Assembly (NCBI RefSeq): GCF_000170755.1
Contig: NZ_ABCK01000025.1
Coordinates: forward strand, 1-64,000
Reading direction: 5' to 3'
Length of the DNA stretch: 64,000 nt
Source: Lentisphaera araneosa HTCC2155
Lineage (GTDB): Bacteria; Verrucomicrobiota; Lentisphaeria; Lentisphaerales; Lentisphaeraceae
The translations under genes were made by a program, and so were the position numbers. Below the pieces are notes generated by a model, which had not been told where the DNA came from, did not search any database, and saw only the letters and a program-made list of their open reading frames with translations. Below, one piece after another: positions 1 through 64,000 of the stretch (the stretch's first letter is position 1; the number at the start of each line of letters is the position of its first letter).

Positions 1-507
1 ACTGAGCACAAAATTGGCTTCCAATCCTCGCTTTATGCAAAAAAGTGGAATGTGGATTGCCGAAGTGTAGGCCAAGGGCTTCATGCCCTCGAATACCTTA
101 GTCGCTACCTCATGCGAGGTGTAGTTTCAGAGCAATCCTTGTCCGAAAAAGAGGATAAAGTTCGACTGCGGTATAAGGATTCGCAGACCAAGCGGATGGA
201 CTCCAAAGATTTTGGACCCGTGGAGTTTTTACAGCGCCTCGCTCAGCACGTCTTGCCAAGGGGCTTCCATCGCGTGCGGGAATACGGTTTTCTCGCTCCT
301 GCAGCCAAGAAAAAACTCTTTCTTATGCAGAACTTACTGGAAGTCAAAATTCCCAATGATCCTCCGCCAAAATTACCTGCGCTACGCTGCAGTCTTTGTC
401 AGGGCATTATGCTGCCCATTGGCCGAGTCATTAGTGAAGGACGTCTCAAGCAAGAATCTTTAGTGTCAGTAGGGGCACGCTCGCCGCCTATAGTTTCAAT
501 CTCCTAA
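1..507 (+). pseudogene. IS91-family (Y2) transposase, C-terminal part, cut by window start
   Basis: The reading frame is open from base 1 to a stop at 505-507, so only the C-terminal ~168 residues are visible. The stretch with LEYLSRYLMRG followed by KVRLRYKD and FLQRLAQHVLPRGFHRVREYGFL matches the conserved C-terminal half of IS91-type rolling-circle transposases. After that comes a C-x-x-C pair (CSLC) typical of their tail. Whether the gene is intact upstream cannot be judged here. It lies at the distal end of the integron array and its non-coding end seems to have removed part of the last attC site. Family call is from recognised motifs; completeness is unknown. Confidence 0.75.
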
Positions 508-807
508 GTTTATTCATTAATTTTTTCAGTACAAAACTTTGGGTCATAGATCCCCTATGCCCAAATTTGAGGAATTTCAGTATAAATGCCCTTCAAAAAA
601 TCTTTCGATTGCGATTAATCCTAGGAAAAGACTCGACCTTCACAAAAGTAGTGAGTCCATCTAGTCAAACAGGCGTATCCATTGCCTTTTTTGGGGCAAA
701 ATTGACCCCTTCATCTCCCTCAGGCTAAAAAGCTAAATACATAGGGCGGGGTCCGAGCATGGGGCTCGTCCAACCATTGATTAAGATTCCGGCTACTTTG
801 GGTTCCC
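508..807. other. Non-coding end of the IS91-like element
   Basis: No gene is seen here. A strong inverted repeat at 538-565 (TTTGGG-T-CATAG / CTATG-CCCAAA) lies just after the transposase stop and could be a terminator or part of the element end. Smaller dyads occur at 693-709 (GGGG/CCCC) and 754-768 (CGAGC/GCTCG). IS91-type elements carry hairpins near their replication-origin end and abut GTTC-like tetranucleotides. A GTTC occurs at 802-805, just before integron-derived sequence begins, which makes about 801-807 a plausible element boundary. That boundary is inferred. Confidence 0.4.
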
Positions 808-841
808 TTTAATATCAGCGAAATCTAATCTTATTCGTTAT
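808..841 (-). repeat. attC half-site, truncated (last site of array)
   Basis: The sequence ending in GTTAT at 837-841 carries CAGCGAAATCT, which aligns with the TTAGCGAAAATCTTCC arm of attC sites at 8329, 9431, 10378, 10883 and 12069. The other arm, with TAACGTC, is missing, apparently replaced by the IS91-like element end. The stop codon of the ORF at 838-1389 lies in it, as in other cassettes. Confidence 0.4.
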
Positions 842-1389
842 ACATTTTTTTCTATTTCAATTTTTCCTTGAATTAATCTTTGATCATATGCTGGCCAACC
901 AAATTCACCATTTATTTCTTCAACTCCAAATGTAGGATTTGTAGCAAACTTAAGTTGATTAAATACTCCATTATTCATTGCTTCTTTCATAATTTTTATG
1001 ATCATATTCCCAATATGATTAACAATATTTGTGTCAATTTCTTCGTCATCTTCATGATCTATTCCATCAAAAATAATATTTTGACCATCAAGAATTGTAA
1101 CCTTGAAAGGAATATCATTTTCACAATGTTCATCAATTGTTTTTGACCAGTGTGATAAATTTAGTATTGATTCATAAAAATTGGTTGTCCATTCTCCATC
1201 AGGTTCAGCATTCGGTCGTGTATCAAAGACTAGTGTGAACCAACCTTCTTGTTCAAATTGGAATCCTAGATGGATAATTTTTATTGGGTCTGATGAATTA
1301 CCCATTTGTGGATCACTATATTGTTCTACTTTTTCTTTTATGTAATTATATATAGTTTGATAGTCAGTTTTAAGGTTTATTTCGTTCAT
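838..1389 (-). CDS. Integron cassette protein, unknown function (183 aa)
   Basis: This acidic soluble protein of 183 residues has no signal peptide or membrane segment. The middle contains a GWFTLVFDTRPNAEPDGEW segment and an acidic DHEDDEEID stretch. The start codon lies 24 bases inside the attC at 1413 and the stop TAA lies in a truncated attC, so the ORF fills one cassette in the standard orientation. I do not recognise the family with confidence. The overall look, a small acidic alpha/beta protein in a cassette, is like immunity or SUKH-type cassette proteins, but that is only an impression. Confidence 0.7.
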   Translation of the reverse strand: MNEINLKTDYQTIYNYIKEKVEQYSDPQMGNSSDPIKIIHLGFQFEQEGWFTLVFDTRPNAEPDGEWTTNFYESILNLSHWSKTIDEHCENDIPFKVTILDGQNIIFDGIDHEDDEEIDTNIVNHIGNMIIKIMKEAMNNGVFNQLKFATNPTFGVEEINGEFGWPAYDQRLIQGKIEIEKNV

Positions 1390-1412
1390 ATTTCTTTATT
1401 TAATTTGTTGTA

Positions 1413-1489
1413 TAACGTCTAAACTGAGTTCGTACTTTCTATCTAAATTTTGATTCACAACGAAAGTATCAACTCCAGTTTCTTGTTAG
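1413..1489 (-). repeat. attC site (77 bp)
   Basis: Bounded by TAACGTC on the left and GTTAG on the right, i.e. R'' CTAAC and R' GACGTTA on the minus strand. Imperfect dyad with GTACTTTCTATCTAAA against CGAAAGTAT and AACTGAG against CAACTCCAG. Confidence 0.9.
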
Positions 1490-1846
1490 AGTTTTTTCTT
1501 TAATTTTTCTCTCATTAATTATAATTCTATGAACACAGTAAAATATAACTACTGATGCCATAACTGTTCCAAATGGATATATGAATAACCAAAAAATTGA
1601 TATAAAGATTAGAGCTATAAAATATGCTCTAGAATAATAATTAAGTGCATCAGTCATAAATCCTATAAACAACATTGGAAATGCTACACCACCTAGAACG
1701 TTTGTGTATTGGTTCATTTTACTAATCAATTCCATGACGCTTTCAGGAAAAAAACTTATGGTGAAAGCAATGTGTGTAAAAAGAGCAAATAGCGTATAAA
1801 AGAAATAGTAGATAAGTGAGCTGATTGCTAATAAATGTTTAATCAT
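1469..1846 (-). CDS. Small cassette membrane protein (125 aa)
   Basis: About three to four hydrophobic segments (residues ~5-30, 48-65, 75-100) suggest an integral inner-membrane protein with a basic C-terminal tail. The last residues LTRNWS and the stop TGA are encoded by the attC site itself, since CTAACAAG is read as L-T-R. No family is recognised. It is one of several unrelated small membrane proteins in the array. Confidence 0.65.
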   Translation of the reverse strand: MIKHLLAISSLIYYFFYTLFALFTHIAFTISFFPESVMELISKMNQYTNVLGGVAFPMLFIGFMTDALNYYSRAYFIALIFISIFWLFIYPFGTVMASVVIFYCVHRIIINERKIKEKTLTRNWS

Positions 1847-1859
1847 TTTGTTGTTACTC

Positions 1860-1972
1860 TAACATCCAGAATGAGCTTGTACCCGTTTGGCGTGAAACAT
1901 GTTTCTACTTAAAGAGTTATATAATAACATGTTTCATGACATACGAAGGTATCAGCTCGATTCGTTGGTTAG
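1860..1972 (-). repeat. attC site, long form (113 bp)
   Basis: Starts TAACATCC and ends GTTAG. The centre carries two ATGTTTC-type arms (GTGAAACATGTTTC at about 1892-1905 and AACATGTTTCATGAC at about 1926-1940), which makes a much longer variable terminal structure than in neighbouring sites. The same layout occurs at 7476-7588. Confidence 0.85.
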
Positions 1973-2192
1973 TGATTCCCATTTTGGATATAATTTTTTT
2001 TAATATTTTGCTGATTCAGCATTTTATAAAGTCAGATAAAATTCTTTCTTTTCAAAGTTTTGATTTATCTTTTTTGATTGATTTATTTTTTGTGATTCCA
2101 AAAAGGATTCATTTTCCATGAACCTTTATTCAGTTTTTTTTGTAATTGACACTTTATTTTGAATCGGTTCTCACTCATTTTTTATCTTTCAC
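1973..2192 (-). other. ORF-less integron cassette
   Basis: The space between two attC sites is AT-rich and has no minus-strand ORF of reasonable length. A 61-codon plus-strand frame starts inside the attC and runs against the array direction, so I do not call it. Confidence 0.55.
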
Positions 2193-2269
2193 TAACGTCT
2201 AAACTGAGTTCGTACTTTCTATCTAAATTGTGACTCACAACGAAAGTATCAACTCCAGTTTCTTGTTAG
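2193..2269 (-). repeat. attC site (77 bp)
   Basis: TAACGTC to GTTAG; nearly identical to the site at 1413-1489 over its full length. Confidence 0.9.
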
Positions 2270-2589
2270 GAGTTTTCCTTTTTATGAGTGAATAGGATAT
2301 ATATTTTAATAAATCGATCATCAGATTTACCTGTTGCTTTCTGCTCAAAAATATTTTGTTTTTGATCTACGTCTGTGGAAATATCACCAAGATTATAAAT
2401 TATGGAATTATTCTCTAAAAAGCTAGGGTCTAAGATAATTGTCTTTTTAATAAAGGATCCTAGGAGAGTGAAATTGTCGATAGGTTTATTGTAAATTTCT
2501 TTATGATATAAAGAAATTTGTTTATTCCTAAATCGTACGATTTTATTTCCCAAAGGTCGTGATACGCGTGTATAGACTATTTTAGGCAT
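2266..2589 (-). CDS. Cassette protein, unknown function (107 aa)
   Basis: A basic, soluble protein of 107 residues with no signal peptide or membrane helix. Its stop TAA overlaps the R'' core of the attC at 2193-2269, so cassette orientation and boundaries fit. Just upstream of its start lies the IS1380-type remnant, so the proximal attC of the next cassette is no longer visible and the promoter context may have been changed. No recognised domain. Confidence 0.6.
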   Translation of the reverse strand: MPKIVYTRVSRPLGNKIVRFRNKQISLYHKEIYNKPIDNFTLLGSFIKKTIILDPSFLENNSIIYNLGDISTDVDQKQNIFEQKATGKSDDRFIKIYILFTHKKENS

Positions 2590-2599
2590 TACAAAAGGG

Positions 2600-4200
2600 A
2601 TGATTTTTCTCCTTGAAGTCCATCTCGTTTATCAATTTGACTCCATTGCTCCAGAGATCAGTTTATGGAGTTTTTCGATCTTCAGATTGTGATTTCTGTG
2701 TATTTCATCCATTATTTGGGCGTGAGGATCCTGGCGCTTATTGAAAAGCACCCGTTTTTAAAATGTATATTCAGCAACTAAAGAACAGGAAGAACCCAAG
2801 GCGTAAGTGATTTCTCCCATATTTGATCAAATTTCAACTCCCTCATTTTCCATGGGGTAATTTTGAGTGTCAATGAGCGTCCTTTATTAATGATTTTTCC
2901 TGCTAAATCAAAAAGTTTACGACGTACCGTAGTGGGGTAGCAGTTCCAAGAAAAACCCGCAATGTTGCGTTTGAAAATCTGAAAGAGATTGAAGGATACA
3001 ATACCCATTGAGTACCAAAGGGAGTTAGCGTGAAAGTCGAGACATGGCATCCTCTCACTTGCGAAATCTTTAGCTGCACGGTGAGTGAGTTCATCAGCTC
3101 CGCGGGAATGATCATAATCAATTATTTCTTGATCGGAGCAAGATTTTACGTCAAGATTTGTAAGGATAATACGACTTTCTAAACCTAATAAAGCTTCGCC
3201 ATTCTCTTCTGTAGGCCGTAAAAACAAAGCTCGATACGCCATCTCTTTGGGCCAAGATTTACGACGTTCTGAAAAGTAAGGTAATGCCAAGTACAAGCTT
3301 TTTTACGATAGACGCCATCGAAGTTTTCGAGTTTTGTATTGGCATGAATCTTGTGATCTGAATAGCGTTTCCCTGCACAAATAAAGTTGATTTTAAGCGC
3401 GTCGCAAGCAGCAAAAATCTTTTGATCGTAATAACACATCCATCGAACGATGACTGAATGTCTCTCAAGATTTCACGAATCATGGTACGATTTCTGTACA
3501 TCTCAATAGCAACCCCATCGTGATTTGTGAGCAATGACTGATTGGAAATAAGTATCGATATACATGCCGTCCCATATGAGGTTGATTGGGTGATAGCGTT
3601 CTTTTTCTTGTAGGTACATTTTACTCCCGCGCGGCATTTAGCGCCGTCGTTATCGTAGACACTGGAGTCTAGAAAGAGAATGACTTTATTCGGATTTTTA
3701 GCTTTGAGCGCACTAAGAAAAACCCTGCGGATTAAAGGACGAATCATCTCAACATCTACTGTATAAGCTTTGTGAAGGATTCTTTTTAATGCAGCCGTAC
3801 CTAGAGCAACTTCACAGCCTAAAAGTTTTTGCCAAGCTTCGTTTTCCTTCAGCGTATCAAAGGTGTTTAAACTACTTTCACGACCGTCCGCAAAAAAGAG
3901 TACAAGCTGTAAAAAAGCTTCTTCAAGCTCTATGCCTTTCTTGCTTTTTCTTAGATCTTTAAATACCTGTGCGAGCTCATCACAAATACCTGTGCCATTA
4001 ATGAAATTAACAAAAGGTGCTAATCCTGCTTGAGAACTTAAGCAGTTTGTGGTGATTCCAATTTTTTTGATTTTTCTTCGACATTCTTTCTTGGATTTTC
4101 TAGTTTTTTTGATTTTCTTGGGCATCGTAAGTACGTGGTTTTTGGGTTGAGGTTTTTTGGTCGAAGCTAATTTAACCCAAACTCCACTTTTCACCCACCC
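2600..4200 (-). mobile_element. IS1380-type insertion sequence, degraded
   Basis: A transposase pseudogene (about 2778-4127) occupies this stretch inside the cassette array and interrupts the regular attC spacing: there is no attC between 2269 and 4574. Exact ends could not be fixed; a weakly similar pair (AAAAGGGATGA near 2600 and, on the minus strand, AAAAGTGGAGT near 4190) may be the terminal repeats. Confidence 0.6.
2778..4127 (-). pseudogene. IS1380-family transposase, several frameshifts
   Basis: The protein is spread over three minus-strand frames. The N-terminal frame (from about 4127, MPKKIKK) carries SSQAGLAPFVNFI and the catalytic-type block ILFLDSSVYDNDGAKC. Near 3590 the homology jumps frame to HPINLIWDGMYIDTYFQS. 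It then continues as YYDQKIFAACDALKINFICAGKRY (3185-3439 frame) and ends as ERMPCLDFHANSLWYSMGI (2778-3296 frame). In that order these are the blocks of IS1380-type DDE transposases. At least three frame changes make a working enzyme unlikely. A longer frame opens at 4218, but MPKKIKK is the more usual kind of start. Confidence 0.7.
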
Positions 4201-4210
4201 AGTGAAGCTT

Positions 4211-4564
4211 TTATACACAATTCGTACTTCTTAGGTTATTATATCTTTTTCGTATTAAGTCTTTTAAAGGTTCGTACTCTTCAATTTGATCTGTTGCTAT
4301 GTAACTAAACTCATGTTGTTTAGCTTTGTTTGTTGAGTTTAGAATAGAATGTTCAATTTTACCTGATATTTCAGATCTATACTCAATAATGATATTCATA
4401 TGTACAGGAGTTTTAGATTGAAAAACTAAATGACTATGGTGTATTTTTATTTCTAGATGTTCTTCCAATTTAGAAATAGGAATTTCCGTATGTTTTCCAA
4501 TAATTTTTTCAGAACAATATATTGTGTTTGATATTAAAATTAATATATAAAGTATTTGTTTCAT
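4211..4564 (-). CDS. Exported cassette protein, unknown (117 aa), C-terminus possibly altered
   Basis: The N-terminus (MKQILYILILISNTIYCSEK) reads as a signal peptide ending near residue 18, so the product is probably periplasmic or a lipoprotein-like envelope protein. The rest is a small beta-rich domain. The last residues (NNLRSTNCV) are encoded by CTAAGAAGTACGAA, which looks like pieces of an attC (CTAACAAG joined to AGTACGAA). This suggests that the original attC was internally deleted next to the IS1380-type element. No known family. Confidence 0.55.
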   Translation of the reverse strand: MKQILYILILISNTIYCSEKIIGKHTEIPISKLEEHLEIKIHHSHLVFQSKTPVHMNIIIEYRSEISGKIEHSILNSTNKAKQHEFSYIATDQIEEYEPLKDLIRKRYNNLRSTNCV

Positions 4565-4573
4565 TTTATCTCC

Positions 4574-4632
4574 TAACGTCCTAGATCACCTGTGCTCGAG
4601 GTACGAGAGTATCAGGTGGATCTAATGGTTCT
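4574..4632 (-). repeat. attC site, short form (59 bp)
   Basis: TAACGTC to GTTCT, with a compact centre TGCTCGAGGTACGAGAGTAT forming a short dyad (CTCG/CGAG) and flanking arms ATCACCTG/CAGGTGGAT. Confidence 0.88.
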
Positions 4633-5287
4633 ACACTATTTTGTTAACCCATTGATTGAATTCATCTTTTGTTTTTTCATCTCCCATTTCGTCAGGGTGT
4701 TTAACTATTTCTAATGCTGTTTGAGGAATAGTGGTATTAAATTCCTTTTGTACCCAATTCTGAAATTCAATATTTGGCTTGATATGGCATTCATCAGGAT
4801 CTGAGTTTGGAGGGTAGGAGAATTCAGAGTTCCAGCAAATCTCGTCGTATCCAATGGCAAGTAAACGTAGAAAATCTATTGGATCTTCTGCCAAGACACA
4901 GCATAAAACAGATCCTGAACCTGATCCCATATGAATAATTTTTTGTTTTCCATCATCGTCTAACCATAAAGCAGCTTGTGAACCTTCTCCACCTGTTTTA
5001 GCGAATACACAAAGCCGATTCATAACATCTGGTTTTTCGTGTCCAAACCAATATTTTAAGTTTACGTTACCTTCTGGATAAAAGTAAACTAAAGTTCCTC
5101 CTTCTCGTTCTTCATCTGTCCAACTTTCATTTAATTTATCTTCAGGAAATAAAAAACCTGTTCTGCCATTTGCTTGATCTGTGTAAAGCTTATTATGCTC
5201 TATCCAGTCAAATAATTTTTTTAGTGGATCTGGTAAGTACATACCAGGTAGCAGGGTTTCGGATATTTGTTGTGTAAGTGTATTCAT
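4631..5287 (-). CDS. SMI1/KNR4 (SUKH)-like cassette protein (218 aa)
   Basis: A soluble, acidic protein. The block DFLRLLAIGYDEICWNSEFSYPP, followed by PNIEFQNWVQKEFNTTIP, resembles the C-terminal half of SMI1/KNR4 (SUKH) proteins. Members of this superfamily act as immunity proteins against contact-dependent or polymorphic toxins and are common in integron cassettes. The stop codon TAG overlaps the attC at 4574-4632. No cognate toxin is seen nearby, so a free-standing immunity role is only a possibility. Confidence 0.65.
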   Translation of the reverse strand: MNTLTQQISETLLPGMYLPDPLKKLFDWIEHNKLYTDQANGRTGFLFPEDKLNESWTDEEREGGTLVYFYPEGNVNLKYWFGHEKPDVMNRLCVFAKTGGEGSQAALWLDDDGKQKIIHMGSGSGSVLCCVLAEDPIDFLRLLAIGYDEICWNSEFSYPPNSDPDECHIKPNIEFQNWVQKEFNTTIPQTALEIVKHPDEMGDEKTKDEFNQWVNKIV

Positions 5288-5301
5288 ATTTTATTTATGT
5301 A

Positions 5302-5360
5302 GAACGTCTGGGTTTAGTGATACTCGAGGAACGAGAGTATTCACTGCGACCCTTTGTTAG
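5302..5360 (-). repeat. attC site, short form (59 bp)
   Basis: GAACGTC to GTTAG with central ACTCGAGGAACGAGAGTAT and arms AGTGATAC/GTATTCACT. Confidence 0.88.
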
Positions 5361-5576
5361 ATCTTTTCTCTTTTATTGTTGATAATTAGACTTTTATTTC
5401 TTTTCATTTGCTGATTCCGCATATACTTGGAATCTTATTTGATGCACAGTTTGCGTTCACTTTTGGTGAATTGCTGAGTTCGCATTTACTCAGCTTAATT
5501 CTGTGATCCCAAGAATAAAGTGACTTGCTTTTTAAGATGCGAATTTTCATCAATTCTTATGAATTTTATTCTGATC
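5361..5576 (-). other. ORF-less cassette, hairpin family A, copy 1
   Basis: No ORF in cassette orientation. Nearly identical (about nine in ten bases) to 5988-6203 and related to 6779-7036. The shared core contains GATTCCGCATATACTTGGAATC-type hairpins (GATTCC/GGAATC) and a second dyad GCTGA/TCAGC about 45 bases on. Conserved dyads without a reading frame suggest a structured RNA or DNA element. Confidence 0.6.
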
Positions 5577-5652
5577 TAACGTCTGAACTGAGTAGTACTT
5601 TCTATATAAAGTTTGACTCGAAACGAAAGTATCTACTCCAGTGATTTGTTAT
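5577..5652 (-). repeat. attC site (76 bp)
   Basis: TAACGTC to GTTAT, with central AGTACTTTCTATATAAAG against CGAAAGTAT. Confidence 0.88.
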
Positions 5653-5911
5653 GTATTAGTCTCTTTATTTTTTATAAGTGTTGATTCAATATTTGCTGAT
5701 ATAACATCAATTTAATTTTGGATAAAATCTACTTCGTATTGATAATACTTTGATAAGATCCAGTCTAGTTTTCCCTGGGTTAGCGGTATGACCTCCCAGG
5801 TTATTTGATAAGACTTCTTAATTGGATATTTGGTTTGGAAACTTGTTTACGTTTGTTGTGATAATTACTAGCCAAATTCTATGTTCATTTTTCGTTTTTT
5901 ATTTTCCTACA
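5653..5911 (-). other. ORF-less cassette, unique sequence
   Basis: No ORF in cassette orientation. It holds one notable dyad, CCTGGG near 5780 and CCCAGG near 5805, separated by about 15 bases, inside a sequence not shared with the other cassettes of this window. Confidence 0.5.
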
Positions 5912-5987
5912 TAACGTCTGAACTGAGTAGTACTTTCTATTTAAAATTTGACTCCAAACGAAAGTATCTACTCCAGTGATTTGTTAG
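5912..5987 (-). repeat. attC site (76 bp)
   Basis: TAACGTC to GTTAG; almost the same as the site at 5577-5652. Confidence 0.9.
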
Positions 5988-6203
5988 ATCTTTTCTTTTT
6001 TACTGTTGATAATTAGACTTTTATTTCTTTTTATTTGCTGATTCCGCATATACTTGGAATCGTATTCGATGCATAGTTTGCGTTTACTTCTGGTGAATTG
6101 TTGACTTCGCATTTATGCAGCTTAATTCTGTGATTCCAAGAATAAAGTGAGTCGCTTTTTAAGATGCGAATTTCTATCAATTCTTATGAATTTTATTCTG
6201 ATC
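5988..6203 (-). other. ORF-less cassette, hairpin family A, copy 2
   Basis: Near-duplicate of 5361-5576, keeping the GATTCC/GGAATC hairpin and the flanking TTTGCGTTTACTTCTGGTGA block; no ORF in cassette orientation. Confidence 0.6.
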
Positions 6204-6279
6204 TAACGTCCAGGATGATTTGTACTTTCTATCTAAATTGTGACTCACAACGAAAGTATCAGATCGATCCGTTTGTTAG
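6204..6279 (-). repeat. attC site (76 bp)
   Basis: TAACGTC to GTTAG, with arms AGGATGAT / ATCGATCC and the GTACTTTCTATCTAAA / CGAAAGTAT centre. Confidence 0.9.
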
Positions 6280-6439
6280 TATTTTTTCTTTTTCTTGTTT
6301 TTTATTTAAAAATTCTGATCATTATCAGATCAGCATTTCTGATTCAATTTAGCTCTAAAATTATAGGTTCAGATAATTCTAAATTCGTGCATCCGCGATT
6401 CTGGGATTCTCGTTTCTATCATCTAAATTTATTATATAC
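6280..6439 (-). other. ORF-less cassette, element family B, copy 1
   Basis: No ORF in cassette orientation. Carries the family B element around 6387-6418 (GTGCATCCGCGATT, then GGGAT and TCGTTTCT), preceded by CAGATAATTCTAAATT. On the minus strand the element lies near the 5' end of the cassette. Confidence 0.6.
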
Positions 6440-6515
6440 TAACGTCCAGGATGATTTGTACTTTCTATCTAAATTGTGACTCACAACGAAAGTATCAGAT
6501 CGATCCGTTTGTTAG
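6440..6515 (-). repeat. attC site (76 bp)
   Basis: TAACGTC to GTTAG; same sequence as the site at 6204-6279. Confidence 0.9.
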
Positions 6516-6687
6516 TTTTTGTCTTTTATTTCTGATTTCTATATTTATAAAATTCTTTCATTTGAGATAATGAATTCAGATCTGATTTTGTTCTAAAATC
6601 ATCTTACTTCAGATAATTCTAACTTCGTGCATCTGCGATTTATTTGGACTCTCATTTCTACAATTTGTTTTTAATTTTATTACAAAC
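6516..6687 (-). other. ORF-less cassette, element family B, copy 2
   Basis: No ORF in cassette orientation. Carries a slightly diverged family B element around 6626-6659 (GTGCATCTGCGATTTATTTGG). Confidence 0.55.
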
Positions 6688-6778
6688 TAACGACCTAGAT
6701 CACCTGTACTCTGATGGCATGAAAAATGCTCCGCATTTTGAGTGCCAGAGGAAAGTATCAGGTGGATCTAATGGTTAG
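6688..6778 (-). repeat. attC site, intermediate form (91 bp)
   Basis: TAACGAC to GTTAG. The centre is unusual: GCATGAAAAATGCTCCGCATTTTGAGTGCC, with a secondary AAAATGC/GCATTTT hairpin. Confidence 0.85.
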
Positions 6779-7036
6779 ATTTTATGTTTTTAATTGCTGA
6801 TAATTAGATTTATTTTGATTCAAATTCTGATTCGATCAATTGCTGATTCCGCATTTACTCGGAATCATATTTGATGCATAGTTTGCGTTTACTTCTGGTG
6901 AAATGCTGACTTCGCATTTATACAGATTAAGACTGTGTGTTATAGATTGTGTTTGAAAATATGACTCTGAGCTTAGGATGATTTGCTTTCTAGATGACGT
7001 GATCAGATAAAATATATTTTTAATTTTATTACAATC
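6779..7036 (-). other. ORF-less cassette, hairpin family A, copy 3 (diverged)
   Basis: No ORF in cassette orientation. The first ~150 bases match family A (GATTCCGCATTTACTCGGAATC hairpin, TTTGCGTTTACTTCTGGTGA); the rest is different. Confidence 0.55.
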
Positions 7037-7095
7037 TAACGTCTGGGTTTAGTGATACTCGAGGTACGAGAGTATTCACTGCGACCCTTGGTTCG
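7037..7095 (-). repeat. attC site, short form (59 bp)
   Basis: TAACGTC to GTTCG with central ACTCGAGGTACGAGAGTAT; sister of 5302-5360. Confidence 0.88.
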
Positions 7096-7106
7096 GTTTT
7101 TTTTGT

Positions 7107-7460
7107 TTAATTCTTTTGTGTTTGGTTAAGGCTATCAATCGCGTTTTTCATTTTGTTGATAATCTCTGTTTTTTTATTATCCGACAATGTGTTATTATTT
7201 TCAATTTTTTTGATTTCGTCGTTTATATAATCGATACCAAAGCCTTCTTCAATAATTATTTGTGCATCATTTTTCACTTTGATCCATTTTATATACGATG
7301 TTACATTCGTAATGACTACAGTTATTACGAATAGACTACAAAGTAAGAAAACGATAAAATCTAATATCGGATAGTTATCTGTTAATTTCAGTGCTAATGC
7401 TAGCACCAAAATTATTCTGAATTGATATTTTTTATTGAATTCAATTATGTTATTTATCAT
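7107..7460 (-). CDS. Cassette membrane protein with C-terminal coiled coil (117 aa)
   Basis: Two membrane segments (about residues 14-30 and 33-55) are followed by a ~60-residue charged, Lys/Glu/Asn-rich helix that looks like a cytoplasmic coiled coil. The stop is 12 bases right of the attC at 7037-7095 and the start 16 bases left of the attC at 7476. No family recognised; only topology can be stated. Confidence 0.6.
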   Translation of the reverse strand: MINNIIEFNKKYQFRIILVLALALKLTDNYPILDFIVFLLCSLFVITVVITNVTSYIKWIKVKNDAQIIIEEGFGIDYINDEIKKIENNNTLSDNKKTEIINKMKNAIDSLNQTQKN

Positions 7461-7475
7461 TTTTTATTTTTTACC

Positions 7476-7588
7476 GAACATCCAGAATGAGCTGGTACCT
7501 GTTTGGCGTGAAACATGTTTCACGTCAAGAGATGATACCGTAACATGTTTCATGACATACATAGGTATCAGCTCGATTCGTTGGTTAG
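7476..7588 (-). repeat. attC site, long form (113 bp)
   Basis: GAACATCC to GTTAG, with central GTGAAACATGTTTCACG and AACATGTTTCATGAC arms; sister of 1860-1972. Confidence 0.85.
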
Positions 7589-7921
7589 GATATTTTCTTT
7601 ACTCATTATCCGTAATTTATATGTCCCGCCTTTATATGTGAGGGTTAAATTTTTATCATCTCTTTCTATAATTTCTAATTTATAGATAAAGAATGGAAAA
7701 ACTGGAAAGTTTGTGTAACAATAATTGTCATCAAAGGCGATATAATCAAAATGCATATTTTGTTCAATTAGACCAGATTTTTTAATAGTCAGTGATGTTA
7801 TTTTATACATTTCGTTGAATCTTTTGGCCTGCTTCAGAATGATGAATTTTCTCCCCCATATTACATATGCTAGGATACCAAGAGCACCAAATGCTGATTG
7901 GAAAATTTGTATAGTTGTCAT
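7568..7921 (-). CDS. Cassette protein with N-terminal membrane anchor (117 aa)
   Basis: A single hydrophobic segment (residues ~8-25) precedes a mostly beta soluble domain of about 90 residues. The C-terminal residues LTNESS and stop TGA are encoded by the attC site at 7476-7588. Likely an inner-membrane-anchored protein; no family recognised. Confidence 0.6.
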   Translation of the reverse strand: MTTIQIFQSAFGALGILAYVIWGRKFIILKQAKRFNEMYKITSLTIKKSGLIEQNMHFDYIAFDDNYCYTNFPVFPFFIYKLEIIERDDKNLTLTYKGGTYKLRIMSKENILTNESS

Positions 7922-7936
7922 TTTTCTTTTATATCC

Positions 7937-7995
7937 TAACGTCCTAGATCACCTGTGCTCGAGGTACGAGAGTATCAGGTGCATCTAATGGTTAG
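7937..7995 (-). repeat. attC site, short form (59 bp)
   Basis: TAACGTC to GTTAG; same as 4574-4632 apart from single bases. Confidence 0.9.
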
Positions 7996-8003
7996 ATCTA
8001 TTT

Positions 8004-8303
8004 CTATTTTCTATTTTTTTCAATATTTGATGTCATATATGAAGAGACAATTGGACCAATAATTGGAATAGTTAAAATGATTAGTGTCCATAATGCTTGT
8101 GCACTATCACTTAATTTTAAATGTTTGATTCTAATTAAGGATGTAATACATAAAATTATATGAATAATTCCACATATAAGTGGAGTGTATTTTATGAAGA
8201 CTTTATAGAATTCCTTTAATAAAATATACCCAATAAGAGCTAACATAATAAGTGTAAATACTTTCAATATGTTTACGTATGCTTTCCCAAATGTGTTTTC
8301 CAT
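8004..8303 (-). CDS. Cassette membrane protein, PLDc_N-like (99 aa)
   Basis: Three hydrophobic segments. The last one, in the stretch ALWTLIILTIPIIGPIVS, has the L-W-x-L-I-I-x3-P-I-I-G-P pattern of the small PLDc_N membrane module found alone or at the N-terminus of cardiolipin synthase-like proteins. There is no catalytic HKD domain. The stop lies 8 bases from the attC at 7937-7995. The call rests on this one motif. Confidence 0.55.
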   Translation of the reverse strand: MENTFGKAYVNILKVFTLIMLALIGYILLKEFYKVFIKYTPLICGIIHIILCITSLIRIKHLKLSDSAQALWTLIILTIPIIGPIVSSYMTSNIEKNRK

Positions 8304-8328
8304 TTCCTTTCCTTATTTATATCTGATC

Positions 8329-8390
8329 TAACGACTAAGCTGAGGGAGATTTGAGCCTAAGCGAAAATCTTCCTTCCAGCTTTTGGTTAG
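8329..8390 (-). repeat. attC site (62 bp)
   Basis: TAACGAC to GTTAG with arms AAGCTGAGGGAGATTT / AAATCTTCCTTCCAGCTT. Confidence 0.9.
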
Positions 8391-9406
8391 TGTTTTAATG
8401 ATTGAAAATAAGTTACTAATTCTTTATTTCCTTTTTTCTTTGCATACTCTAAAGGAGTCAAATTTTTACGATCATACTTTGTAGCTTTGATACTTATATC
8501 AGCCCCGTGTTTCACTAAAGCTTTTATCAAATCAAGTCTATCCATTACAACACATGAGTGTAGTAAGGTTCCTCCATCTTCATCAATTTCATTTAAATCG
8601 TCTAATTTGGCATTTTCGATCAAAATAAGCGCTAACTCTGAGGGGACACCACTATATGTGATGTTATCTAGTATCGAACGATCGATTAGATTTTTTTTCT
8701 TTAGTAATATTTTTACACACTCAGTACTACCATATCGCACTGCCTTATCGAATAACGAATAATCAAAGGTAACATTCATATTCAAATACTTATGAGTTTT
8801 TTCAATATTATTAAAAGCTACTGCAGACTCAAGTGAATCATATAATTCAGAGTCAAAATCGTCTGTAAATGAACTATTTGCATTATACTTTTTTAACAAT
8901 TCAATAATCGTCTTGTCTACATTCTTTTTGTATGCGACATCTAAAGCAGTTACTTGTTGAACTTTTGCTTTTAAATTCACGTCTACACCTAACTTTAAAT
9001 AATAACTTAATAGTTCGATGTCTTTTCTTACAGCAGTGTGTAGGACAGTTCCATAATTAGGAGAATTATAATTGTAATTAGCGCCATTACTGACTAATTC
9101 TTTAGCAATATTTAGACTCTTAGTTTTTAATAATGGGGTTCTGAATGATGATGTAATGTTATTAACATCAGCACCTTTTTTAATTAATATTTTAACTAAA
9201 TCTAAATTGTCGTTTTCAATGGCGATAATTAACGGGGTTTCACCTGTTACGGTCTTATATAATGCTATTTTTGGATCTTTAATGATACTTTCTGCTTTTG
9301 AATAATCTTTATTTTCTATAGCTACCTTGTATTTAGAAAATTTTTCCTCATCTGTTGAACATGATGATAGAAGAAAGGTGAGTAAAATGACTGCTATTTG
9401 TTTCAT
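8387..9406 (-). CDS. Ankyrin-repeat lipoprotein in an integron cassette (339 aa)
   Basis: The N-terminus MKQIAVILLTFLLSSC is a lipoprotein signal peptide with lipobox L-S-S-C, so I start at 9406. An ATG 24 bases upstream (9430) would add a polar extension before the signal. The body has ankyrin-type repeats, e.g. GETPLIIAIENDNLDLVKIL with IKKGADVN, GTVLHTAVRKDIELLSYYL, and near the C-terminus GGTLLHSCV with LVKHGADI. It is expected in the envelope as a protein-binding scaffold; its partner is unknown. The stop overlaps the attC at 8329-8390. At about 1 kb it is the longest ORF in the array. Confidence 0.8.
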   Translation of the reverse strand: MKQIAVILLTFLLSSCSTDEEKFSKYKVAIENKDYSKAESIIKDPKIALYKTVTGETPLIIAIENDNLDLVKILIKKGADVNNITSSFRTPLLKTKSLNIAKELVSNGANYNYNSPNYGTVLHTAVRKDIELLSYYLKLGVDVNLKAKVQQVTALDVAYKKNVDKTIIELLKKYNANSSFTDDFDSELYDSLESAVAFNNIEKTHKYLNMNVTFDYSLFDKAVRYGSTECVKILLKKKNLIDRSILDNITYSGVPSELALILIENAKLDDLNEIDEDGGTLLHSCVVMDRLDLIKALVKHGADISIKATKYDRKNLTPLEYAKKKGNKELVTYFQSLKH

Positions 9407-9430
9407 TATTTGTCCTTTTTTATTGTACAC

Positions 9431-9492
9431 TAACGATTTAAATGAGGGAGATCTGAGCGTTAGCGAAGATCTTCCTTCGATTTGTTGGTTAG
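9431..9492 (-). repeat. attC site (62 bp)
   Basis: TAACGAT to GTTAG with arms AATGAGGGAGATC / GATCTTCCTTCGATTT. Confidence 0.88.
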
Positions 9493-9858
9493 TCGTTTTT
9501 CATATATAAAGTAATGGTCACTAATTCCACCTCTTAGTAGCAAGTACCATTTCTTAGAATTTTCTTTACATAATAGAGCATACTCGTTAAGATCGTTGCC
9601 AATTAAGGTTCTACTAGGTAAAGGTAAATATATAAACTCATTTACTTTAATTTCGTCATTAGTTATTTCGTATTCCTCCAAATTAATTAAGCCTTTTTGC
9701 TGACTTAATTCTGTATATAATGGTTGTATATGTTCAGGAGTAATTGTTTTTTGCACAGTTTTTGCTGATGTATTTAATTCGTTTGGCTCTTCGGATTTAT
9801 CATTTTTGGACTTACACCCAATGACTAGAATGATTATTAAAATGTATAGAAATTTCAT
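9460..9858 (-). CDS. Cassette lipoprotein, unknown (132 aa)
   Basis: Signal peptide MKFLYILIIILVIGC with lipobox I-G-C at residue 15, then a polar Lys/Glu/Ser linker and a small beta-rich domain. The ten C-terminal residues LTNKSKEDLR and the stop are encoded inside the attC at 9431-9492. Envelope location is inferred from the lipobox; function unknown. Confidence 0.65.
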   Translation of the reverse strand: MKFLYILIIILVIGCKSKNDKSEEPNELNTSAKTVQKTITPEHIQPLYTELSQQKGLINLEEYEITNDEIKVNEFIYLPLPSRTLIGNDLNEYALLCKENSKKWYLLLRGGISDHYFIYEKRLTNKSKEDLR

Positions 9859-9874
9859 TGTTATTATTACCGAC

Positions 9875-9951
9875 TAACGTCTAAACTGAGTTCGTACTTT
9901 CTATCTAAAATTTGATTCATAACGAAAGTATCAACTCCAGTTTCTTGTTAG
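9875..9951 (-). repeat. attC site (77 bp)
   Basis: TAACGTC to GTTAG; same subgroup as 1413-1489 and 2193-2269. Confidence 0.9.
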
Positions 9952-10364
9952 GCTATTGTCTTATTTTTTAGTGATTTGATAGATGTGATTAAACTATAGA
10001 ATGTACAGATAAAGATTATTAAAGGGTACAGTCCAGAAAAATTGTACCTTGAGTATGATCTAGATTTATAAGAAAAGTATTTATCGAAAAATATATCTAT
10101 ATAAAAGATAATTATTAATATGGCTATATCTAAAGTTATATAAGTTTTTATGAATTTCGTAAAGTGTTTATATTCTTTAAAAATTTTCAAAAATAAGTAT
10201 ATGGCAACAATTATTAAAAATAGAACACATGCAACTTTTGAGGGTTGATAATAATTCTTTTCAGTAATTTGAATGAGCAACGAATCATTTGATATGATTT
10301 TTATTCCAAAAAGAATTATGCCAAATAATGTTCCTAATCCAAAATGATCTTTATCTTTTTTCAT
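9948..10364 (-). CDS. Cassette membrane protein, unknown (138 aa)
   Basis: Four hydrophobic segments separated by short Lys-rich loops indicate an integral membrane protein. Its stop TAA overlaps the attC at 9875-9951. No family recognised. Confidence 0.6.
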   Translation of the reverse strand: MKKDKDHFGLGTLFGIILFGIKIISNDSLLIQITEKNYYQPSKVACVLFLIIVAIYLFLKIFKEYKHFTKFIKTYITLDIAILIIIFYIDIFFDKYFSYKSRSYSRYNFSGLYPLIIFICTFYSLITSIKSLKNKTIA

Positions 10365-10377
10365 TATTATTACAGCC

Positions 10378-10438
10378 TAACGTCTAAGCTGAGGGAGATT
10401 GAGCCTTAGCGAAAATCTTCCTTCCGGCTTCTTGTTAG
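10378..10438 (-). repeat. attC site (61 bp)
   Basis: TAACGTC to GTTAG with arms AAGCTGAGGGAGATT / AATCTTCCTTCCGGCTT. Confidence 0.9.
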
Positions 10439-10870
10439 TTGTGTTTCTATTTCTGATTTCTTATAAATTGATATAAGTGTTGAAATGTTGGTTAAAAATA
10501 AATTAGGTAAGATTATTCCTAAATTAGCAAATATGATCATCAGTGCCGTTTCATTTCTACTGTCTAGAAATAATAGAAACATTACCCAAAATAAAACTGT
10601 ATGAATAATCAATATTGTTGATAGAAGAGGTTTATTTAAAATATGTTTCTTAAAATAGGTTCTAATCAATAAGTAAATTAATAAGTTTGTGATTACTCCT
10701 ATTACTAAAGGTAGTAAATAATATATCTGAAATCGTTCTGGTCCGATAGGACCTCTTGCTGCAACTTTTTGACTAGAAGTTAACATGGCTGGAGCCATGA
10801 TTATGCTCAGGAAGTTGAAAATTAATCCAAAGACTGAAAATGTTTTAAGACTTGAAAGTTGTTTGATCAT
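10406..10870 (-). CDS. Cassette membrane protein, unknown (154 aa)
   Basis: Four predicted membrane segments, the first overlapping the N-terminus (FSVFGLIFNFLSIIMAP). The last residues LTRSRKEDFR are encoded by the attC at 10378-10438, giving a basic tail set by the recombination site. No known family. Confidence 0.6.
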   Translation of the reverse strand: MIKQLSSLKTFSVFGLIFNFLSIIMAPAMLTSSQKVAARGPIGPERFQIYYLLPLVIGVITNLLIYLLIRTYFKKHILNKPLLSTILIIHTVLFWVMFLLFLDSRNETALMIIFANLGIILPNLFLTNISTLISIYKKSEIETQLTRSRKEDFR

Positions 10871-10882
10871 TATATGTTCAAC

Positions 10883-10944
10883 TAACGTCTAAGCTGAGGG
10901 AGATTTGAGCCTTAGCGAAAATCTTCCTTCCAGCTTTTGGTTCT
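10883..10944 (-). repeat. attC site (62 bp)
   Basis: TAACGTC to GTTCT; identical to the site at 12069-12130. Confidence 0.9.
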
Positions 10945-11112
10945 GTATTTTCTATTTTCTATTTTTTATTTCTATAAGATTATTGCTGACTTAGCATAAT
11001 TCTAAATTGAGGATTCAACTTTTGCTCTAGAATTTCTAGCTTCAGATAAGATTAAATGTGTGCATCCGCGATTTATTGGATCGTCGTTTCTTTCATTATT
11101 CTTTATTCTACA
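10945..11112 (-). other. ORF-less cassette, element family B, copy 3
   Basis: No ORF in cassette orientation. Carries the family B element at about 11058-11090. The whole cassette with its attC (10881-11117) is identical to 12067-12303. Confidence 0.65.
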
Positions 11113-11171
11113 GAACGACTTAAATCACCTGTACTCGAGGTACGAGAGTATCAGGTGCATTTTCTTGTTCT
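11113..11171 (-). repeat. attC site, short form (59 bp)
   Basis: GAACGAC to GTTCT with central ACTCGAGGTACGAGAGTAT. Confidence 0.88.
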
Positions 11172-11448
11172 ATGTTTCATTTATTTGGGATATCATTTTC
11201 TTTTTTGTTTTCATTAGCCAGTAATCCTGTATCCCTAAAACTAACAATGGGATTCCATAAATTACATATGAACTTACTATTTCTAAATTTATAAATTCAA
11301 AAAAAATGTATAGTGCAAATGGTAACGCAGTTATATGAATAACAGCATGTTTAAGAAAGAAATTTTTGATTTTATTATCATCAATTCCTTTATAAATAGA
11401 CTGATATCGAAGTCCGCTCAGGATAGTTAAAATTATAATTGAAGACAT
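11170..11448 (-). CDS. Small cassette membrane protein (92 aa)
   Basis: Three hydrophobic segments and a Lys-rich C-terminal tail. The stop TAG overlaps the attC at 11113-11171. Topology suggests an inner-membrane protein; no family recognised. Confidence 0.55.
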   Translation of the reverse strand: MSSIIILTILSGLRYQSIYKGIDDNKIKNFFLKHAVIHITALPFALYIFFEFINLEIVSSYVIYGIPLLVLGIQDYWLMKTKKKMISQINET

Positions 11449-11474
11449 TGAGTGTTTTTTACTTTATTTCCATA

Positions 11475-11550
11475 GAACGTCTGAACTGAGTAGTACTTTC
11501 TATTTGAAATTTGACTCCAAACGAAAGTATCTACTCCAGTGATTTGTTAG
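11475..11550 (-). repeat. attC site (76 bp)
   Basis: GAACGTC to GTTAG; same subgroup as 5577-5652 and 5912-5987. Confidence 0.9.
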
Positions 11551-11831
11551 GTTTGTTTCGTTTCTATTTTTTCTGAATTTTGTTCAATTGATGTATGATA
11601 TAAAGCTGTAATTAATCCGATATATAAAATACCTAGTACGATTACAAGATAACCAAATTTATATATTTGTTTTGCTGATTCCGCTTTTTCTTTATCATCT
11701 TTTTTATTGGCTCTGTGATGATTATAATGAGCTATTATTATCCCAAAAATTACAATTGGAAATCCTGCAAATGCAGCCCAAGTTCCGATTATGAGGAATG
11801 CTCCAAAAAGTATAATTAATGTTGCGATCAT
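11547..11831 (-). CDS. Small cassette membrane protein (94 aa)
   Basis: Two N-terminal hydrophobic stretches (within residues 1-34) and one at about 55-73, separated by a charged NHHRANKKDDKEKAE loop. Stop TAA overlaps the attC at 11475-11550. No family recognised. Confidence 0.55.
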   Translation of the reverse strand: MIATLIILFGAFLIIGTWAAFAGFPIVIFGIIIAHYNHHRANKKDDKEKAESAKQIYKFGYLVIVLGILYIGLITALYHTSIEQNSEKIETKQT

Positions 11832-11851
11832 TGTGTTTATTGTTGATTACC

Positions 11852-11928
11852 TAACGTCTAAACTGAGTTCGTACTTTCTATCTAAAATTTGATTCACAAC
11901 GAAAGTATCAACTCCAGTTTCTGGTTAG
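11852..11928 (-). repeat. attC site (77 bp)
   Basis: TAACGTC to GTTAG; same subgroup as 1413-1489. Confidence 0.9.
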
Positions 11929-12068
11929 TATTTTTTTTCTATTTCTTGTTTTTTATTTAAAACTTCAGATTCAATTTGTTCTAACAAATTCTTGGTTCAG
12001 ATAATTCTAAATTCATGCATCCGCGATTTATTGGATAATCGTTTCTACCATTAAAATTTATTCTATAC
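11929..12068 (-). other. ORF-less cassette, element family B, copy 4
   Basis: No ORF in cassette orientation; family B element at about 12011-12046 (ATGCATCCGCGATTTATTGG). Confidence 0.6.
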
Positions 12069-12130
12069 TAACGTCTAAGCTGAGGGAGATTTGAGCCTTA
12101 GCGAAAATCTTCCTTCCAGCTTTTGGTTCT
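12069..12130 (-). repeat. attC site (62 bp)
   Basis: TAACGTC to GTTCT; identical to 10883-10944. Confidence 0.9.
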
Positions 12131-12298
12131 GTATTTTCTATTTTCTATTTTTTATTTCTATAAGATTATTGCTGACTTAGCATAATTCTAAATTGAGGAT
12201 TCAACTTTTGCTCTAGAATTTCTAGCTTCAGATAAGATTAAATGTGTGCATCCGCGATTTATTGGATCGTCGTTTCTTTCATTATTCTTTATTCTACA
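12131..12298 (-). other. ORF-less cassette, element family B, copy 5
   Basis: No ORF in cassette orientation. Exact copy of the cassette at 10945-11112; family B element at about 12244-12276. Confidence 0.65.
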
Positions 12299-12357
12299 GA
12301 ACGTCTGGATTGAGTTGGATTCGAGGTACGAGAATCTCAACTCCGATCCTTGGTTAG
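12299..12357 (-). repeat. attC site, short form (59 bp)
   Basis: GAACGTC to GTTAG with central ATTCGAGGTACGAGAATCT. Confidence 0.88.
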
Positions 12358-12366
12358 ACTTTGTTT

Positions 12367-12693
12367 TTATTTGATTTCAAAGAATTTTTCAAATGACTCT
12401 AAATCCATGATTTCATTGTTGTACTTTAGAACCATTTTGTGACTTTCTATATATTTTCTCAACTCTGATTTAATGTTAGAAATACCTTTACATAATGCAT
12501 GTAAACTATTTTCTCCGAATTGTGGGGTAGGTGAGAAGTTTAATCCTTTGAATTTAGCATGAGAGTAAAAGTAACCTTCATGTTCAACTGGTTTTGCTAA
12601 TAAAATTTTGAATTTTCTAACTTTTTCTTTGGAGTCAATAGTTTCAATTTCTATATCAACTATTGGATCATCCTTCCAAGCATCGGGATACAT
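12367..12693 (-). CDS. Cassette protein, unknown (108 aa)
   Basis: A soluble alpha/beta protein with no signal peptide. The C-terminal half contains LHALCKGISNIKSELRKYI, a pattern reminiscent of small domains of unknown function often found in cassettes and polymorphic-toxin immunity genes; I cannot name the family with certainty. The stop lies 9 bases right of the attC at 12299-12357. Confidence 0.6.
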   Translation of the reverse strand: MYPDAWKDDPIVDIEIETIDSKEKVRKFKILLAKPVEHEGYFYSHAKFKGLNFSPTPQFGENSLHALCKGISNIKSELRKYIESHKMVLKYNNEIMDLESFEKFFEIK

Positions 12694-12718
12694 TATATTG
12701 CTCCATTTTATTTTAGTC

Positions 12719-12794
12719 TAACGTCTGAACTGAGTAGTACTTTCTGTTTAAAATTTGACTCCAAACGAAAGTATCTACTCCAGTGATTTGTTAT
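12719..12794 (-). repeat. attC site (76 bp)
   Basis: TAACGTC to GTTAT; same subgroup as 5577-5652. Confidence 0.9.
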
Positions 12795-12810
12795 ACTTTG
12801 TTTTGATTTT

Positions 12811-13131
12811 TTAATTTAGTGCAATCAGGACGAACCAAGCAGCTGGTATACATAGTGCATTACTTAAAGTCGTGATTAGATAAAAAGTTCCTTTTTTATT
12901 ATTTGATTTTTTTGATATAATTAATCCAAATACGAAGCAAATGATTGTTAAAGCACAACCTAGTAATAAGCCGAATATACCTACACCGATACCACCCATA
13001 TCGGTGCCTGAGCCAATTACTTTTGTAGTTATAGTTGGCATGAAAACCCCAAATAAACTAAATAAGAAAGAAATTATATTAGTCATATTAGAAGACTGAT
13101 TTACGGTTCTTTTGGTGCTTTTATTTGTCAT
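12811..13131 (-). CDS. Small cassette membrane protein (106 aa)
   Basis: A polar Thr/Ser/Asn-rich N-terminus (about 17 residues) is followed by three hydrophobic segments, one with the Gly-rich stretch MGGIGVGIFGLLLGCALTI. It is the ORF closest to the array head and so, by usual integron logic, the most recently gained coding cassette. No family recognised with confidence. Confidence 0.6.
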   Translation of the reverse strand: MTNKSTKRTVNQSSNMTNIISFLFSLFGVFMPTITTKVIGSGTDMGGIGVGIFGLLLGCALTIICFVFGLIISKKSNNKKGTFYLITTLSNALCIPAAWFVLIALN

Positions 13132-13144
13132 TTTTTTTGTAGTA

Positions 13145-13220
13145 TAACGACCTAAATGAGCTGTATTTTCTATTTAAAATTTGATTCAAAACGAAAATAT
13201 CAGTTCGATTTTTTGGTTAG
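13145..13220 (-). repeat. attC site (76 bp), first of the array
   Basis: TAACGAC to GTTAG with AATGAGCTG / CAGTTCGATTT arms and CTATTTAAAATT centre. Confidence 0.88.
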
Positions 13221-13382
13221 TATTTCGTCTTTTTTTGTTTTTTAATTTATAAAATCTGATCATTTGAGATAATTATTTCTGATTCAATATCGTTCTAAAA
13301 TTATCTAAGTTCTGATCATTGTGAATGTGTGCATCCGCGATTCATGGGATAATCGTTTCTGACATTTAAATTTATTCTATAC
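13221..13382 (-). other. ORF-less cassette, element family B, copy 6 (first cassette)
   Basis: No ORF in cassette orientation. Family B element at about 13327-13360. The cassette ends at TAAC (13383-13386), the expected junction with attI. Confidence 0.6.
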
Positions 13383-13540
13383 TAACATGGTTTTGTGCGT
13401 ACGATGAGTTTGTCGGGGATGGTTAAGTTTTTCATGGTTTTAAGATAGCAGTGATGTTGTGAGTTTTGTAATGCCTTCACGATGTTTAAAGTCAATAAGT
13501 GAGTCTTTGCTAAGTAGTGATCTGTAGTAGCTAGTACGCA
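13383..13540. other. Candidate attI / array head region
   Basis: The minus-strand sequence CATGTTAG at 13381-13388 provides the G|TTAG recombination point of the first cassette, so the flanking bases to the right should be attI. No attC-type dyad is present beyond it. No functional attI can be proven without a working integrase next to it. Confidence 0.4.
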
Positions 13541-13585
13541 TAACCCGAGAATACGGGAGTTATGTGTAGTATGCATAAGTCGGGG
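13541..13585. repeat. 45-bp direct repeat, copy 1
   Basis: Matches 13653-13697 at 39 of 45 bases. Contains ATACGGGAGTTATGTGTAG and ATGCATAAGTCGGGG. Confidence 0.7.
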
Positions 13586-13652
13586 GTTGTATTATGAAGA
13601 GCCAAAAAAGGGCTTAAAAGTAGTTGTATTTTATTGCATTATTGAGTATGAA

Positions 13653-13697
13653 TAAACCGGAAATGCGGGGGTTATGTGTAGCATGCATAAGTCGGGG
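13653..13697. repeat. 45-bp direct repeat, copy 2, abutting integrase remnant
   Basis: Second copy of the repeat; it ends 10 bases before the start of integrase homology, so it marks the break point of the deleted integrase gene. Confidence 0.7.
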
Positions 13698-13707
13698 AAT
13701 ACCGCGG

Positions 13708-13863
13708 AGGCATAGTTTTGCGACGCATTTGTTGGAGCGTGGGACTGACTTGAGGACGATTCAGGAGTTGTTGGGGCATGAGGATATAAGTACGACGCAG
13801 ATTTATACCCATGTGCTGAGTTTGAACCAATCTGGGACGCGCAGCCCTTTAGATGATTTGTAG
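13708..13863 (+). pseudogene. intI: Integron integrase, C-terminal remnant
   Basis: Only the last ~51 codons remain. The stretch [12 protein letters not shown] carries the box II Arg-His, then comes [18 protein letters not shown] with the catalytic Tyr, and the end GTRSPLDDL resembles the IntI ending VRSPLD. A full IntI is about 320 residues, so about 270 N-terminal residues, including box I, are gone. The orientation (plus strand, divergent from the minus-strand cassettes) and position at the array head are those of intI. The frame opens at 13624, but its first 28 codons come from the 45-bp repeat and flanking sequence. IntI-like recombinases also occur with IS91-type elements, so a different origin is possible. 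Confidence 0.75.
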
Positions 13864-14321
13864 TTGAGGAATCAGGAATTAAAAATTAAAAGACAGGCAG
13901 GCTCCGCATCAAAAGTGGTTAAAGCACTTTTGTGGGAAAGGGGGAAACTGTAATGTGTGAGTGACTCCTACCTCCAAGTAAATATCAATCATCTAATAGA
14001 ATGGGGCTTTGCGAACTTCGCAAAAGCAAAAGCGCACGAGGCGGGCAATTTTTGGTTCTTAATGATCAATTCTAAATTATTAAAGTGCCCAAGAGTTCTA
14101 ATGACTAAAAGTTGTCTCTTCTCTGTGCTCTCCGCGCGCTCGGTGGTCAAATGTCATCTTAGAACTATAAAGAAAATCTTAAAAATAAATTCTGAACAAA
14201 AACTTCGTGTCTTGGCGCCTTCGCGAGAGAATCTTAAGACTTATGGGAAACTAGTTGAGTTGGAATCGTAGGGACGCTGTCCCCATCCCTGCTAGGCTTG
14301 CCAGCCATCGACGGGCAGAGA
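13864..14321. other. Intergenic region with degenerate interspersed repeats
   Basis: I see no convincing gene. A perfect short palindrome TTTGCGAA-C-TTCGCAAA lies near 14007-14023. Around 14115-14150 is TCTCTGTGCTCTCCGCGCGC and around 14200-14230 AACTTCGTGTCTTGGCGCCT. Both resemble degenerate copies of the CTTCGTGTCTTCGTG / CTCTGTGCCTCTGTGG kind of intergenic sequence found in many environmental bacteria. The 104-codon frame here is probably chance. Confidence 0.4.
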
Positions 14322-15512
14322 TTAATGTTGAATATTTTCTATGCAGGCGGAGGCGGAGCTCCAGGCCCATTGGAAGTTGTAGCCACCGAGCCAGCCGGTG
14401 ACATCGACGGATTCACCGATGAAATAGAGTCCGGGTACTTTTTGGACTTCCATACTCTTGCTAGAGAGTTCACGTGTGTCGAGGCCGCCGAGAGTGACTT
14501 CTGCTGTACGGTAACCTTCGGTTCCTGATGGTGTGATTGAGCATTGGAAAAGCATTTCTTTTATTTTATTAATCTCGACTTTAGAGAGCTGGGCCATGGG
14601 TTTTTGCGGAGCGCGCAAAAAGAGCTCGATGAACTTTTTCGGGAGGTAGCTTTTGAGGACTTGGTCGAGATTTTCCTTAGCGCGAGTCTTACGAAGTTCA
14701 TTGATGAATTCTTCGGGGTTCTCGTCGGGTAAAAAGTTAAAAAAGACGGGCTGGCTTTCCTGCCAATAAGAAGAGATCTGTAAAATTGCGGGGCCAGAAA
14801 TTCCACGGTGAGTGAAGAGGATATTTTCTCTAAAACTCGTTTTTTTATTAAGTGAAACCTTAGCCTCAATAGCGACACCCGCTAAGCTCTTGGCGAGCTC
14901 GAGTTTTTCTCCACTCAAGGTAAAGGGAACAAGTCCGGGTCGCGTCGGGATGAGATTGAGTTCGAATTGTTTTGCTATTTTGTAAGCAAAGTTGGTGGCG
15001 CCAATTTTTGGCATGGAGAGTCCGCCACTTGCAATGACCAATTTTTGAGTGAAAACCTTGCCATTAGAAGTTGTGAGTTCAAAACCATTGTCTAATTTGC
15101 GGACTTCGCTCACTTCGCATTGGTAGTGGGTGTCGACATGTTTTGAACGACATTCTTCTTGGAGTATCGCGAGGATGGCGTGAGATTTTTGATCGCAAAA
15201 GAGTTGGCCCAAAGTCTTTTCGTGAAAAGTTAAGCTGTGACTTTTGACTAGCTTAATAAAATCGTGCTGCGTGTAGCGCTTGAGTGCGGAAATGCAAAAA
15301 CGTGGGTTTTGCGAGAGGTAGCGGTCGGGCTGAATATTGAGGTTGGTGAAGTTACAGCGTCCCCCACCAGAAATGATGATTTTTCGACCTGGCTTGGGGT
15401 TGTGGTCAATGATAAGAGTTTTGATGTCTTTTTTTGCCGCTAAGCCAGCACACATGAGGCCGGCTGCACCTGCTCCGATAACGACGAGGTCGTATTTAGG
15501 ATTTGGGTTCAT
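14322..15512 (-). CDS. BaiN/HI0933-type NAD(P)/FAD-dependent oxidoreductase (396 aa)
   Basis: A Rossmann FAD-binding motif GAGAAGLMCAG lies just after the start at 15512 (MNPNPKYDLVV), followed by GRKIIISGGGRCNFTN, the signature of HI0933/YhiN/BaiN flavoproteins. The C-terminal FAD-contact segment GLYFIGESVDVTGWLGGYNFQWAWSSG-like is present. A start at 15560 would add a polar extension overlapping the upstream gene. The start used overlaps the preceding ORF by 17 bases, so it is probably the last gene of the menaquinone operon. The substrate is not known for this family outside bile-acid reductases. Confidence 0.85.
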   Translation of the reverse strand: MNPNPKYDLVVIGAGAAGLMCAGLAAKKDIKTLIIDHNPKPGRKIIISGGGRCNFTNLNIQPDRYLSQNPRFCISALKRYTQHDFIKLVKSHSLTFHEKTLGQLFCDQKSHAILAILQEECRSKHVDTHYQCEVSEVRKLDNGFELTTSNGKVFTQKLVIASGGLSMPKIGATNFAYKIAKQFELNLIPTRPGLVPFTLSGEKLELAKSLAGVAIEAKVSLNKKTSFRENILFTHRGISGPAILQISSYWQESQPVFFNFLPDENPEEFINELRKTRAKENLDQVLKSYLPKKFIELFLRAPQKPMAQLSKVEINKIKEMLFQCSITPSGTEGYRTAEVTLGGLDTRELSSKSMEVQKVPGLYFIGESVDVTGWLGGYNFQWAWSSASACIENIQH

Positions 15513-15729
15513 TCTCGTCTTGGGGATCTTTGAGCATGAAAATGAAGTAGACAAAGCCAATAGCGCCTAATACTAAGGTGAGTAAAAAACGCTTTGTAAT
15601 GGATGGCCCAGATTTGGGTGGGTGCTTCATGAAGTGAAACAAGACCGCGAGGGCGCATGCGGTGTGAACCACTGCGGTGAGACCGAGGAAAAGCATGAGG
15701 GCTAATTTTATATCAACTGCAAGTAACAT
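15496..15729 (-). CDS. Small membrane protein (77 aa)
   Basis: Two membrane helices (residues ~5-32 and 47-66) joined by a basic loop HFMKHPPKSGPSITKR, then an acidic tail. It sits 3 bases after the methyltransferase gene and overlaps the flavoprotein gene, so it is co-transcribed with the menaquinone genes. No recognised family. Confidence 0.65.
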   Translation of the reverse strand: MLLAVDIKLALMLFLGLTAVVHTACALAVLFHFMKHPPKSGPSITKRFLLTLVLGAIGFVYFIFMLKDPQDENEPKS

Positions 15730-15732
15730 GAT

Positions 15733-16455
15733 TTATTCCTTAACTGCGGTGTAAATTGTGACTGTGCCCATGCAAAGGCTATCGGTGTGCTTAACAGTGA
15801 AGCCGCATTTCTTGAGCAAGGCATTCATCTCTTCTGGAGCTAAACAGTTTTTAATTGAGCGGTCTAGGTACTCGTAAGCTTCGAGGCGTGAGCCATAGAT
15901 TTTTGCACCCAAAGGTAAGGCGAGGGCCATGTAGAGGGAATGGAAAAAACTAATGGGCTTAAACTTTGGCTGAGTTAGGTCGAGCATGGAAATGACGCCG
16001 CCGGGACGCAAGATTCTATGGCATTCTTTGTAGAAGCGTTCGAGATCGGGAAGATTTCTAAGGACAAAAGCCGAAGTGACGGCACTGGTGCATTCATTTT
16101 TGAAGGGAAGGTCAGATGCGGAAAGGCGCAAGACTTCCTGTGCATTGCCTGAATTCGCTGCAATTTCTAGGAAGCGGGGGCAAATGTCTGAGCTTAGGAA
16201 GCGTGCTTCAGGGAGGTGTTTTTTAGAAAGTGCTGATAAAGATCCAGGGCCACAGCCAATGTCGAGTACAGGGTGGCTGGGGTCATAGTATTGTTTGAGG
16301 CGTTTGAGTAACTTAAGGCGCCAGCCCTTGTCCATGCCCATGGAAATGAAGGTATTAATTTTTTCATAAGTATCGGCGATTTCCTGAAACATATCTTCGA
16401 CGTTTTTACGCCATTCATCGGCATCGCTTTTTTTGATTTGAGTGAGTTTATCCAT
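15733..16455 (-). CDS. Demethylmenaquinone methyltransferase (MenG/UbiE type, 240 aa)
   Basis: SAM-dependent methyltransferase. Motif I VLDIGCGPGSLSAL is at about residue 64, ASDLPF and AFVLRNLPDLERFYKECHRILRPGG correspond to the post-I and motif II/III blocks of UbiE/MenG, and LDLTQP follows. It would carry out the last step of menaquinone synthesis. I start at MDKLTQIKK (16455); the open frame continues to 16569 but into the end of mqnA. The gap to mqnA is 13 bases. The neighbouring mqnA supports a menaquinone rather than ubiquinone role. Confidence 0.88.
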   Translation of the reverse strand: MDKLTQIKKSDADEWRKNVEDMFQEIADTYEKINTFISMGMDKGWRLKLLKRLKQYYDPSHPVLDIGCGPGSLSALSKKHLPEARFLSSDICPRFLEIAANSGNAQEVLRLSASDLPFKNECTSAVTSAFVLRNLPDLERFYKECHRILRPGGVISMLDLTQPKFKPISFFHSLYMALALPLGAKIYGSRLEAYEYLDRSIKNCLAPEEMNALLKKCGFTVKHTDSLCMGTVTIYTAVKE

Positions 16456-16468
16456 GCTGATATCCGAA

Positions 16469-17284
16469 TTATTCTGTATAGTATTGAGCTTCAAAAACTT
16501 GATCAATAAGTTGATGTTTTGCGCAAAGCTCGATATAAAAATTGAAGTTAGAAATTTCTGCCTCACCACATTCGAAATGCAAATTGCGTAAATAGGTCAT
16601 TGGCTTAATGATCTCTGGGTAAGTTTGACGACAGTTTTTGGCAAAAGTTTCTTCACAGGCAAATGACTCTGTGGGAGCATTTTGCAGTTTTTTGACTAAG
16701 AATGAAATTTCTTTGGGATAAATTTCTAGTGCGTCTTTACGAATGACACAGAGTGCAAAAACGATGTCGCGCTTAAAGAGTTCTCTCCAAGCGGCGCCCA
16801 AATCCCATGAGTATGTGAATGCAGAAAAGTCTTCCGTTAAAGCTTCGTCACCAATGGTTAATGCAGCGAGAGCTTCTTTTGGTACGCCTTGGTGGCAGTC
16901 ATAGTCTATGAGGGCTTTGGACTTGATATTTTTTTCACCCAAAAGAATTTTGAGGATCGAAATTGACGTTGCAGATGCTGAGGTGGTGTAGATACTTTTG
17001 TTTTCCAGTTTCTTGATAGGGACTTTAGAAACTAGTTTGACGGAGTCAACGTATCCTTTTGATGATAAAGCTATTCCAGGAGCAAGAATGTATTGATCGC
17101 GATTTCTAAGGTATTCAAAAGCAGAGACAAGGCTCATGCCTAACTCGCCTTGCGCAAGGAGTTGGTTGAGTTCACCGGGACGAGCGAGCACAGTCTTCCA
17201 TTTGCCTTTTTGTTTGTGATTGCGTATAAGTGGCCAAGAGAAAGGGTAAGCATTGAGGTAGTTAATAAGGCCGATCTTAAGCAT
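16469..17284 (-). CDS. mqnA: Chorismate dehydratase MqnA, futalosine pathway (271 aa)
   Basis: The N-terminus MLKIGLINYLNAYPFSWPL is the MqnA signature (I-x-Y-L-N-x-x-P). DYDCHQGVPKEALAALTIGDEAL and the AFTYSWDLGAAWREL block (IGDEAL and D-L-x-x-W are characteristic) follow. The family converts chorismate to 3-enolpyruvylbenzoate in the futalosine route to menaquinone. The ATG at 17284 overlaps the UbiX-type gene by 8 bases, which I take as translational coupling. Other futalosine genes are not in the window. Confidence 0.9.
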   Translation of the reverse strand: MLKIGLINYLNAYPFSWPLIRNHKQKGKWKTVLARPGELNQLLAQGELGMSLVSAFEYLRNRDQYILAPGIALSSKGYVDSVKLVSKVPIKKLENKSIYTTSASATSISILKILLGEKNIKSKALIDYDCHQGVPKEALAALTIGDEALTEDFSAFTYSWDLGAAWRELFKRDIVFALCVIRKDALEIYPKEISFLVKKLQNAPTESFACEETFAKNCRQTYPEIIKPMTYLRNLHFECGEAEISNFNFYIELCAKHQLIDQVFEAQYYTE

Positions 17285-17876
17285 GGTCGTCTTCTTTCCA
17301 GCGCTTATAGAGTTTATGATCGATCTTGAGTTGGTCGAGTGCCTTGCCGGCGACAAAATTCACCATGCCTTCAAAACTATTATCTCCGTGATAGAATCCA
17401 GGGATACAGGGGACAATCTGAACTCCGAGACGGGAGAGTTTTAGGGCATTCTCTAAGTGAATAGCGCTGAGGGGAGTTTCTCGTAGTCCAATAACTAGTG
17501 GGAAGCCTTCTTTGATGCAGACATCTGCGGCGCGTTCCAGAAGATTGGATGAAATACCATTGGCAATTGAGGCCAAGGACTTTGCCGAACAGGGCATGAT
17601 CAGCATGCCGTCATGACGGAAGCTTCCCGAAGAAATTGCGGCACTTAAGTTTTTGATGTTTTCCACTTGGATGAGGGCTTGTTCTTCAGTGCTAAGGCTG
17701 TGGATAAAATCGTCAAGGGTCCCCTCATTCATTTCGTCGGTCCAGATCTGCTTAGCCGTTTGTGAGGCCACCACAAATATTTTGGCTCTTGTATTTACTA
17801 AAGCCTTGAGGCAAGCTTTGGCGAAATAGGATCCTGAGGCACCGCTAATTGCTAATATGTATCTTTTATGTGTCAT
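17277..17876 (-). CDS. ubiX: UbiX-type flavin prenyltransferase (199 aa)
   Basis: AISGASGSYFAKACL at the N-terminus is the UbiX P-loop-like FMN site. HDGMLIMPCSAKSLASIANGISSNLLERAADV and LVIGLRETPLSAIHLENALKLS are hallmark UbiX blocks. The enzyme makes prenylated FMN for UbiD-type decarboxylases, which fits the menaquinone context, since the futalosine pathway needs a decarboxylase. It overlaps mqnA (8 bases) and the upstream polyprenyl synthase (4 bases). Confidence 0.9.
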   Translation of the reverse strand: MTHKRYILAISGASGSYFAKACLKALVNTRAKIFVVASQTAKQIWTDEMNEGTLDDFIHSLSTEEQALIQVENIKNLSAAISSGSFRHDGMLIMPCSAKSLASIANGISSNLLERAADVCIKEGFPLVIGLRETPLSAIHLENALKLSRLGVQIVPCIPGFYHGDNSFEGMVNFVAGKALDQLKIDHKLYKRWKEDDHA

Positions 17877-18853
17877 CTTTTAAATGTTTTGAGTGCAGTA
17901 TTTAAGTAGATCTCAAGCTCGTCAATGGGCATGGCAGAACTCATGCTCTCGAGTGCCTGTCGTGCTTGGTGTTCTAGGGAGTTGATTTCGACCTGCATTT
18001 TTTCATCGAGTTGAATCAGTGCGTAAATTTCTTTGACGAGGGGGTGATTCATTCCACAGCGCTGCTTACTTGTGATGAGTTCGAGTAATTGCTCATGAAG
18101 TTCCTTTGGAGCATGTTCCAGCATGAGAATCCATGGTAAAGTAACAAAGCCATTGCCGATATCGGCGCCGCGATCTTTGTTGTCTTCAGTACCTGCTTTG
18201 ACAAAGTCGGCCCAATCATCTGCAATTTGGAAAATCAAACCAAAAGTATTGGCGTATTCACCAGCCAGTTGTACATCGTCGGGGTTTTTATCAGCTAAAC
18301 GAGAAGCGGCTTTTGTACAGAAACTTAAAAGTGCGCCTGTTTTTTTTTGTAAAACATCGAGATATTGATCTTTAGTTACTGCGATATCGCATTTGTAGGT
18401 CTGTTGAAGCAGTTCCCCTTCGATCAAAGTTTTTATAGTTTGAGCTGATTCAGAAGTAACCCAAGAGGGGAGGCAAGAAGATAGAGTAAATATAGAGGTG
18501 AACATCAAATCGCCAAGAAGGAGTGCAATGGAGTTATCATGGATTGAGTTCATTGTCGGTAAATTGCGACGCAATCTGCAATCGTCAATAATGTCGTCGT
18601 GAACCAAGCTAGCACAATGAATGCTTTCGCAAACTGCAGCTAGTTTATTTGCACTAGTTTGTTGGCCTAAGATTGTGAAAACGAGTAAGGGCCGAAGTTG
18701 TTTGCCACGAGATTTTTTTAAAGTTATAGCTAAGTCACTGGTTTGGGGGGCACTCGATTTTAGAGTGTCTTGTATTAGCTCATTGCATTCTTCTAAGGAA
18801 GTTGCATATTTTCCTGTGATTTGACTTAAGCTTTTTAGTGTATCTGATTGCAT
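17873..18853 (-). CDS. Polyprenyl diphosphate synthase (326 aa)
   Basis: An all-trans isoprenyl chain synthase. The first Asp-rich motif is HDDIIDDCRLRR (about residues 90-100), the second is QIADDWADF, and GKQLRPLLV is the IPP-binding region. Length and layout match hepta- to nonaprenyl synthases that make the quinone side chain. First gene of the operon polyprenyl synthase - ubiX - mqnA - menG-like - small membrane gene - flavoprotein. The ATGA overlap with ubiX indicates coupling. Chain length cannot be read from the sequence. Confidence 0.88.
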   Translation of the reverse strand: MQSDTLKSLSQITGKYATSLEECNELIQDTLKSSAPQTSDLAITLKKSRGKQLRPLLVFTILGQQTSANKLAAVCESIHCASLVHDDIIDDCRLRRNLPTMNSIHDNSIALLLGDLMFTSIFTLSSCLPSWVTSESAQTIKTLIEGELLQQTYKCDIAVTKDQYLDVLQKKTGALLSFCTKAASRLADKNPDDVQLAGEYANTFGLIFQIADDWADFVKAGTEDNKDRGADIGNGFVTLPWILMLEHAPKELHEQLLELITSKQRCGMNHPLVKEIYALIQLDEKMQVEINSLEHQARQALESMSSAMPIDELEIYLNTALKTFKR

Positions 18854-18988
18854 AAAAATTCCGCAAAAATTAATATAACTTAAAAACTAGTCCGGATTAG
18901 CCGTTGCGCAAAGTTGAGCACTGGAAAAATCGAACTTATCTACTATTTTGGCGACTATGTTTAAAAAATGAAATATTTGAGGTAAGAA

Positions 18989-19627
18989 ATGGCCAAAAGA
19001 AGTCTGAACTCGATCTGGCAGAATGTAGAGAAGTTTTATCAGTCCTATAAAAACGATAAAACGAGCTTAACAGAAGCAGAAGATAAGTTAAAAGAATTGC
19101 TCGCAAAAGATGATGTGCAGACAATTATTAATGACCTGGGTCGCGTTCTTTTATCAGAATTTGATACTTTTGCGTCATCAAAATTTCAGCTTACGATCGC
19201 AGGAGATGATCCGAAATTCGTTCGTCCTACCATGTATGACGCAAAAGAAAAGGTTTTATCAATTGACCCCTTCCGCGTTTTGGAATTTTTTGACCAGTGC
19301 AAACTTTACTCAGAAGACCCCTTGAGTCTCGGTGGTGGTGATTTTGACTCCTACAGAAAAAATGCTTTTATGGCTGAACTTTGTAAAATGCCGACTAAAG
19401 CGATGCTTTTCCTTAAGATTTTACAGCAAGCTGCGATTACAGATGGCTTGACTCACATCGGTCTTTCAGAAGTACCACAAGGTATTTTGGATGATGTGTC
19501 TTATTACCAAACACTACTTTGGGCGCTGGCTCAATTAGAGAAGAAAATGTATGCGATGAATGGTATCCACTTACGCACGGAATACACACTCGTGTGGCAC
19601 GAAGCGGAATGGACTTCAGGAGCTTAA
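18989..19627 (+). CDS. Conserved-looking hypothetical protein (212 aa)
   Basis: A soluble, mostly helical protein, with an acidic/basic N-terminal helix (residues 5-40) that may form a coiled coil. No signal peptide or membrane segment and no motif I recognise. It stands alone between the menaquinone operon and ppx, with two terminator-like dyads after it, so it is probably a single transcription unit. Confidence 0.7.
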   Translation: MAKRSLNSIWQNVEKFYQSYKNDKTSLTEAEDKLKELLAKDDVQTIINDLGRVLLSEFDTFASSKFQLTIAGDDPKFVRPTMYDAKEKVLSIDPFRVLEFFDQCKLYSEDPLSLGGGDFDSYRKNAFMAELCKMPTKAMLFLKILQQAAITDGLTHIGLSEVPQGILDDVSYYQTLLWALAQLEKKMYAMNGIHLRTEYTLVWHEAEWTSGA

Positions 19628-19629
19628 TT

Positions 19630-19647
19630 AAGATTTTATAAAATCTT
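19630..19647 (+). terminator. Palindrome after the 18989 gene
   Basis: A perfect 18-base inverted repeat (AAGATTTTA/TAAAATCTT) starts two bases after the stop codon. Confidence 0.45.
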
Positions 19648-19662
19648 TATCAATATTTCTTC

Positions 19663-19713
19663 AAAAACTCTGGGAAAGCTTATTAGAATGAATAAGTTTA
19701 TCCAGAGTTTTTT
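19663..19713 (+). terminator. Long intrinsic terminator (possibly bidirectional)
   Basis: AAAAACTCTGG pairs with CCAGAGTTTTT around an inner AGCTTATT/AATAAGTT stem; ends in T6. The A-run on the other side would make it work in both directions. Confidence 0.75.
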
Positions 19714-19747
19714 AGTTTATGTGAGTGTTGTTTTTTAGGTGGGTTAA

Positions 19748-21277
19748 ATGAAGAAAAATAAAAGTCTTTCAGCAGTAATAGATTTAGGGTCTAGTGGAAT
19801 TCGCTTACTCATTGCCGAGAAGCGTGCGACAAAATGGAAAGCACTAGAAACCTTGGAACGAAAAACGACTCTTGGTCGAGACGTTTTTATCACAGAAGAG
19901 ATCTCTGAAGAATCTTTTCAGCAAGTTATAGAGATTTTGCGTTTATTTAGAGAATACATTGAGTCCTGGGGCATAGCAGCCTCGCGAACTCGTTGCATTG
20001 CGACTTCCGCAGTGCGAGAAGCGCATAATCGCGATATGTTTATTGAACGAGTTGAACTGCAAACGGGTTTTGCTTTCAAAGTTCTCGAAGCAATGGAAGC
20101 TAATTTACTCACTTACCGTTCAGTGGATCATGCCTTGCGAGGGCACTTACGTATTAAGCGTTCGAATGCGTTGATTGTGGAAACGTCTGGCGGTGGTACA
20201 AATGTACTGATGTTAAATAAAGGGCTCATGGTAGGGGCACATTCCCTTAACTTAGGTTCTATTCGTTTTGAAAAAGAATTAAAATCTGGCTTGGGAACAA
20301 GTGATTACTTACAAAAGCTTTTGGACCAAAAAACTTTAGTGGCGACTCGCCAGTTCGAAATGGAGTTTCCCCTAAAAAGAGTGAGGTACTTTGTAGCTCT
20401 AGGCAGTGATATTCGCCGAGTTGCAGGACAAATTGGTGAAAAAAACAAGGGCTATTACCTCATAGAAAAAGAAGCTTTTGTTCAGCTCTTAGAAAAAATT
20501 TCAGGTATGGAGAGTGTGGAAGTTGCCAGTGAATATGGAGTGCCATTTTCTGAATCAGGCGCTTTCTTTGCTACTTTACAGATTTACGGGGCCTTCTTTA
20601 AACAGTGTAGTGCGATGAATCTAATTGTTCCTAAAGTGAGTATTCGCGAAGGTGTGTTACAGTCCACTAAGCGAACGTCAACTCTAGCAAGTTTAGAAGA
20701 TGAAATTGCGGGTGCTTGTTATTCCCTAGCAGCTAAATTTGGCGTCGATAAAAAGCATTCTGATAATGTGGCTTTTAATGCTTTGAAAATTTTTGATGCC
20801 TTGGCAAAAATTGGTAATTTTGATAAAGACCATAAAATTTATCTAAGATCAGCTGCCGTCTTAATGGATATTGGTTTATTCCTGCACCATCGACATAGTC
20901 AGCGCCATGGTTTGTACTTGATACGCAATTCAGAAATTTTTGGCTTAAATGAGCTCGACCGCATTATAGTTGGCTTGATTGTTCGTTATCATGGGAAAAC
21001 GAGGCCCAAACATACTCATAGCGAGTTTTCTTCATTGAGGAGAGATGATCGCCTCACAGTCTTTAAACTTTCGGCAATTTTGCGAGTGGCGCGAGCGCTT
21101 GATATACGTTTAGTGCAAAGACTCAAAGTTGAGAGTGTTCAGCAAGATGCCAACCGTTTACAATTAAATATGAATATCGCGAACATTAGTCCCTTAGAAG
21201 TGGGCAGTTTACAAGATGCCTCAGAAATTTTTCAAGATGTCTTTGGCCTAAAAATCGAATTCGCAGAAAGGAGTTAG
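19748..21277 (+). CDS. ppx: Exopolyphosphatase / GppA-family phosphatase (509 aa)
   Basis: The N-terminal actin-like phosphate motif AVIDLGSSGIRLLIAE, then IATSAVREAHNRD and VETSGGGTNVLML, are the Ppx/GppA ATPase-fold blocks. A C-terminal HD-type region (HKIYLRSAAVLMDIGLFLHHRHSQRHGLYLI) follows. The family hydrolyses polyphosphate or pppGpp. The next gene, ppk, starts 3 bases after its stop, so the pair balances polyphosphate synthesis and breakdown. Confidence 0.9.
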   Translation: MKKNKSLSAVIDLGSSGIRLLIAEKRATKWKALETLERKTTLGRDVFITEEISEESFQQVIEILRLFREYIESWGIAASRTRCIATSAVREAHNRDMFIERVELQTGFAFKVLEAMEANLLTYRSVDHALRGHLRIKRSNALIVETSGGGTNVLMLNKGLMVGAHSLNLGSIRFEKELKSGLGTSDYLQKLLDQKTLVATRQFEMEFPLKRVRYFVALGSDIRRVAGQIGEKNKGYYLIEKEAFVQLLEKISGMESVEVASEYGVPFSESGAFFATLQIYGAFFKQCSAMNLIVPKVSIREGVLQSTKRTSTLASLEDEIAGACYSLAAKFGVDKKHSDNVAFNALKIFDALAKIGNFDKDHKIYLRSAAVLMDIGLFLHHRHSQRHGLYLIRNSEIFGLNELDRIIVGLIVRYHGKTRPKHTHSEFSSLRRDDRLTVFKLSAILRVARALDIRLVQRLKVESVQQDANRLQLNMNIANISPLEVGSLQDASEIFQDVFGLKIEFAERS

Positions 21278-21280
21278 AGT

Positions 21281-23353
21281 ATGTCTAATTATTTTAATCG
21301 GGAACTCTCTTGGATGGAGTTCAATTATCGAGTTTTAAATGAAGCTAAAACCGAGAGTGTACCTCTTCTAGAGCGCCTTTTGTTTTTAGGGATCACAAGT
21401 TCCAACTTCGATGAGTTTTTCATGGTGCGTGTGGCGACGACCATTCGCGCGATGAAGGAAAATTTAAAGCCCACAGTTGCTCAAGTATCTTACTTTGATG
21501 TTTTAAAGAGCATTAATGAAAAAGCTCATGAGATGTGCCAAGAGCAATACAAAATTTTAAACAAAGATATTTTGCCTGCTTTGAAAAAAGAAGGCGTGGA
21601 ATTTGTAAAAGAATTTGATGAAGCCGAACTGCAGTACCTCAACCAAGTCTATGAGCGAGAAATCTTTTCTGTATTAACTCCCCTGCGCGTTGATGTCAAT
21701 AAATCAATTCACAACTTTGTGAACTTACAGATGTACTTAGCTGTGACTTTAGATAAAAAATCGACCCCCGAAATTGAGCGTGAGTTTGCGGTCATCCCGA
21801 TGCCCTCCAGCTTAAAACGTTTATGGGAGTTGCCGAGTAATCAGAGTGGGCAGCGTAAGTTTGTCTTTTTAGAAGACCTCGTACGTTTATTTGCAGAACG
21901 TTTATTCCCTGGATACCAAGTCGTTGAAAGCTCTTGTTTCCGTTTGACCAAGGATGCTGATTTAGCTGTAGACGAGGATGATGATACAAATCTTTTGTCC
22001 GCCATGGAAGAACTCATCGTACAACGTGGTCAAAGTTTTCCTGTTCGCTTAGAGGTGGAAACACAAAGTGAAGACATTCGAGAGCGCTTAAAGACACTTT
22101 TTCAGATTAACTCAGCTGGTGTTTACATAGTTGACGGACCGGTTAACCTCAAAGGCTTAATGGAGGTTTGTTTCCTTAGTGGCTATGACCACCTGCATTA
22201 CGGCGCACAGAAACCTAAGTTCCCAAGGGACCTCAAGCGTGGAGAGAATATTTTTGAAGCTCTGAGTAAACGTGATTTGCTCATGCACCACCCTTATGAA
22301 TCATTTGATCCTGTCTTGGACCTGATTAATCAGGCAGTTGATGATCCTGATGTTTTATCCATTAAAATGACTTTGTATAGAACCTCGGGGTCAAAATCAC
22401 CTGTGGCAGATGCGCTTTTGCGAGCGGCGCGTAATGGTAAGCAAGTGACGGCGTTAGTAGAATTGAAAGCTCGTTTTGATGAGCAACAAAACATTCGTTG
22501 GGCGACGCAACTGGAGAAGGTGGGAGCAACGGTAATTTACGGTTTAGCTCAGCTTAAAGTGCACTGCAAATTCTTGATGATTACACGTCGTGAAGAAGCT
22601 GGTGTTTGTCGCTATGTGCACTTGGGGACAGGTAATTACAATGAGAAAACAGCGACGCTTTATACAGATATGGGATTGATGACGAGTCGCGATGAAATTA
22701 CTTATGAAGCAGCCTTATTCTTTAACTCAATAACGGGTTACTCTGATTTGCCGCAAATGGATTACATCTACATGGCACCAACTACGATGAAGCCAAAATT
22801 CTTACAGCTGATCAATCGTGAAACGATGATTTCTGAGAATGGCGGCAAAGGTCGTATTCGGGCGCAGTTTAATTCGCTTTCAGATCCAGATATGATTGAA
22901 GCACTCTACAAAGCCTCTCAGGGGGGAGTGAAAATTGATTTAAATATCCGTGGTATTTGTATGTTAAAGCCAGGTATAGAAGGCCTAAGTGATAACATAA
23001 CAGTCACATCTGTTATTGGTCGTTATCTAGAACATAGTCGCATCTATTGGTTCAGTAATGGTGGTAAAGAGGAGATGTATTTAGCTTCTGCAGATTGGAT
23101 GACTCGTAACTTGAATCGCCGCGTGGAATTGATGTTCCCAGTATTTGAAAAGCATCATAAAGAGCGCGTGAAGCATATTTTAGACACGATGTTAAACGAT
23201 AATCGCAAATCTCATGTTCTTCAGCCTGATGGTACTTATACTAAGCGTAATCGTGGTAAAAGTAGTGCGCAGGAAACTTTCTATAAAGAGGCTGTAGAAG
23301 CGAGTAAAGAAGATATTTCTGAAGGCTTAAAAGTTCGACGTAAGCCGGAGTGA
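21281..23353 (+). CDS. ppk1: Polyphosphate kinase 1 (690 aa)
   Basis: The start block NRELSWMEFNYRVLNEA and FDEFFMVRVA are typical for PPK1. The catalytic phospholipase-D-like half has HCKFLMITRR with the active-site His, YVHLGTGNYNEKTATLYTDMGL, and a second His motif RYLEHSRIYWF. Length is normal for the family. It transfers the gamma phosphate of ATP to polyphosphate. The gene is coupled to ppx. Confidence 0.93.
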   Translation: MSNYFNRELSWMEFNYRVLNEAKTESVPLLERLLFLGITSSNFDEFFMVRVATTIRAMKENLKPTVAQVSYFDVLKSINEKAHEMCQEQYKILNKDILPALKKEGVEFVKEFDEAELQYLNQVYEREIFSVLTPLRVDVNKSIHNFVNLQMYLAVTLDKKSTPEIEREFAVIPMPSSLKRLWELPSNQSGQRKFVFLEDLVRLFAERLFPGYQVVESSCFRLTKDADLAVDEDDDTNLLSAMEELIVQRGQSFPVRLEVETQSEDIRERLKTLFQINSAGVYIVDGPVNLKGLMEVCFLSGYDHLHYGAQKPKFPRDLKRGENIFEALSKRDLLMHHPYESFDPVLDLINQAVDDPDVLSIKMTLYRTSGSKSPVADALLRAARNGKQVTALVELKARFDEQQNIRWATQLEKVGATVIYGLAQLKVHCKFLMITRREEAGVCRYVHLGTGNYNEKTATLYTDMGLMTSRDEITYEAALFFNSITGYSDLPQMDYIYMAPTTMKPKFLQLINRETMISENGGKGRIRAQFNSLSDPDMIEALYKASQGGVKIDLNIRGICMLKPGIEGLSDNITVTSVIGRYLEHSRIYWFSNGGKEEMYLASADWMTRNLNRRVELMFPVFEKHHKERVKHILDTMLNDNRKSHVLQPDGTYTKRNRGKSSAQETFYKEAVEASKEDISEGLKVRRKPE

Positions 23354-23354
23354 T

Positions 23355-23864
23355 TTAGTCATCAGACTTAATGAGGTCTTCAATATTGACCTTGGCTTCT
23401 TGGTAGTTGGAGAAGAGCTCAAAGAGTACAACGGCGCGTTCACCATCTTTGAGTCCTTTTTTGAAAATAGCTTCCACGCCTTTTAAGGGGCCATCGAGAA
23501 CTTGAACTTTGTCTCCATCTTTGAGCTCATGCATATCATGCTTATAGACATTGTCTTCAAGGAAAGTTGAAAGTGTTTCTAAAATGACAGCTGGGATTTT
23601 TAAGGATTCACCATCTCGACCAAAGCCAATGATGCGGTTGACGCCGCGTAAATAGCGAGCTTTATCTAAGTTGCCTTCATTGGCTTGAATAAAAACATAG
23701 GAGGGGAATAAGGCAGCATGGACATAAGTGGCCTTGCCTCGACGTACTTTGCGAACCTCAATTTTTGGATTGAACGTTGGAAAGCCCGCATCTAATGCAG
23801 ACTGAGCAGTAAGGTTTTCTTGTCTCGGTTTTGTGTAGAGACAGTACCAATCACCTTCGAACAT
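23355..23864 (-). CDS. NusG/RfaH-like transcription factor (169 aa)
   Basis: The N-terminal NGN domain begins WYCLYTKPRQENLTAQSAL, the conserved NusG-paralogue start. A short KOW-like region (KDGDKVQVLDGPLKGVEAIFKKGLKDGERAVVLF) follows. I prefer the start at 23864 (MFEGDWYC); the open frame extends 12 residues further. RfaH-type paralogues act on long operons such as polysaccharide clusters, but no such cluster adjoins this gene. Its stop is 1 base from the ppk1 stop on the other strand. Confidence 0.8.
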   Translation of the reverse strand: MFEGDWYCLYTKPRQENLTAQSALDAGFPTFNPKIEVRKVRRGKATYVHAALFPSYVFIQANEGNLDKARYLRGVNRIIGFGRDGESLKIPAVILETLSTFLEDNVYKHDMHELKDGDKVQVLDGPLKGVEAIFKKGLKDGERAVVLFELFSNYQEAKVNIEDLIKSDD

Positions 23865-24015
23865 ATTTTGTATCCTTAAAACTTGAAAATTATGGGACAC
23901 ATTCTAGTGAGGAAAGAGTGATTTTCAAGTGGGAGAACTGAATAGAAAACTCAATAGGCGTAAAGCCTCTTTATATATTGGGAAAGTAGGCGCTAGAAAA
24001 TTTATAGGCGAGCTT

Positions 24016-24603
24016 TTATTCAGCTTTCTTGACTGATTCTAGTTTACCATTTTTACCAAGAGGGACTGGTGCATCTTTGGCTTCTTTAAGCGATACATTT
24101 CTTAGACTGAGTTCTCCCTGGAATTCACCGAACATAAAAATAATGAACTCATCAAAATCTGAAACGGGGTTATCCAAAGCTGTAAAATACATCGAGGCCG
24201 TTTGCCATTCAGCAGTCGGACTTAATTTTTGCATCAAACCAAGGCTACTATACTTGTTGTTGTTTGTATTTTTTTTGCGCTTAAAAACATTATTGTGATT
24301 GCGGTAGTTGGCTTTTATTGTGCCTTCACCATCTCCCTTGAAGTCAAAAGTGAGCTTATAATGACGGCCTTTTTTAAGTTCCGCAGGGGTAAGAAAGGCG
24401 AGGTAGTGAGCTTCAGAAGTATGACTAATCTTTAAAGAGAATACACCTCTTTTATACTCAGGTTTAAGTTTATTGTATTCTTGTCCTTTGCGTAGATACC
24501 AGTACTTATCTTTTTTCTTGAACTCAGAATCTTCAAGGATTTCTCTTTGGGCAAAAGCTGTGCTCGTTAGAAAGGCGATGAATAATAAGGCTCGAAAAAT
24601 CAT
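24016..24603 (-). CDS. Exported beta-sandwich protein, paralogue 1 (195 aa)
   Basis: The signal peptide MIFRALLFIAFLTSTAFA is followed by REILEDSEFKKKDKYWYLRKG. A domain follows in which KISHTSEAHYLAFLTPAELKKGRHYKLTFDFKGDG and EWQTASMYF recall carbohydrate-binding modules of the CBM4/9 (galactose-binding-like) fold. The protein next door (24681-25259) has the same layout. The likely role is binding to glycans outside the cell; that is inference from fold-like features and the sulfatase nearby. Confidence 0.65.
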   Translation of the reverse strand: MIFRALLFIAFLTSTAFAQREILEDSEFKKKDKYWYLRKGQEYNKLKPEYKRGVFSLKISHTSEAHYLAFLTPAELKKGRHYKLTFDFKGDGEGTIKANYRNHNNVFKRKKNTNNNKYSSLGLMQKLSPTAEWQTASMYFTALDNPVSDFDEFIIFMFGEFQGELSLRNVSLKEAKDAPVPLGKNGKLESVKKAE

Positions 24604-24680
24604 ATGCTAAACTCCGTGAATTGTTTAATACATATAATCGCAGCTGAAAGGATAAAGTTACAATAAAAATTAAATTTTCT

Positions 24681-25259
24681 TTATTCTTTAGTGATTTCTA
24701 TCGAGCCATGGGCGGTTAGAGCCATGTCTTTTTTATCTTTGGCTTCTGTTACAGAGATTTCACCAAAAGTGAGTTTGCCTTGGTAGTTCCCGAGCCAAAA
24801 AAGTAGTGACTTCATGTAATTACTTTCTACGTTTTCCTTTGATCGGAAGTAACATGTTGCGGTTTGCCATTCTTTGGTAGGGTTAAACTTTTGGTGAAGT
24901 CCAAGGTTCGCCATGGGGCTACCTTCTATATATCTTTTACCTTTGAAGAAGTTGGGGAAGGCCATGTGTTTGATAAAGACTTCGCCTGAACCGTCGCCTT
25001 TGAATTTAAATTGAACTTTATAAACGCGATCGTCTTTAGTGTCAGCTTCAGTGATAAATGATAGGTAGGAGGCTTCTGACGTGTGGGAGATATCAAACTC
25101 CACAGATTTTCGCTTGTATTTGGCTTCAGTATTTTTGTATTCTGGAGTCATACTTAACCTCCAGTATTTTTCTTCTTTTTTGAAAGTGGGGTCTTCAAGG
25201 ATTTCTTTAGCGCTGAGAGAAAGTCCCGTGAGGATGAGAAGAATAATAAGGTGTTTCAT
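24681..25259 (-). CDS. Exported beta-sandwich protein, paralogue 2 (192 aa)
   Basis: Signal peptide MKHLIILLILTGLSLSA, then KEILEDPTFKKEEKYWRLS, matching the first paralogue block for block (FDISHTSEASYLSFITEA, VQFKFKGDGSGE, KEWQTATCYF). The two genes are a tandem duplication on the same strand 77 bases apart. Probably secreted or periplasmic; a glycan-binding role is possible but not shown. Confidence 0.65.
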   Translation of the reverse strand: MKHLIILLILTGLSLSAKEILEDPTFKKEEKYWRLSMTPEYKNTEAKYKRKSVEFDISHTSEASYLSFITEADTKDDRVYKVQFKFKGDGSGEVFIKHMAFPNFFKGKRYIEGSPMANLGLHQKFNPTKEWQTATCYFRSKENVESNYMKSLLFWLGNYQGKLTFGEISVTEAKDKKDMALTAHGSIEITKE

Positions 25260-25442
25260 ATAAGGCTCCAGTGTTGTTTTTAAGATTGAACCACAAATAA
25301 TGATGCTTGTTACAGTTATAAATATTTTTCATCAAATTAAGATAGATCTTCGTTAGTTTGATTTTTTTATTTTTAATACAATATTTTAAATATAAAAAAT
25401 ATTTTTAAATATATAATAAATACAATTAATAATAGGTCCGTC

Positions 25443-26864
25443 ATGTCTAAGGTTTTTATAAAGCTACTCTTAAATTATATTTTTGTATGTCTGTCTACTT
25501 ACGCTTTTGATGCACAAGGGAATGCCATCCAGAAACCTAATATAATTTTGGTGATGGCGGATGATCAAGGATGGGGAGATACAGGGTATAATGGTCACCC
25601 CTTTTTAAAAACACCCGAATTAGATGCGATGGCTCAAGAGAGTCTGATCTTAGATCGTTTTTATGCTGGCGCACCAGTTTGCTCTCCGACTCGAGCGAGT
25701 GTGATGACAGGAAGAACTCCCATTCGCACAAAAGTGACGAACCATGGTCGCTATATGCGTTATCATGAAGATACCATTGCGGAAGTTCTAAGGAAGCATT
25801 CGTATGTCACAGGGATTTTCGGTAAAGTTCATATGGGTTCGGGGCAAATTAATTCACCTTGTAACCCCAGTGCAATGGGTTTTGATGAATGGATTATAGG
25901 CTTGAATTTTTTTGATCGAAACCCCTATCTCAGTCACCAAGGAATTGTTAAGCGTCGCCAAGGACAGGGCTCTGTTATTATTACAGACGATGCGATTTCA
26001 TTTCTGCAGAAACATAAAAAGGGTGAAAAACCAATTTTTATGGTCTTGTGGTACCCTTCGCCTCATTCACCCCATAAAGAATTTCCCGATAAGACAAATT
26101 TATACCAAGGAAAGAAATTTGCTGGCTACTATCGAGAGATTGCTCTTTTGGATCAACAATTAGGGCGCTTGCGCCGAGAATTAAAAGATATGAATTTAGC
26201 TGAAAATACGATTCTTTGGTACTGTAGCGATAATGGTGGCTTAGTAAAAGAGAGCTCAGGCGGCCGGATGAAAAAGGGTAGTATTTATGAGGGAGGCTTA
26301 CGTGTGCCTGCTCTAATCGAGTGGCCTCAACAAAAATTGAAAGGACGAAGCTCAGTTGCCGCTTCGACTAATGATATGTACCCGACGCTTCTATCAATGG
26401 CGGGAATCAAGCATCAACCACTCCATAAGTTAGACGGGGAAGATGTCAGCGATATAATAATGGGACGCAAAAGTAGACGTGAAAAATCTATTGGTTTTTG
26501 GCATGGACTTCAACAAGGCCAAAGTACTTGGAATGATAAAACCCTAAAAGCTATCATGGAAAAACAGCAAGCCCAAGCTCCCTTGCCTCATGATTCTTCC
26601 CGTCTTAAAAAAGATGTGGATGAATTCCCGCAGTTTCCCGAAGGTACGAAGATCGGGCATGCGGCCTGGAACGATTGGCCCTGGAAATTACATCGTATCA
26701 ACGGGGATAAATATGAACTCTACAATTTGGAGATTGATCCCATGGAAACTAGGGACTTGGCTAAGGACCCTAGTCAAGAAAGTCGTTTGAAAAAAATGAC
26801 TCAAGAACTGAATGAATGGATGCGTTCAGTTATCCATAGTTTGAATGGGAAGGATTATCAATAA
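25443..26864 (+). CDS. Sulfatase, formylglycine-dependent (473 aa)
   Basis: Signal peptide residues 1-22; then NIILVMADDQGWGDTGYNG with the metal-binding Asp pair (D40, D41). The maturation signature C80-S-P-T-R84, followed by ASVMTGR, means the Cys is expected to be converted to formylglycine by a sulfatase-maturating enzyme encoded elsewhere. CSDNGGL supplies further metal ligands. The size is that of type I sulfatases. Such enzymes, abundant in Lentisphaera and planctomycetes, remove sulfate from marine polysaccharides; the exact substrate is not readable here. Confidence 0.9.
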   Translation: MSKVFIKLLLNYIFVCLSTYAFDAQGNAIQKPNIILVMADDQGWGDTGYNGHPFLKTPELDAMAQESLILDRFYAGAPVCSPTRASVMTGRTPIRTKVTNHGRYMRYHEDTIAEVLRKHSYVTGIFGKVHMGSGQINSPCNPSAMGFDEWIIGLNFFDRNPYLSHQGIVKRRQGQGSVIITDDAISFLQKHKKGEKPIFMVLWYPSPHSPHKEFPDKTNLYQGKKFAGYYREIALLDQQLGRLRRELKDMNLAENTILWYCSDNGGLVKESSGGRMKKGSIYEGGLRVPALIEWPQQKLKGRSSVAASTNDMYPTLLSMAGIKHQPLHKLDGEDVSDIIMGRKSRREKSIGFWHGLQQGQSTWNDKTLKAIMEKQQAQAPLPHDSSRLKKDVDEFPQFPEGTKIGHAAWNDWPWKLHRINGDKYELYNLEIDPMETRDLAKDPSQESRLKKMTQELNEWMRSVIHSLNGKDYQ

Positions 26865-26868
26865 GTTC

Positions 26869-27981
26869 CTACTTTATTAATTCGAGCTTAATGGGGTAGG
26901 CCCCTTTCGCATTCCATTGAACCACAAAAATGTTGCCATTGCTATCAACGCAAAGATCGTGAACGTGGAGGAAGGTCTTGGTTGTTTGGTACATGGGCTG
27001 AATTTTGCCATCGACGTATTTGGGCTCGCTTCCTCCTGGGCAAGAAATGACTTTGTTATTTTTGTCGAGGATGGCGACAAAACCCGATTGCTTGAGCTTT
27101 TTACCCGTGCCATTTTCTTTAGACCAGCAGACACCAACATAGAGTTTATTGCCGTGGACGACTGCCTGGCCGCCATAAGCACCGGGAAGGTCAATGGTTT
27201 CTAAGTGCTTGCCATCCAGTGTGAATACTTTCAGTTGATTCGCACTGCGCGAACTCACAAGAAGTTTTGGATTTTTCGGATCTCGCGTATCAATTGAGAT
27301 ACCGTGGGAACTGTTGAGACGTGCATTGGGGTTGGGATCCTGTGCACCACCAAATTTGCGAATGAATTGACCGTGCTGATTGTACTGAAGAACCCACTGT
27401 GATCCATAGCCATCAGCGACATAAATGTCGCCATTGGGAGCTACGGCAGCATCACATGGCATATACTTTTGACCCGGTTCGTATGCCCCCACAGTTTGAG
27501 GGTGGCCAAGAGCAAATACGAGTTGGCCATTAGCTTTTGTAATCGCCACGCGGCCGGTTTCGCGGTATTGACGGCCTTTACGTACTGCCCAGCCACTATC
27601 CACAACGACAAAGTGTTCTTCGCCGTTTTTTTCAAAGAGGGCTATGCCGTGAGCACCTGGGTATTCCTTCATCCATGCATCGAGGAGCTTGCCGTCGGGA
27701 CTGTACTTGAGGAAGTTGTGCTTATTATCGTCTAGGAGAGCGACAAAGTTTCCGTCCTTTAGCTCAAGCATGGCATGACAGTTTTTGATGGGGTACTTAG
27801 CCTTATCGAGCTTGCCCCAGTCTTTGTGAACTTTGTATTGGAGTGAACCATGACCGAGGACTTCTCCTGTTTGGACTTGTTGACTCGCAGGAAGGCTCTC
27901 GTGTTTGTGCCCATCGTTCGGACCGTGAGCGAGGATAGTTAACGCTGACAATGATAGGGCAGTAGTAATTAATTTTTTCAT
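26869..27981 (-). CDS. Exported NHL-repeat beta-propeller protein (370 aa)
   Basis: The signal peptide (MKKLITTALSLSALTILA) precedes a His-rich linker and a six-bladed-propeller-like body with NHL units such as CDAAVAPNGDIYVADGYGSQWVLQY, FIRKFGG, HGISIDTRD and VHDLCVDSNGNIFVVQW. This is the pattern of NHL proteins that often accompany PSCyt1/DUF1501 genes in planctomycetes and Lentisphaera. It is the last gene of the operon, 8 bases after the DUF1501 gene. It may bind or process a carbohydrate-derived ligand; that is speculative. Confidence 0.8.
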   Translation of the reverse strand: MKKLITTALSLSALTILAHGPNDGHKHESLPASQQVQTGEVLGHGSLQYKVHKDWGKLDKAKYPIKNCHAMLELKDGNFVALLDDNKHNFLKYSPDGKLLDAWMKEYPGAHGIALFEKNGEEHFVVVDSGWAVRKGRQYRETGRVAITKANGQLVFALGHPQTVGAYEPGQKYMPCDAAVAPNGDIYVADGYGSQWVLQYNQHGQFIRKFGGAQDPNPNARLNSSHGISIDTRDPKNPKLLVSSRSANQLKVFTLDGKHLETIDLPGAYGGQAVVHGNKLYVGVCWSKENGTGKKLKQSGFVAILDKNNKVISCPGGSEPKYVDGKIQPMYQTTKTFLHVHDLCVDSNGNIFVVQWNAKGAYPIKLELIK

Positions 27982-27989
27982 AGTATTCT

Positions 27990-29405
27990 TTAAGCTAGGA
28001 TTTTTTTGATGACGTGGCCGTGGACGTCGGTGAGACGGAAGTTGCGTCCTTGGAAACGGTAAGTGAGACGTTCATGATTAATGCCAAGCAGGTGCTGGAT
28101 GGTGGCATGGAAATCGTGAATATGCATCTTGTCCTTGGAAGCAATATTGTAAGCGAAATCATCAGTTTCACCGAAGCTTGTGCCGCCTTTAATGCCACCA
28201 CCAGCAAACCACATGGGGTAACAGGCGGGGTGGTGATCGCGACCGTAATTTGTTGCACTCATCTTACCTTGTGAGTAAGCGGTACGACCAAATTCTCCGC
28301 CCCAGATGACAACAGTATCTTCTAGGAGACCGCGTTGTTTAAGGTCCATAATCAGACCAGCGGAAGCTTGGTCGGTTTCACCGCATTGACGCTTCATGCC
28401 TCCAGGGCATCCGCCGTGAGCATCCCAGCCTTGGTGATAGAGTTGGATAAACTTGACACCACGCTCAGCAAGGCGACGAGCCATGAGGCAGTTATTGGCA
28501 AAGCTACCGGGCTTTTTAACGTCTTCACCATAGAGAGCGAGTGTCTCTGGGTTTTCTTTTGAAAAGTCGGTGGCTTCGGGGACTGAACTCTGCATGCGAT
28601 AAGCCATTTCGTATTGCGCAAGTCGCGAATCAATTTGTGGATCGGCGAGTTCGGCACTCTTGAGGCCTTCCATTTTGAGGATGGTGTCTAGCACTTTGCG
28701 ACGCGAGTTGCGGTTAATTCCTGGAGGATTATTAAGGAAAAGAACGGGATCGTTCTCTGGGCGGAACATCACACCTTGGTACTCAGAGGGAAGAAAGCCG
28801 TTGCCCCAAAGACGAGCGAAGAGTGGTTGGCCACCTTTGCCCTTGGTGCGCATGACGACGAAAGGAGGGAGGTCAGGGTTATCCGAGCCGAGGCCATAGT
28901 TGAGCCAAGCGCCGATAGAGGGACGACCAGCAATCTGCGAGCCCGTTTGCATGAAGGTGTTGGCGGGGCCGTGATTAATGGCCTCTGTGTACATCGTTTT
29001 TACGAGGGCAATATCGTCGACAATTTTGGCGGTATGAGGAAGAAGTTCACTAACTTCCATTCCGCACTGCCCATGTTTGGCGAATTTATAGGGACTCGCA
29101 GCTACAGGTAGTGAAGATTGATTGCCAGACATACCAGTAAGACGAGTTTCACCAATGATCGACTTTGGCAGGTCTTGTCCATGCATTTGTTTCATCACTG
29201 GTTTGTTTTCAAAGCTTTCGTACTGAGAAGGGCCACCTGCCATGTAGAGGTAAATGACGCGTTTAGCTTTTGCGGCATGGTGCGGTTGACCCATGACGCC
29301 TTTATTAGGATCAAAGCCCGTAGGGTTAGCATTTGCTGCGCTAAGCTTAAGTCCTTGTGATGCACCAAGTGCAGCACCAAATTTTAAAAAGTTTCTTCTA
29401 TCCAT
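27990..29405 (-). CDS. DUF1501 protein with Tat signal (471 aa)
   Basis: MDRRNFLKFGAALGASQG is a twin-arginine signal. KRVIYLYMAGGPSQYESFENKP, NHGPANTFMQTGSQIAGRPSIGAWLNYGLG, and WGGEFGRTAYSQGKM with GRDHHPACYPMWFAGGGIKGG are the DUF1501 blocks (sulfatase/alkaline phosphatase-like fold). In PVC genomes this family sits downstream of a PSCyt1/DUF1549/DUF1553 protein, as here (11-base gap). Biochemistry is unknown; a role in handling polysaccharide products is assumed from context only. Confidence 0.9.
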   Translation of the reverse strand: MDRRNFLKFGAALGASQGLKLSAANANPTGFDPNKGVMGQPHHAAKAKRVIYLYMAGGPSQYESFENKPVMKQMHGQDLPKSIIGETRLTGMSGNQSSLPVAASPYKFAKHGQCGMEVSELLPHTAKIVDDIALVKTMYTEAINHGPANTFMQTGSQIAGRPSIGAWLNYGLGSDNPDLPPFVVMRTKGKGGQPLFARLWGNGFLPSEYQGVMFRPENDPVLFLNNPPGINRNSRRKVLDTILKMEGLKSAELADPQIDSRLAQYEMAYRMQSSVPEATDFSKENPETLALYGEDVKKPGSFANNCLMARRLAERGVKFIQLYHQGWDAHGGCPGGMKRQCGETDQASAGLIMDLKQRGLLEDTVVIWGGEFGRTAYSQGKMSATNYGRDHHPACYPMWFAGGGIKGGTSFGETDDFAYNIASKDKMHIHDFHATIQHLLGINHERLTYRFQGRNFRLTDVHGHVIKKILA

Positions 29406-29416
29406 TTTATATCTCC

Positions 29417-32400
29417 TTAGCGCACCATGTAGAATGAGTCGAGGTTAACAATAGTGTTGGCGAGTACAGCCCAACTAGCGAGTTCATTTTTATCAAATTT
29501 TGTGATGTCAATTTTACTTTTTCCGACCTTTAAATATTGATCTGCGGCAGTTTTGTTTTCTTTAAAGTATTGACGTTGATCATTGAGTAATGATTTTAAG
29601 AGTTCGAGTTGTTTTGGACTGAGCTCTTTACTAATCAATTGAATGTAGAGTTTGTTGAGGCGGGCATTATCGTCTCCCTCTTTTGTAAGGGTATTTACGG
29701 CAGCGGATTTTGCACTCTCGGAAACCAATGGGCTGTTCATGAGTACGAGTGGTTGTAGAGGAGTTGATGTTTTTTCACGTTTGACTGAACAAATTTGACG
29801 ACGAGGAGTACCAAAAATGAGCATTTCTGGGTTGGGGTCGTTACGCTTCCAATAAGTGTAAACACTGCGGCGGTATTTATTGCGCCAAAGGTTCTTGGCT
29901 TGGACACTTTGACCACCGAATTGATCGACAATGAGGTCGGCAGTGAACAGGGTGTTATCGCGAAGCATTTCAGAAGTCATGTGATTGACTGGGCCACGAG
30001 CGAGCAACTTGTTTTCAGGGTCACTTGCTAGGAGATTAGCAGGAGCTTTAGAGCTTTGGCGGAACGTGTGAGACATGACCATTTGCTTGAGTAAAGCTTT
30101 TAGATCCCATCCACTATCGACGAATGAACGTGAGAGGTAATCCAAGAGTTCCGGATGTGTGGGGAACTCTCCTTGTGAACCAAAATCATTTGTAGTAGCG
30201 ACGAGGCCGCGACCAAAAACCATCTGCCAGTAACGGTTCACGGTGACACGAGATGTAAGTGGATGCTTGGGGTGAGTGAGCCATTTGGCAAAGCCAAGAC
30301 GGTCGCGGCTGTATTCCTTTCCAAAGGGGAAGATTTTTTCAGGCGGTCCTGGCTCGACGGGGCGCTCGAGATCTGGAGTGCTGTAGAGACCACGTTTGAG
30401 GATATATGTTGTGCGAGGCTCAGGCATTTCTTCCATAACCATCATGTGGAAACGGCTTTGGTAGTAAACATTATAATCTTTGCGAGCTTTGCTAAGATCG
30501 GCAAAGGCCTGCTGATATTTTTCTGATTGGTTGAGGAGGAAGTACTCGAAAAGTTCAGCATCACTAGCTTTTGCGTTCGTCGCAAAATTATGGCGCATTT
30601 CAAGAGAACTAAGCTGACGGTCGAAGAGTTTGAAATCGTCGACTTGTGACTTGGCGAAGCCCGTATCGCGAAAGCGTGCTCCGATGTAGAGTTTCTCACC
30701 TCGGTCGCTTTTCTTTTTGTCTTTTTTAGGATCAGGTTTGTGATCAGGGTTCTTATACCAAATCTCTTTAGTGAGATTATCTTTGATGATGTCACAGGCG
30801 AGCTCTTCGCCATCGAGAAAGATTTTAATACCATTGGCTTTTGATGAGCCATTGTAGCTGACGCTGACTTGATGCCATTGTTTAATGGGGAGTTCTTTTT
30901 TAGATCTTACGCGAATCTCATTTCCAGGATTGAAGTGGACGAGTGCAAAGTTGAGTTTGCCATCTTCGATCATCAGTTCATAGCCACGACTACCAGCATC
31001 GTACCAACCGCGATTGCGACCAAGGAGGTTGGAACGATCGAATTTCTTGTCTGCATTGACCCATAGGCTAAAAGAAAAGGGCTTGTGACGTTCGATATTG
31101 CCGAGACCTTTAAAGTCCAAGGCACTATCACCATCTAGAATGTAGCCTTTGCCAAATTTCCCTTCGACAGGTTTTGAGTAATTGGCGTTATAAGTTCCGT
31201 GGTTTTTACCATTTTCACTCATGATTTTATTGCCTTCGATTTTGTCGAAGGTGAAATGAGCTAGAAGGCCTTTGGGCTCAATGCTTTTGTTCCAAGTACT
31301 TTTCCACTGATCAAAATCAGATTTTAGTGAAGTGTGTAGAGAATCAAAGGCTTTTTGCTTTTGTGCAAGAACTTTAGCTTTTTGAGCTAAGGTTCTCCTT
31401 TCATCATCATTAATGATTGGCATGCTGGGGCTTGGTACTGCCTGAGTGAAGAAGGAATAAAGCCCTGATTCATCAATATTATTAAAGAGGGCAAAAGTTT
31501 TGAAGTAATCTTCTTGAGAAATGGGGTCGTATTTGTGGTCGTGGCAACGACTGCATTCCATGGTCATGCCGAGGAATGCGGTCGCCGCAGTTTGTGCACG
31601 ATCCGCAACGTATTCAGTACGGAATTCTTCTGGAACCGATCCGCCTTCATTTTTCTGCATGTGCATGCGGTTAAACGCTGTGGCGAGTTTCATTTCATTA
31701 TTGGCATTGGGGATCATATCTCCCGCTAATTGGTGGTGAATGAACTGATCGTAGGGAAGGTTTTTGTCGAAGGCGCGGAGTATCCAATCGCGATAGGGCC
31801 AAACGTGACGTCCACGGTCAGTTTGATAGCCATAGGAGTCGGCATAACGTGCCACATCCATCCATTCTACCGCGAGGTGCTCCGCGCAAGCTTTGGATTT
31901 GAGGAGTTTATCAACGGTATTTTCGTAGGCTTTGCCGCTCTTGTCGTTTTTGAATTCGGCAATTTGTTCAGGAGTGGGGACAAGGCCTGTAAGCGTTAGG
32001 TAGATGCGTCGAAGAAGAATGTCTTCATTGGCGTCTTGGGCTGGCTGAAGTTTATTTTTTTGAAGCTTTTGCTGAACGAAGTAGTCGATATTATTTTTTG
32101 CTTTTTCAGAGCTTTTTGCGGGGATCGCAACTTTACCGGGAAGGGGCTGGAATGACCAGAGTTCTTCGTATTCGGCGCCTTCTTTAATCCACTGGCGTAA
32201 GACTTCAATTTCTTTTTTAGTCACTGGCATGTGACGTTTTTTTGGAGGCATAATATCATCCTCATCATCGGTAGTCACAAGCTTAAAGAGTAAGCTGTTT
32301 TCGGGGTCTCCAGGGATAATGACGGGATCGAGAGTTTTTACTTTCCCGCTACGTGATTTATAAGTGCGTTCTTTGGTGACCTTATCGAAAGTGTGGAGTT

Positions 32401-32548
32401 GAACATGGCCTTTTATATCTTCGGCATCGGGACCGTGGCAGTAGTAGCATTTTTCTGAAAGGATGGGGCGTACTTGCTCGTTGAAGCTAATCTTGTCTTC
32501 AGCGGCAAGAGAGAAAATCAAGAAGGAGGAGAGTAAGATTTTTTTCAT
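29417..32548 (-). CDS. PSCyt1 - DUF1549 - LamG - DUF1553 exported cytochrome-like protein (1043 aa)
   Basis: After a signal peptide (residues 1-16), the planctomycete cytochrome domain carries haem motif C34-Y-Y-C37-H38. DUF1549 follows at about 140-350 (LAVEWMDVARYADSYGYQ, ECSRCHDHKYDPI with a second CxxCH). A concanavalin/LamG-type insert is at about 430-660 (GLLAHFTFD, LDGDSALDFKG), and DUF1553 at about 755-1010 (GFAKWLTHPKHPLTSRVTVNRYWQ). These large proteins are specific to the PVC group. Location is periplasmic or surface. It starts the three-gene operon downstream of the sigma/FecR pair. Confidence 0.92.
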   Translation of the reverse strand: MKKILLSSFLIFSLAAEDKISFNEQVRPILSEKCYYCHGPDAEDIKGHVQLHTFDKVTKERTYKSRSGKVKTLDPVIIPGDPENSLLFKLVTTDDEDDIMPPKKRHMPVTKKEIEVLRQWIKEGAEYEELWSFQPLPGKVAIPAKSSEKAKNNIDYFVQQKLQKNKLQPAQDANEDILLRRIYLTLTGLVPTPEQIAEFKNDKSGKAYENTVDKLLKSKACAEHLAVEWMDVARYADSYGYQTDRGRHVWPYRDWILRAFDKNLPYDQFIHHQLAGDMIPNANNEMKLATAFNRMHMQKNEGGSVPEEFRTEYVADRAQTAATAFLGMTMECSRCHDHKYDPISQEDYFKTFALFNNIDESGLYSFFTQAVPSPSMPIINDDERRTLAQKAKVLAQKQKAFDSLHTSLKSDFDQWKSTWNKSIEPKGLLAHFTFDKIEGNKIMSENGKNHGTYNANYSKPVEGKFGKGYILDGDSALDFKGLGNIERHKPFSFSLWVNADKKFDRSNLLGRNRGWYDAGSRGYELMIEDGKLNFALVHFNPGNEIRVRSKKELPIKQWHQVSVSYNGSSKANGIKIFLDGEELACDIIKDNLTKEIWYKNPDHKPDPKKDKKKSDRGEKLYIGARFRDTGFAKSQVDDFKLFDRQLSSLEMRHNFATNAKASDAELFEYFLLNQSEKYQQAFADLSKARKDYNVYYQSRFHMMVMEEMPEPRTTYILKRGLYSTPDLERPVEPGPPEKIFPFGKEYSRDRLGFAKWLTHPKHPLTSRVTVNRYWQMVFGRGLVATTNDFGSQGEFPTHPELLDYLSRSFVDSGWDLKALLKQMVMSHTFRQSSKAPANLLASDPENKLLARGPVNHMTSEMLRDNTLFTADLIVDQFGGQSVQAKNLWRNKYRRSVYTYWKRNDPNPEMLIFGTPRRQICSVKREKTSTPLQPLVLMNSPLVSESAKSAAVNTLTKEGDDNARLNKLYIQLISKELSPKQLELLKSLLNDQRQYFKENKTAADQYLKVGKSKIDITKFDKNELASWAVLANTIVNLDSFYMVR

Positions 32549-32627
32549 GAAGTTTCCGGGTTTTAGTTAATGTCTTGCCCTTCTACTCCCATCTCCAAAT
32601 AAATTGCCCGCACTTTTTTGAAAAAAC

Positions 32628-34199
32628 TTAAGGTTTTCCTTGTGCGTAGATATTTTTAATCTCGCCAGAACTTAATGCCGACGAGAAAATGAGGAATTCA
32701 TCCATGCGACCATTTAGACTACGAATGTCTTTGCTGTTATCTCTATGGTGATTCCAATTGCCAATTTCACTATTGCCTAGAACGATAGTTTGAGTTTGGT
32801 CTATAGCCTCAGAATGAATAGCTCCCCCATTGAGGTAATGAGTTATTTTAGCGTTTTCATGATCATATACTACGGCGATATGAATCCACTGGCCCATATC
32901 ATCAAGCTGAATGACTTGTGGTGAAAATACATTGTAAGCGACCTGATCAAAGCTGGAATTTCTCTGATCAGAGAATTTAGAACCAAGGATCATTTCACCA
33001 ATGTCGCTCAGTTGCCAGTGTAATGAACCTTTTTTAAAGCCATCGGTGAGAAGAAGTGAACTTAACCAGCGGTCAAAACTATCGATCCTCACCCAGCAAG
33101 CCATGGTCATGTTGGTGTACTCACCAGGGATGTTGAGACGAATACGGGCGTTGATTGATTTGAAATCTAAGGCTGATTTTCCCTGCCAGCGGCCTTCTGA
33201 CCATTGAGCTCCAATGATAGCGCCTTCCATTTTGCCAAAGGGGGCCTGGTTTTGAAGGGTGCGTTGCCATTCTTCCTCTTGTTGAAAGTCGTAAAGGAGT
33301 AAGAGGTCATCTCTGCTTTTGAGTTCGTCGAGGTAACTCAACCATTCTTGTTGACGGTTTTGATGATTATAGTTGTCGACTTGACCTATTTGACGGTAGG
33401 AAATGAAATCTTCTCGCGATTCGATATATTTTACTGATTCAGAGGAATTATTCCAAGCAATAGAATCTGACTTAAGAAGGGTTTTGAGTTTTTTCTTGTC
33501 GTGGTGAATTTCCACTTCACCATCGAGGACGTGAACTTCCGGAGAGGGTTTATTCATATCGATGGCAAACTCTGTTCCTAAATCATGAACCTGCATTTTT
33601 CCTGTGTCGACAATAAAGCCTTGAGCCGTTTCGGGAACCTTGACATGCATTTTACCTGAGAGGGCTGCGACTTCCATGGCACTGATGAGTTCAATTTCAG
33701 CCGGGCCTTCCAATACCATGGTGGCGCCAGAGAAAAATTCGATTTGCAACAAACCCGATTCGAGTTTGAGTTGTCCAGGATTGAGAGTTTTAGAATTCTC
33801 ATCAACGAATTCAGTGTTGACGGCGCGGGTGATTTGCGCAATGGCATTGCGATTAAAGTCTGGAATCTGAGTTTCGGCCTGTGGTTTTTCTACGAGTGCC
33901 TCTGCCATTTCGGGTTGAGTTTTAGTCGGCTGAAAAAGGAGCGCTAAATTGATCACGAGTAAGGCCGCTGCAGCATAGAGCCAGGCGCTAGTTTTTTTCT
34001 GAATTTTTTCTTTTGGGAAAGCAATGATGTCGTTCTCTGCATCAGCTATTTCTTTGAGTCCAGCATCGATGTTCATGTATTCGATGAGTTTTTTGCGCGC
34101 TTCTGCGGACGATCCAAGAATGCTTTCGAGTTCTTGGGAGTCTTGATCAGAAATGTTGCCATCACAGTAGGCGGCAATGAGCTTTTCGAGTTTATCCAT
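32628..34199 (-). CDS. FecR-like membrane regulator with C-terminal LamG domain (523 aa)
   Basis: A cytoplasmic N-terminus (DKLEKLIAAYCDGNISDQDSQELE) resembles the anti-sigma segment of PVC FecR-type proteins. One membrane helix is at about 72-90 (WLYAAAALLVINLALLF). A FecR beta domain (GATMVLEGPAEIELISAMEVAALSGKMHVKVP, DLGTEFAI, VHVLDGEVEI) follows, and then a LamG/concanavalin domain (residues ~330-520). It overlaps the sigma factor gene by 8 bases. The expected role is to hold the sigma factor until a ligand binds outside; this is inferred from family knowledge. Confidence 0.82.
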   Translation of the reverse strand: MDKLEKLIAAYCDGNISDQDSQELESILGSSAEARKKLIEYMNIDAGLKEIADAENDIIAFPKEKIQKKTSAWLYAAAALLVINLALLFQPTKTQPEMAEALVEKPQAETQIPDFNRNAIAQITRAVNTEFVDENSKTLNPGQLKLESGLLQIEFFSGATMVLEGPAEIELISAMEVAALSGKMHVKVPETAQGFIVDTGKMQVHDLGTEFAIDMNKPSPEVHVLDGEVEIHHDKKKLKTLLKSDSIAWNNSSESVKYIESREDFISYRQIGQVDNYNHQNRQQEWLSYLDELKSRDDLLLLYDFQQEEEWQRTLQNQAPFGKMEGAIIGAQWSEGRWQGKSALDFKSINARIRLNIPGEYTNMTMACWVRIDSFDRWLSSLLLTDGFKKGSLHWQLSDIGEMILGSKFSDQRNSSFDQVAYNVFSPQVIQLDDMGQWIHIAVVYDHENAKITHYLNGGAIHSEAIDQTQTIVLGNSEIGNWNHHRDNSKDIRSLNGRMDEFLIFSSALSSGEIKNIYAQGKP

Positions 34200-34716
34200 G
34201 AGCTAAATCTCCATTCTCTTTAACACATTTCATGAGTTTGATACGTAAACGGTCGAGAACTTTGTAGAGCGACCCTGGCGTTTTACCCTCATTTTCTGCG
34301 AGTTCTTTGATAGTTAAATCACGTGAATAAGATTGGATGAGGAGGGTTTGTTGTTTTTGCTCGAGCTTGGCAAAGCAAGTTTTAAGTGTTTGACGTTGTT
34401 CAGCTAGTAGTTCCTCAATTTCTAGGCATTCTTCAGCGAGGATTTCTAGAGTTTCGTTAGAAAAGACGTGGCGATCGCGGCTTTTGCCGCGGCGGTATTT
34501 GAGGACTTCAAAGCGGGCCACCATACTGGCCCAGGCCGAAAAACTGGTACCTTGTTCGAATTGGTCAAATTTCTTCCAAAGAATGATGCTTGTTTCTTGC
34601 ATCACTTCATCTACATCATGCCAAGTCGGCAGTAATTGACGCAGAAAAGCACGTAAAGCTGGGAGCGCTTTGCCATATTCTGCAATAAAGAGTCCGTAGT
34701 TGTCTTTGTCGTTCAT
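34192..34716 (-). CDS. ECF RNA polymerase sigma factor, Rhodopirellula/Verrucomicrobium type (174 aa)
   Basis: Region 2 reads LPTWHDVDEVMQETSIILWKKFDQFEQGTSFSAWASMVARFEVLKYRR, and region 4 reads LIQSYSRDLTIKELAENEGKTPGSLYKVLDRLRIKL with a helix-turn-helix. I start at MNDKDNYGLF (34716); a longer frame opens at 34779. With the overlapping FecR/LamG gene it heads the PSCyt1-DUF1501-NHL operon, which it probably controls. Confidence 0.88.
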   Translation of the reverse strand: MNDKDNYGLFIAEYGKALPALRAFLRQLLPTWHDVDEVMQETSIILWKKFDQFEQGTSFSAWASMVARFEVLKYRRGKSRDRHVFSNETLEILAEECLEIEELLAEQRQTLKTCFAKLEQKQQTLLIQSYSRDLTIKELAENEGKTPGSLYKVLDRLRIKLMKCVKENGDLAHG

Positions 34717-34884
34717 AAAAGTTTTCCAAAAGTTCTTCTCATTAAGTATACTCCCACTCAGAGTGAAATTGCCCTGCATAATATGTAAATACCCTAGGGT
34801 TTTGATTTTAGAGCCTGATTATTAGTTTTTTAAGTATTGAATTGTAAACATATTATGTAAAATCTAGGCGCTTAAGACGGTTTT

Positions 34885-34965
34885 ATGTTACAAAATAAAC
34901 TAATCTTCGGATTAGTTTGTGGTTTGCTCTTGATTTTTATTAATATTACTTACAAAGTTATTTAG
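34885..34965 (+). CDS. Possible very small hydrophobic peptide (26 aa)
   Basis: An ATG-initiated frame encodes LIFGLVCGLLLIFINI flanked by short polar ends, i.e. one membrane helix. It lies in the divergent promoter region before the FG-GAP gene. The perfect hairpin at 34897-34918 lies inside it, so the stretch may be an RNA structure instead. Weak support. Confidence 0.25.
   Translation: MLQNKLIFGLVCGLLLIFINITYKVI
34897..34918. terminator. Perfect 9-bp hairpin with TTCG loop
   Basis: AAACTAATC-TTCG-GATTAGTTT. No clean T-run follows on the plus strand, so it may be a leader structure rather than a terminator. Confidence 0.4.
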
Positions 34966-35215
34966 ATAATTCATTAGATAAGGTAAAATTTTATGCCTCT
35001 TGATCCAGGAACTGCCACTTACACGATTGTAGATACAAATGATGTCTTATTCAACTCTGATATAGATGGGCAAGCCGATGGTTTGTCAGGCATTACAATA
35101 AATATTGAAAGTCCCGCAATTGGACATACGGGGAGCATTAACGGAACTAACGGTTTAGATAGTTTTATAGTAGATGCCAACAACGTTAATATATCGTCAG
35201 CATCATTTTATAATA

Positions 35216-35223
35216 ATTTGGAT
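35216..35223 (+). repeat. Target site duplication, left copy
   Basis: ATTTGGAT directly before the left end of the ISL3 element. Confidence 0.9.
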
Positions 35224-36572
35224 GGTTCTTTCTCATTTTTTGTGGATAGATGCTCCAAGGAGTATTGTTAAGCTTATCAAAATAGGAGCTAATGATGACC
35301 GAACAACTTTTTGCAGAAATGTTAAATCTCGGGGATAAATGGGAAGTTAGTAAACTAGAAGTTTTGGCAGAGCAATCATGTATTGAAGTGACAATTAAAG
35401 ATACAGCTAAACTTTTAGAAGGTATGGAATGCCCTTGTTGTAAGAGAACCGATTTAATTATAAAAGATCATGCAAATGAAAGGCTATGGGATCATCTACA
35501 AATGTGGACTTATAAAACTGTATTAAAATGCCGATTGCCTCGTGCCCTTTGTAAATCCTGTAAAAAAACGTGGACAATTCGAGCTCCTTGGGAAGGTGTC
35601 AATAAACATTCCAGTAAAGACTTTGAGGCATTAGCCTTGACCCTCATGCGTCATATGCCCGTGTCAAAAGTAGGTAAATTAATGAAAGTTGATGATCAAA
35701 AATTATGGAGGATTCTAAGAGTATATATTGATAAAGAACGGGCCAAACTTGACTGGAGTGAACTCACGAGAATTGGAGTAGATGAGTTGAGTATCGCAAA
35801 AGGTCATCGTTATGTAAGTGTTTTTGTGGATATGGAAAACCATAGTGTTCTATTCGCTGCAGACGGCAAAGATGCACAAGTTTTTGAACAATTCACCGAG
35901 GAACTTTACCTGAAAGACGGTCACCCTCATGCAATTACTGAAGTTAGCATGGATATGAGTCCCTCTTATAAAAGTGGCGTTGATTCAAATATGCGCAATG
36001 CTCGTAAAGTATTTGACTACTTCCATATTGCACAAAACTTAAACAAAGCAATTGGCAAAGTTTGTTCCAGAGAGCGCCGTACAAAAGGTGATATTCGAAA
36101 CCTCCTAAAAAAGCCTCGTTTATTTCAAAAGAACAGAGACAAACTCAAGGAAAAAGATCAGCAAACTATAGAAAAATTAAAAGAGCTGAACACTGCAACA
36201 GCCATGGCATACCAAATGCGCTTAAGTCTCCAAGATATTTTTAAAACGAAGTCCGAAATCAAAGCTTTGTTAGGGTTAAAAGCATGGATATCTTGGGTTC
36301 ATAATGAAGCTGAAAAAGAAATGTGGAAATACTTTTTAAACCCTCTAAAGAAATTTGCCGAATCTCTTACAAAACATTTTGATGGAATTATTGCTCGATG
36401 GAGGCACGGAACAAGTAATGCTGTATTGGAAGGAATTAATTCCGTTTTCTCAGCAGTTAAAAGACGGGCCAGAGGGTTTAGATCTAAAGAATATCTAAAA
36501 ATGATGCTCTATTTCACTAAAGGAAATTTAACTGGGATACCAAACCTCATCCCCTCAAAGTGAGAAAGAACC
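35224..36572 (+). mobile_element. ISL3-family insertion sequence (1,349 bp)
   Basis: The left end GGTTCTTTCTCATTTT and the reverse complement of the right end GGTTCTTTCTCACTTT form terminal inverted repeats of about 25 bases with few mismatches. They are flanked by perfect 8-bp duplications ATTTGGAT. The GG-x-TCTTT terminus and 8-bp duplication are typical of ISL3. One transposase gene fills it. Intact ends and an intact gene suggest a recent insertion. Confidence 0.93.
35292..36563 (+). CDS. ISL3-family transposase (423 aa)
   Basis: The N-terminal zinc-ribbon-like Cys pairs are at CPCC and CKSC, and IRAPWEG precedes a helix-turn-helix. The DDE domain begins RIGVDELSIAKGHRYVSVFVDMENHSVLFA, continues with VSMDMSPSYKSGV and VFDYFHIAQNLNKAI, and ends with the Glu region GTSNAVLEGINSVFSAVKRRARGFRS. 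AGGAG lies at the usual distance before the ATG. Full length for the family. Confidence 0.93.
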   Translation: MMTEQLFAEMLNLGDKWEVSKLEVLAEQSCIEVTIKDTAKLLEGMECPCCKRTDLIIKDHANERLWDHLQMWTYKTVLKCRLPRALCKSCKKTWTIRAPWEGVNKHSSKDFEALALTLMRHMPVSKVGKLMKVDDQKLWRILRVYIDKERAKLDWSELTRIGVDELSIAKGHRYVSVFVDMENHSVLFAADGKDAQVFEQFTEELYLKDGHPHAITEVSMDMSPSYKSGVDSNMRNARKVFDYFHIAQNLNKAIGKVCSRERRTKGDIRNLLKKPRLFQKNRDKLKEKDQQTIEKLKELNTATAMAYQMRLSLQDIFKTKSEIKALLGLKAWISWVHNEAEKEMWKYFLNPLKKFAESLTKHFDGIIARWRHGTSNAVLEGINSVFSAVKRRARGFRSKEYLKMMLYFTKGNLTGIPNLIPSK

Positions 36573-36580
36573 ATTTGGAT
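36573..36580 (+). repeat. Target site duplication, right copy
   Basis: ATTTGGAT directly after the right end of the ISL3 element. Confidence 0.9.
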
Positions 36581-39500
36581 ACAATAACCGTTAATGGTGA
36601 TAATATTAACTTTACATTATTGGATACAGGTTCTGGTGCAGATGTAGTTAGTATTAATGGAGACTTATTTACTGCGCTTAATTTGAGTATGGATTTAGGT
36701 AATGATATCCTGAATGTGACAGGTGAAAATTCTAATATTACTTTTTTTGGGGGAGCTAACCGAGATACAATCACCTACGGCGTTGATTCAATCAACGCCA
36801 CAGGGGTTTTAAATCTTGGCAATGGCGGAGATCGCGTTTATTTAAATTCTAACGCTAGTGATTTAATTATAAATGGAGAGTCTGGAAATGATCGAATTGA
36901 AATTGATGGTGATAATTACAGTGGCGTAGTTAACGGTGGGGATTCACGCGATAATTTCTTTATTGATGGAGCGGGTTTTAGTGGCGTGATAAATGGTGGA
37001 GATGGAGCGGATAGAATTCGATTGAGGGGGACAGATTCTGCAGGTGTTGTTTATGGTGATGCGGGAAATGATAGGATAATAGTTACTCGGACAGATTCTA
37101 ACGCAGAGTTGCATACAGGTTCAGGGGCTTATACTGCGGGGAATAATACTGTTATCGTAAACAATACGCGTTTCGCAGGGATAATTTACCTTGAAGGAGA
37201 TAGCGATACAGTAGACCTTAGGAAAAATAACTTCCAAGGCACGATAGATGGGACTAATGGGCTGGATGATAGTGTTGTTCTAGATAGAACTAGTAACGCA
37301 GAAATGACTTTGATTGACTTGGAAAATGTCACTTTGACTGCTGGTAGATCGACAATAGTTAATGCTTCGGGATCAACGATTAGTGGTTCTAATGGAGATG
37401 ATGTTTTAACATTAGCTAATTTGACTTCGAGTACTTTAGATTTTGGTACTGGTAGCGATACGCTTTCTTTTTCTGATGCGGGTTTTGTAGCTTTAGACGA
37501 TAATTCAGATTCTGAACTGGGTCTCAATGAACTGATTGCTGAGGGTATTCAAAACCTTGATGTCATTGATCTTGGGTCTAGTGGACAAATAATCAACGTC
37601 TCTGCGTCAGATATCATCTCCATCTCAGAAACTGGGACTCTCCGATTTACAGGGACTAATGGCTCTGTAACAAGCTCTCTTGAGACTTGGGAGCAGCAAG
37701 AAAATGTTGTTGATGGAGGCACCATTTTTGAGGTTTATACGAATGGTGGAGCTAATTTAGAAATTCAACGAGATATAGACGAAGATATTTCGAACCCAAT
37801 TACAGTAATTAATGCGACTGATGATATAGCTAAATTCGGTGTAATTGTCGATGGCAAAAATGATGGGGATCAACTTGGTGGTGAAGTTTCTGATGCAGGA
37901 GACTATAATGGCGATGGTTTTGACGACTATTTAGTCACGGCAAAATTTAACGATGATGGAGGAACTGATGCGGGTACTTCATATATTGTTTTTGGTAAAG
38001 AACAGCCCGACGACCAAAGCGCATCTAATTTGGGGAATAACCGTATACGTAGGATTCGGGGTGACCAAGGTGATGACTTTGCCTACAAGGTTTCATCTGG
38101 TGGAGACCTTAATGGTGATGGTTATGATGATCTAATTGTGGGAGCCTGGGGTTTCGATGGATTAGGAGAGGACAGTGGTCGTGTGTATATTATTAAAGGG
38201 AGTGAATCGGTTGGTAGTATTAATCTTGGGAATCTAACAAATGTTAATGATCCTGATCTTATTGTTCTGACTACCTTAAACGAACAGGCTGGATCAGTGA
38301 CAGGTTTTTCACTAGATGGTGCTGGAGACGTGAATGGAGATGGTATAGATGATTTACTTATTGGAGCACCATGGGCATCTGAGAATGGCACTAGATCTGG
38401 AACGAGTTATTTGATTTACGGTGATACAGACCTTAGCGATGTCGATCTAGACAATTTAGGTAGTTCGGGAATAAAAATAACAGGAGAAAGTATTCAAGAT
38501 TGGAGTGGTTTTTCGGTCTCATCAATAGGTGATGTGAATGGAGACGATCTTGACGATATATTGATTGGATCCTTTAGAAATGGAGCTGACGATAAAGGGG
38601 CAGCATATTTAATTTTTGGGGATACCTCTCATTCAGATATAGATTTGTCTAATTTAACAGGTGTGGGTCTTAAAATAACAGGAGCAAATGCATTTGATTA
38701 TAGTTCATACTCAATTTCATCAGCTGGCGATATTAATGGAGATGGCTTTGATGACATAATGATAGGCTCTCCAACCAATAGCTATTATACTTATGGGAGA
38801 GTTCATGTAGTATACGGTGATAATACTCTAGGTAACGATATTGATTTATCGGCCTTGTCATCATCCGAGGGTATAACAATTAACGCCGCAGAAGCAGGGG
38901 ATTATACAGGTATTAGTGTTGCATCGGCTGGCGATGTGAATGGTGATGGTTTTGACGACATTGTGATTGGAGCGGCTTATAGTTCAGTAGGCGAGGTTTA
39001 TGCAGGTGCGGCGTATGTCGTATTTGGTGGTGATACCCTTAGTGATACCTCTCTAGATTTATTGGGAAGCTCTGGCTTGACTATTTTAGGTAATACGACT
39101 GGAGATTTTTTTGGTATTGATGTGAGTGGAGCAGGTGATATCAACGGAGATGGTTATGATGATATTGTTGTCGGAGCGCCATATCATGACTCAGGAACTA
39201 ATGCGGGTAGTGCGTATGTGATTTTAGGTCAAGACTTCTCTGATGGGGGGAATAATATTCAAGAAGTGAGCGGTTCTGACTCTGCAACAGGCTCAGATTG
39301 GCATTTAATAGGTGATAGTACGTCAAATACTTTATTTAGTATAGGTGTGAATTCAGGTAATCCGGAATCGGCCTCTGCAGGTGCAGGAGATGATTTGGTT
39401 GTTATTAATAATCAAAATTTTCGGCGAGTTGATGGTGGGAGCGGTATTGATACATTACGTGTTAATGTAAATAATATTAATCTAGGTGACTTTAATAGTA

Positions 39501-39864
39501 AAATTAGAGATTTTGAAATTCTAGAAATTAATGGCAGTCGCAGTATGACTATTGACCTTGATTTAATTCAGAGTCTCCCAGATTCACTCATTATAGGAGA
39601 CGAGACAAGTGCATTAAGAGTTGAAGGAAGTGGTTCAGTCGATTTCGGCTTGATTGATTGGATAGACAATGGCTCTCTTGATTTGGATGGTAATACCTAT
39701 CAGCATTACTCCCATAGCACATATACCGAGACTGACCTACTCATTCAAAATTCAGTGACAATTATTTAGTTGTAAGTAAGTTTAACTTATACAAATCAAA
39801 TACTTGTTTTTCGATTTCTCAGCTATTTTATTTTGAATTAATGCGTCAAAAAAAGAATTTAACA

Positions 39865-39893
39865 TTGTTGAAAATTAGCGACTAAACTTTAAT
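39865..39893 (+). promoter_or_regulatory. Possible promoter of lasso precursor A1
   Basis: TTGTTG (39865-39870) and TTTAAT (39888-39893) are 17 bases apart, ending 10 bases before the ATG at 39904. The very short leader this implies and the AT-rich setting keep support low. Confidence 0.2.
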
Positions 39894-39903
39894 AAAAGCT
39901 TTT

Positions 39904-40047
39904 ATGAAGAAAAATTTTAAAAAAAAGAATTGGCAAAGCCCTCAAGTTAATGAATTAGAGGTACTGAGTTCAACTTTTGGGGGAAATAACCCTGCGATTT
40001 TAGAGTCTGGTAAAAAGAAATTTGGGCGTCGTTATATTGGTAGTTAG
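39904..40047 (+). CDS. Lasso peptide precursor A1 (47 aa)
   Basis: Below the usual ORF cut-off. The leader is MKKNFKKKNWQSPQVNEL followed by EVLSSTF; W10-x-x-P13 stands where lasso leaders have Y-x-x-P, and T24 is 11 residues after P13. With Thr at the usual -2 position the core would be residues 26-47, starting GGNNPAILE with E34 at core position 9, allowing a 9-residue Gly-Glu macrolactam. The tail is Lys/Arg-rich (GKKKFGRRYIGS) and ends in Ser. The gene lies 134 bases after the FG-GAP gene and upstream of the cupin and kinase genes. Family features are shared with A2 and A3. No strong ribosome-binding site is seen. Confidence 0.82.
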   Translation: MKKNFKKKNWQSPQVNELEVLSSTFGGNNPAILESGKKKFGRRYIGS

Positions 40048-40361
40048 TTTTAATTGTTAGAACTTAACATTTACCTCATTTACTTATAGTGCCCTTTATT
40101 TCTCAAATAATCTAATCTTGCTTTTTAGGGATGAATTATTCAATAAAACACTGTTGTATCAGCTCATTACATAATAAAATAAAATGATTAGGGTTCAGCC
40201 GTTCGAGCCTTTAAGAGTGAGAAAAATAATTTCCATTCCTTTTAAGCAAGCTTTTTAATACTTCGTTTAAGCAGATAAAATTAAATATTTAGGGCTAACA
40301 GACTTGTTGAACTTACTACTTGGATTCATTAATTTTATGGGTATGTATTTCTAATACAATA
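40048..40361. other. Intergenic stretch between precursors A1 and A2
   Basis: I read both strands for short frames with W-x-x-P leaders and found none. Short frames such as 40114-40170 have no leader features. AT-rich, no clear terminator. Confidence 0.5.
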
Positions 40362-40520
40362 CTAACTACATATTCTATTAGTAGGTGGGTTCTGCCGCTT
40401 TACCCTCCTTAATTCACATCTTCTATTATACCTTTCTTCACCACTCTTTGTACCACCGGCTAATGTGCTGGGACTAATAAATATAATTGCAATGCTTGGT
40501 GAGCTCCATTGTTTTTTCAT
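40362..40520 (-). CDS. Lasso peptide precursor A2, antisense to A1 (52 aa)
   Basis: On the minus strand from ATG at 40520. The leader is MKKQWSSPSIAIIFISPSTL with W5-x-x-P8 and T19 exactly 11 residues after P8, as in A1. With Thr at -2 the core starts AGGTKSGEE, with E28 and E29 at core positions 8 and 9. The tail is strongly basic (YNRRCELRRVKRQ) and has Cys at core position 15 and near the end; it ends RICS. Its direction is opposite to A1 and A3 but the same as the biosynthetic genes further on. It could start an independent transcript, having a -10-like box upstream. Confidence 0.75.
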   Translation of the reverse strand: MKKQWSSPSIAIIFISPSTLAGGTKSGEERYNRRCELRRVKRQNPPTNRICS

Positions 40521-40538
40521 GCAAATAACCTATCATTA

Positions 40539-40544
40539 ATTATA
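40539..40544 (-). promoter_or_regulatory. Possible -10 box for precursor A2
   Basis: Minus strand TATAAT, about 19 bases before the A2 start codon; no good -35 at 17 bases. AGG lies 11-13 bases before the start. Confidence 0.3.
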
Positions 40545-40714
40545 TAAATATATTTAATTTGTTTAGATTAACAAGTGTGTTTATTATTTCGTGAAGCATT
40601 GGATTATTTTTAGGCATGTTTTCTGTTAAAACCATAGTGAGGCAATCTTCTAGTTTTTTAAATGTGGTTGTATATTTTTAAGTAGTTCAAGGAAGTAACT
40701 AAAATGGATATCAA

Positions 40715-41182
40715 GTGAACATACGTGCCAAAGAACTAATTGAAACTCTAGAGTTGATTGAGCATCCGGAAGGTGGTTACTACAAAGAGACCTATCGCTC
40801 GAGTGAAAATGTCTTTTCTCACCCTGCAGAATCCGAACGATCCGCCGTCACGGAGATCTACTTTTTATTATGCAAAGGGCAAGTGAGTCGTTTCCATAAA
40901 GTATTACATGATGAGTTTTGGCATTTTTTCGAGGGAGCTCCCTTGCGCTTGATTGCTGGAGATTTACAGAGCTTTGAAGAATTTGAGTTAGGAGGAGCTT
41001 CAACAAATTATCAGCACTGTATTCAGGGTGGTCGTTGGCAAGCGGCGGAAAGTACAGGTAATTATACTCTCGTAGGTTGTACAGTGGCGCCTGGCTTTGA
41101 TTTTGCGGACTTCGCATTTCTATCCGAAGCGAAAGCCGATTTAATGAAACAGAACTTCGCGAATTTCGCAAAGTTTATCTAA
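40715..41182 (+). CDS. DUF985 cupin-family protein (155 aa)
   Basis: LELIEHPEGGYYKETYRSSE is the DUF985 (cupin_5) opening. TEIYFLLCKGQVSRFHKVLHDEFWHFFEGAPLRLI gives the His-containing cupin strand, and GCTVAPGFDFADFAFLSE the closing one. The start is GTG; an ATG 11 codons' worth upstream is out of frame and stops at once. It sits 10 bases before the first HPr-kinase-like gene, so the two are probably one operon. Family function is unknown (sugar-related in some views). It may simply be a host gene caught beside the lasso locus. Confidence 0.82.
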   Translation: MNIRAKELIETLELIEHPEGGYYKETYRSSENVFSHPAESERSAVTEIYFLLCKGQVSRFHKVLHDEFWHFFEGAPLRLIAGDLQSFEEFELGGASTNYQHCIQGGRWQAAESTGNYTLVGCTVAPGFDFADFAFLSEAKADLMKQNFANFAKFI

Positions 41183-41192
41183 TAGGGTTTTT

Positions 41193-42089
41193 GTGTTCAA
41201 ATATTTTGCTTATGGCCTAAAAGTCACTTCAGAAATTGAACTCGATGAGTTGATTGTCAGGGACTTTAAAGGCGAAGCTGATATAGAAATTGTATTTGGT
41301 GAAACACCAGATCAAATCAATGGCCCTGATTGGTATGGGGACTGGTGGCAGGCTAATGATTATTGTCTACTGTGTGATTTTACCGATGTCATCCGAGCCT
41401 TAGTCTCTAGAAATGGTAAAGAAGTAACTTTGCAAGTCTTTACCGAAGATGACTTTCAACTGCGTAGTTTCATTTATGGTCAGGTATTGAGCGCCTGCTT
41501 GCTGTTGCGAGGATACTTCCTACTTCATGGAGCCTGTGTGAAAATAGGAGATAGAGCCGTTGGTTTTTGTGGCTCATCTGGTGTGGGTAAGTCAACATTG
41601 ACTCTGGCTTTTATGGAAGAGGGGTACACAGTTTATTCTGATGATGTCATTGCCTTGAAGGTCGAAGGTGATAAGTTGATGATGCATCCAGGCTTCCCAC
41701 GTTTACGAGTCACGAAAGAAACAATGACCCGGATGTCAGTGAGGGCAGCGGATTTTGAAAATATTGATCATTTCCCCACAAAGTTAAATTATGTGAAGGG
41801 TTTTAGTTTTTGCAGCGATGAAATTGAGTTGGATGAGTTACTTATTTTGAATCCCACAGACTGCACCAAGCCAAATATAAGAAATGTGAGTGGTTGGGAG
41901 AAGTTAAATCTCTTTGAAGAAGGCCACTATCGAAAAAGTATCGAGAAACTGATTTATTCTGAGAAAGATATGCTGAAAAGACGTACAAAAATTGCGAATA
42001 TCGCTAAGTGTCATTACTTGGATCGCCCCAATACATACTATTGCTTAATGCAAATGATTGACTACATAAATCTTAAGTTTCATTTGTAA
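41193..42089 (+). CDS. HPr-kinase-like protein 1, candidate lasso peptide kinase (298 aa)
   Basis: The N-terminal ~100 residues are a mixed alpha/beta region. The C-terminal half has Walker A GSSGVGKST (about 128-136), the HprK-type YSDDVIAL and HPGFPRLRV. HPr-kinase-like genes in RiPP loci such as those of paeninodin encode enzymes that phosphorylate the C-terminal Ser of the lasso peptide. All three precursors here end in Ser. GTG start. A second homologue is at 46361-47212. The cupin gene precedes it and precursor A3 follows 93 bases downstream. Confidence 0.8.
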   Translation: MFKYFAYGLKVTSEIELDELIVRDFKGEADIEIVFGETPDQINGPDWYGDWWQANDYCLLCDFTDVIRALVSRNGKEVTLQVFTEDDFQLRSFIYGQVLSACLLLRGYFLLHGACVKIGDRAVGFCGSSGVGKSTLTLAFMEEGYTVYSDDVIALKVEGDKLMMHPGFPRLRVTKETMTRMSVRAADFENIDHFPTKLNYVKGFSFCSDEIELDELLILNPTDCTKPNIRNVSGWEKLNLFEEGHYRKSIEKLIYSEKDMLKRRTKIANIAKCHYLDRPNTYYCLMQMIDYINLKFHL

Positions 42090-42217
42090 ATGGGGTGATT
42101 TCACCATATATACTTAGTATTAGGTGGATAGGATTTTATTTCTATTACTTGTATATTCAGTTAATTTAAGGATGCATTTGCGATGAAAAAAAAATGGTTG
42201 AAACCTACTGTAATAAG

Positions 42218-42225
42218 TCTGTCGA
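42218..42225 (+). repeat. Target site duplication of nested insertion, left copy
   Basis: TCTGTCGA, inside precursor A3. Confidence 0.8.
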
Positions 42226-44621
42226 GGTAGTGTCCCAAATTTTCTGTAAATTCTGCTATTGCTCTGCTTTAAGAGTTATGAATAGCTTCCGAGACTTCGC
42301 GAGAATGGGAACTTTCTCGTCGGAGCGAAATTGAGGAAGTTGTTTGTAACTCGGGGTAAAGAAGATGCAGAGTGGTGTTGCACCAAAACAACCCACAAGG
42401 AATTATTATGCACCACTCTACACAAGAAAACAGTAGCGTCTTATTAGAAATGATCCAACAAGTTACAGAAAACGGCGAAAGCGGAATACTTGAAGCGATG
42501 AGAGTTTTATTAAATGAAGCGATGAAAGTGGAGAGAAGTAATTCTCTTGAAGCTGATCCATATGAACGTAATGAAAGTCGCTTGGGTTATGCTAATGGCT
42601 ATAAAAATAAAACTGTAAACACTCGACTTGGAGCAATGAAGCTTAATATCCCTCAAGTCAGAGGTGAAATTGATTTTTATCCAAGTTCTTTGGAGAAAGG
42701 CTTGCGAAGTGAACGAGCTTTAATGACAGCTATGGCAGAGAGTTATATTCAGGGGACATCGACTAGAAAGGTGACTAAACTTTTAGAGAAAATGTGTGGT
42801 CTATCTGTAAGTAAATCACAGGTATCCCGTGTGGTAACTGAGCTAGATGAGAGTTTAGAAAAGTGGCGCAACCGTCCTTTAGGTAAATATTCTTATCTTT
42901 TGGTGGATGCGAGATACGAGAAGGTTAGAGTAGATAAGACTGTTCGAGATTGTGCTTTACTTATTGCCTATGGAATAGATGAATCAGGAAAACGTTCAGT
43001 CCTCGGAACAAGTGTTTCTTTAAGTGAAGCGGAAGTTCATTGGAGGAACTTTTTTCTGTCATTGAATGCTCGAGGACTCCATGGCCTCAAGATGATTACC
43101 AGTGATAGTCATTCGGGCCTAAAAGCAGCGTTAAAGACTGTATTTGGTTCTATCCCATGGCAGAGATGTCAATTTCACTTACAGCAAAATGCTGGTGCTT
43201 ATGTCCCTAAGAAAGCTATGCGCTCAGAAGTAGCTCAAGATATTAGAGATATCTTTAATGCACCTTCAAAGCTTGAGGCTGAAAGGCTTTTAAAGCTTAC
43301 TCCTGAATCCGTGAGCTGTTTCTGAAAAAACACCGTAAAAACAAGAAAACCTGTTGGTTTACATTAATTTAAGTTACCACACCAAAATCACCCAACAGGT
43401 TTCTTCATGAATAAAGCATTTAAACTCGCTACTGGCAATGATTCTCTTCACAGTTTTGGTGGAATATATCTCGCCGGTCAAGTACTCCATCAAAGTGAAA
43501 TAGATCAAACATTCAATACAGAGCATAAAGCAAATCATACCTTTCAGGATATAGATATCTTTAAGTCACAAATAGGTTTGCTGGTTCAAGGTCGTGAGCG
43601 CTACACAGACATAAATCAGTTTCGTGAAAATGAAGTCTTTAGCAAATCGCTTGGATTAAATAGTGTGCCCTCAGAGGAACGACTTCGCCAACGCCTGGAA
43701 ACGATGCCATCCAAGCATAAAAGCCTTTTGAAGCAAGCGAATACAAAGCTTCTTAAAAAGCAGTCGGTAGGTCAAATTTCAAAAGGTGGCATGGATTTCA
43801 TTCCACTTGATATGGACGTTTCACCCATGGATAATTCCGGTAGTCAAAAAGAGCATGTATGCTGGACATACAAAAACCACGATGGTTTTTCTCCCATGTT
43901 TGCTTATATCGGAACTCAGGGTTTTATGCTCAATCAGGAATTACGACCAGGATCACAGCACGCACAGAAAGGAATGCCGCAGTTTTTAGACGAGAGTTTT
44001 ACTATGGTCAAAGAACTTAATCTTAATCACCCAGTTCTACTTCGCTTAGATTCTGCTCATGGTGCTGAAATTAACTTTGATCACCTACCAGAAGACCACT
44101 ACTTTTTGATAAAACGAAACCTTCGAAAAGAAGATAAAGTTCAGTGGCTTGCTAATGCGCGACGCCTTGGCCGTCAACTCAAATCGCGTGATGGCAAGAA
44201 TATATTGGTGGGAGAAGTTCATCATAAGTCTCCGGGCAACAATGAAAAACGTAGCGCGATTCCTTTAATCTTTAAGGTTACAGAGCGATTGGAAGATCAA
44301 GACGGCAATAAGCTCTTAATACCTGAGATAGAAGTTGAAACATATTGGACAAACCTCCCTTAAGAAGCTGAAGATGTAATTGATCTCTACCATGATCACG
44401 GAACCAGCGAACAGTATCATAGCGAACTCAAAACCGATATGAATGTGGAACGCCTACCTTCGGGCAAATTCGTGGCAAACCAGTTTTTTCTGCACTGCGC
44501 CATGCTCGCCTTTAATATTCTCAGAGTTATCGGTACTCACCTAATCAAGAATAAACCGTTGGCTCCTGTAAAAATTAAAGGCCAACGACGACGTTTACGT
44601 TGCGTGATACGGGACTCTATC
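42226..44621 (+). mobile_element. IS256-family element with IS1380-type element inserted, right part deleted (2,396 bp)
   Basis: The left end GGTAGTGTCCC matches the reverse complement of the right end (GATAGAGTCCC) at 9 of 11 bases, and an 8-bp direct repeat TCTGTCGA flanks both. Inside, the IS256-type transposase gene is interrupted near 43300 by an IS1380-type element. Its own end and the second half of the IS256 transposase are missing. The composite is therefore dead but still marks the original insertion site. Confidence 0.72.
42408..43325 (+). pseudogene. IS256-family transposase, C-terminally truncated
   Basis: MHHSTQE opens the protein; an upstream in-frame ATG is at 42372. YERNESRLGYANGYKNKTVNTRLGAMKLNIPQVR, LMTAMAESYIQGTSTRKV, YLLVDARYEKVR with a catalytic Asp, GLKMITSDSHSGLKAAL and PWQRCQFHLQQNA are classic IS256 blocks. 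A full enzyme has about 400 residues. Here homology stops around codon 300 (LLKLT) and the frame runs into the second IS. Confidence 0.88.
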
Positions 44622-44633
44622 TCTGTCGATTGA
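43407..44633 (+). pseudogene. IS1380-type transposase with in-frame stop and lost 3' end
   Basis: Begins MNKAFKLATGNDSLHSFGGIYLAGQVL. PLDMDVSPMDNSGSQKEHVCWTYKNHDGFSPMFAYIG carries the first DDE Asp block, LLRLDSAHGAE the second, and GTSEQYHSELKTDMNVERLPSGKF the Glu block. A TAA at 44361-44363 interrupts the frame between YWTNLP and EAEDVIDLYHDHG; reading continues in the same frame after it. The end (CVIRD) runs directly into the IS256 right end and target duplication, so its own terminal repeat is missing. Confidence 0.82.
44622..44629 (+). repeat. Target site duplication of nested insertion, right copy
   Basis: TCTGTCGA, followed in frame by the rest of precursor A3. Confidence 0.8.
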
Positions 44634-44773
44634 TCATTACACATATACGGGTGGTGGTGATAACGGTATAGAGAACAATAGTAATCGTTGTGGTAGGACT
44701 AAGGGGAAGGGGCAGGATAAGAAATGCGCGAGTTAATTATGTATGTCGCTTACTCCCAAAGCGAGTCTAAGAT

Positions 44774-46333
44774 TTACTTTCGATAGAGTTCTTTACAAGC
44801 AATAAGTAGGTATATGGGGATTGTGGGATGTTTCTCTTGATGAGCTTGCTTAATATAATGCTGATTAATGTGGGGCAAATCAAAAACTTGATCTAACTCA
44901 GAGTTAAGAGTAGTCCAAACTTCATCTAAGCCGGGGACGATACTGCCTCCAATGCTTTTGTCATAGTTGTAGCGTATGGTTTTTGGTGTAAGGTCGGACA
45001 TGGATTCGTTTCGAAAGAGATAGCGATTTTGATTGAGGTAGACTTTACAGTGCGTAGGTAAGGAATTGAAAAAATCAATGAGTTTAATATCGAGTAAAGG
45101 GTAACGGTATTGTAAGCCGAACTCTGCGCCTAATTGATAAGATTCTTCAAGGCGCTGAGCAGTATGTCTCCTGTCGGGAAGTAGGTATTTCGTGTATTCA
45201 AAAGTGCTTTTTCTTGGTAGGCCATGGTTTTGCTTTTGTGGGGGGAGGCGGAATTCCGGTTTGAGAAAGTTTTGGTCAAAGGAGTTGTCAAAAAAAAGTG
45301 GCTTGCTCTTGAAGAAGTATTTATAGATAATATGAGAAAAAGTGTAGGGCCATAAAATAGGGCGGCGGTTTTTAGCTTCGATGTAGATATGACCCCATTG
45401 GTGGTTTTTAATGAATTCTGCATAAGCACAGCCGCTAGCTCTTTGACTCACCCCCTCATCGCCACCGAAGCCTGAGAAAATAATTTTGGAACCTGATTCA
45501 CTTGCGGCCTGCATAAGTTGACGAGCCCATTCACCCACACCTGCTCTTGGCGGTTGAGCTAAATGTGTAGTTGCCCAACGACAATCATCAGCAATGTTGA
45601 CATTTTTTTTTGTGATCAGTTTGTGTTTGATTTCCGGGTGCATTTCTAGAAAGTCATTAACCAAATAACGTTCATCATTACCGTGCTCTGCGGCATGAGT
45701 AAAGCTATGTATTGCACTGTCAATTTTTGAAGCAAGTGCGGTAATGGTAGTGGAGTCAACACCTCCCGTAAGCTCACTTGCCAGCGGAGTATCATCAACA
45801 GGAAGTCTTTGTTTGACGGCATAAGTCAATTTTTCTCTAAAAAGTCTGCAAGCTTCTTCACGGCTAATATTAATAGTTTCAGGTTTCGTCATTTGCCAAT
45901 AGCGAGAGATTTTTAAGTTCCCATTTTTATAATGAAGTGAATGAGCTGGTGGTAAGCGAAAAATATTGCTATAAGCCGTTTCGTGTTCCTCTTCTTCCCA
46001 GTCATTTAAATAACGTATGACCCAATCATCATTGATTTGCGGAGTAATTTCAGGGTTATGGACGAGGTCTTTGAGTTTAGTGGAATAGAATATCTTATCA
46101 TTTTGGAAGCAGTAGAAAAACGGGATGACACCTAAATGATCTCTGGCACCAAAGTATTCGTTCTTAGTTTGATCGTGAATGAGGAAGGAAAAGTCACCGT
46201 AGAGTTTATTTACAAAGTTATTTTCTGTTTGGGTAAATAATGATAAAACGTATTCTTCAGCTTGTTCTGCTAAAGATGAATGAGAGTAAATATGGATATC
46301 ACCTTGGATATCAAGCTGAGAGTGAGAAAGCAT
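44774..46333 (-). CDS. Lasso cyclase, asparagine-synthetase-like protein C (519 aa)
   Basis: An N-terminal glutaminase-like region (YGDFSFLIHDQTKNEYFGARDHLGVIPFFY) lacks the catalytic Cys2, as expected for a lasso cyclase that does not use glutamine. The synthetase domain has the PP-loop ELTGGVDSTTI (about residue 190) and SGFGGDEGVS. These enzymes adenylate the ring Asp/Glu side chain and close the macrolactam. It ends the minus-strand operon, 27 bases after kinase gene 2, and converges on the broken precursor A3. Confidence 0.88.
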   Translation of the reverse strand: MLSHSQLDIQGDIHIYSHSSLAEQAEEYVLSLFTQTENNFVNKLYGDFSFLIHDQTKNEYFGARDHLGVIPFFYCFQNDKIFYSTKLKDLVHNPEITPQINDDWVIRYLNDWEEEEHETAYSNIFRLPPAHSLHYKNGNLKISRYWQMTKPETINISREEACRLFREKLTYAVKQRLPVDDTPLASELTGGVDSTTITALASKIDSAIHSFTHAAEHGNDERYLVNDFLEMHPEIKHKLITKKNVNIADDCRWATTHLAQPPRAGVGEWARQLMQAASESGSKIIFSGFGGDEGVSQRASGCAYAEFIKNHQWGHIYIEAKNRRPILWPYTFSHIIYKYFFKSKPLFFDNSFDQNFLKPEFRLPPQKQNHGLPRKSTFEYTKYLLPDRRHTAQRLEESYQLGAEFGLQYRYPLLDIKLIDFFNSLPTHCKVYLNQNRYLFRNESMSDLTPKTIRYNYDKSIGGSIVPGLDEVWTTLNSELDQVFDLPHINQHYIKQAHQEKHPTIPIYLLIACKELYRK

Positions 46334-46360
46334 GTGTTTTTATCTTTTAGTGATCTTTAT

Positions 46361-47212
46361 TTACTTTAAAGCTTTTTTAATAAGTTCAAAACATTCTAAG
46401 CGAGACTCTTTGTGATTGGGGCGCTTTAATTTAAAAACTCGAAGTGTTTTTAAAATATCGAAAGATTGTTGATTAAATTGAGCCGTTAATTCAATGGAGT
46501 CGATCACAGGACGTTGGTAGTAGCTCGACCAAAATGTGGTTACTTTTTCTGTTCCAGTCACTTCCTTAAGCTGAGGGCTATTCAGGGAATCATCAGTTTC
46601 TAGATAAATGAGGATGTCTAATTCTTTATCTACGTCAACTCTTTGTGATGAAGTATCGAGTTTATACTTCTCTTCATTATTCCAGAGTTTAGAGACAAGA
46701 GATGAGTTAAACTTGTTATAATCTAGATCATTTTTCCATAAGCGAAGAAAGGGGAAGCCCGGCAAAGTGATATTGCTCAGTTTGTCGAAACAAATAATTT
46801 CATCACAGAAGAATAGAGCTCCATTTTTGTGAAATTGAGCGGCTAAGCTAGATTTTCCTACGCCTGATTCTCCGCAAAAAGCAATGTGTTGATCAGTCCA
46901 TATGCAACTGTTGCCGTGAAGTAATAAATGCCCTCTTTGAAAGAGGAGTAAGCCAGTGATAAAGCTATGGAGATAGTCATTAAATGAGAGTTTATTGGCT
47001 ATGAAATTATAGACAATTTGATTTCCATTAGAGATATAGAAAGTGCCTGTATTCTCAAATTCTACAATGACTTTATTTGCGTTGAGGCCTAAGTTTGGAT
47101 AAAGCTGGATTGTTGACGATTTAGTATTCGGGATGGAGCCTTCATTTAGCCTAATGTTTTCAAATAAGCCATAGGAGCCGTTATTTAGCATGGTCTTATC
47201 GAGTTTATTCAT
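46361..47212 (-). CDS. HPr-kinase-like protein 2, candidate lasso peptide kinase (283 aa)
   Basis: Same architecture as the protein at 41193-42089: a divergent N-terminal half, then LLLHGNSCIW and Walker A GESGVGKSS (about residue 122), CDEIICF and LPGFPFLRLW. It is inside the B1-YkgJ-kinase-C gene string with 25- to 27-base gaps, so it belongs to the lasso operon. Two kinases for several precursors might divide substrates or steps; this is inference. Confidence 0.82.
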   Translation of the reverse strand: MNKLDKTMLNNGSYGLFENIRLNEGSIPNTKSSTIQLYPNLGLNANKVIVEFENTGTFYISNGNQIVYNFIANKLSFNDYLHSFITGLLLFQRGHLLLHGNSCIWTDQHIAFCGESGVGKSSLAAQFHKNGALFFCDEIICFDKLSNITLPGFPFLRLWKNDLDYNKFNSSLVSKLWNNEEKYKLDTSSQRVDVDKELDILIYLETDDSLNSPQLKEVTGTEKVTTFWSSYYQRPVIDSIELTAQFNQQSFDILKTLRVFKLKRPNHKESRLECFELIKKALK

Positions 47213-47237
47213 GAGTCAAGCTGCGCATTGTTTATGA

Positions 47238-47765
47238 TCACTTAGTTTTAGGCGCTTTTCTAGCCGTTTTTTCTTTATGGTGAAATTGTGAGAGGCGATT
47301 TTCGTAAGAAGCCCATTCCAGTAAGAGCTGACTATGCTGAATTCTAAATTTTTTTGTTTTGAGCTCGTTTTTGTTTTTCTCTAAAAAAGCATAATAAGCT
47401 TCTTTAAGTAATTGAGTTTCTTTGATGTTTGGGATGAGTTTTTTTAGCCGAATTTTTTGATCTTTGATTTGTTCGATTTTTTTTTTGATTTCATCGAATT
47501 CAAGCTTTCCATTAGAGAATTTACTTAATAAACGACATTTGAAATCACCGCAAATAGCAGGCCGGTTATGATCATAGACAGTACAACATTTATCAAAATA
47601 TTGACAGGGAAGTTTGAACCAATAAGAATCATCGACTATTTCAACTCCCATTTTAGGAAGTAGAGCTTCATTTTTGAAAGATGTAGCCCTTGTGAAGAGA
47701 GTGCCGTCGCAACAAAAACCACAGTCTTTGCAGAGTTCTTGTTCTTGATTTTGACTTGTGGCCAT
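47238..47765 (-). CDS. YkgJ-type cysteine-cluster protein in lasso operon (175 aa)
   Basis: CKDCGFCCDGTLF (about residues 12-24) is the C-x2-C-x2-CC signature of YkgJ/FliB-type putative metal-binding proteins, with more Cys at PCQYFDKCCTVYDHNRPAICGDFKC. A long charged helix (LEFDEIKKKIEQIKDQKIRLKK) follows. Its stop is 3 bases from the B1 start, so it is tightly co-expressed. I know no role for this family in lasso pathways; a metal-dependent modification of the peptide is one option. Confidence 0.75.
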   Translation of the reverse strand: MATSQNQEQELCKDCGFCCDGTLFTRATSFKNEALLPKMGVEIVDDSYWFKLPCQYFDKCCTVYDHNRPAICGDFKCRLLSKFSNGKLEFDEIKKKIEQIKDQKIRLKKLIPNIKETQLLKEAYYAFLEKNKNELKTKKFRIQHSQLLLEWASYENRLSQFHHKEKTARKAPKTK

Positions 47766-47768
47766 TAA

Positions 47769-48047
47769 CTAATGTGAAATTAAGGTTTTTTTATCAATCA
47801 TATCGAGGATAAAAGTCATGCAGTCTTTTTCACACTGTGCCTCAGTAACATCAAATTCTTGCATGAGTATAGGGAGTATTTGCTCAAGAGATTGGGGCTC
47901 ATCGAGAAGCTCCCAAATGATTGAGCCAATGGGGTCGAGTCCAAAGTACTTGCCTTCTTCAATACTCATCATCACCACTTCATCATCAATTTTGCTGGAG
48001 ATAATTTCAGGATTGCGTTGTAAGACTGTGTCATTTGTTAATTTCAT
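47769..48047 (-). CDS. PqqD-type RiPP recognition protein B1 (92 aa)
   Basis: VVMMSIEEGKYFGLDPIGSIIWELLDEPQSLEQILPILMQEFDV is the PqqD fold signature (Y-x-L-N/D-x-x-G-x-x-I-W). In lasso systems with split B proteins, B1 binds the precursor leader through its Y-x-x-P motif and presents it to B2. The leaders found here have W-x-x-P, so the pocket may differ slightly. Confidence 0.88.
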   Translation of the reverse strand: MKLTNDTVLQRNPEIISSKIDDEVVMMSIEEGKYFGLDPIGSIIWELLDEPQSLEQILPILMQEFDVTEAQCEKDCMTFILDMIDKKTLISH

Positions 48048-48157
48048 ATTTTGTGAACCTAAATTAAACTTATGTATGAATAGAATATTTTCAGTTTAGA
48101 TGGATTCAATTCTTTGTTCAAGAAATGATAGTTAAATTAGACTTCTTTACTAAGTTT

Positions 48158-49930
48158 TTAGCTTTTAAGCATGTTAAAATAAAGTCCTCTCAGCTTCATA
48201 AGCCCCTCATGAGTTCCTATTTCTTTTATTTCCCCTTTCTCTAGTACAATGACCTGATCGACATCTTTGATGGTGCTGAGGTTGTGAGCGATAATCAGGG
48301 TGATGAGGTCATTTTTATTTTCAAAAACAGCTTTTTGAATAAGTCGTTCATTGATGGAATCTAAATGACTTGTCGCTTCATCGAGAATGATGAGGTCGGC
48401 TTTTGCTGCAAAGGCGCGAGCTAAACAGAGGCGTTGTTTTTGACCCCCTGAGAGTTTGATGCCATTTTCTCCGATGTAGGAGTCTAGACCAAGTTCTAAG
48501 GAGTCAATAAAATCATGGAGTTGAGCTTTTTGGCATAATTCGATTAAATCTGAACTTGTCAGTTCAGTATTGCCGTAAAGGATATTGTCACGAATGGTGC
48601 CATCGAAAACAAAGTTCGCCTGGTGAACGATGGCCAAATGTTGGATGTAATTTTCTTTGTTGAGTTCCTGGAGTTCGATTCCATTAATAAGGATATTGCC
48701 GATAGAAGCTTTTTGGAACCCACATATAAGGTCGGCTAAGGTGCTTTTCCCTGAACCACTTGTTCCTACAAGGGCATAGGTTTTTCCTTTTTGCATAGTA
48801 AAAGAAATGTTTTCTAGTACTGGCTTATCGGGAAGATAGGAGAAGTTTAAGTTGACGATTTTAATTTTTTCAATACATTTATCAAGCTTTTTCCTGTTGG
48901 AGTCAGGGGGATTATCGAGTTCTTCTGACAAGATCTTGTGATAGCGCTCGAGGCAGGCGAGTCCACCTTGAGTTGAACTGATAGAAGAAAGGATATTGAA
49001 AATGGGATTCATAAGTTGAGCTGTGAAAAATTGTACTACCACTAATTCACCTAAGCTCATATGACCTCGAATGATCATGATGGAACCACCTGCCAGCATG
49101 AGGGCAGCCGCAATAGCCTGCATAAATGACCAAAGAGTGTAGATACCTTGTATTTGAAGGTTTGATTTGAGGCGAGTGTCATTGAGGTCGAGGTGGCGTT
49201 GGCTATGTTGAGATATTTCTTCTGCTTCTTTTGCATGAGAGCGAACAGTGCGTATGCCTTGAAAGACCTCGCTTAAAAAGCCGTGGATCACAGCTTGCTT
49301 ATCATAGATTTCATTTTGCAGAGGGCGCGTTTTTTTGGTGAGGAACATACAGAGAATTGTGAGAGTTCCGATGATCAATAGTATCAAAAGGGCAATCCAC
49401 GGACTCAAGTAAAAGCAGTAAGCAAGGATGACGCTTAGACGAAGTAGGGCGTTGATAGGGGTGAGGATCAGTTGATTACTGAGGCCAGTGATTTGATTGA
49501 TGTCGTTAGTAAAACGAGAAAGAAGCTCTCCTGACTTTGTCTTGTTGAAAAAGTTTATGGGCAAGTGAAGCACGTGTTTATAGAGCTTGTCTTGAAGGCT
49601 ATGGTTGAAAGAGGTTCTAAAACGTAGTTGAACTTGATTTTGGATAATATTTAAAACTTCGCTTAAAACGTAGGCTAAGAACAGTGCGCCAGCCCAGAGC
49701 AAAATTTCTTTTTCAATTTGTGGAGAGTTGGCCAGTTCTCTCCCGCTCAGGTAGCCATCAACAATTTGGCCACTTATTAAAGCGGGAATCAAGCCTAGAG
49801 CATTCGCAATAATAGACAGCAAAAGTGAAAAGGAAATGATTTCCCTATAGTGAGAAATCTGTTTAAGAAAAACTTTCATCTGAGTGATGAAATCCTTGGT
49901 GAAAAAGAACTCTAAACGTTTTCTAATCAT
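48158..49930 (-). CDS. Lasso peptide ABC exporter D (590 aa)
   Basis: Six membrane segments in the N-terminal half (e.g. IISFSLLLSIIANALGLIPA), then an ATPase domain with Walker A GTSGSGKST, signature LSGGQKQR and Walker B ADLIILDEA. No N-terminal peptidase domain is present, as in lasso exporters. I start at MIRKRLEFFF (49930), which overlaps the B2 gene by 8 bases; the open frame reaches 50041. It probably exports the mature peptide and gives self-protection. Confidence 0.88.
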   Translation of the reverse strand: MIRKRLEFFFTKDFITQMKVFLKQISHYREIISFSLLLSIIANALGLIPALISGQIVDGYLSGRELANSPQIEKEILLWAGALFLAYVLSEVLNIIQNQVQLRFRTSFNHSLQDKLYKHVLHLPINFFNKTKSGELLSRFTNDINQITGLSNQLILTPINALLRLSVILAYCFYLSPWIALLILLIIGTLTILCMFLTKKTRPLQNEIYDKQAVIHGFLSEVFQGIRTVRSHAKEAEEISQHSQRHLDLNDTRLKSNLQIQGIYTLWSFMQAIAAALMLAGGSIMIIRGHMSLGELVVVQFFTAQLMNPIFNILSSISSTQGGLACLERYHKILSEELDNPPDSNRKKLDKCIEKIKIVNLNFSYLPDKPVLENISFTMQKGKTYALVGTSGSGKSTLADLICGFQKASIGNILINGIELQELNKENYIQHLAIVHQANFVFDGTIRDNILYGNTELTSSDLIELCQKAQLHDFIDSLELGLDSYIGENGIKLSGGQKQRLCLARAFAAKADLIILDEATSHLDSINERLIQKAVFENKNDLITLIIAHNLSTIKDVDQVIVLEKGEIKEIGTHEGLMKLRGLYFNMLKS

Positions 49931-50372
49931 CAGAAACCTCGTGAGTGAAGCTGTTGATGACTGTGTATTCTTCAATGCCATTATCGCCAGTGACAATATA
50001 CTGTTGATGACGCAACCATGCATGAGCTTTGATTTCGCCATCTTCTTTTTTAAGGCCTAAATAGAGTGTGGACTCAAGTTTTTTTTTATTGAGGATTCTT
50101 TGCCCAGCGATCGCCTGTGGAAAGCAGACACATTTCCAAGGAAGTAGTTCAGCTATTCGAAAAATGAGGTGCTTAAGGAGCTTGATCTCATTTGAGATGG
50201 AGGATTCATTTTGAGGAGATTCACTTTCGCTCTGACCCAAAGTTTTGGCAAGGTTTTTAAATTCCTTAGTTTTGAGCTGTAGGCAGGCTAAGTTGAGCTC
50301 AAGAAAAACTTCTAAAGCTAAGAACTTGATTTTAAAGGGGAGTTTAATGAAAGTGAGAAAGCTTTTAAGCAT
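49923..50372 (-). CDS. Lasso leader peptidase B2, transglutaminase-like (149 aa)
   Basis: PWKCVCFPQAIAGQRILNKKKLESTLYLGLKKE, then IKAHAWLRHQQYIVTGD, is the lasso B2 signature: catalytic Cys (C83, before FPQA), His117 in AHAWL and a downstream Asp. It removes the leader after B1 has bound it. It overlaps both neighbours by 8 bases (methyltransferase before, exporter after), so the three are translationally coupled. Confidence 0.88.
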   Translation of the reverse strand: MLKSFLTFIKLPFKIKFLALEVFLELNLACLQLKTKEFKNLAKTLGQSESESPQNESSISNEIKLLKHLIFRIAELLPWKCVCFPQAIAGQRILNKKKLESTLYLGLKKEDGEIKAHAWLRHQQYIVTGDNGIEEYTVINSFTHEVSDD

Positions 50373-51564
50373 TGTCGGTAATCACTATAGAGGATTGATT
50401 ATTTTTAAAAGAATAAGTAAAGTTTACTGTTTGATTTGTGTATAAAACTTGAGCTGATTCTAGGACGTAAATAGAGTTTCCCCAGTTGTTTCGTGAGTCA
50501 GATTCATTAGGATGCAGTGTAAGTAGTGTATGAGGAGATAGTTTGGAGTTGAAGTAGATTAAAAAACCATTTAGGACTCCATCGATTTGAGATTTGAAAG
50601 AGCCTTGTATTGATAGGGTTTCATTACTTATTTTACTAAGAACGATTTTGGAAATTAAGAGAGGTTCGCTAAAAGTGGGGAAGTCCTTGCATTTATGTGA
50701 TCCAAGTTCGATTAATCTATTACTAGTAGGAGTGTTGAGGAGTTCTGAAAAATCTATTTGGTAGGCATTCTTCCAGTCAGAGCAAGTTCTCTTGGTGAAA
50801 AAGTACTTGTTGATAAGCTTCGTTGGTACTGTTAAAGGCAATAGATATATTTCTAAGGTTTGAGGAATGAGACGAGCCTCAGGCTTAAGAAGTCTTTTAC
50901 AAGCATCTTTTGTAGTGGGTATTATGCGTTCATTCAGTGGGTCATTACCGATAATTTCACTGACTAAAACACTGGCTTTTTCAGGGAGATGTATTTCAGT
51001 TGATAAACCTTCGAGTAGAGTGATTTTATCATTTAGCCTATTCTTTGCAAAGTTGCGTTCTGCAACTTTCCCCAACTCTGTTGCCTCAATTGCATAAACA
51101 TGTTTGGCGCCTGCTTGTGCCGCAGTGATGGCAAGTACTCCAGTTCCAGTTCCTATATCGACGACTATGTCATTTTCGCTTACGACTTCACGAATTGCTT
51201 TTTGGTAAGCTAGAGTTCGAGTTTTATCATTGAGCATGCGAATATGAACGGGGGCAGAATCAAAGTTTGCAGAGTTGGTGCCGATTACTATGGCGGAGTT
51301 ATCTGGCGAAGTTATTAAACCAATATTGATAGCTTGATTTAGAGTAGTCGTCAATTGAACCCAATGGGAGTGGCTGCTAGATAAGGTGGTCAGTTTTTGA
51401 ATGATTTCATTGTAGCTGATTGGCAGTGTCGTAACGGCAAGAATAGAAAAAATAGAATCCGATAAATAATAAGTTTTTTTGTTGATGATTACTTTTACCT
51501 GTCGTCGCGAAGAGGCAATAATCTCATATCTCTTGTTAGTTTGTAAAATCTGTTCAGGATTCAT
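50365..51564 (-). CDS. PRMT-like methyltransferase in lasso operon (399 aa)
   Basis: HIRMLNDKTRTLAYQKAI matches the H-x-x-M-L-x-D-x-x-R opening of protein arginine methyltransferases. VVDIGTGTGVLAITAAQAGAKHVYAIEA is the SAM site, and LVSEIIGNDPLNERI sits where PRMTs have their double-Glu loop. The N-terminal ~85 residues (YYLSDSIFSILAVTTLPISYNEIIQKL) look like a PqqD-type winged helix, possibly a leader-binding domain. It is the first gene of the coupled run with B2 and the exporter. Methylation of Arg in the basic tails is the natural guess; Lys or the C-terminus are alternatives. Confidence 0.78.
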   Translation of the reverse strand: MNPEQILQTNKRYEIIASSRRQVKVIINKKTYYLSDSIFSILAVTTLPISYNEIIQKLTTLSSSHSHWVQLTTTLNQAINIGLITSPDNSAIVIGTNSANFDSAPVHIRMLNDKTRTLAYQKAIREVVSENDIVVDIGTGTGVLAITAAQAGAKHVYAIEATELGKVAERNFAKNRLNDKITLLEGLSTEIHLPEKASVLVSEIIGNDPLNERIIPTTKDACKRLLKPEARLIPQTLEIYLLPLTVPTKLINKYFFTKRTCSDWKNAYQIDFSELLNTPTSNRLIELGSHKCKDFPTFSEPLLISKIVLSKISNETLSIQGSFKSQIDGVLNGFLIYFNSKLSPHTLLTLHPNESDSRNNWGNSIYVLESAQVLYTNQTVNFTYSFKNNQSSIVITDNA

Positions 51565-51680
51565 GCTTCACTTTGTTGAGTAATTACTGTAGGTGTGTAA
51601 TGCTGTAGTCTAGACCATGGAAGCTCATAAATCAATAGTGTAGGGCTTATGCAGTGAGTGGATTTTGATGCACTGGAGTG

Positions 51681-51686
51681 TATAAT
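51681..51686 (+). promoter_or_regulatory. -10-like box upstream of hisS
   Basis: TATAAT 39 bases before the hisS ATG; no convincing -35 at the right distance. Confidence 0.35.
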
Positions 51687-51724
51687 GCGCGGATTTTTAA
51701 ATAATTTGATTAGAGGGCCAAACA

Positions 51725-53032
51725 ATGGCAGATGTATTAGCAAAAATGATGAGTGGCTTTCCCGAGTGGTTGCCAGCTGCAAAAAGACAAGAAAAGCGCA
51801 TTTTAGATATTGTAGCCAAAGTCTACGAGAGTTACGGATTTACTCCGATTGAAACTGCTGCAGTAGAGAAAGTGAAAAGCTTAGCGACGACGGGTGATGT
51901 GAGTAAAGAAATTTTTGGCATTCATCGCTTAGCAGGAGAGGGTGAGAACAAGAAAGCTGAATTTGGTTTGCACTTTGACCTAACTTTACCAACGGCGCGC
52001 TACACAGCGGATAACTTTGCTAAACTGCAGTTTCCTTTTAAGCGTTATCAGATTCAAAAAGTCTGGCGTGGTGAACGTCCTCAGAAAGGTCGTTATCGTG
52101 AATTTTATCAGGCAGATATTGATGTGATTGGTGACGGCACACTTCCCCTACACTATGAAGCTGAAGTTGTTCAAGTTATTTACGATATCTTCACTCAGCT
52201 CAATATTGGCGAATTCACGGTGAAAATTAATAATCGCAAGTTACTTGAAGGTCTCTATCGTCAGCAGGATGTTGATGACATGAATGCAACTCTCATTATC
52301 GTCGACAAGATTGATAAAATTGGCAAAGACGAAGTCGTTCGTCTTCTTATTAAGAGTGGTTTGAGTATTGAGCAGTCGACTTTTTGCGCGGAACTCGCAG
52401 AAAAGAAGTTTTCTGTTTCTCAAGCACTGGAATTCATCCAAGAATTAGATACGAGTGACGAGCTTTTGGCAGCTGCACAGAATGAACTTAAAACAATTTT
52501 TGATAACCTCAGTCACTTGCCGGATGGTGCGGTCATTTTTGATTTATCGATAGCAAGAGGCCTCGACTACTACACCGGCTCAGTATATGAATGTGTGATT
52601 AATGGCCTCGAGAGTTATGGTAGTGTTTGTTCGGGTGGGCGTTACGATAACTTAGCAGAGAAGTTCTCTAAAAAGAAACTTCCTGGTGTAGGTTTATCAA
52701 TTGGTATAAGTCGTTTGCTCTACCTTCTTTTTGAAAATGGCCGACTCGATACTCTAGCGCCAACGCCAGTGCAAACTTATGTCGTTCTTTTTGATGAGAG
52801 TCAGCGTCCGAAAGCCAATAAAATGGCGACAGAAATGCGTGCTAATGGTATTAATGTGGAAGTGGCTCCCAGTGTGAAAAAATTTGGCAAGCAGATTCAA
52901 TTTGCCGAGAAACGCGGCGCCAAATTCATCGTTATTCCCGAGCAAGACCGTGAAGATCAGATGAAGAATCTGGAAACTGGTGATCAAGAAGATTTCTCCG
53001 TCGAGAAGATGAGAGGGTTTTTAAGCTCTTAG
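51725..53032 (+). CDS. hisS: Histidine--tRNA ligase (435 aa)
   Basis: Class II synthetase motif 2 is VWRGERPQKGRYREFYQADIDVIG and the HisRS-specific histidine A/B region is ARGLDYYTGSVYE and SVCSGGRYDNL. The C-terminal anticodon-binding domain has VEVAPSVKKFGKQIQFAEKRGAKFIVIP. Full length; charges tRNA-His in the cytoplasm. AGAGGGCC before the ATG may act as the ribosome-binding site. It is monocistronic, between the lasso operon and the nqr operon. Confidence 0.93.
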   Translation: MADVLAKMMSGFPEWLPAAKRQEKRILDIVAKVYESYGFTPIETAAVEKVKSLATTGDVSKEIFGIHRLAGEGENKKAEFGLHFDLTLPTARYTADNFAKLQFPFKRYQIQKVWRGERPQKGRYREFYQADIDVIGDGTLPLHYEAEVVQVIYDIFTQLNIGEFTVKINNRKLLEGLYRQQDVDDMNATLIIVDKIDKIGKDEVVRLLIKSGLSIEQSTFCAELAEKKFSVSQALEFIQELDTSDELLAAAQNELKTIFDNLSHLPDGAVIFDLSIARGLDYYTGSVYECVINGLESYGSVCSGGRYDNLAEKFSKKKLPGVGLSIGISRLLYLLFENGRLDTLAPTPVQTYVVLFDESQRPKANKMATEMRANGINVEVAPSVKKFGKQIQFAEKRGAKFIVIPEQDREDQMKNLETGDQEDFSVEKMRGFLSS

Positions 53033-53179
53033 AATCAAAGGTTTATATTTTTTAATTTGAGCAGGAAAGCGTTTTGTAAGAAGTCATAAAATGTTTAAAA
53101 ATCGGATATTTTGGTTTTAATTCATAAAACATCCACTATAGTCTTGCGATTTTTTAACCTACGAGTCTTTATATAAAAT

Positions 53180-53410
53180 ATGGATGCATTTTTAAATATA
53201 GTTATAGCAGCGGTCGTTTTCGGCGTCCTCTTTTTCGGTGTTGGCCTTAAGGTTCTCGCAAAGAAAGATGACGAAGTTCAAGGAAGTTGTGCATCTCGCA
53301 ACGAGTTTTTAAACGAAGGCGGATGCTCCATATGTGGAAAAGAGGATCCTACCGGATGTGACGGCAGTCCACTCAAAGAAGCTAAAAAAAGTGAAGAAGC
53401 GAGTAGTTAA
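53180..53410 (+). CDS. nqrM: Na+-NQR maturation protein NqrM (76 aa)
   Basis: One membrane helix (residues 5-27) followed by a Cys-rich tail (GSCASRN, GGCSICGKEDPTGC) matches the NqrM (DUF539) layout, which helps assemble the iron centre between NqrD and NqrE. In many genomes nqrM follows nqrF; here it precedes nqrA, separated by a terminator-like hairpin. Confidence 0.8.
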   Translation: MDAFLNIVIAAVVFGVLFFGVGLKVLAKKDDEVQGSCASRNEFLNEGGCSICGKEDPTGCDGSPLKEAKKSEEASS

Positions 53411-53426
53411 CAATTTTTTTAAATCG

Positions 53427-53457
53427 AGCTGTTAAAAAAATAACAGCTTATAATTTT
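53427..53457 (+). terminator. Hairpin between nqrM and nqrA
   Basis: AGCTGTTA-AAAAAA-TAACAGCT followed by TATAATTTTT. Could limit read-through from nqrM into nqrA, or act as a processing site. Confidence 0.6.
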
Positions 53458-53488
53458 TCGATAAACAAGCAAGGAAAACAAACAAGCC

Positions 53489-54850
53489 ATGAGCAGTTAC
53501 AAACTGAAAAAAGGCTATGACCTGAGAATCAAAGGAGATGCGGAAGCAACTCTCGAGACTCTACCTCGACCGACGCAAGTCGCGCTCGATGGTCGTGAAT
53601 TTCACGGTCTACGCCCCAAGATGATGGTGAAAGCAGGAGACAAGGTAAAAGCCGGATCCCCGCTTTTTTTGCAGAAAGGGACTGAAAATTTCTATTTCAC
53701 AAGCCCTGTCAGTGGTACAGTAAAAGATGTTAAGCGCGGTGAGCGTCGTGTTCTACAAGAAGTTATTGTAGATGCTGACGAAACTGATGAGTTTGAAGAG
53801 TTTCAAGCTATTAGTGCCGGTGACTTACTCAACACAAGCCGTGAAGTGATTCTCGAGCAAATCCTCAAGTCAGGCTTATTTGGCCAGGTTCTAGCTCGCC
53901 CATTTGCGGTTCTCGCAGATCCGGCAGTTGAACCACGCGATATTTTCGTTTCAGCTTACTTGACGGGTCCTTTAGCTCCAGAAATCAATTTAATCCTCGA
54001 AGGTAACGAAGCCGCTTTCCAAGCAGGTATCAACGCGCTCTCGAAATTGACAACAGGTTCTGTAAATCTCGGTATTGAGGGAGGTCGTTCTGATCTTTCT
54101 GAAGCTCTTAAGAATCCTGCAAATGCTAAAGTTCACCACTTCAATGGCCCTCACCCAGCAGGTAACGTGGGTATTCAAATTCACCACATTGCACCCATTA
54201 ACAAAGACGAAGTCGTTTGGACTCTTACCGCACAAGCAGTTATCAGCATCGGTAATTTGTTCATCCAAGGTAAAGTTGTTTCAGAGAAAGTTATCGCACT
54301 TACTGGTGAGTCAATTGATAAACGCAAGCACGTGAAAGTAATTACGGGCGCTTCAGTTGCCGATGTCACTAAGGGGCGTGTTAAATCAGATGAGAACTTA
54401 CGTTATATTTCGGGAGATGTTCTCTCTGGCCGTACTATAACTGGAGGCTTTATTGGTTCAAGTACTTCTCAACTTACTGTGATTCCAGAAATCAATAAAA
54501 TGGAATTTATGGGGTGGGTACTACCTGGTAACGAGAAAGAATCATTTTCAAGAACTTTCTTTTCATTCTTATCTCCAAATAAAAAATACTCTCACAACAC
54601 AGGTTATCATGGTGGTGAACGTGCTTTCGTTCAGACGGGTGCTTATGAGTCGGTAGTTCCAATGGACCTTTATCCAGTGCATTTAATAAAATGTATTATG
54701 GCAGGTGATTTGGAAGCTATGGAAGGCTTGGGCATCCTTGAAGTTGCTCCTGAGGACTTAGCACTCTGCGACTTTGTCTGTGTATCTAAAATTGAAGTTC
54801 AAGACACACTCCGAAAGGGTCTTGACTTCTTCCGTAAAGAAGGATGCTAA
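53489..54850 (+). CDS. nqrA: Na+-translocating NADH:quinone reductase subunit A (453 aa)
   Basis: KGYDLRIKGDAE and GLRPKMMVKAGDKVKAGSPLF are the typical NqrA opening; VSAYLTGPLAPEINLILEGNEAAFQAG, HHFNGPHPAGNVGIQIHHI and the end LALCDFVCVSKIEVQDTLRKGLDFFRKEGC are diagnostic. It is the peripheral quinone-associated subunit. Overlaps nqrB by 7 bases. Confidence 0.95.
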   Translation: MSSYKLKKGYDLRIKGDAEATLETLPRPTQVALDGREFHGLRPKMMVKAGDKVKAGSPLFLQKGTENFYFTSPVSGTVKDVKRGERRVLQEVIVDADETDEFEEFQAISAGDLLNTSREVILEQILKSGLFGQVLARPFAVLADPAVEPRDIFVSAYLTGPLAPEINLILEGNEAAFQAGINALSKLTTGSVNLGIEGGRSDLSEALKNPANAKVHHFNGPHPAGNVGIQIHHIAPINKDEVVWTLTAQAVISIGNLFIQGKVVSEKVIALTGESIDKRKHVKVITGASVADVTKGRVKSDENLRYISGDVLSGRTITGGFIGSSTSQLTVIPEINKMEFMGWVLPGNEKESFSRTFFSFLSPNKKYSHNTGYHGGERAFVQTGAYESVVPMDLYPVHLIKCIMAGDLEAMEGLGILEVAPEDLALCDFVCVSKIEVQDTLRKGLDFFRKEGC

Positions 54851-56016
54851 TTGTGAAATTCGTTGAAGATCAAATTCACAAGGTGAAGCCCCTTTTTGAA
54901 AAGGGCGGCAAGCTTGAAAAATTCTACTACCTTTTCGAAGCGGGTGAGTCATTTCACCTCGTAACCGATAAGCGTACTGACCGTGGTGCTCACGTTCGTG
55001 ATAGCATCGACCTCAAGAGAATGATGATTACTGTGGTTCTTGCCATGGTCCCATGTATTCTTTTTGGTATTTATAATACAGGTTTACAACATTATTCTGC
55101 ACTTCTAAGTGATGGACAAATCGAAGCTCTCCCAGGAATGGTAGATATGATTGTCTATGGCGCAATTATGGTGGTGCCGGTTATTCTTACTGTTTATATC
55201 ACTGGTGGTATAATAGAAGGTATTTTTGCCTGTATCCGCAAACACGAGATTAATGAAGGTTTCTTGGTAACAGGAATTCTTATAGCAATGGTAGTGCCGG
55301 CAAGTATTCCTCTTTGGCAGGTTTCATTGGCTACAGCATTTGGCGTCTTTATCGGCAAGGAATGCTTTGGTGGTACAGGTATGAATATCTTGAACCCAGC
55401 AATGACAGCCCGAGCGTTCCTGTTCTTTAACTTCCCATCTCAGATCTCTGGTGATAAAGTATGGGTAGGTTTTGATCGTGGTCAAGAAGTTGTTGCAACA
55501 GCTACTCCAATGGGACTTGCAGCTAAAGGCGATGAGATCACTTGGTCAACAATGGATATGTTTTTAGGTTTTATCCCGGGTTCAATTGGTGAGACATCTA
55601 CATTGGCTTGTATCATTGGTGGTATCATTCTTTTAATAACTGGAGTTGCATCTTGGAGAACTATGCTCGGTATGCTTGTAGGTGGTTTCCTCTTCGCATG
55701 GCTCATTAGTCTTGGTAGCACAAATCCAAACGACATCGCGGCCCTTGGTGCAGTTAAGCATCTTTGTATGGGTGGATTTGCCTTTGGTTTAGTATTCATG
55801 GCGACAGACCCGGTTTCATCAGCAAATACGGATCTTGGCAAATGGATCTATGGTTTTGGTGCTGGTGCGATGTCAATGCTTTTCCGTATTATTAATCCAG
55901 CTTATCCCGAGGGTGTAATGTTAGCCGTTCTTCTAATGAATGTCTTTGCACCACTTATTGACCACTATGTGGTTAAGTCGAGCATTAAAAGGAGATTGAA
56001 CCGTGCAAGAGTCTAA
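54844..56016 (+). CDS. nqrB: Na+-NQR subunit B (390 aa)
   Basis: A polytopic membrane protein with about ten helices. THIRSID-type AHVRDSIDLKRMMITVVLAMVPC, FFNFPSQISGDKVWVG and the flavinylation-region threonines VVATATPMGL (FMN is attached to Thr in this subunit) are present. Carries FMN and riboflavin and forms the Na+ path with NqrD/E. Overlaps nqrC by 14 bases. Confidence 0.95.
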   Translation: MLIVKFVEDQIHKVKPLFEKGGKLEKFYYLFEAGESFHLVTDKRTDRGAHVRDSIDLKRMMITVVLAMVPCILFGIYNTGLQHYSALLSDGQIEALPGMVDMIVYGAIMVVPVILTVYITGGIIEGIFACIRKHEINEGFLVTGILIAMVVPASIPLWQVSLATAFGVFIGKECFGGTGMNILNPAMTARAFLFFNFPSQISGDKVWVGFDRGQEVVATATPMGLAAKGDEITWSTMDMFLGFIPGSIGETSTLACIIGGIILLITGVASWRTMLGMLVGGFLFAWLISLGSTNPNDIAALGAVKHLCMGGFAFGLVFMATDPVSSANTDLGKWIYGFGAGAMSMLFRIINPAYPEGVMLAVLLMNVFAPLIDHYVVKSSIKRRLNRARV

Positions 56017-56758
56017 TGTAAAAACGATGACTTTCGCAACGATTGTTACAGTTGTTTGCGCTGTTATCCTGGGTGCAACTGCCACAGCACTTAAGCCCCA
56101 GCAGGAGCTTAATGCGAAAGTTTTCAAATTAAAGAATATTGTTCAAGTTTTCGGTCTAGCTGCTGAAAATGATAAAGATGTTGAAGAATACTTTTCTGAG
56201 GCAGGCAAAGACGATAAGTTTATTGTTCGTATTATTAAAGATGCTGATGGCAATGAAGTTGAAATGAATGAGATCGAATTTAAAAATCTCGACCTTTATA
56301 AACAAGAGAAAGAGCCAGTAGCCTCGCGTCGCTACCCATACTTTCTTAAGTTTGATTCAGCTGCTGACAAAGCAGCAGATAAACCATCGGCCATTGTGCT
56401 TCCGACTCAAGATTTTGGTTTGTGGTCAGTTTGTTACGGTTATCTCTCTTTAGAGAGTGATGCAGAAACTATTAAAGGTATTGTCTACTACGATCACAAA
56501 GAAACTCCTGGTCTTGGTGCAGAGATTGAGCAAGAGTTTTGGAAGGTCTCTTTTGAAGGTAAGAAAATTATTGATAATAATGGAGCACTTCTTGCACCAA
56601 AAGCGTCTAAAGATGCCGCCATCGCAAAAGATAGTCCAAATCACTACATATCGGTTAGTGGTGCTACTTTTACAATGGATGGTATTGATAAGGGGCTTGT
56701 TAAAACTCTTAAGAACTATGAAAAAGTTATTGAACACTATCGTGGAGGCAACAAATAA
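56003..56758 (+). CDS. nqrC: Na+-NQR subunit C (251 aa)
   Basis: One N-terminal membrane helix, then a periplasmic FMN-binding domain with GLWSVCYGYLSLESDAETIKGIVYYDHKETPGLGAEIE and the FMN attachment motif SGAT at about residue 220. The end and the nqrD start share the base at 56758. Confidence 0.93.
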   Translation: MQESNVKTMTFATIVTVVCAVILGATATALKPQQELNAKVFKLKNIVQVFGLAAENDKDVEEYFSEAGKDDKFIVRIIKDADGNEVEMNEIEFKNLDLYKQEKEPVASRRYPYFLKFDSAADKAADKPSAIVLPTQDFGLWSVCYGYLSLESDAETIKGIVYYDHKETPGLGAEIEQEFWKVSFEGKKIIDNNGALLAPKASKDAAIAKDSPNHYISVSGATFTMDGIDKGLVKTLKNYEKVIEHYRGGNK

Positions 56759-57372
56759 TGTCCGATACAATGAAAGCGTTTAAAGACCCATTTATCATTC
56801 AAAACCCTATTGCTGTTCAGGTACTTGGTATTTGTTCTGCACTGGCTGTAACAACGCAGATAAAGCCTGCTTTTACAATGGCTGTAGCAGTAACGGCGGT
56901 TATGGGTCTTTCAAACCTTACGGTTTCTTTACTCCGTAAGCAGATACCAAATAAAATTCGTATTATTATCGAATTAACAATCATCTCTACACTGGTAATT
57001 CTTGTTGACCAAATCCTCAAAGCTTATGCTTACGACATCTCTCGTCAGCTCTCAGTTTTTGTTGGTCTCATTATTACAAACTGTATCGTAATGGGTCGTG
57101 CCGAAGCTTATGCACTTCACAACCCTCCTGTACCAGCTCTTATGGATGGTATTGGTAACGGTCTCGGTTATGGTGTAATTATCGTAATTGTGGCGTTTTT
57201 CCGCGAACTTTTCGGAGTGGGCAAACTCCTCGGTAAAGAGATACTCACTTCTTCTCCAGATGCTTTTGGTTACAAGCACAGTGGTCTTATGGTAGTTCCT
57301 ACCGGAGCCTTTGTGATTATTTCCTTGATCGTGTGGGTTCACCATAACTACACTAAACAGTTCGAGGATTAA
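56758..57372 (+). CDS. nqrD: Na+-NQR subunit D (204 aa)
   Basis: Six-helix membrane subunit; QNPIAVQVLGICSALAVTT, ITNCIVMGRAEAYA (with the conserved Cys that ligates the intramembrane iron) and DGIGNGLGYG are typical. Pairs with NqrE. Two bases separate its stop from nqrE. Confidence 0.95.
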   Translation: MSDTMKAFKDPFIIQNPIAVQVLGICSALAVTTQIKPAFTMAVAVTAVMGLSNLTVSLLRKQIPNKIRIIIELTIISTLVILVDQILKAYAYDISRQLSVFVGLIITNCIVMGRAEAYALHNPPVPALMDGIGNGLGYGVIIVIVAFFRELFGVGKLLGKEILTSSPDAFGYKHSGLMVVPTGAFVIISLIVWVHHNYTKQFED

Positions 57373-57374
57373 TC

Positions 57375-58112
57375 ATGTTAGAATTAGCATTAAAAGCGAT
57401 CTTCATTGAAAACATGATTTTCGCACTTTTCCTTGGTATGTGCTCTTACTTAGCCGTATCAAAGAAAGTAGATACTTCTGTTGGTATGGGTTGTGCTGTA
57501 TGGTTCGTTACGACTGTAACTTGCCCAGCTTCATGGCTCGTTTCTAATTACTTCCTTAAGCCAGGTGAGCAAAACCTTATCGGTCAATTGTTCAACAAGC
57601 CTGACCTTGACTTAACTTTCTTGACTTTCGTTTCTTACATTGCCCTCATTGCGGCCATGGTTCAGTTCCTCGAAATGTTCATTGAGAAGATTTCTGCCAA
57701 ACTCTATGGTTCACTCGGTGTTTTCCTTCCGCTTATCGCTGTAAACTGCGCGATCCTCGGTGGTTCACTAATGATGAACGATAAAGGCTTCACTTTTCCT
57801 GAAGCGGCCATGTTCGGTTTCTCAGGTGGTTTTGGCTGGTTAATGGCGATCGTAGTTTTTGCTGCGATTCGTGAAAAAATGCAGTACTCAAATGTTCCTA
57901 AGGGCATGCGTGGTCTTGGTATCGCTTTCTTAACTTGCGGTCTTATGGCGATGGCTTTCATGGGCTTCATGGGTATTAAATTTCCAGAGAAAAAAGCTGA
58001 AGAATCTTCATCTACTGAGCAGGCGGCTATCGAGCAACCAGCAGTAATCGAAGAAGCTCCTGAAGTTCCGGCAGCAAAAGACGTCGAAGCTCCAGTTAAA
58101 GGAGATAAATAA
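57375..58112 (+). CDS. nqrE: Na+-NQR subunit E with acidic C-terminal extension (245 aa)
   Basis: Core residues 1-200 match NqrE (IENMIFALFLGMCSYLAVSKKVDTSVGMG, VNCAILGGSLMM with the second iron-binding Cys). The last ~45 residues, rich in Glu, Ala and Pro (EESSSTEQAAIEQPAVIEEA), are beyond the usual ~200-residue length and look disordered. The effect of this tail is unknown. Two bases before nqrF. Confidence 0.93.
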   Translation: MLELALKAIFIENMIFALFLGMCSYLAVSKKVDTSVGMGCAVWFVTTVTCPASWLVSNYFLKPGEQNLIGQLFNKPDLDLTFLTFVSYIALIAAMVQFLEMFIEKISAKLYGSLGVFLPLIAVNCAILGGSLMMNDKGFTFPEAAMFGFSGGFGWLMAIVVFAAIREKMQYSNVPKGMRGLGIAFLTCGLMAMAFMGFMGIKFPEKKAEESSSTEQAAIEQPAVIEEAPEVPAAKDVEAPVKGDK

Positions 58113-58114
58113 TT

Positions 58115-59404
58115 ATGAATACACTTATTAATGCAGTTGATGGCGGCACAGTTGGTGCGGGTATCGTTGTATTCCTTATCATCATCATTGGCTTGACCAT
58201 TTTCTTGATGATCTGCGAGAATTTCCTCGTAAAAAAAGGTAACGTTAAAATCCTCATTAACGAAGATCAAGACGCTGCTTTAGAAGTCGAAAGTGGTTCT
58301 ACACTTCTCGATACACTTTCAGGCGCTGGCATTCAACTCCCATCAGCATGTGGTGGTGGCGGTTCTTGCGGTGTTTGTACTTGTAAAGTTATCTCTGGTG
58401 GTGGCGACGTGCTCCCTACAGAGAAAGCTCACCTCTCACTCAAAGAACAACAAGAAGGCATTCGTCTCGCCTGTCAGCTCAAGGTTAAAGAAGACCTCGA
58501 GATTGAAGTTGAGCCGGAAATCTTCTCAATTAAGAAATGGGAATGCGAAGTTGTTTCAAATGACAACGTAGCCACTTTCATTAAAGAATTTGTTGTTGAA
58601 CTTCCTCCTGGCGAAAGCATTGACTACCGCGCTGGTGGTTACATTCAGATCGAGATTCCTAAGTATGATAATCTCAAGTACTCTGACTTCGAAATCGAAA
58701 ACGAGTACCGTGAAGATTGGGATAAATTCAAGATCTTTGATAACGTAGCTAACAACCCAACTGAAGTGGTTCGTGCTTACTCAATGGCTTCTTACCCTGC
58801 TGAGGGTAACCAGCTCATGCTTAACGTGCGTATTGCATCTCCGCCCCCACGTCTTCCTAATGTGCCTCCTGGTATTGCATCATCTTACATCTTCAATTGT
58901 AAGAAGGGTGACAAGGTTACGATTTCTGGTCCATTCGGCGAGTTCTTTATGAAAGACACAAACCGCGAGATCATGTTCATCGGTGGTGGTGCTGGTATGG
59001 CTCCAATGCGTTCGCACATCTTTGACCTTTTCCACACTAAGAAATCTGGCCGTAAAGCGACTTTCTGGTATGGTGCTCGTTCAAGACGTGAAATGTTCTA
59101 CGATGATCACTTCAAGAAAATCGAAGCTGATTTCCCGAACTTCAAATACTATGTGGGTCTCTCTGATGCACTTCCGGAAGATAACTGGAAGCTTAAGGGC
59201 GATATTAGTGATGAAGAAGGCGATGGTTTCGAAGGTTTCATTCACCAAGTTATTCTTGAGCAATACCTCAATAATCATGAAGCTCCAGAAGAGATTGAAT
59301 ACTATCTCTGTGGACCTCCAATGATGAATGACGCAGTACAAGATATGCTCTTCAACCTCGGTGTAGAAAAAGAAATGATCGCATTTGACGATTTCGGTTC
59401 TTAA
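58115..59404 (+). CDS. nqrF: Na+-NQR subunit F (429 aa)
   Basis: N-terminal membrane helix (residues 13-35), a 2Fe-2S ferredoxin domain ([12 protein letters not shown] with a later Cys in RLACQL), then FAD- and NADH-binding domains ([31 protein letters not shown]). Entry point of electrons from NADH. Last gene of the operon; strong terminator follows. Confidence 0.96.
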
Positions 59405-59406
59405 TT

Positions 59407-59465
59407 CTCACTAGAAGAATATAACTAAAAAAGCTCGACTTCGGTCGGGCTTTTTTTGTGTCTAT
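59407..59465 (+). repeat. Terminator-containing direct repeat, copy 1
   Basis: About 59 bases (CTCACTAGAAGAATAT ... GTGTCTAT) nearly identical to 60391-60450. Confidence 0.8.
59432..59457 (+). terminator. Intrinsic terminator of nqr operon
   Basis: AGCTCGAC-TTCG-GTCGGGCT followed by T7 (with one G-T pair in the stem). Confidence 0.92.
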
Positions 59466-59499
59466 GGCAAAGACAAATACTTATGAGCTTAGTATAAAA

Positions 59500-59910
59500 T
59501 TAAAGCTTAGCTGGATCTTTTTTAGAAAGATAAAATCCTAAAAAAGATAGGCTAATAAGAGTTGTATCTAAAATAATACTTTGAGCATGTGTTAGTTTTA
59601 GGAGACTGCCAAAACAAGCACAGTTCGTGCTTGGTCCAAGATAAAGAATGAAGCTAAGAAAAGAAATGCTGAGTATGAGACTGAGGGTGTAACTTAATCT
59701 CTGGGTGGCCTTGAAGCATAAACTAAGGCATAAAGTGAGTTCCAAAATAGGGACGTAAAAACTCACGATTTCGATGAGTGCATTGATCTTAATAAATGGC
59801 ATGACTTCATCAATCAGTAAATAGACTGACTCGATATCACTAAGTTTAGTGATGGCCGAAAAAGCAAAAACGGATATCAACAGCGTACGAGGGATGATTT
59901 CGTATCTCAT
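59500..59910 (-). CDS. MauE/DoxX-like membrane protein (136 aa)
   Basis: Four membrane helices with FAFSAITKL at the N-terminus and a C-x-C-F-G motif (NCACFGSLL) as in MauE-type proteins, which work with thiol-redox partners. The upstream gene encodes a rhodanese-like protein and overlaps by 4 bases, so a shared role in sulfur or redox chemistry is plausible. The pair lies between two copies of a terminator repeat. Confidence 0.72.
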   Translation of the reverse strand: MRYEIIPRTLLISVFAFSAITKLSDIESVYLLIDEVMPFIKINALIEIVSFYVPILELTLCLSLCFKATQRLSYTLSLILSISFLSFILYLGPSTNCACFGSLLKLTHAQSIILDTTLISLSFLGFYLSKKDPAKL

Positions 59911-60305
59911 AACTTATCTTTTCCGGAATTAGATTTAAACCAGGATTCGTAGCCACCCTTAAGGTAGAAAACATTTTCTTGCTTAAGTTCTTCTCTAATC
60001 TGCTTAGAAAAATGCCGGCTATAGGGGCACCTTTCATTACAATAGACTAAGATTATTGGTTTGCGGAGTAGGTGATTTTTTATATGCTTTTTCACACCTT
60101 CTATTTCATCAGCATGCATTGCATTTGTAATATGATTTTCTTTATATTCTTCAATACTGCGAGCATCTATGATTAAATAGTTTTTTAACTCAATATTATC
60201 TATATAGACAGCGTGTGGATCTGGCGACTTTACTTTAATTAAAGCAGCAAGCCCTACACTTAAAAAGAGTGGAACTAGAAGGATAAAGAGGATTTTTTTG
60301 ATCAT
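59907..60305 (-). CDS. Membrane-anchored rhodanese-like protein (132 aa)
   Basis: Start at MIKKILFILLVPLFLSVGLAALI (60305), a signal or anchor helix; the open frame reaches 60332. The rhodanese domain has NYLIIDARSIEEYKENHITNAMH and the active-site Cys loop VYCNERCPYSRH. Expected in the periplasm. Coupled to the MauE-like gene. Confidence 0.78.
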   Translation of the reverse strand: MIKKILFILLVPLFLSVGLAALIKVKSPDPHAVYIDNIELKNYLIIDARSIEEYKENHITNAMHADEIEGVKKHIKNHLLRKPIILVYCNERCPYSRHFSKQIREELKQENVFYLKGGYESWFKSNSGKDKL

Positions 60306-60390
60306 ATAATAAGGGCATGAATAAAGTTTCATTTATTATACCAAGTCAAGAGTGATTGATCAACTCTTTTTAATCGATGGGTCACATATG

Positions 60391-60450
60391 CTCACTAGAA
60401 GAATATCACTAAAAAAAGCTCGACTTCAGTCGGGCTTTTTTTGTGTCTAT
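60391..60450 (+). repeat. Terminator-containing direct repeat, copy 2
   Basis: Second copy of the 59407-59465 sequence, differing by a few bases (TTCA instead of TTCG loop, one extra A). Confidence 0.8.
60417..60442 (+). terminator. Intrinsic terminator, duplicate of nqr terminator
   Basis: AGCTCGAC-TTCA-GTCGGGCT followed by T7. No plus-strand gene ends just before it, and the minus-strand rhodanese gene starts left of it, so it seems to be a leftover copy. Confidence 0.75.
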
Positions 60451-60497
60451 CGCTAATGTGGTGTATGGGTGGGTAAATGAATTTTAGGAATCAAAAA

Positions 60498-61568
60498 ATG
60501 AATCGTTTAGCATTTTTAATACTTTCTATAGGTTTGGCATGGACTCTAAGTGCCCAACAAATCTATGTAGGCACACATTCAAAGAATGAGAGCAAAGGGA
60601 TTTATTCGAGTCAATTGAATGAAGATGGAACTCTTAAAGAAACTAAAGAACTACTATTAGAATTAGGTACGACAGTAGTCATTGAGAAAAAGGGGAGTTC
60701 ACTGATTTATAGTTGTGGCGTCGGTGAAAAAAAGCAGCATGGTTTGATTCAATGTTTTGATACTCAAACGGATAAATTAATTGACACAATAAGTTCTGGT
60801 GACTCAAGACCCTGTTATTTAGCCTTAAGCAAAGATCAAAGCACAATTTACGTGAGTAATATTAAAGATGGTTCTGTGTGTGCCATTAACCTCAATAAGG
60901 ATGGTTCCTTTGCTGAGCTGATTAGTAAAGTTATCATAGAGCCCGCAGGCAAGCGTTTTGCCCCTCATGCCTGTGTTGTGTCGCCAGAAGGAGAGTATCT
61001 CTTTGTGCCTGATATTGCAGGCAATCGCCTGTGTCGCTTAAAAATTGATCAAGTTAGCGGCAAGCTCAAATATCTAGATTCGATTCAATCGGATCTGTTT
61101 CAAGGGCCACGTCATATGACTTTTGATCCAGAGGGAAAAAGAGCTTATATGGTGAATCAGATGGGTGAAGCGATTACCGTTTTTACTTACGGCAAGGGTA
61201 TCTTAAAAATTCTTGGCAATGTACAGACTGTGCCAGACGATAAGCTCGATATCAATAATCACATTGCCGAAATTAAGCTTCATCCTTCAGGAGAATATGT
61301 TTATGCTTCAAATCGCGGGCATAATAGCTTGGTTTTGTTTCAGCGCGATTTAGCAACGGGACTCTTAAGTTTTGATCGCTGTTTTAGTAGTGGAGGACAG
61401 GTACCATGGAGTTTTGCGATTTCCGCAAAAGGTGATTTTTTGTATTGCTCAAACAACAAATCCAATAATCTTGTGACTTACAAAATTGATCCCGCTAATG
61501 GTCATTTAAAGCCTATTGGCAAACCTGTGTCGGTTCCAAATCCTGCGAGTGTGATTGTAGTTGATTAG
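60498..61568 (+). CDS. Exported lactonase-family beta-propeller (356 aa)
   Basis: Signal peptide MNRLAFLILSIGLAWTLSA (start chosen at 60498; the frame opens at 60477). The seven-bladed propeller of the 6-phosphogluconolactonase (YbhE/Pgl) family is seen in IYVGTHSKNESKGIYS, GKRFAPHACVVSPEGEYLFVPDIAGNRL, GPRHMTFDPEGKRAYMVNQ and NHIAEIKLHPSGEYVYASNRGHNSL. With a signal peptide it probably acts on an extracytoplasmic lactone or binds a ligand rather than serving the pentose phosphate pathway. Confidence 0.85.
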   Translation: MNRLAFLILSIGLAWTLSAQQIYVGTHSKNESKGIYSSQLNEDGTLKETKELLLELGTTVVIEKKGSSLIYSCGVGEKKQHGLIQCFDTQTDKLIDTISSGDSRPCYLALSKDQSTIYVSNIKDGSVCAINLNKDGSFAELISKVIIEPAGKRFAPHACVVSPEGEYLFVPDIAGNRLCRLKIDQVSGKLKYLDSIQSDLFQGPRHMTFDPEGKRAYMVNQMGEAITVFTYGKGILKILGNVQTVPDDKLDINNHIAEIKLHPSGEYVYASNRGHNSLVLFQRDLATGLLSFDRCFSSGGQVPWSFAISAKGDFLYCSNNKSNNLVTYKIDPANGHLKPIGKPVSVPNPASVIVVD

Positions 61569-62197
61569 GGCGTGGTTGGCTGGTTTTTTTGAGCTGTGTT
61601 CTTTGAAAACCGTAGGCAAAGTAATGAGCCAATAAGCAAGAGTATGAATGCGATCAGCCATCCGAGGTGAAAAGCTTCATTATTAGAGACGATGGCCTCA
61701 CTGTCAATTAGCTCAAGTTTCGAAAAGCAGAGTACAAAAGAATGTAGTAAAAAGGCACTCGCATAAGCTTTAATCACGAGACTATTGTAATTCTCTTTCC
61801 ATTTCACGGATCTCAAGCCAAAGCAGGTGGCTAATAAGCTGGTGATGATGAGCAAGTCGAGCTCAGGGATTCCGGGAAATACAGACCATATCATGGGAAA
61901 AAAGAAGAAGGGTAATGAAAAGGCTAAAAGAAAGCTACCGAACTTTGGAATTAATTTACATAAGAAAAAGCCTGCAAGAGCAAAGCCTGAACTCAAGAGG
62001 CAGGGGATGCACCAATGACCAAGATGTATGTAATTGCCTAGAACCCAGCCGGCAAACCCGAGATTGATTGCACAAATGATTGATAGATAATTGTTAAAGG
62101 TGAATTTTGTACAGAAGAAGACAAGTAAGCTGATCACTGGTAATAGATAAACCAATCTTGAGTCGAGTCCTGTTAAAACTATGTCCATGTATGCCAT
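61565..62197 (-). CDS. Polytopic membrane protein with WCIPC motif (210 aa)
   Basis: About seven membrane helices. The W-C-I-P-C motif in NYIHLGHWCIPCLLSSG resembles the C-x-x-C of vitamin K epoxide reductase-like (VKOR) proteins, which would make it a possible quinone-linked disulfide-bond enzyme. The rest of the VKOR signature is not clear to me. Its stop overlaps the stop of the lactonase gene on the other strand. Confidence 0.55.
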   Translation of the reverse strand: MAYMDIVLTGLDSRLVYLLPVISLLVFFCTKFTFNNYLSIICAINLGFAGWVLGNYIHLGHWCIPCLLSSGFALAGFFLCKLIPKFGSFLLAFSLPFFFFPMIWSVFPGIPELDLLIITSLLATCFGLRSVKWKENYNSLVIKAYASAFLLHSFVLCFSKLELIDSEAIVSNNEAFHLGWLIAFILLLIGSLLCLRFSKNTAQKNQPTTP

Positions 62198-62317
62198 TAA
62201 TTGATTTACTTATAATGATATGCTTTTTTAGAGTTTTATAAAGATTTTACTTTTGGTCACTTATGCCATTGATGTTTGTTTTATTTTTCATCTACATCAA
62301 TAATAAGGATTTAAGCA

Positions 62318-63196
62318 GTGTCAAAAAATATCATTAAAATATTCATTATCACTATCTTGGCATCAACTGCAATGAGTGCAGAAAAGAAAGGCCGAGCACC
62401 CGCTAAAGAAATGAAAGCACCCCAAGGTATTTCCTATTCAGTACTTAATTATCGCGAAGAAAAAGTGCTCCGAGCGAATCAAGTGGGTATTGCCTACAAA
62501 AAAGAATGGGCAGGAAAAAAGCTCCCTGTAGTTGTTTTTATTCATGGGGGAGGCTGGCGTAAGGGGGATAAAGATCAGATGGCTTATTTCGCAGTGAATT
62601 ATGCTAAGGCGGGATTTGTGGGAGTCACTGTATCCTATCGTCTTTTATCCGAAGCCAAGTACCCAGCTCAAGCCCAAGATGCTAAAGAAGCGATTCGCTT
62701 TATAAAGAGTCTTGCTGACAAGTACCCAATTGATGTCAATCGTATTGGGGTTGCGGGTTATAGTGCGGGTGCACATCTTGCGCTTCTCATTGCTCTTTCA
62801 GATGAGGAGCCACTCTATCAATCAGATAAGTATACGAATTATGATTCTAGTGTAAAATGTGCCGTGGGCATTTCATCACCCATTGATTTCAGCCAAAAGA
62901 AAAAGATTTCCTTCCTCAATAATGAGCAGAATCAAAATAAACAAGTCATGAAAAAATCGTCTCCGATTAATTATGTGCAAAAGGGACAAATTCCCATCAT
63001 GCTCTTTCATGGAGATAAGGATGCCTTGGTTCCCTCCTATCATTATAAAAACTTTCTTACCAAGGCAAAAGAAATGGGAATTAGCAATGTTGAAACACAC
63101 ATCAACCCTAAAGGTGATCATGTCTTCTTTTTTAAGAATAGCCGGGTAGTGAATCCGCTTATGATGAAATTCTTCAAAAAGCATTTAATGAAGTAA
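62318..63196 (+). CDS. Exported alpha/beta-hydrolase, BD-FAE/esterase type (292 aa)
   Basis: Signal peptide residues 1-20. FIHGGGWRKGDKDQ is the oxyanion-hole segment, GYSAG holds the nucleophile Ser149, HGDKDALVP contains the Asp and GDHVF the His. The layout matches bifunctional deacetylase/feruloyl esterase and related polysaccharide-ester hydrolases. Upstream bases AATAAGGA form a weak ribosome-binding site. It fits a marine polysaccharide degrader. Confidence 0.87.
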   Translation: MSKNIIKIFIITILASTAMSAEKKGRAPAKEMKAPQGISYSVLNYREEKVLRANQVGIAYKKEWAGKKLPVVVFIHGGGWRKGDKDQMAYFAVNYAKAGFVGVTVSYRLLSEAKYPAQAQDAKEAIRFIKSLADKYPIDVNRIGVAGYSAGAHLALLIALSDEEPLYQSDKYTNYDSSVKCAVGISSPIDFSQKKKISFLNNEQNQNKQVMKKSSPINYVQKGQIPIMLFHGDKDALVPSYHYKNFLTKAKEMGISNVETHINPKGDHVFFFKNSRVVNPLMMKFFKKHLMK

Positions 63197-63309
63197 AAAG
63201 CGAGTGCTGTAATCCTAAGCGAGGCTAATTGACTTAGCTATTAAATCAACTGGGCAAAATCTTAAGCAAGGCTATTCTTTTGTCATTAATAGACAGAAGG
63301 ATTTCAGAC

Positions 63310-63975
63310 ATGACAGAAGCCGATGTTCTTCACGAGGACAATCATATCATCATCGTCAATAAGCGAGCTGGTCAAGTTGTGCAAATTGATGAGAGTGGTG
63401 ACACGCCACTCTGTGAAATTGTCCAAGCATTTCTCAAGAAGAAGCACAAGAAGGAAGGGAATGTCTTTCTTGGTGTGACACATCGTCTCGACCGTCCTGT
63501 TTCTGGTGTGATTATTTTTGCCAAAACGAGTAAGGCTTTGACACGGCTAAATAAAATGTTTCAAGAGAAAGAAATTCAAAAGACCTATTGGGCTTTCTGT
63601 CTTGCGAACCCCGCAAAAGCAAGTGATTTATTGACGCATTACTTGGTTAAAGATCGACGTAAGAATAAAACTAAGGCTCACAATAAAAAAGTGACTGAGG
63701 GAAAGTTTTCTCAATTAGAATATAAAGAAATTAAGCGCAGTGGTCGTCAATCATTGCTAGAAGTCAATCCACTTACGGGACGCCCCCACCAAATCCGTGT
63801 TCAGCTCGCTAGCATTGGCTGCATTATTAAAGGTGACCTAAAGTATGGAGCTCCCAAAGCTAATGAGGATAAATCCATTTGCTTACATAGTCGCCGCGTT
63901 CGCTTTATTCATCCAGTAAGCAAAGAAGAAATAGATCTAGAAGCTCCTTTGCATCGACCAGGTCTTTGGAAGTAA
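63310..63975 (+). CDS. RluA-family pseudouridine synthase (221 aa)
   Basis: HEDNHIIIVNKRAGQVVQ opens the catalytic domain; THRLDRPVSGVIIFAKTS contains the catalytic Asp (HRLDR). LLEVNPLTGRPHQIRVQLASIGCII is the RluA/TruC closing motif. No S4 domain, so a single-domain TruC- or RluA-like enzyme. Start taken at MTEADVL (63310); the frame opens at 63280. The target RNA site cannot be told. Confidence 0.87.
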   Translation: MTEADVLHEDNHIIIVNKRAGQVVQIDESGDTPLCEIVQAFLKKKHKKEGNVFLGVTHRLDRPVSGVIIFAKTSKALTRLNKMFQEKEIQKTYWAFCLANPAKASDLLTHYLVKDRRKNKTKAHNKKVTEGKFSQLEYKEIKRSGRQSLLEVNPLTGRPHQIRVQLASIGCIIKGDLKYGAPKANEDKSICLHSRRVRFIHPVSKEEIDLEAPLHRPGLWK

Positions 63976-64000
63976 GTTAAGAGCCTAAGAATATATGTAT

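What the first reader, a model, noticed from the sequence alone, without database searches (positions are those of the whole stretch)
39904..40047. Precursor A1: predicted 9-residue ring GGNNPAILE with a Lys/Arg tail
The 47-residue frame has W-x-x-P in the leader and Thr at -2 if the core starts at Gly26. Glu34 then falls at core position 9, a normal ring acceptor. Alternatively the ring could start at Gly27 (8-residue ring, Thr at -3).
Basis: partly seen in the sequence, partly recalled or inferred. Interest (0 to 1): 0.85.

Follow-up and report, generated by a model that had tools for sequence, protein, structure and literature searches.

The report
Phosphorylated lasso-peptide precursor, Lentisphaera-type genome
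A short gene encodes the raw peptide for a lasso-shaped natural product whose tail is probably tagged with phosphate; its processing genes lie nearby and include an enzyme of the arginine-methylating family that recurs in lasso gene clusters of several other phyla but was not found described in the papers searched.

Summary
The 47-codon frame at 39904-40047 (+) is a real lasso-peptide precursor gene beside a lasso cluster (C, B1, B2, ABC transporter, two HPr-kinase-like proteins). Precursors from two same-genus genomes find it at E = 8.4e-6, and all seven intact precursors of the genus, plus the C-terminal half of an eighth, share Thr(-2) and Glu(+9). This supports Gly26 as core residue 1 and a Gly26-Glu34 ring GGNNPAILE, and argues against the Gly27 alternative. 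So A1 most likely makes a paeninodin-type, tail-phosphorylated lasso peptide with a basic 13-residue tail. Two neighbouring precursors occur: A2 (40362-40520, -) and A3, split by insertion sequences. The cluster also carries a PRMT-fold methyltransferase with an RRE-like N-terminal domain; relatives lie beside lasso genes in several phyla, and no paper in the library links PRMT to lasso peptides. That A1's Arg residues are methylated is a hypothesis. A1 is a new member of a known class; the PRMT tailoring module would be a new variant.

The parts
39904..40047 (+). Lasso precursor A1 (47 aa). Leader 39904-39978 (W10 39931-39933, P13 39940-39942, Thr24 at -2 39973-39975)
39979..40005 (+). Predicted macrolactam ring GGNNPAILE (Gly26 N-terminus to Glu34 side chain, 9 residues)
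   Evidence: Thr(-2)/Glu(+9) conserved in 7/7 intact genus precursors
40006..40044 (+). Predicted loop and tail SGKKKFGRRYIGS; C-terminal Ser47 (40042-40044) is the predicted phosphorylation site
   Evidence: C-terminal Ser in 6/7 intact precursors plus split A3; two HPrK-like proteins in the cluster; known chemistry PMC9266682
40362..40520 (-). Lasso precursor A2 (52 aa), predicted core AGGTKSGEERYNRRCELRRVKRQNPPTNRICS
   Evidence: leave-one-out profile E = 2.8e-5; Thr(-2), Glu9, C-terminal Ser
42184..42231 (+). N-terminal fragment of precursor A3 (MKKKWLKPTVISLSR), ends at insertion-sequence junction
   Evidence: (weak profile hit)
44632..44736 (+). C-terminal fragment of precursor A3 (...DHYTYTGGGDNGIENNSNRCGRTKGKGQDKKCAS)
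   Evidence: (E = 0.02)
42372..43325 (+). Mutator-family (IS256-like) transposase, truncated; part of the insertion splitting A3
   Evidence: Pfam Transposase_mut 2.2e-75
43407..44633 (+). Second insertion sequence (DDE_Tnp_1_4 transposase, broken frame) inside the first
40715..41182 (+). Cupin_5 (DUF985) protein, conserved next to HPrK-like kinase 2 in all three genus clusters
41193..42089 (+). HPrK-like kinase 2 (His112, Lys133, Asp150-Asp151)
   Evidence: Hpr_kinase_C 2.2e-6, HprK_rel_B 2.9e-10, alignment
44774..46333 (-). C protein, Asn-synthase-like lasso cyclase; lacks about 60 N-terminal residues of the glutaminase domain in all three species
   Evidence: NF033535 6.3e-60, below its cut-off; alignment
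46361..47212 (-). HPrK-like kinase 1 (His-Lys-Asp-Glu)
47238..47765 (-). YkgJ-like CxxCxxCC protein, conserved in the genus clusters
47769..48047 (-). B1, PqqD-family leader-binding protein (RRE)
   Evidence: NF033536 80.1 bits, cut-off 80
48158..50041 (-). D, ABC transporter
49923..50372 (-). B2, transglutaminase-like leader peptidase (Cys83, His117)
   Evidence: NF033537 73.2 bits, cut-off 33; alignment
50365..51564 (-). PRMT-fold methyltransferase with RRE-like N-terminal domain; Arg-binding double-E loop E203/E212
   Evidence: PRMT8 3.5e-23; alignment; AlphaFold pLDDT 87; Foldseek PRMT7/PRMT3, about 1e-21
36560..39769 (+). FG-GAP repeat protein directly upstream of A1; its 5' part is cut off by an ISL3 element at 35292-36563
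   Evidence: a counterpart sits next to the orphan precursor in G195

Best explanation
A1 is the ribosomally made precursor of a phosphorylated (paeninodin-type) lasso peptide. Inferred order: B1 binds the leader at W-x-x-P; an HPrK-like kinase phosphorylates the C-terminal Ser47 on the linear precursor; B2 cuts after Phe25, so that Thr24 is the penultimate leader residue; C activates Glu34 and joins it to the amine of Gly26, giving the 9-residue ring GGNNPAILE threaded by the tail SGKKKFGRRYIGS, with Arg/Tyr/Phe as likely steric locks; the ABC transporter exports it. Shown here: the frame, its relatives, the conserved Thr(-2)/Glu(+9)/C-terminal Ser, and the enzyme genes. Inferred: expression, cleavage, ring, threading, phosphate. 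The PRMT-like enzyme may also methylate Arg42/Arg43 (about 0.35).
For: Cluster with B1, B2, C, transporter and two kinases within 12 kb; B2 found once in the whole genome. A1 recovered by precursors of other genomes. Thr(-2)/Glu(+9) in 7/7 intact genus precursors with otherwise unlike cores. C-terminal Ser in 6/7 intact plus split A3; both kinases keep His-Lys-Asp-Asp/Glu, the motif reported for lasso kinases (PMC9266682). Same-class cluster L069 with a kinase has precursor ...KTE|GGWIHWWYEDSPWFQS: Thr(-2), Gly1, Glu9, terminal Ser.
Against: No expression or mass data. No clear ribosome-binding site, and no promoter above shuffled background, upstream of A1. The FG-GAP gene upstream is interrupted by an insertion sequence and A3 is split, so the locus may be decaying. 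C lacks part of its N-terminal domain (in all three species). One genus precursor (G212a) ends in Lys. The kinases are far below NCBIfam cut-offs for named HprK families, so kinase specificity is by analogy.
Confidence: 0.85

Rival explanations
1. The core starts at Gly27 and the ring has 8 residues (Gly27-Glu34, Thr at -3).
For: Gly27 is an allowed first residue and 8-residue rings exist among lasso peptides (BsfA: Gly1-Asp8, PMC10368454).
Against: Anchoring on Thr(-2) puts Glu at +9 in all intact genus precursors, also where the next residue is not Gly (Ser-Thr-Ser in G212a, Ser-Gly-Ala in G212b). Penultimate Thr is the known rule with few Ile/Val exceptions (PMC10368454).
Confidence: 0.07
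2. A1 is an intact-looking but silent or relic precursor: the upstream FG-GAP gene with which it may have been co-transcribed is cut by an insertion sequence, and the locus is losing precursors.
For: ISL3 element at 35292-36563 inside the FG-GAP gene; A3 split by two insertion sequences; in G195 the counterpart precursor overlaps the FG-GAP stop codon, implying coupling; no convincing promoter.
Against: A1 itself has no stop or frameshift and keeps every hallmark residue; the gap of 134 bp to the FG-GAP gene leaves room for its own promoter; all enzyme genes are intact.
Confidence: 0.2
3. A1 is not a lasso substrate but a small protein tied to the FG-GAP surface protein.
For: The G195 counterpart lies 1.75 Mb from its lasso cluster, overlapping an FG-GAP gene.
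Against: Leader, Thr(-2), Glu(+9) and C-terminal Ser match the precursors that lie inside the lasso clusters; the FG-GAP relative in G086 has no such small gene next to it.
Confidence: 0.04

Closest known systems
Paeninodin and other HPrK-like-kinase lasso peptides (PadeA/PadeK, ThcoK, SyanK)
   Same: Split B1/B2, C, ABC transporter, HPrK-like kinase with His-Lys-Asp-Asp motif, precursor ending in Ser, Thr(-2)
   Different: Trp instead of Tyr in the leader motif, Glu9 acceptor, basic tail, two divergent kinases, several precursors of unlike sequence, PRMT-like enzyme
BsfA/BsfK (Bradymonas sediminis) phosphorylated lasso peptide
   Same: Kinase-bearing lasso cluster in a Gram-negative outside the classical producers
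   Different: BsfA is phosphorylated on Ser3, has Ile(-2), Asp8 ring and C-terminal Asp; A1 has Thr(-2), Glu9 and C-terminal Ser
Protein arginine methyltransferases (PRMT1/3/7/8), for the neighbouring enzyme 50365-51564
   Same: Fold, SAM motifs, double-E loop with the same 9-residue spacing, C-terminal barrel
   Different: Bacterial, fused to an RRE-like N-terminal domain, encoded in lasso clusters; the THW-loop His is Asn here

Membership tests
Lasso peptide precursor (class II, no Cys in the A1 core) | Precursor frame next to C, B1, B2 genes | tested here: met
Lasso peptide precursor (class II, no Cys in the A1 core) | Thr at leader position -2 | tested here: met
   Thr24; conserved in all genus precursors
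Lasso peptide precursor (class II, no Cys in the A1 core) | Asp/Glu at core position 7-9 | tested here: met
   Glu34 = +9; 7/7 intact genus precursors
Lasso peptide precursor (class II, no Cys in the A1 core) | Aromatic-x-x-P motif in the leader | tested here: met
   W10-x-x-P13, Trp in place of the usual Tyr; also Trp in Bacteroidota precursors of L083, L076
Lasso peptide precursor (class II, no Cys in the A1 core) | Isopeptide ring threaded by the tail | not testable with these tools
   needs mass spectrometry, NMR or carboxypeptidase assay
C-terminally phosphorylated (paeninodin-type) lasso peptides | C-terminal Ser in the precursor | tested here: met
   Ser47; 6/7 intact genus precursors plus split A3
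C-terminally phosphorylated (paeninodin-type) lasso peptides | HPrK-like kinase with His-Lys-Asp-Asp motif in the cluster | tested here: met
   kinase 2 His-Lys-Asp-Asp, kinase 1 His-Lys-Asp-Glu
C-terminally phosphorylated (paeninodin-type) lasso peptides | Phosphate on the C-terminal Ser | not testable with these tools
   needs enzyme assay
PRMT family (enzyme 50365-51564) | Double-E loop and PRMT C-terminal barrel | tested here: met
   E203/E212 invariant in 15/15 relatives; fold match
PRMT family (enzyme 50365-51564) | Arginine N-methylation activity | not testable with these tools
   substrate unknown
RRE (PqqD-like) domain in the PRMT-like enzyme | beta-hairpin strands followed by three helices and profile similarity to B1 | tested here: inconclusive
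   topology matches in the model; hhalign E = 3.7e-4 but probability 36%

The most novel reading that the evidence does not exclude
The cluster belongs to an undescribed branch of lasso biosynthesis in which an RRE-fused PRMT methylates arginine in the precursor tail (for A1, Arg42/Arg43) besides kinase phosphorylation of the terminal Ser, giving phospho- and methylarginine-bearing lasso peptides across several phyla.
Probability: 0.35. Interest if true: 0.75.

Novelty: new variant of a known kind. Interest (0 to 1): 0.5.

Why it matters
It extends kinase-tailored lasso peptides to a phylum for which no paper in the library reports one, with exact masses to look for. It also points to a PRMT-family enzyme as a recurring lasso tailoring gene: arginine methylation is not among the lasso modifications seen in the review read here (PMC9266682), and a guide domain fused to a PRMT would be a directly testable case of leader-directed arginine methylation.

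Tried and rejected
A genome-contig scan with the C protein alone found nothing. Searching A1 alone in 60 relatives gave only weak hits; the useful one was the G195 orphan, E = 0.23, judged real by its hallmarks and not by its E-value. Single-sequence AlphaFold of the PRMT-like enzyme failed (pLDDT 32) and was discarded in favour of the 15-sequence model. A generic FG-GAP association was tested in G086 and rejected; the FG-GAP pairing rests on two genomes only. Pfam gives no name to the N-terminal domain of the PRMT-like enzyme and a PDB profile search of it found nothing meaningful. A promoter scan around A1 gave fewer sites than shuffles.

Full report
What is there. The frame 39904-40047 (+) encodes MKKNFKKKNWQSPQVNELEVLSSTFGGNNPAILESGKKKFGRRYIGS. 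On the minus strand, 44774-51564, lie a C-type Asn synthase, an HPrK-like protein, a CxxCxxCC protein, a PqqD-type B1, an ABC transporter, a B2 peptidase and a methyltransferase; on the plus strand 40715-42089 a Cupin_5 protein and a second HPrK-like protein. B1 reaches NCBIfam's lasso cut-off (80.1 against 80) and B2 exceeds it (73.2 against 33); C is below the lasso cyclase cut-off but that is its best family. The genome has one B2. Genome size (6,023,180 bases, 81 contigs) and gene content suggest Lentisphaera araneosa, from memory and not verified.

Relatives. Two same-genus genomes (G195, G212) carry the cluster at the same place (next to hisS and an Nqr operon), each with its own precursors: G195 L025 5531-5671 and 7720-7878, G212 L026 15314-15451 and 16511-16660. 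G195 has one more precursor 1.75 Mb away (L024 11881-12033) overlapping by 4 bases the stop of a 1238-aa FG-GAP protein; A1 likewise sits 134 bases behind an FG-GAP gene. A2 lies at 40362-40520 (-). A third precursor is in two pieces: MKKKWLKPTVISLSR at 42184 and ...TYTGGGDNGIENNSNRCGRTKGKGQDKKCAS ending at 44736, with a truncated Mutator transposase and a DDE transposase between.

Test of the reading. Aligned from Thr, every intact genus precursor has exactly nine residues from +1 to a Glu: GGNNPAILE, AGGTKSGEE, AGRREADIE, GGKKAKDHE, GGAVPGHVE, STSSGGEDE, SGANDNQDE; the A3 C-terminal piece reads TGGGDNGIE. In G212a and A3 a second Thr permits another register, so six are unambiguous. Residue 1 varies (G, A, S, perhaps T) while Thr(-2) and Glu(+9) do not. 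Six of seven intact precursors and A3 end in Ser. A same-class cluster with a kinase (L069) shows the same pattern: T-E-GGWIHWWYE...QS. Profiles without A1 recover it (E = 3.4e-7; 8.4e-6 with other genomes only, 0.0077 when the orphan is also left out).

Mechanism. From established lasso chemistry (PMC9266682, PMC10368454, PMC5067487): B1 binds the leader, B2 cuts, C cyclises, and HPrK-like kinases phosphorylate the C-terminal Ser of the linear precursor. Both kinases here keep His, Lys and Asp of the reported His-Lys-Asp-Asp motif (kinase 1 has Glu last). B2 keeps Cys and His, C keeps the SGGxDS-type loop as TGGVDS. The product is predicted as Gly1-Glu9 ring, tail SGKKKFGRRYIGS, phospho-Ser22.

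The methyltransferase. 50365-51564 overlaps B2's start by 8 bases. It matches PRMTs by sequence (PRMT8 3.5e-23) and by fold (PRMT7, PRMT3; model pLDDT 87). The two Glu of the double-E loop, which bind the guanidinium in PRMTs (general knowledge), are invariant in 15 of 15 relatives. Residues 1-90 form strands plus three helices as in PqqD/RRE domains; profile similarity to B1 is weak (E = 3.7e-4, probability 36%). G195 and G212 lack it. A scan of 84,980 species genomes with a two-sequence alignment gave 17 loci; 8 have two or more of B1, B2, C within 10 kb and 11 at least one. The eight are in Flavobacteriales, Brocadiaceae, Kiritimatiellae, Cyclobacteriaceae, another Bacteroidetes MAG, Hahella, Xanthomonadales and Lysobacterales; NCBIfam confirms the B2s tested. 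The query pair was itself lasso-associated, so the fraction is not an unbiased estimate. In L083 four of five precursors, and in L076 the one found, end in Arg-Ser or Arg-Thr. Full-text searches for lasso peptide with PRMT, arginine methyl or L11 methyltransferase found no relevant paper; the library omits most subscription papers.

Verdict. The finding is right and can be sharpened. A1 alone is a new member of phosphorylated lasso precursors; with the PRMT-like gene the cluster is a new variant if that enzyme acts on the precursor, which is untested.

Noticed in passing
window 50365-51564 and L064, L074-L090: PRMT-fold methyltransferase with RRE-like N-terminal domain recurring beside lasso genes in several phyla; not found described in the searched literature.
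   Followed up: partly
L024:11881-12033 (-): Orphan lasso precursor 1.75 Mb from the cluster in G195, overlapping the stop codon of an FG-GAP/DUF4347 protein gene; A1 also follows an FG-GAP gene.
   Followed up: partly
window 42184-44736: Third precursor split by nested insertion sequences (Mutator type, then DDE_Tnp_1_4 type).
   Followed up: yes
window 34993-36563: FG-GAP gene upstream of A1 appears cut by an ISL3-family element; a 5' piece may remain at 34993-35271.
   Followed up: no
L026:15528-16388, L025:6847-7326: 2OG-Fe(II) oxygenases in the two relative clusters, not seen in the window cluster; possible hydroxylation of their lasso peptides.
   Followed up: no
L083:5742-13387: Bacteroidetes MAG cluster with five lasso precursors (W-x-x-P leaders), four ending in Arg-Ser/Thr.
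   Followed up: no
window 47238-47765: CxxCxxCC (YkgJ-like) protein between kinase 1 and B1, kept in all three genus clusters; role unknown.
   Followed up: no
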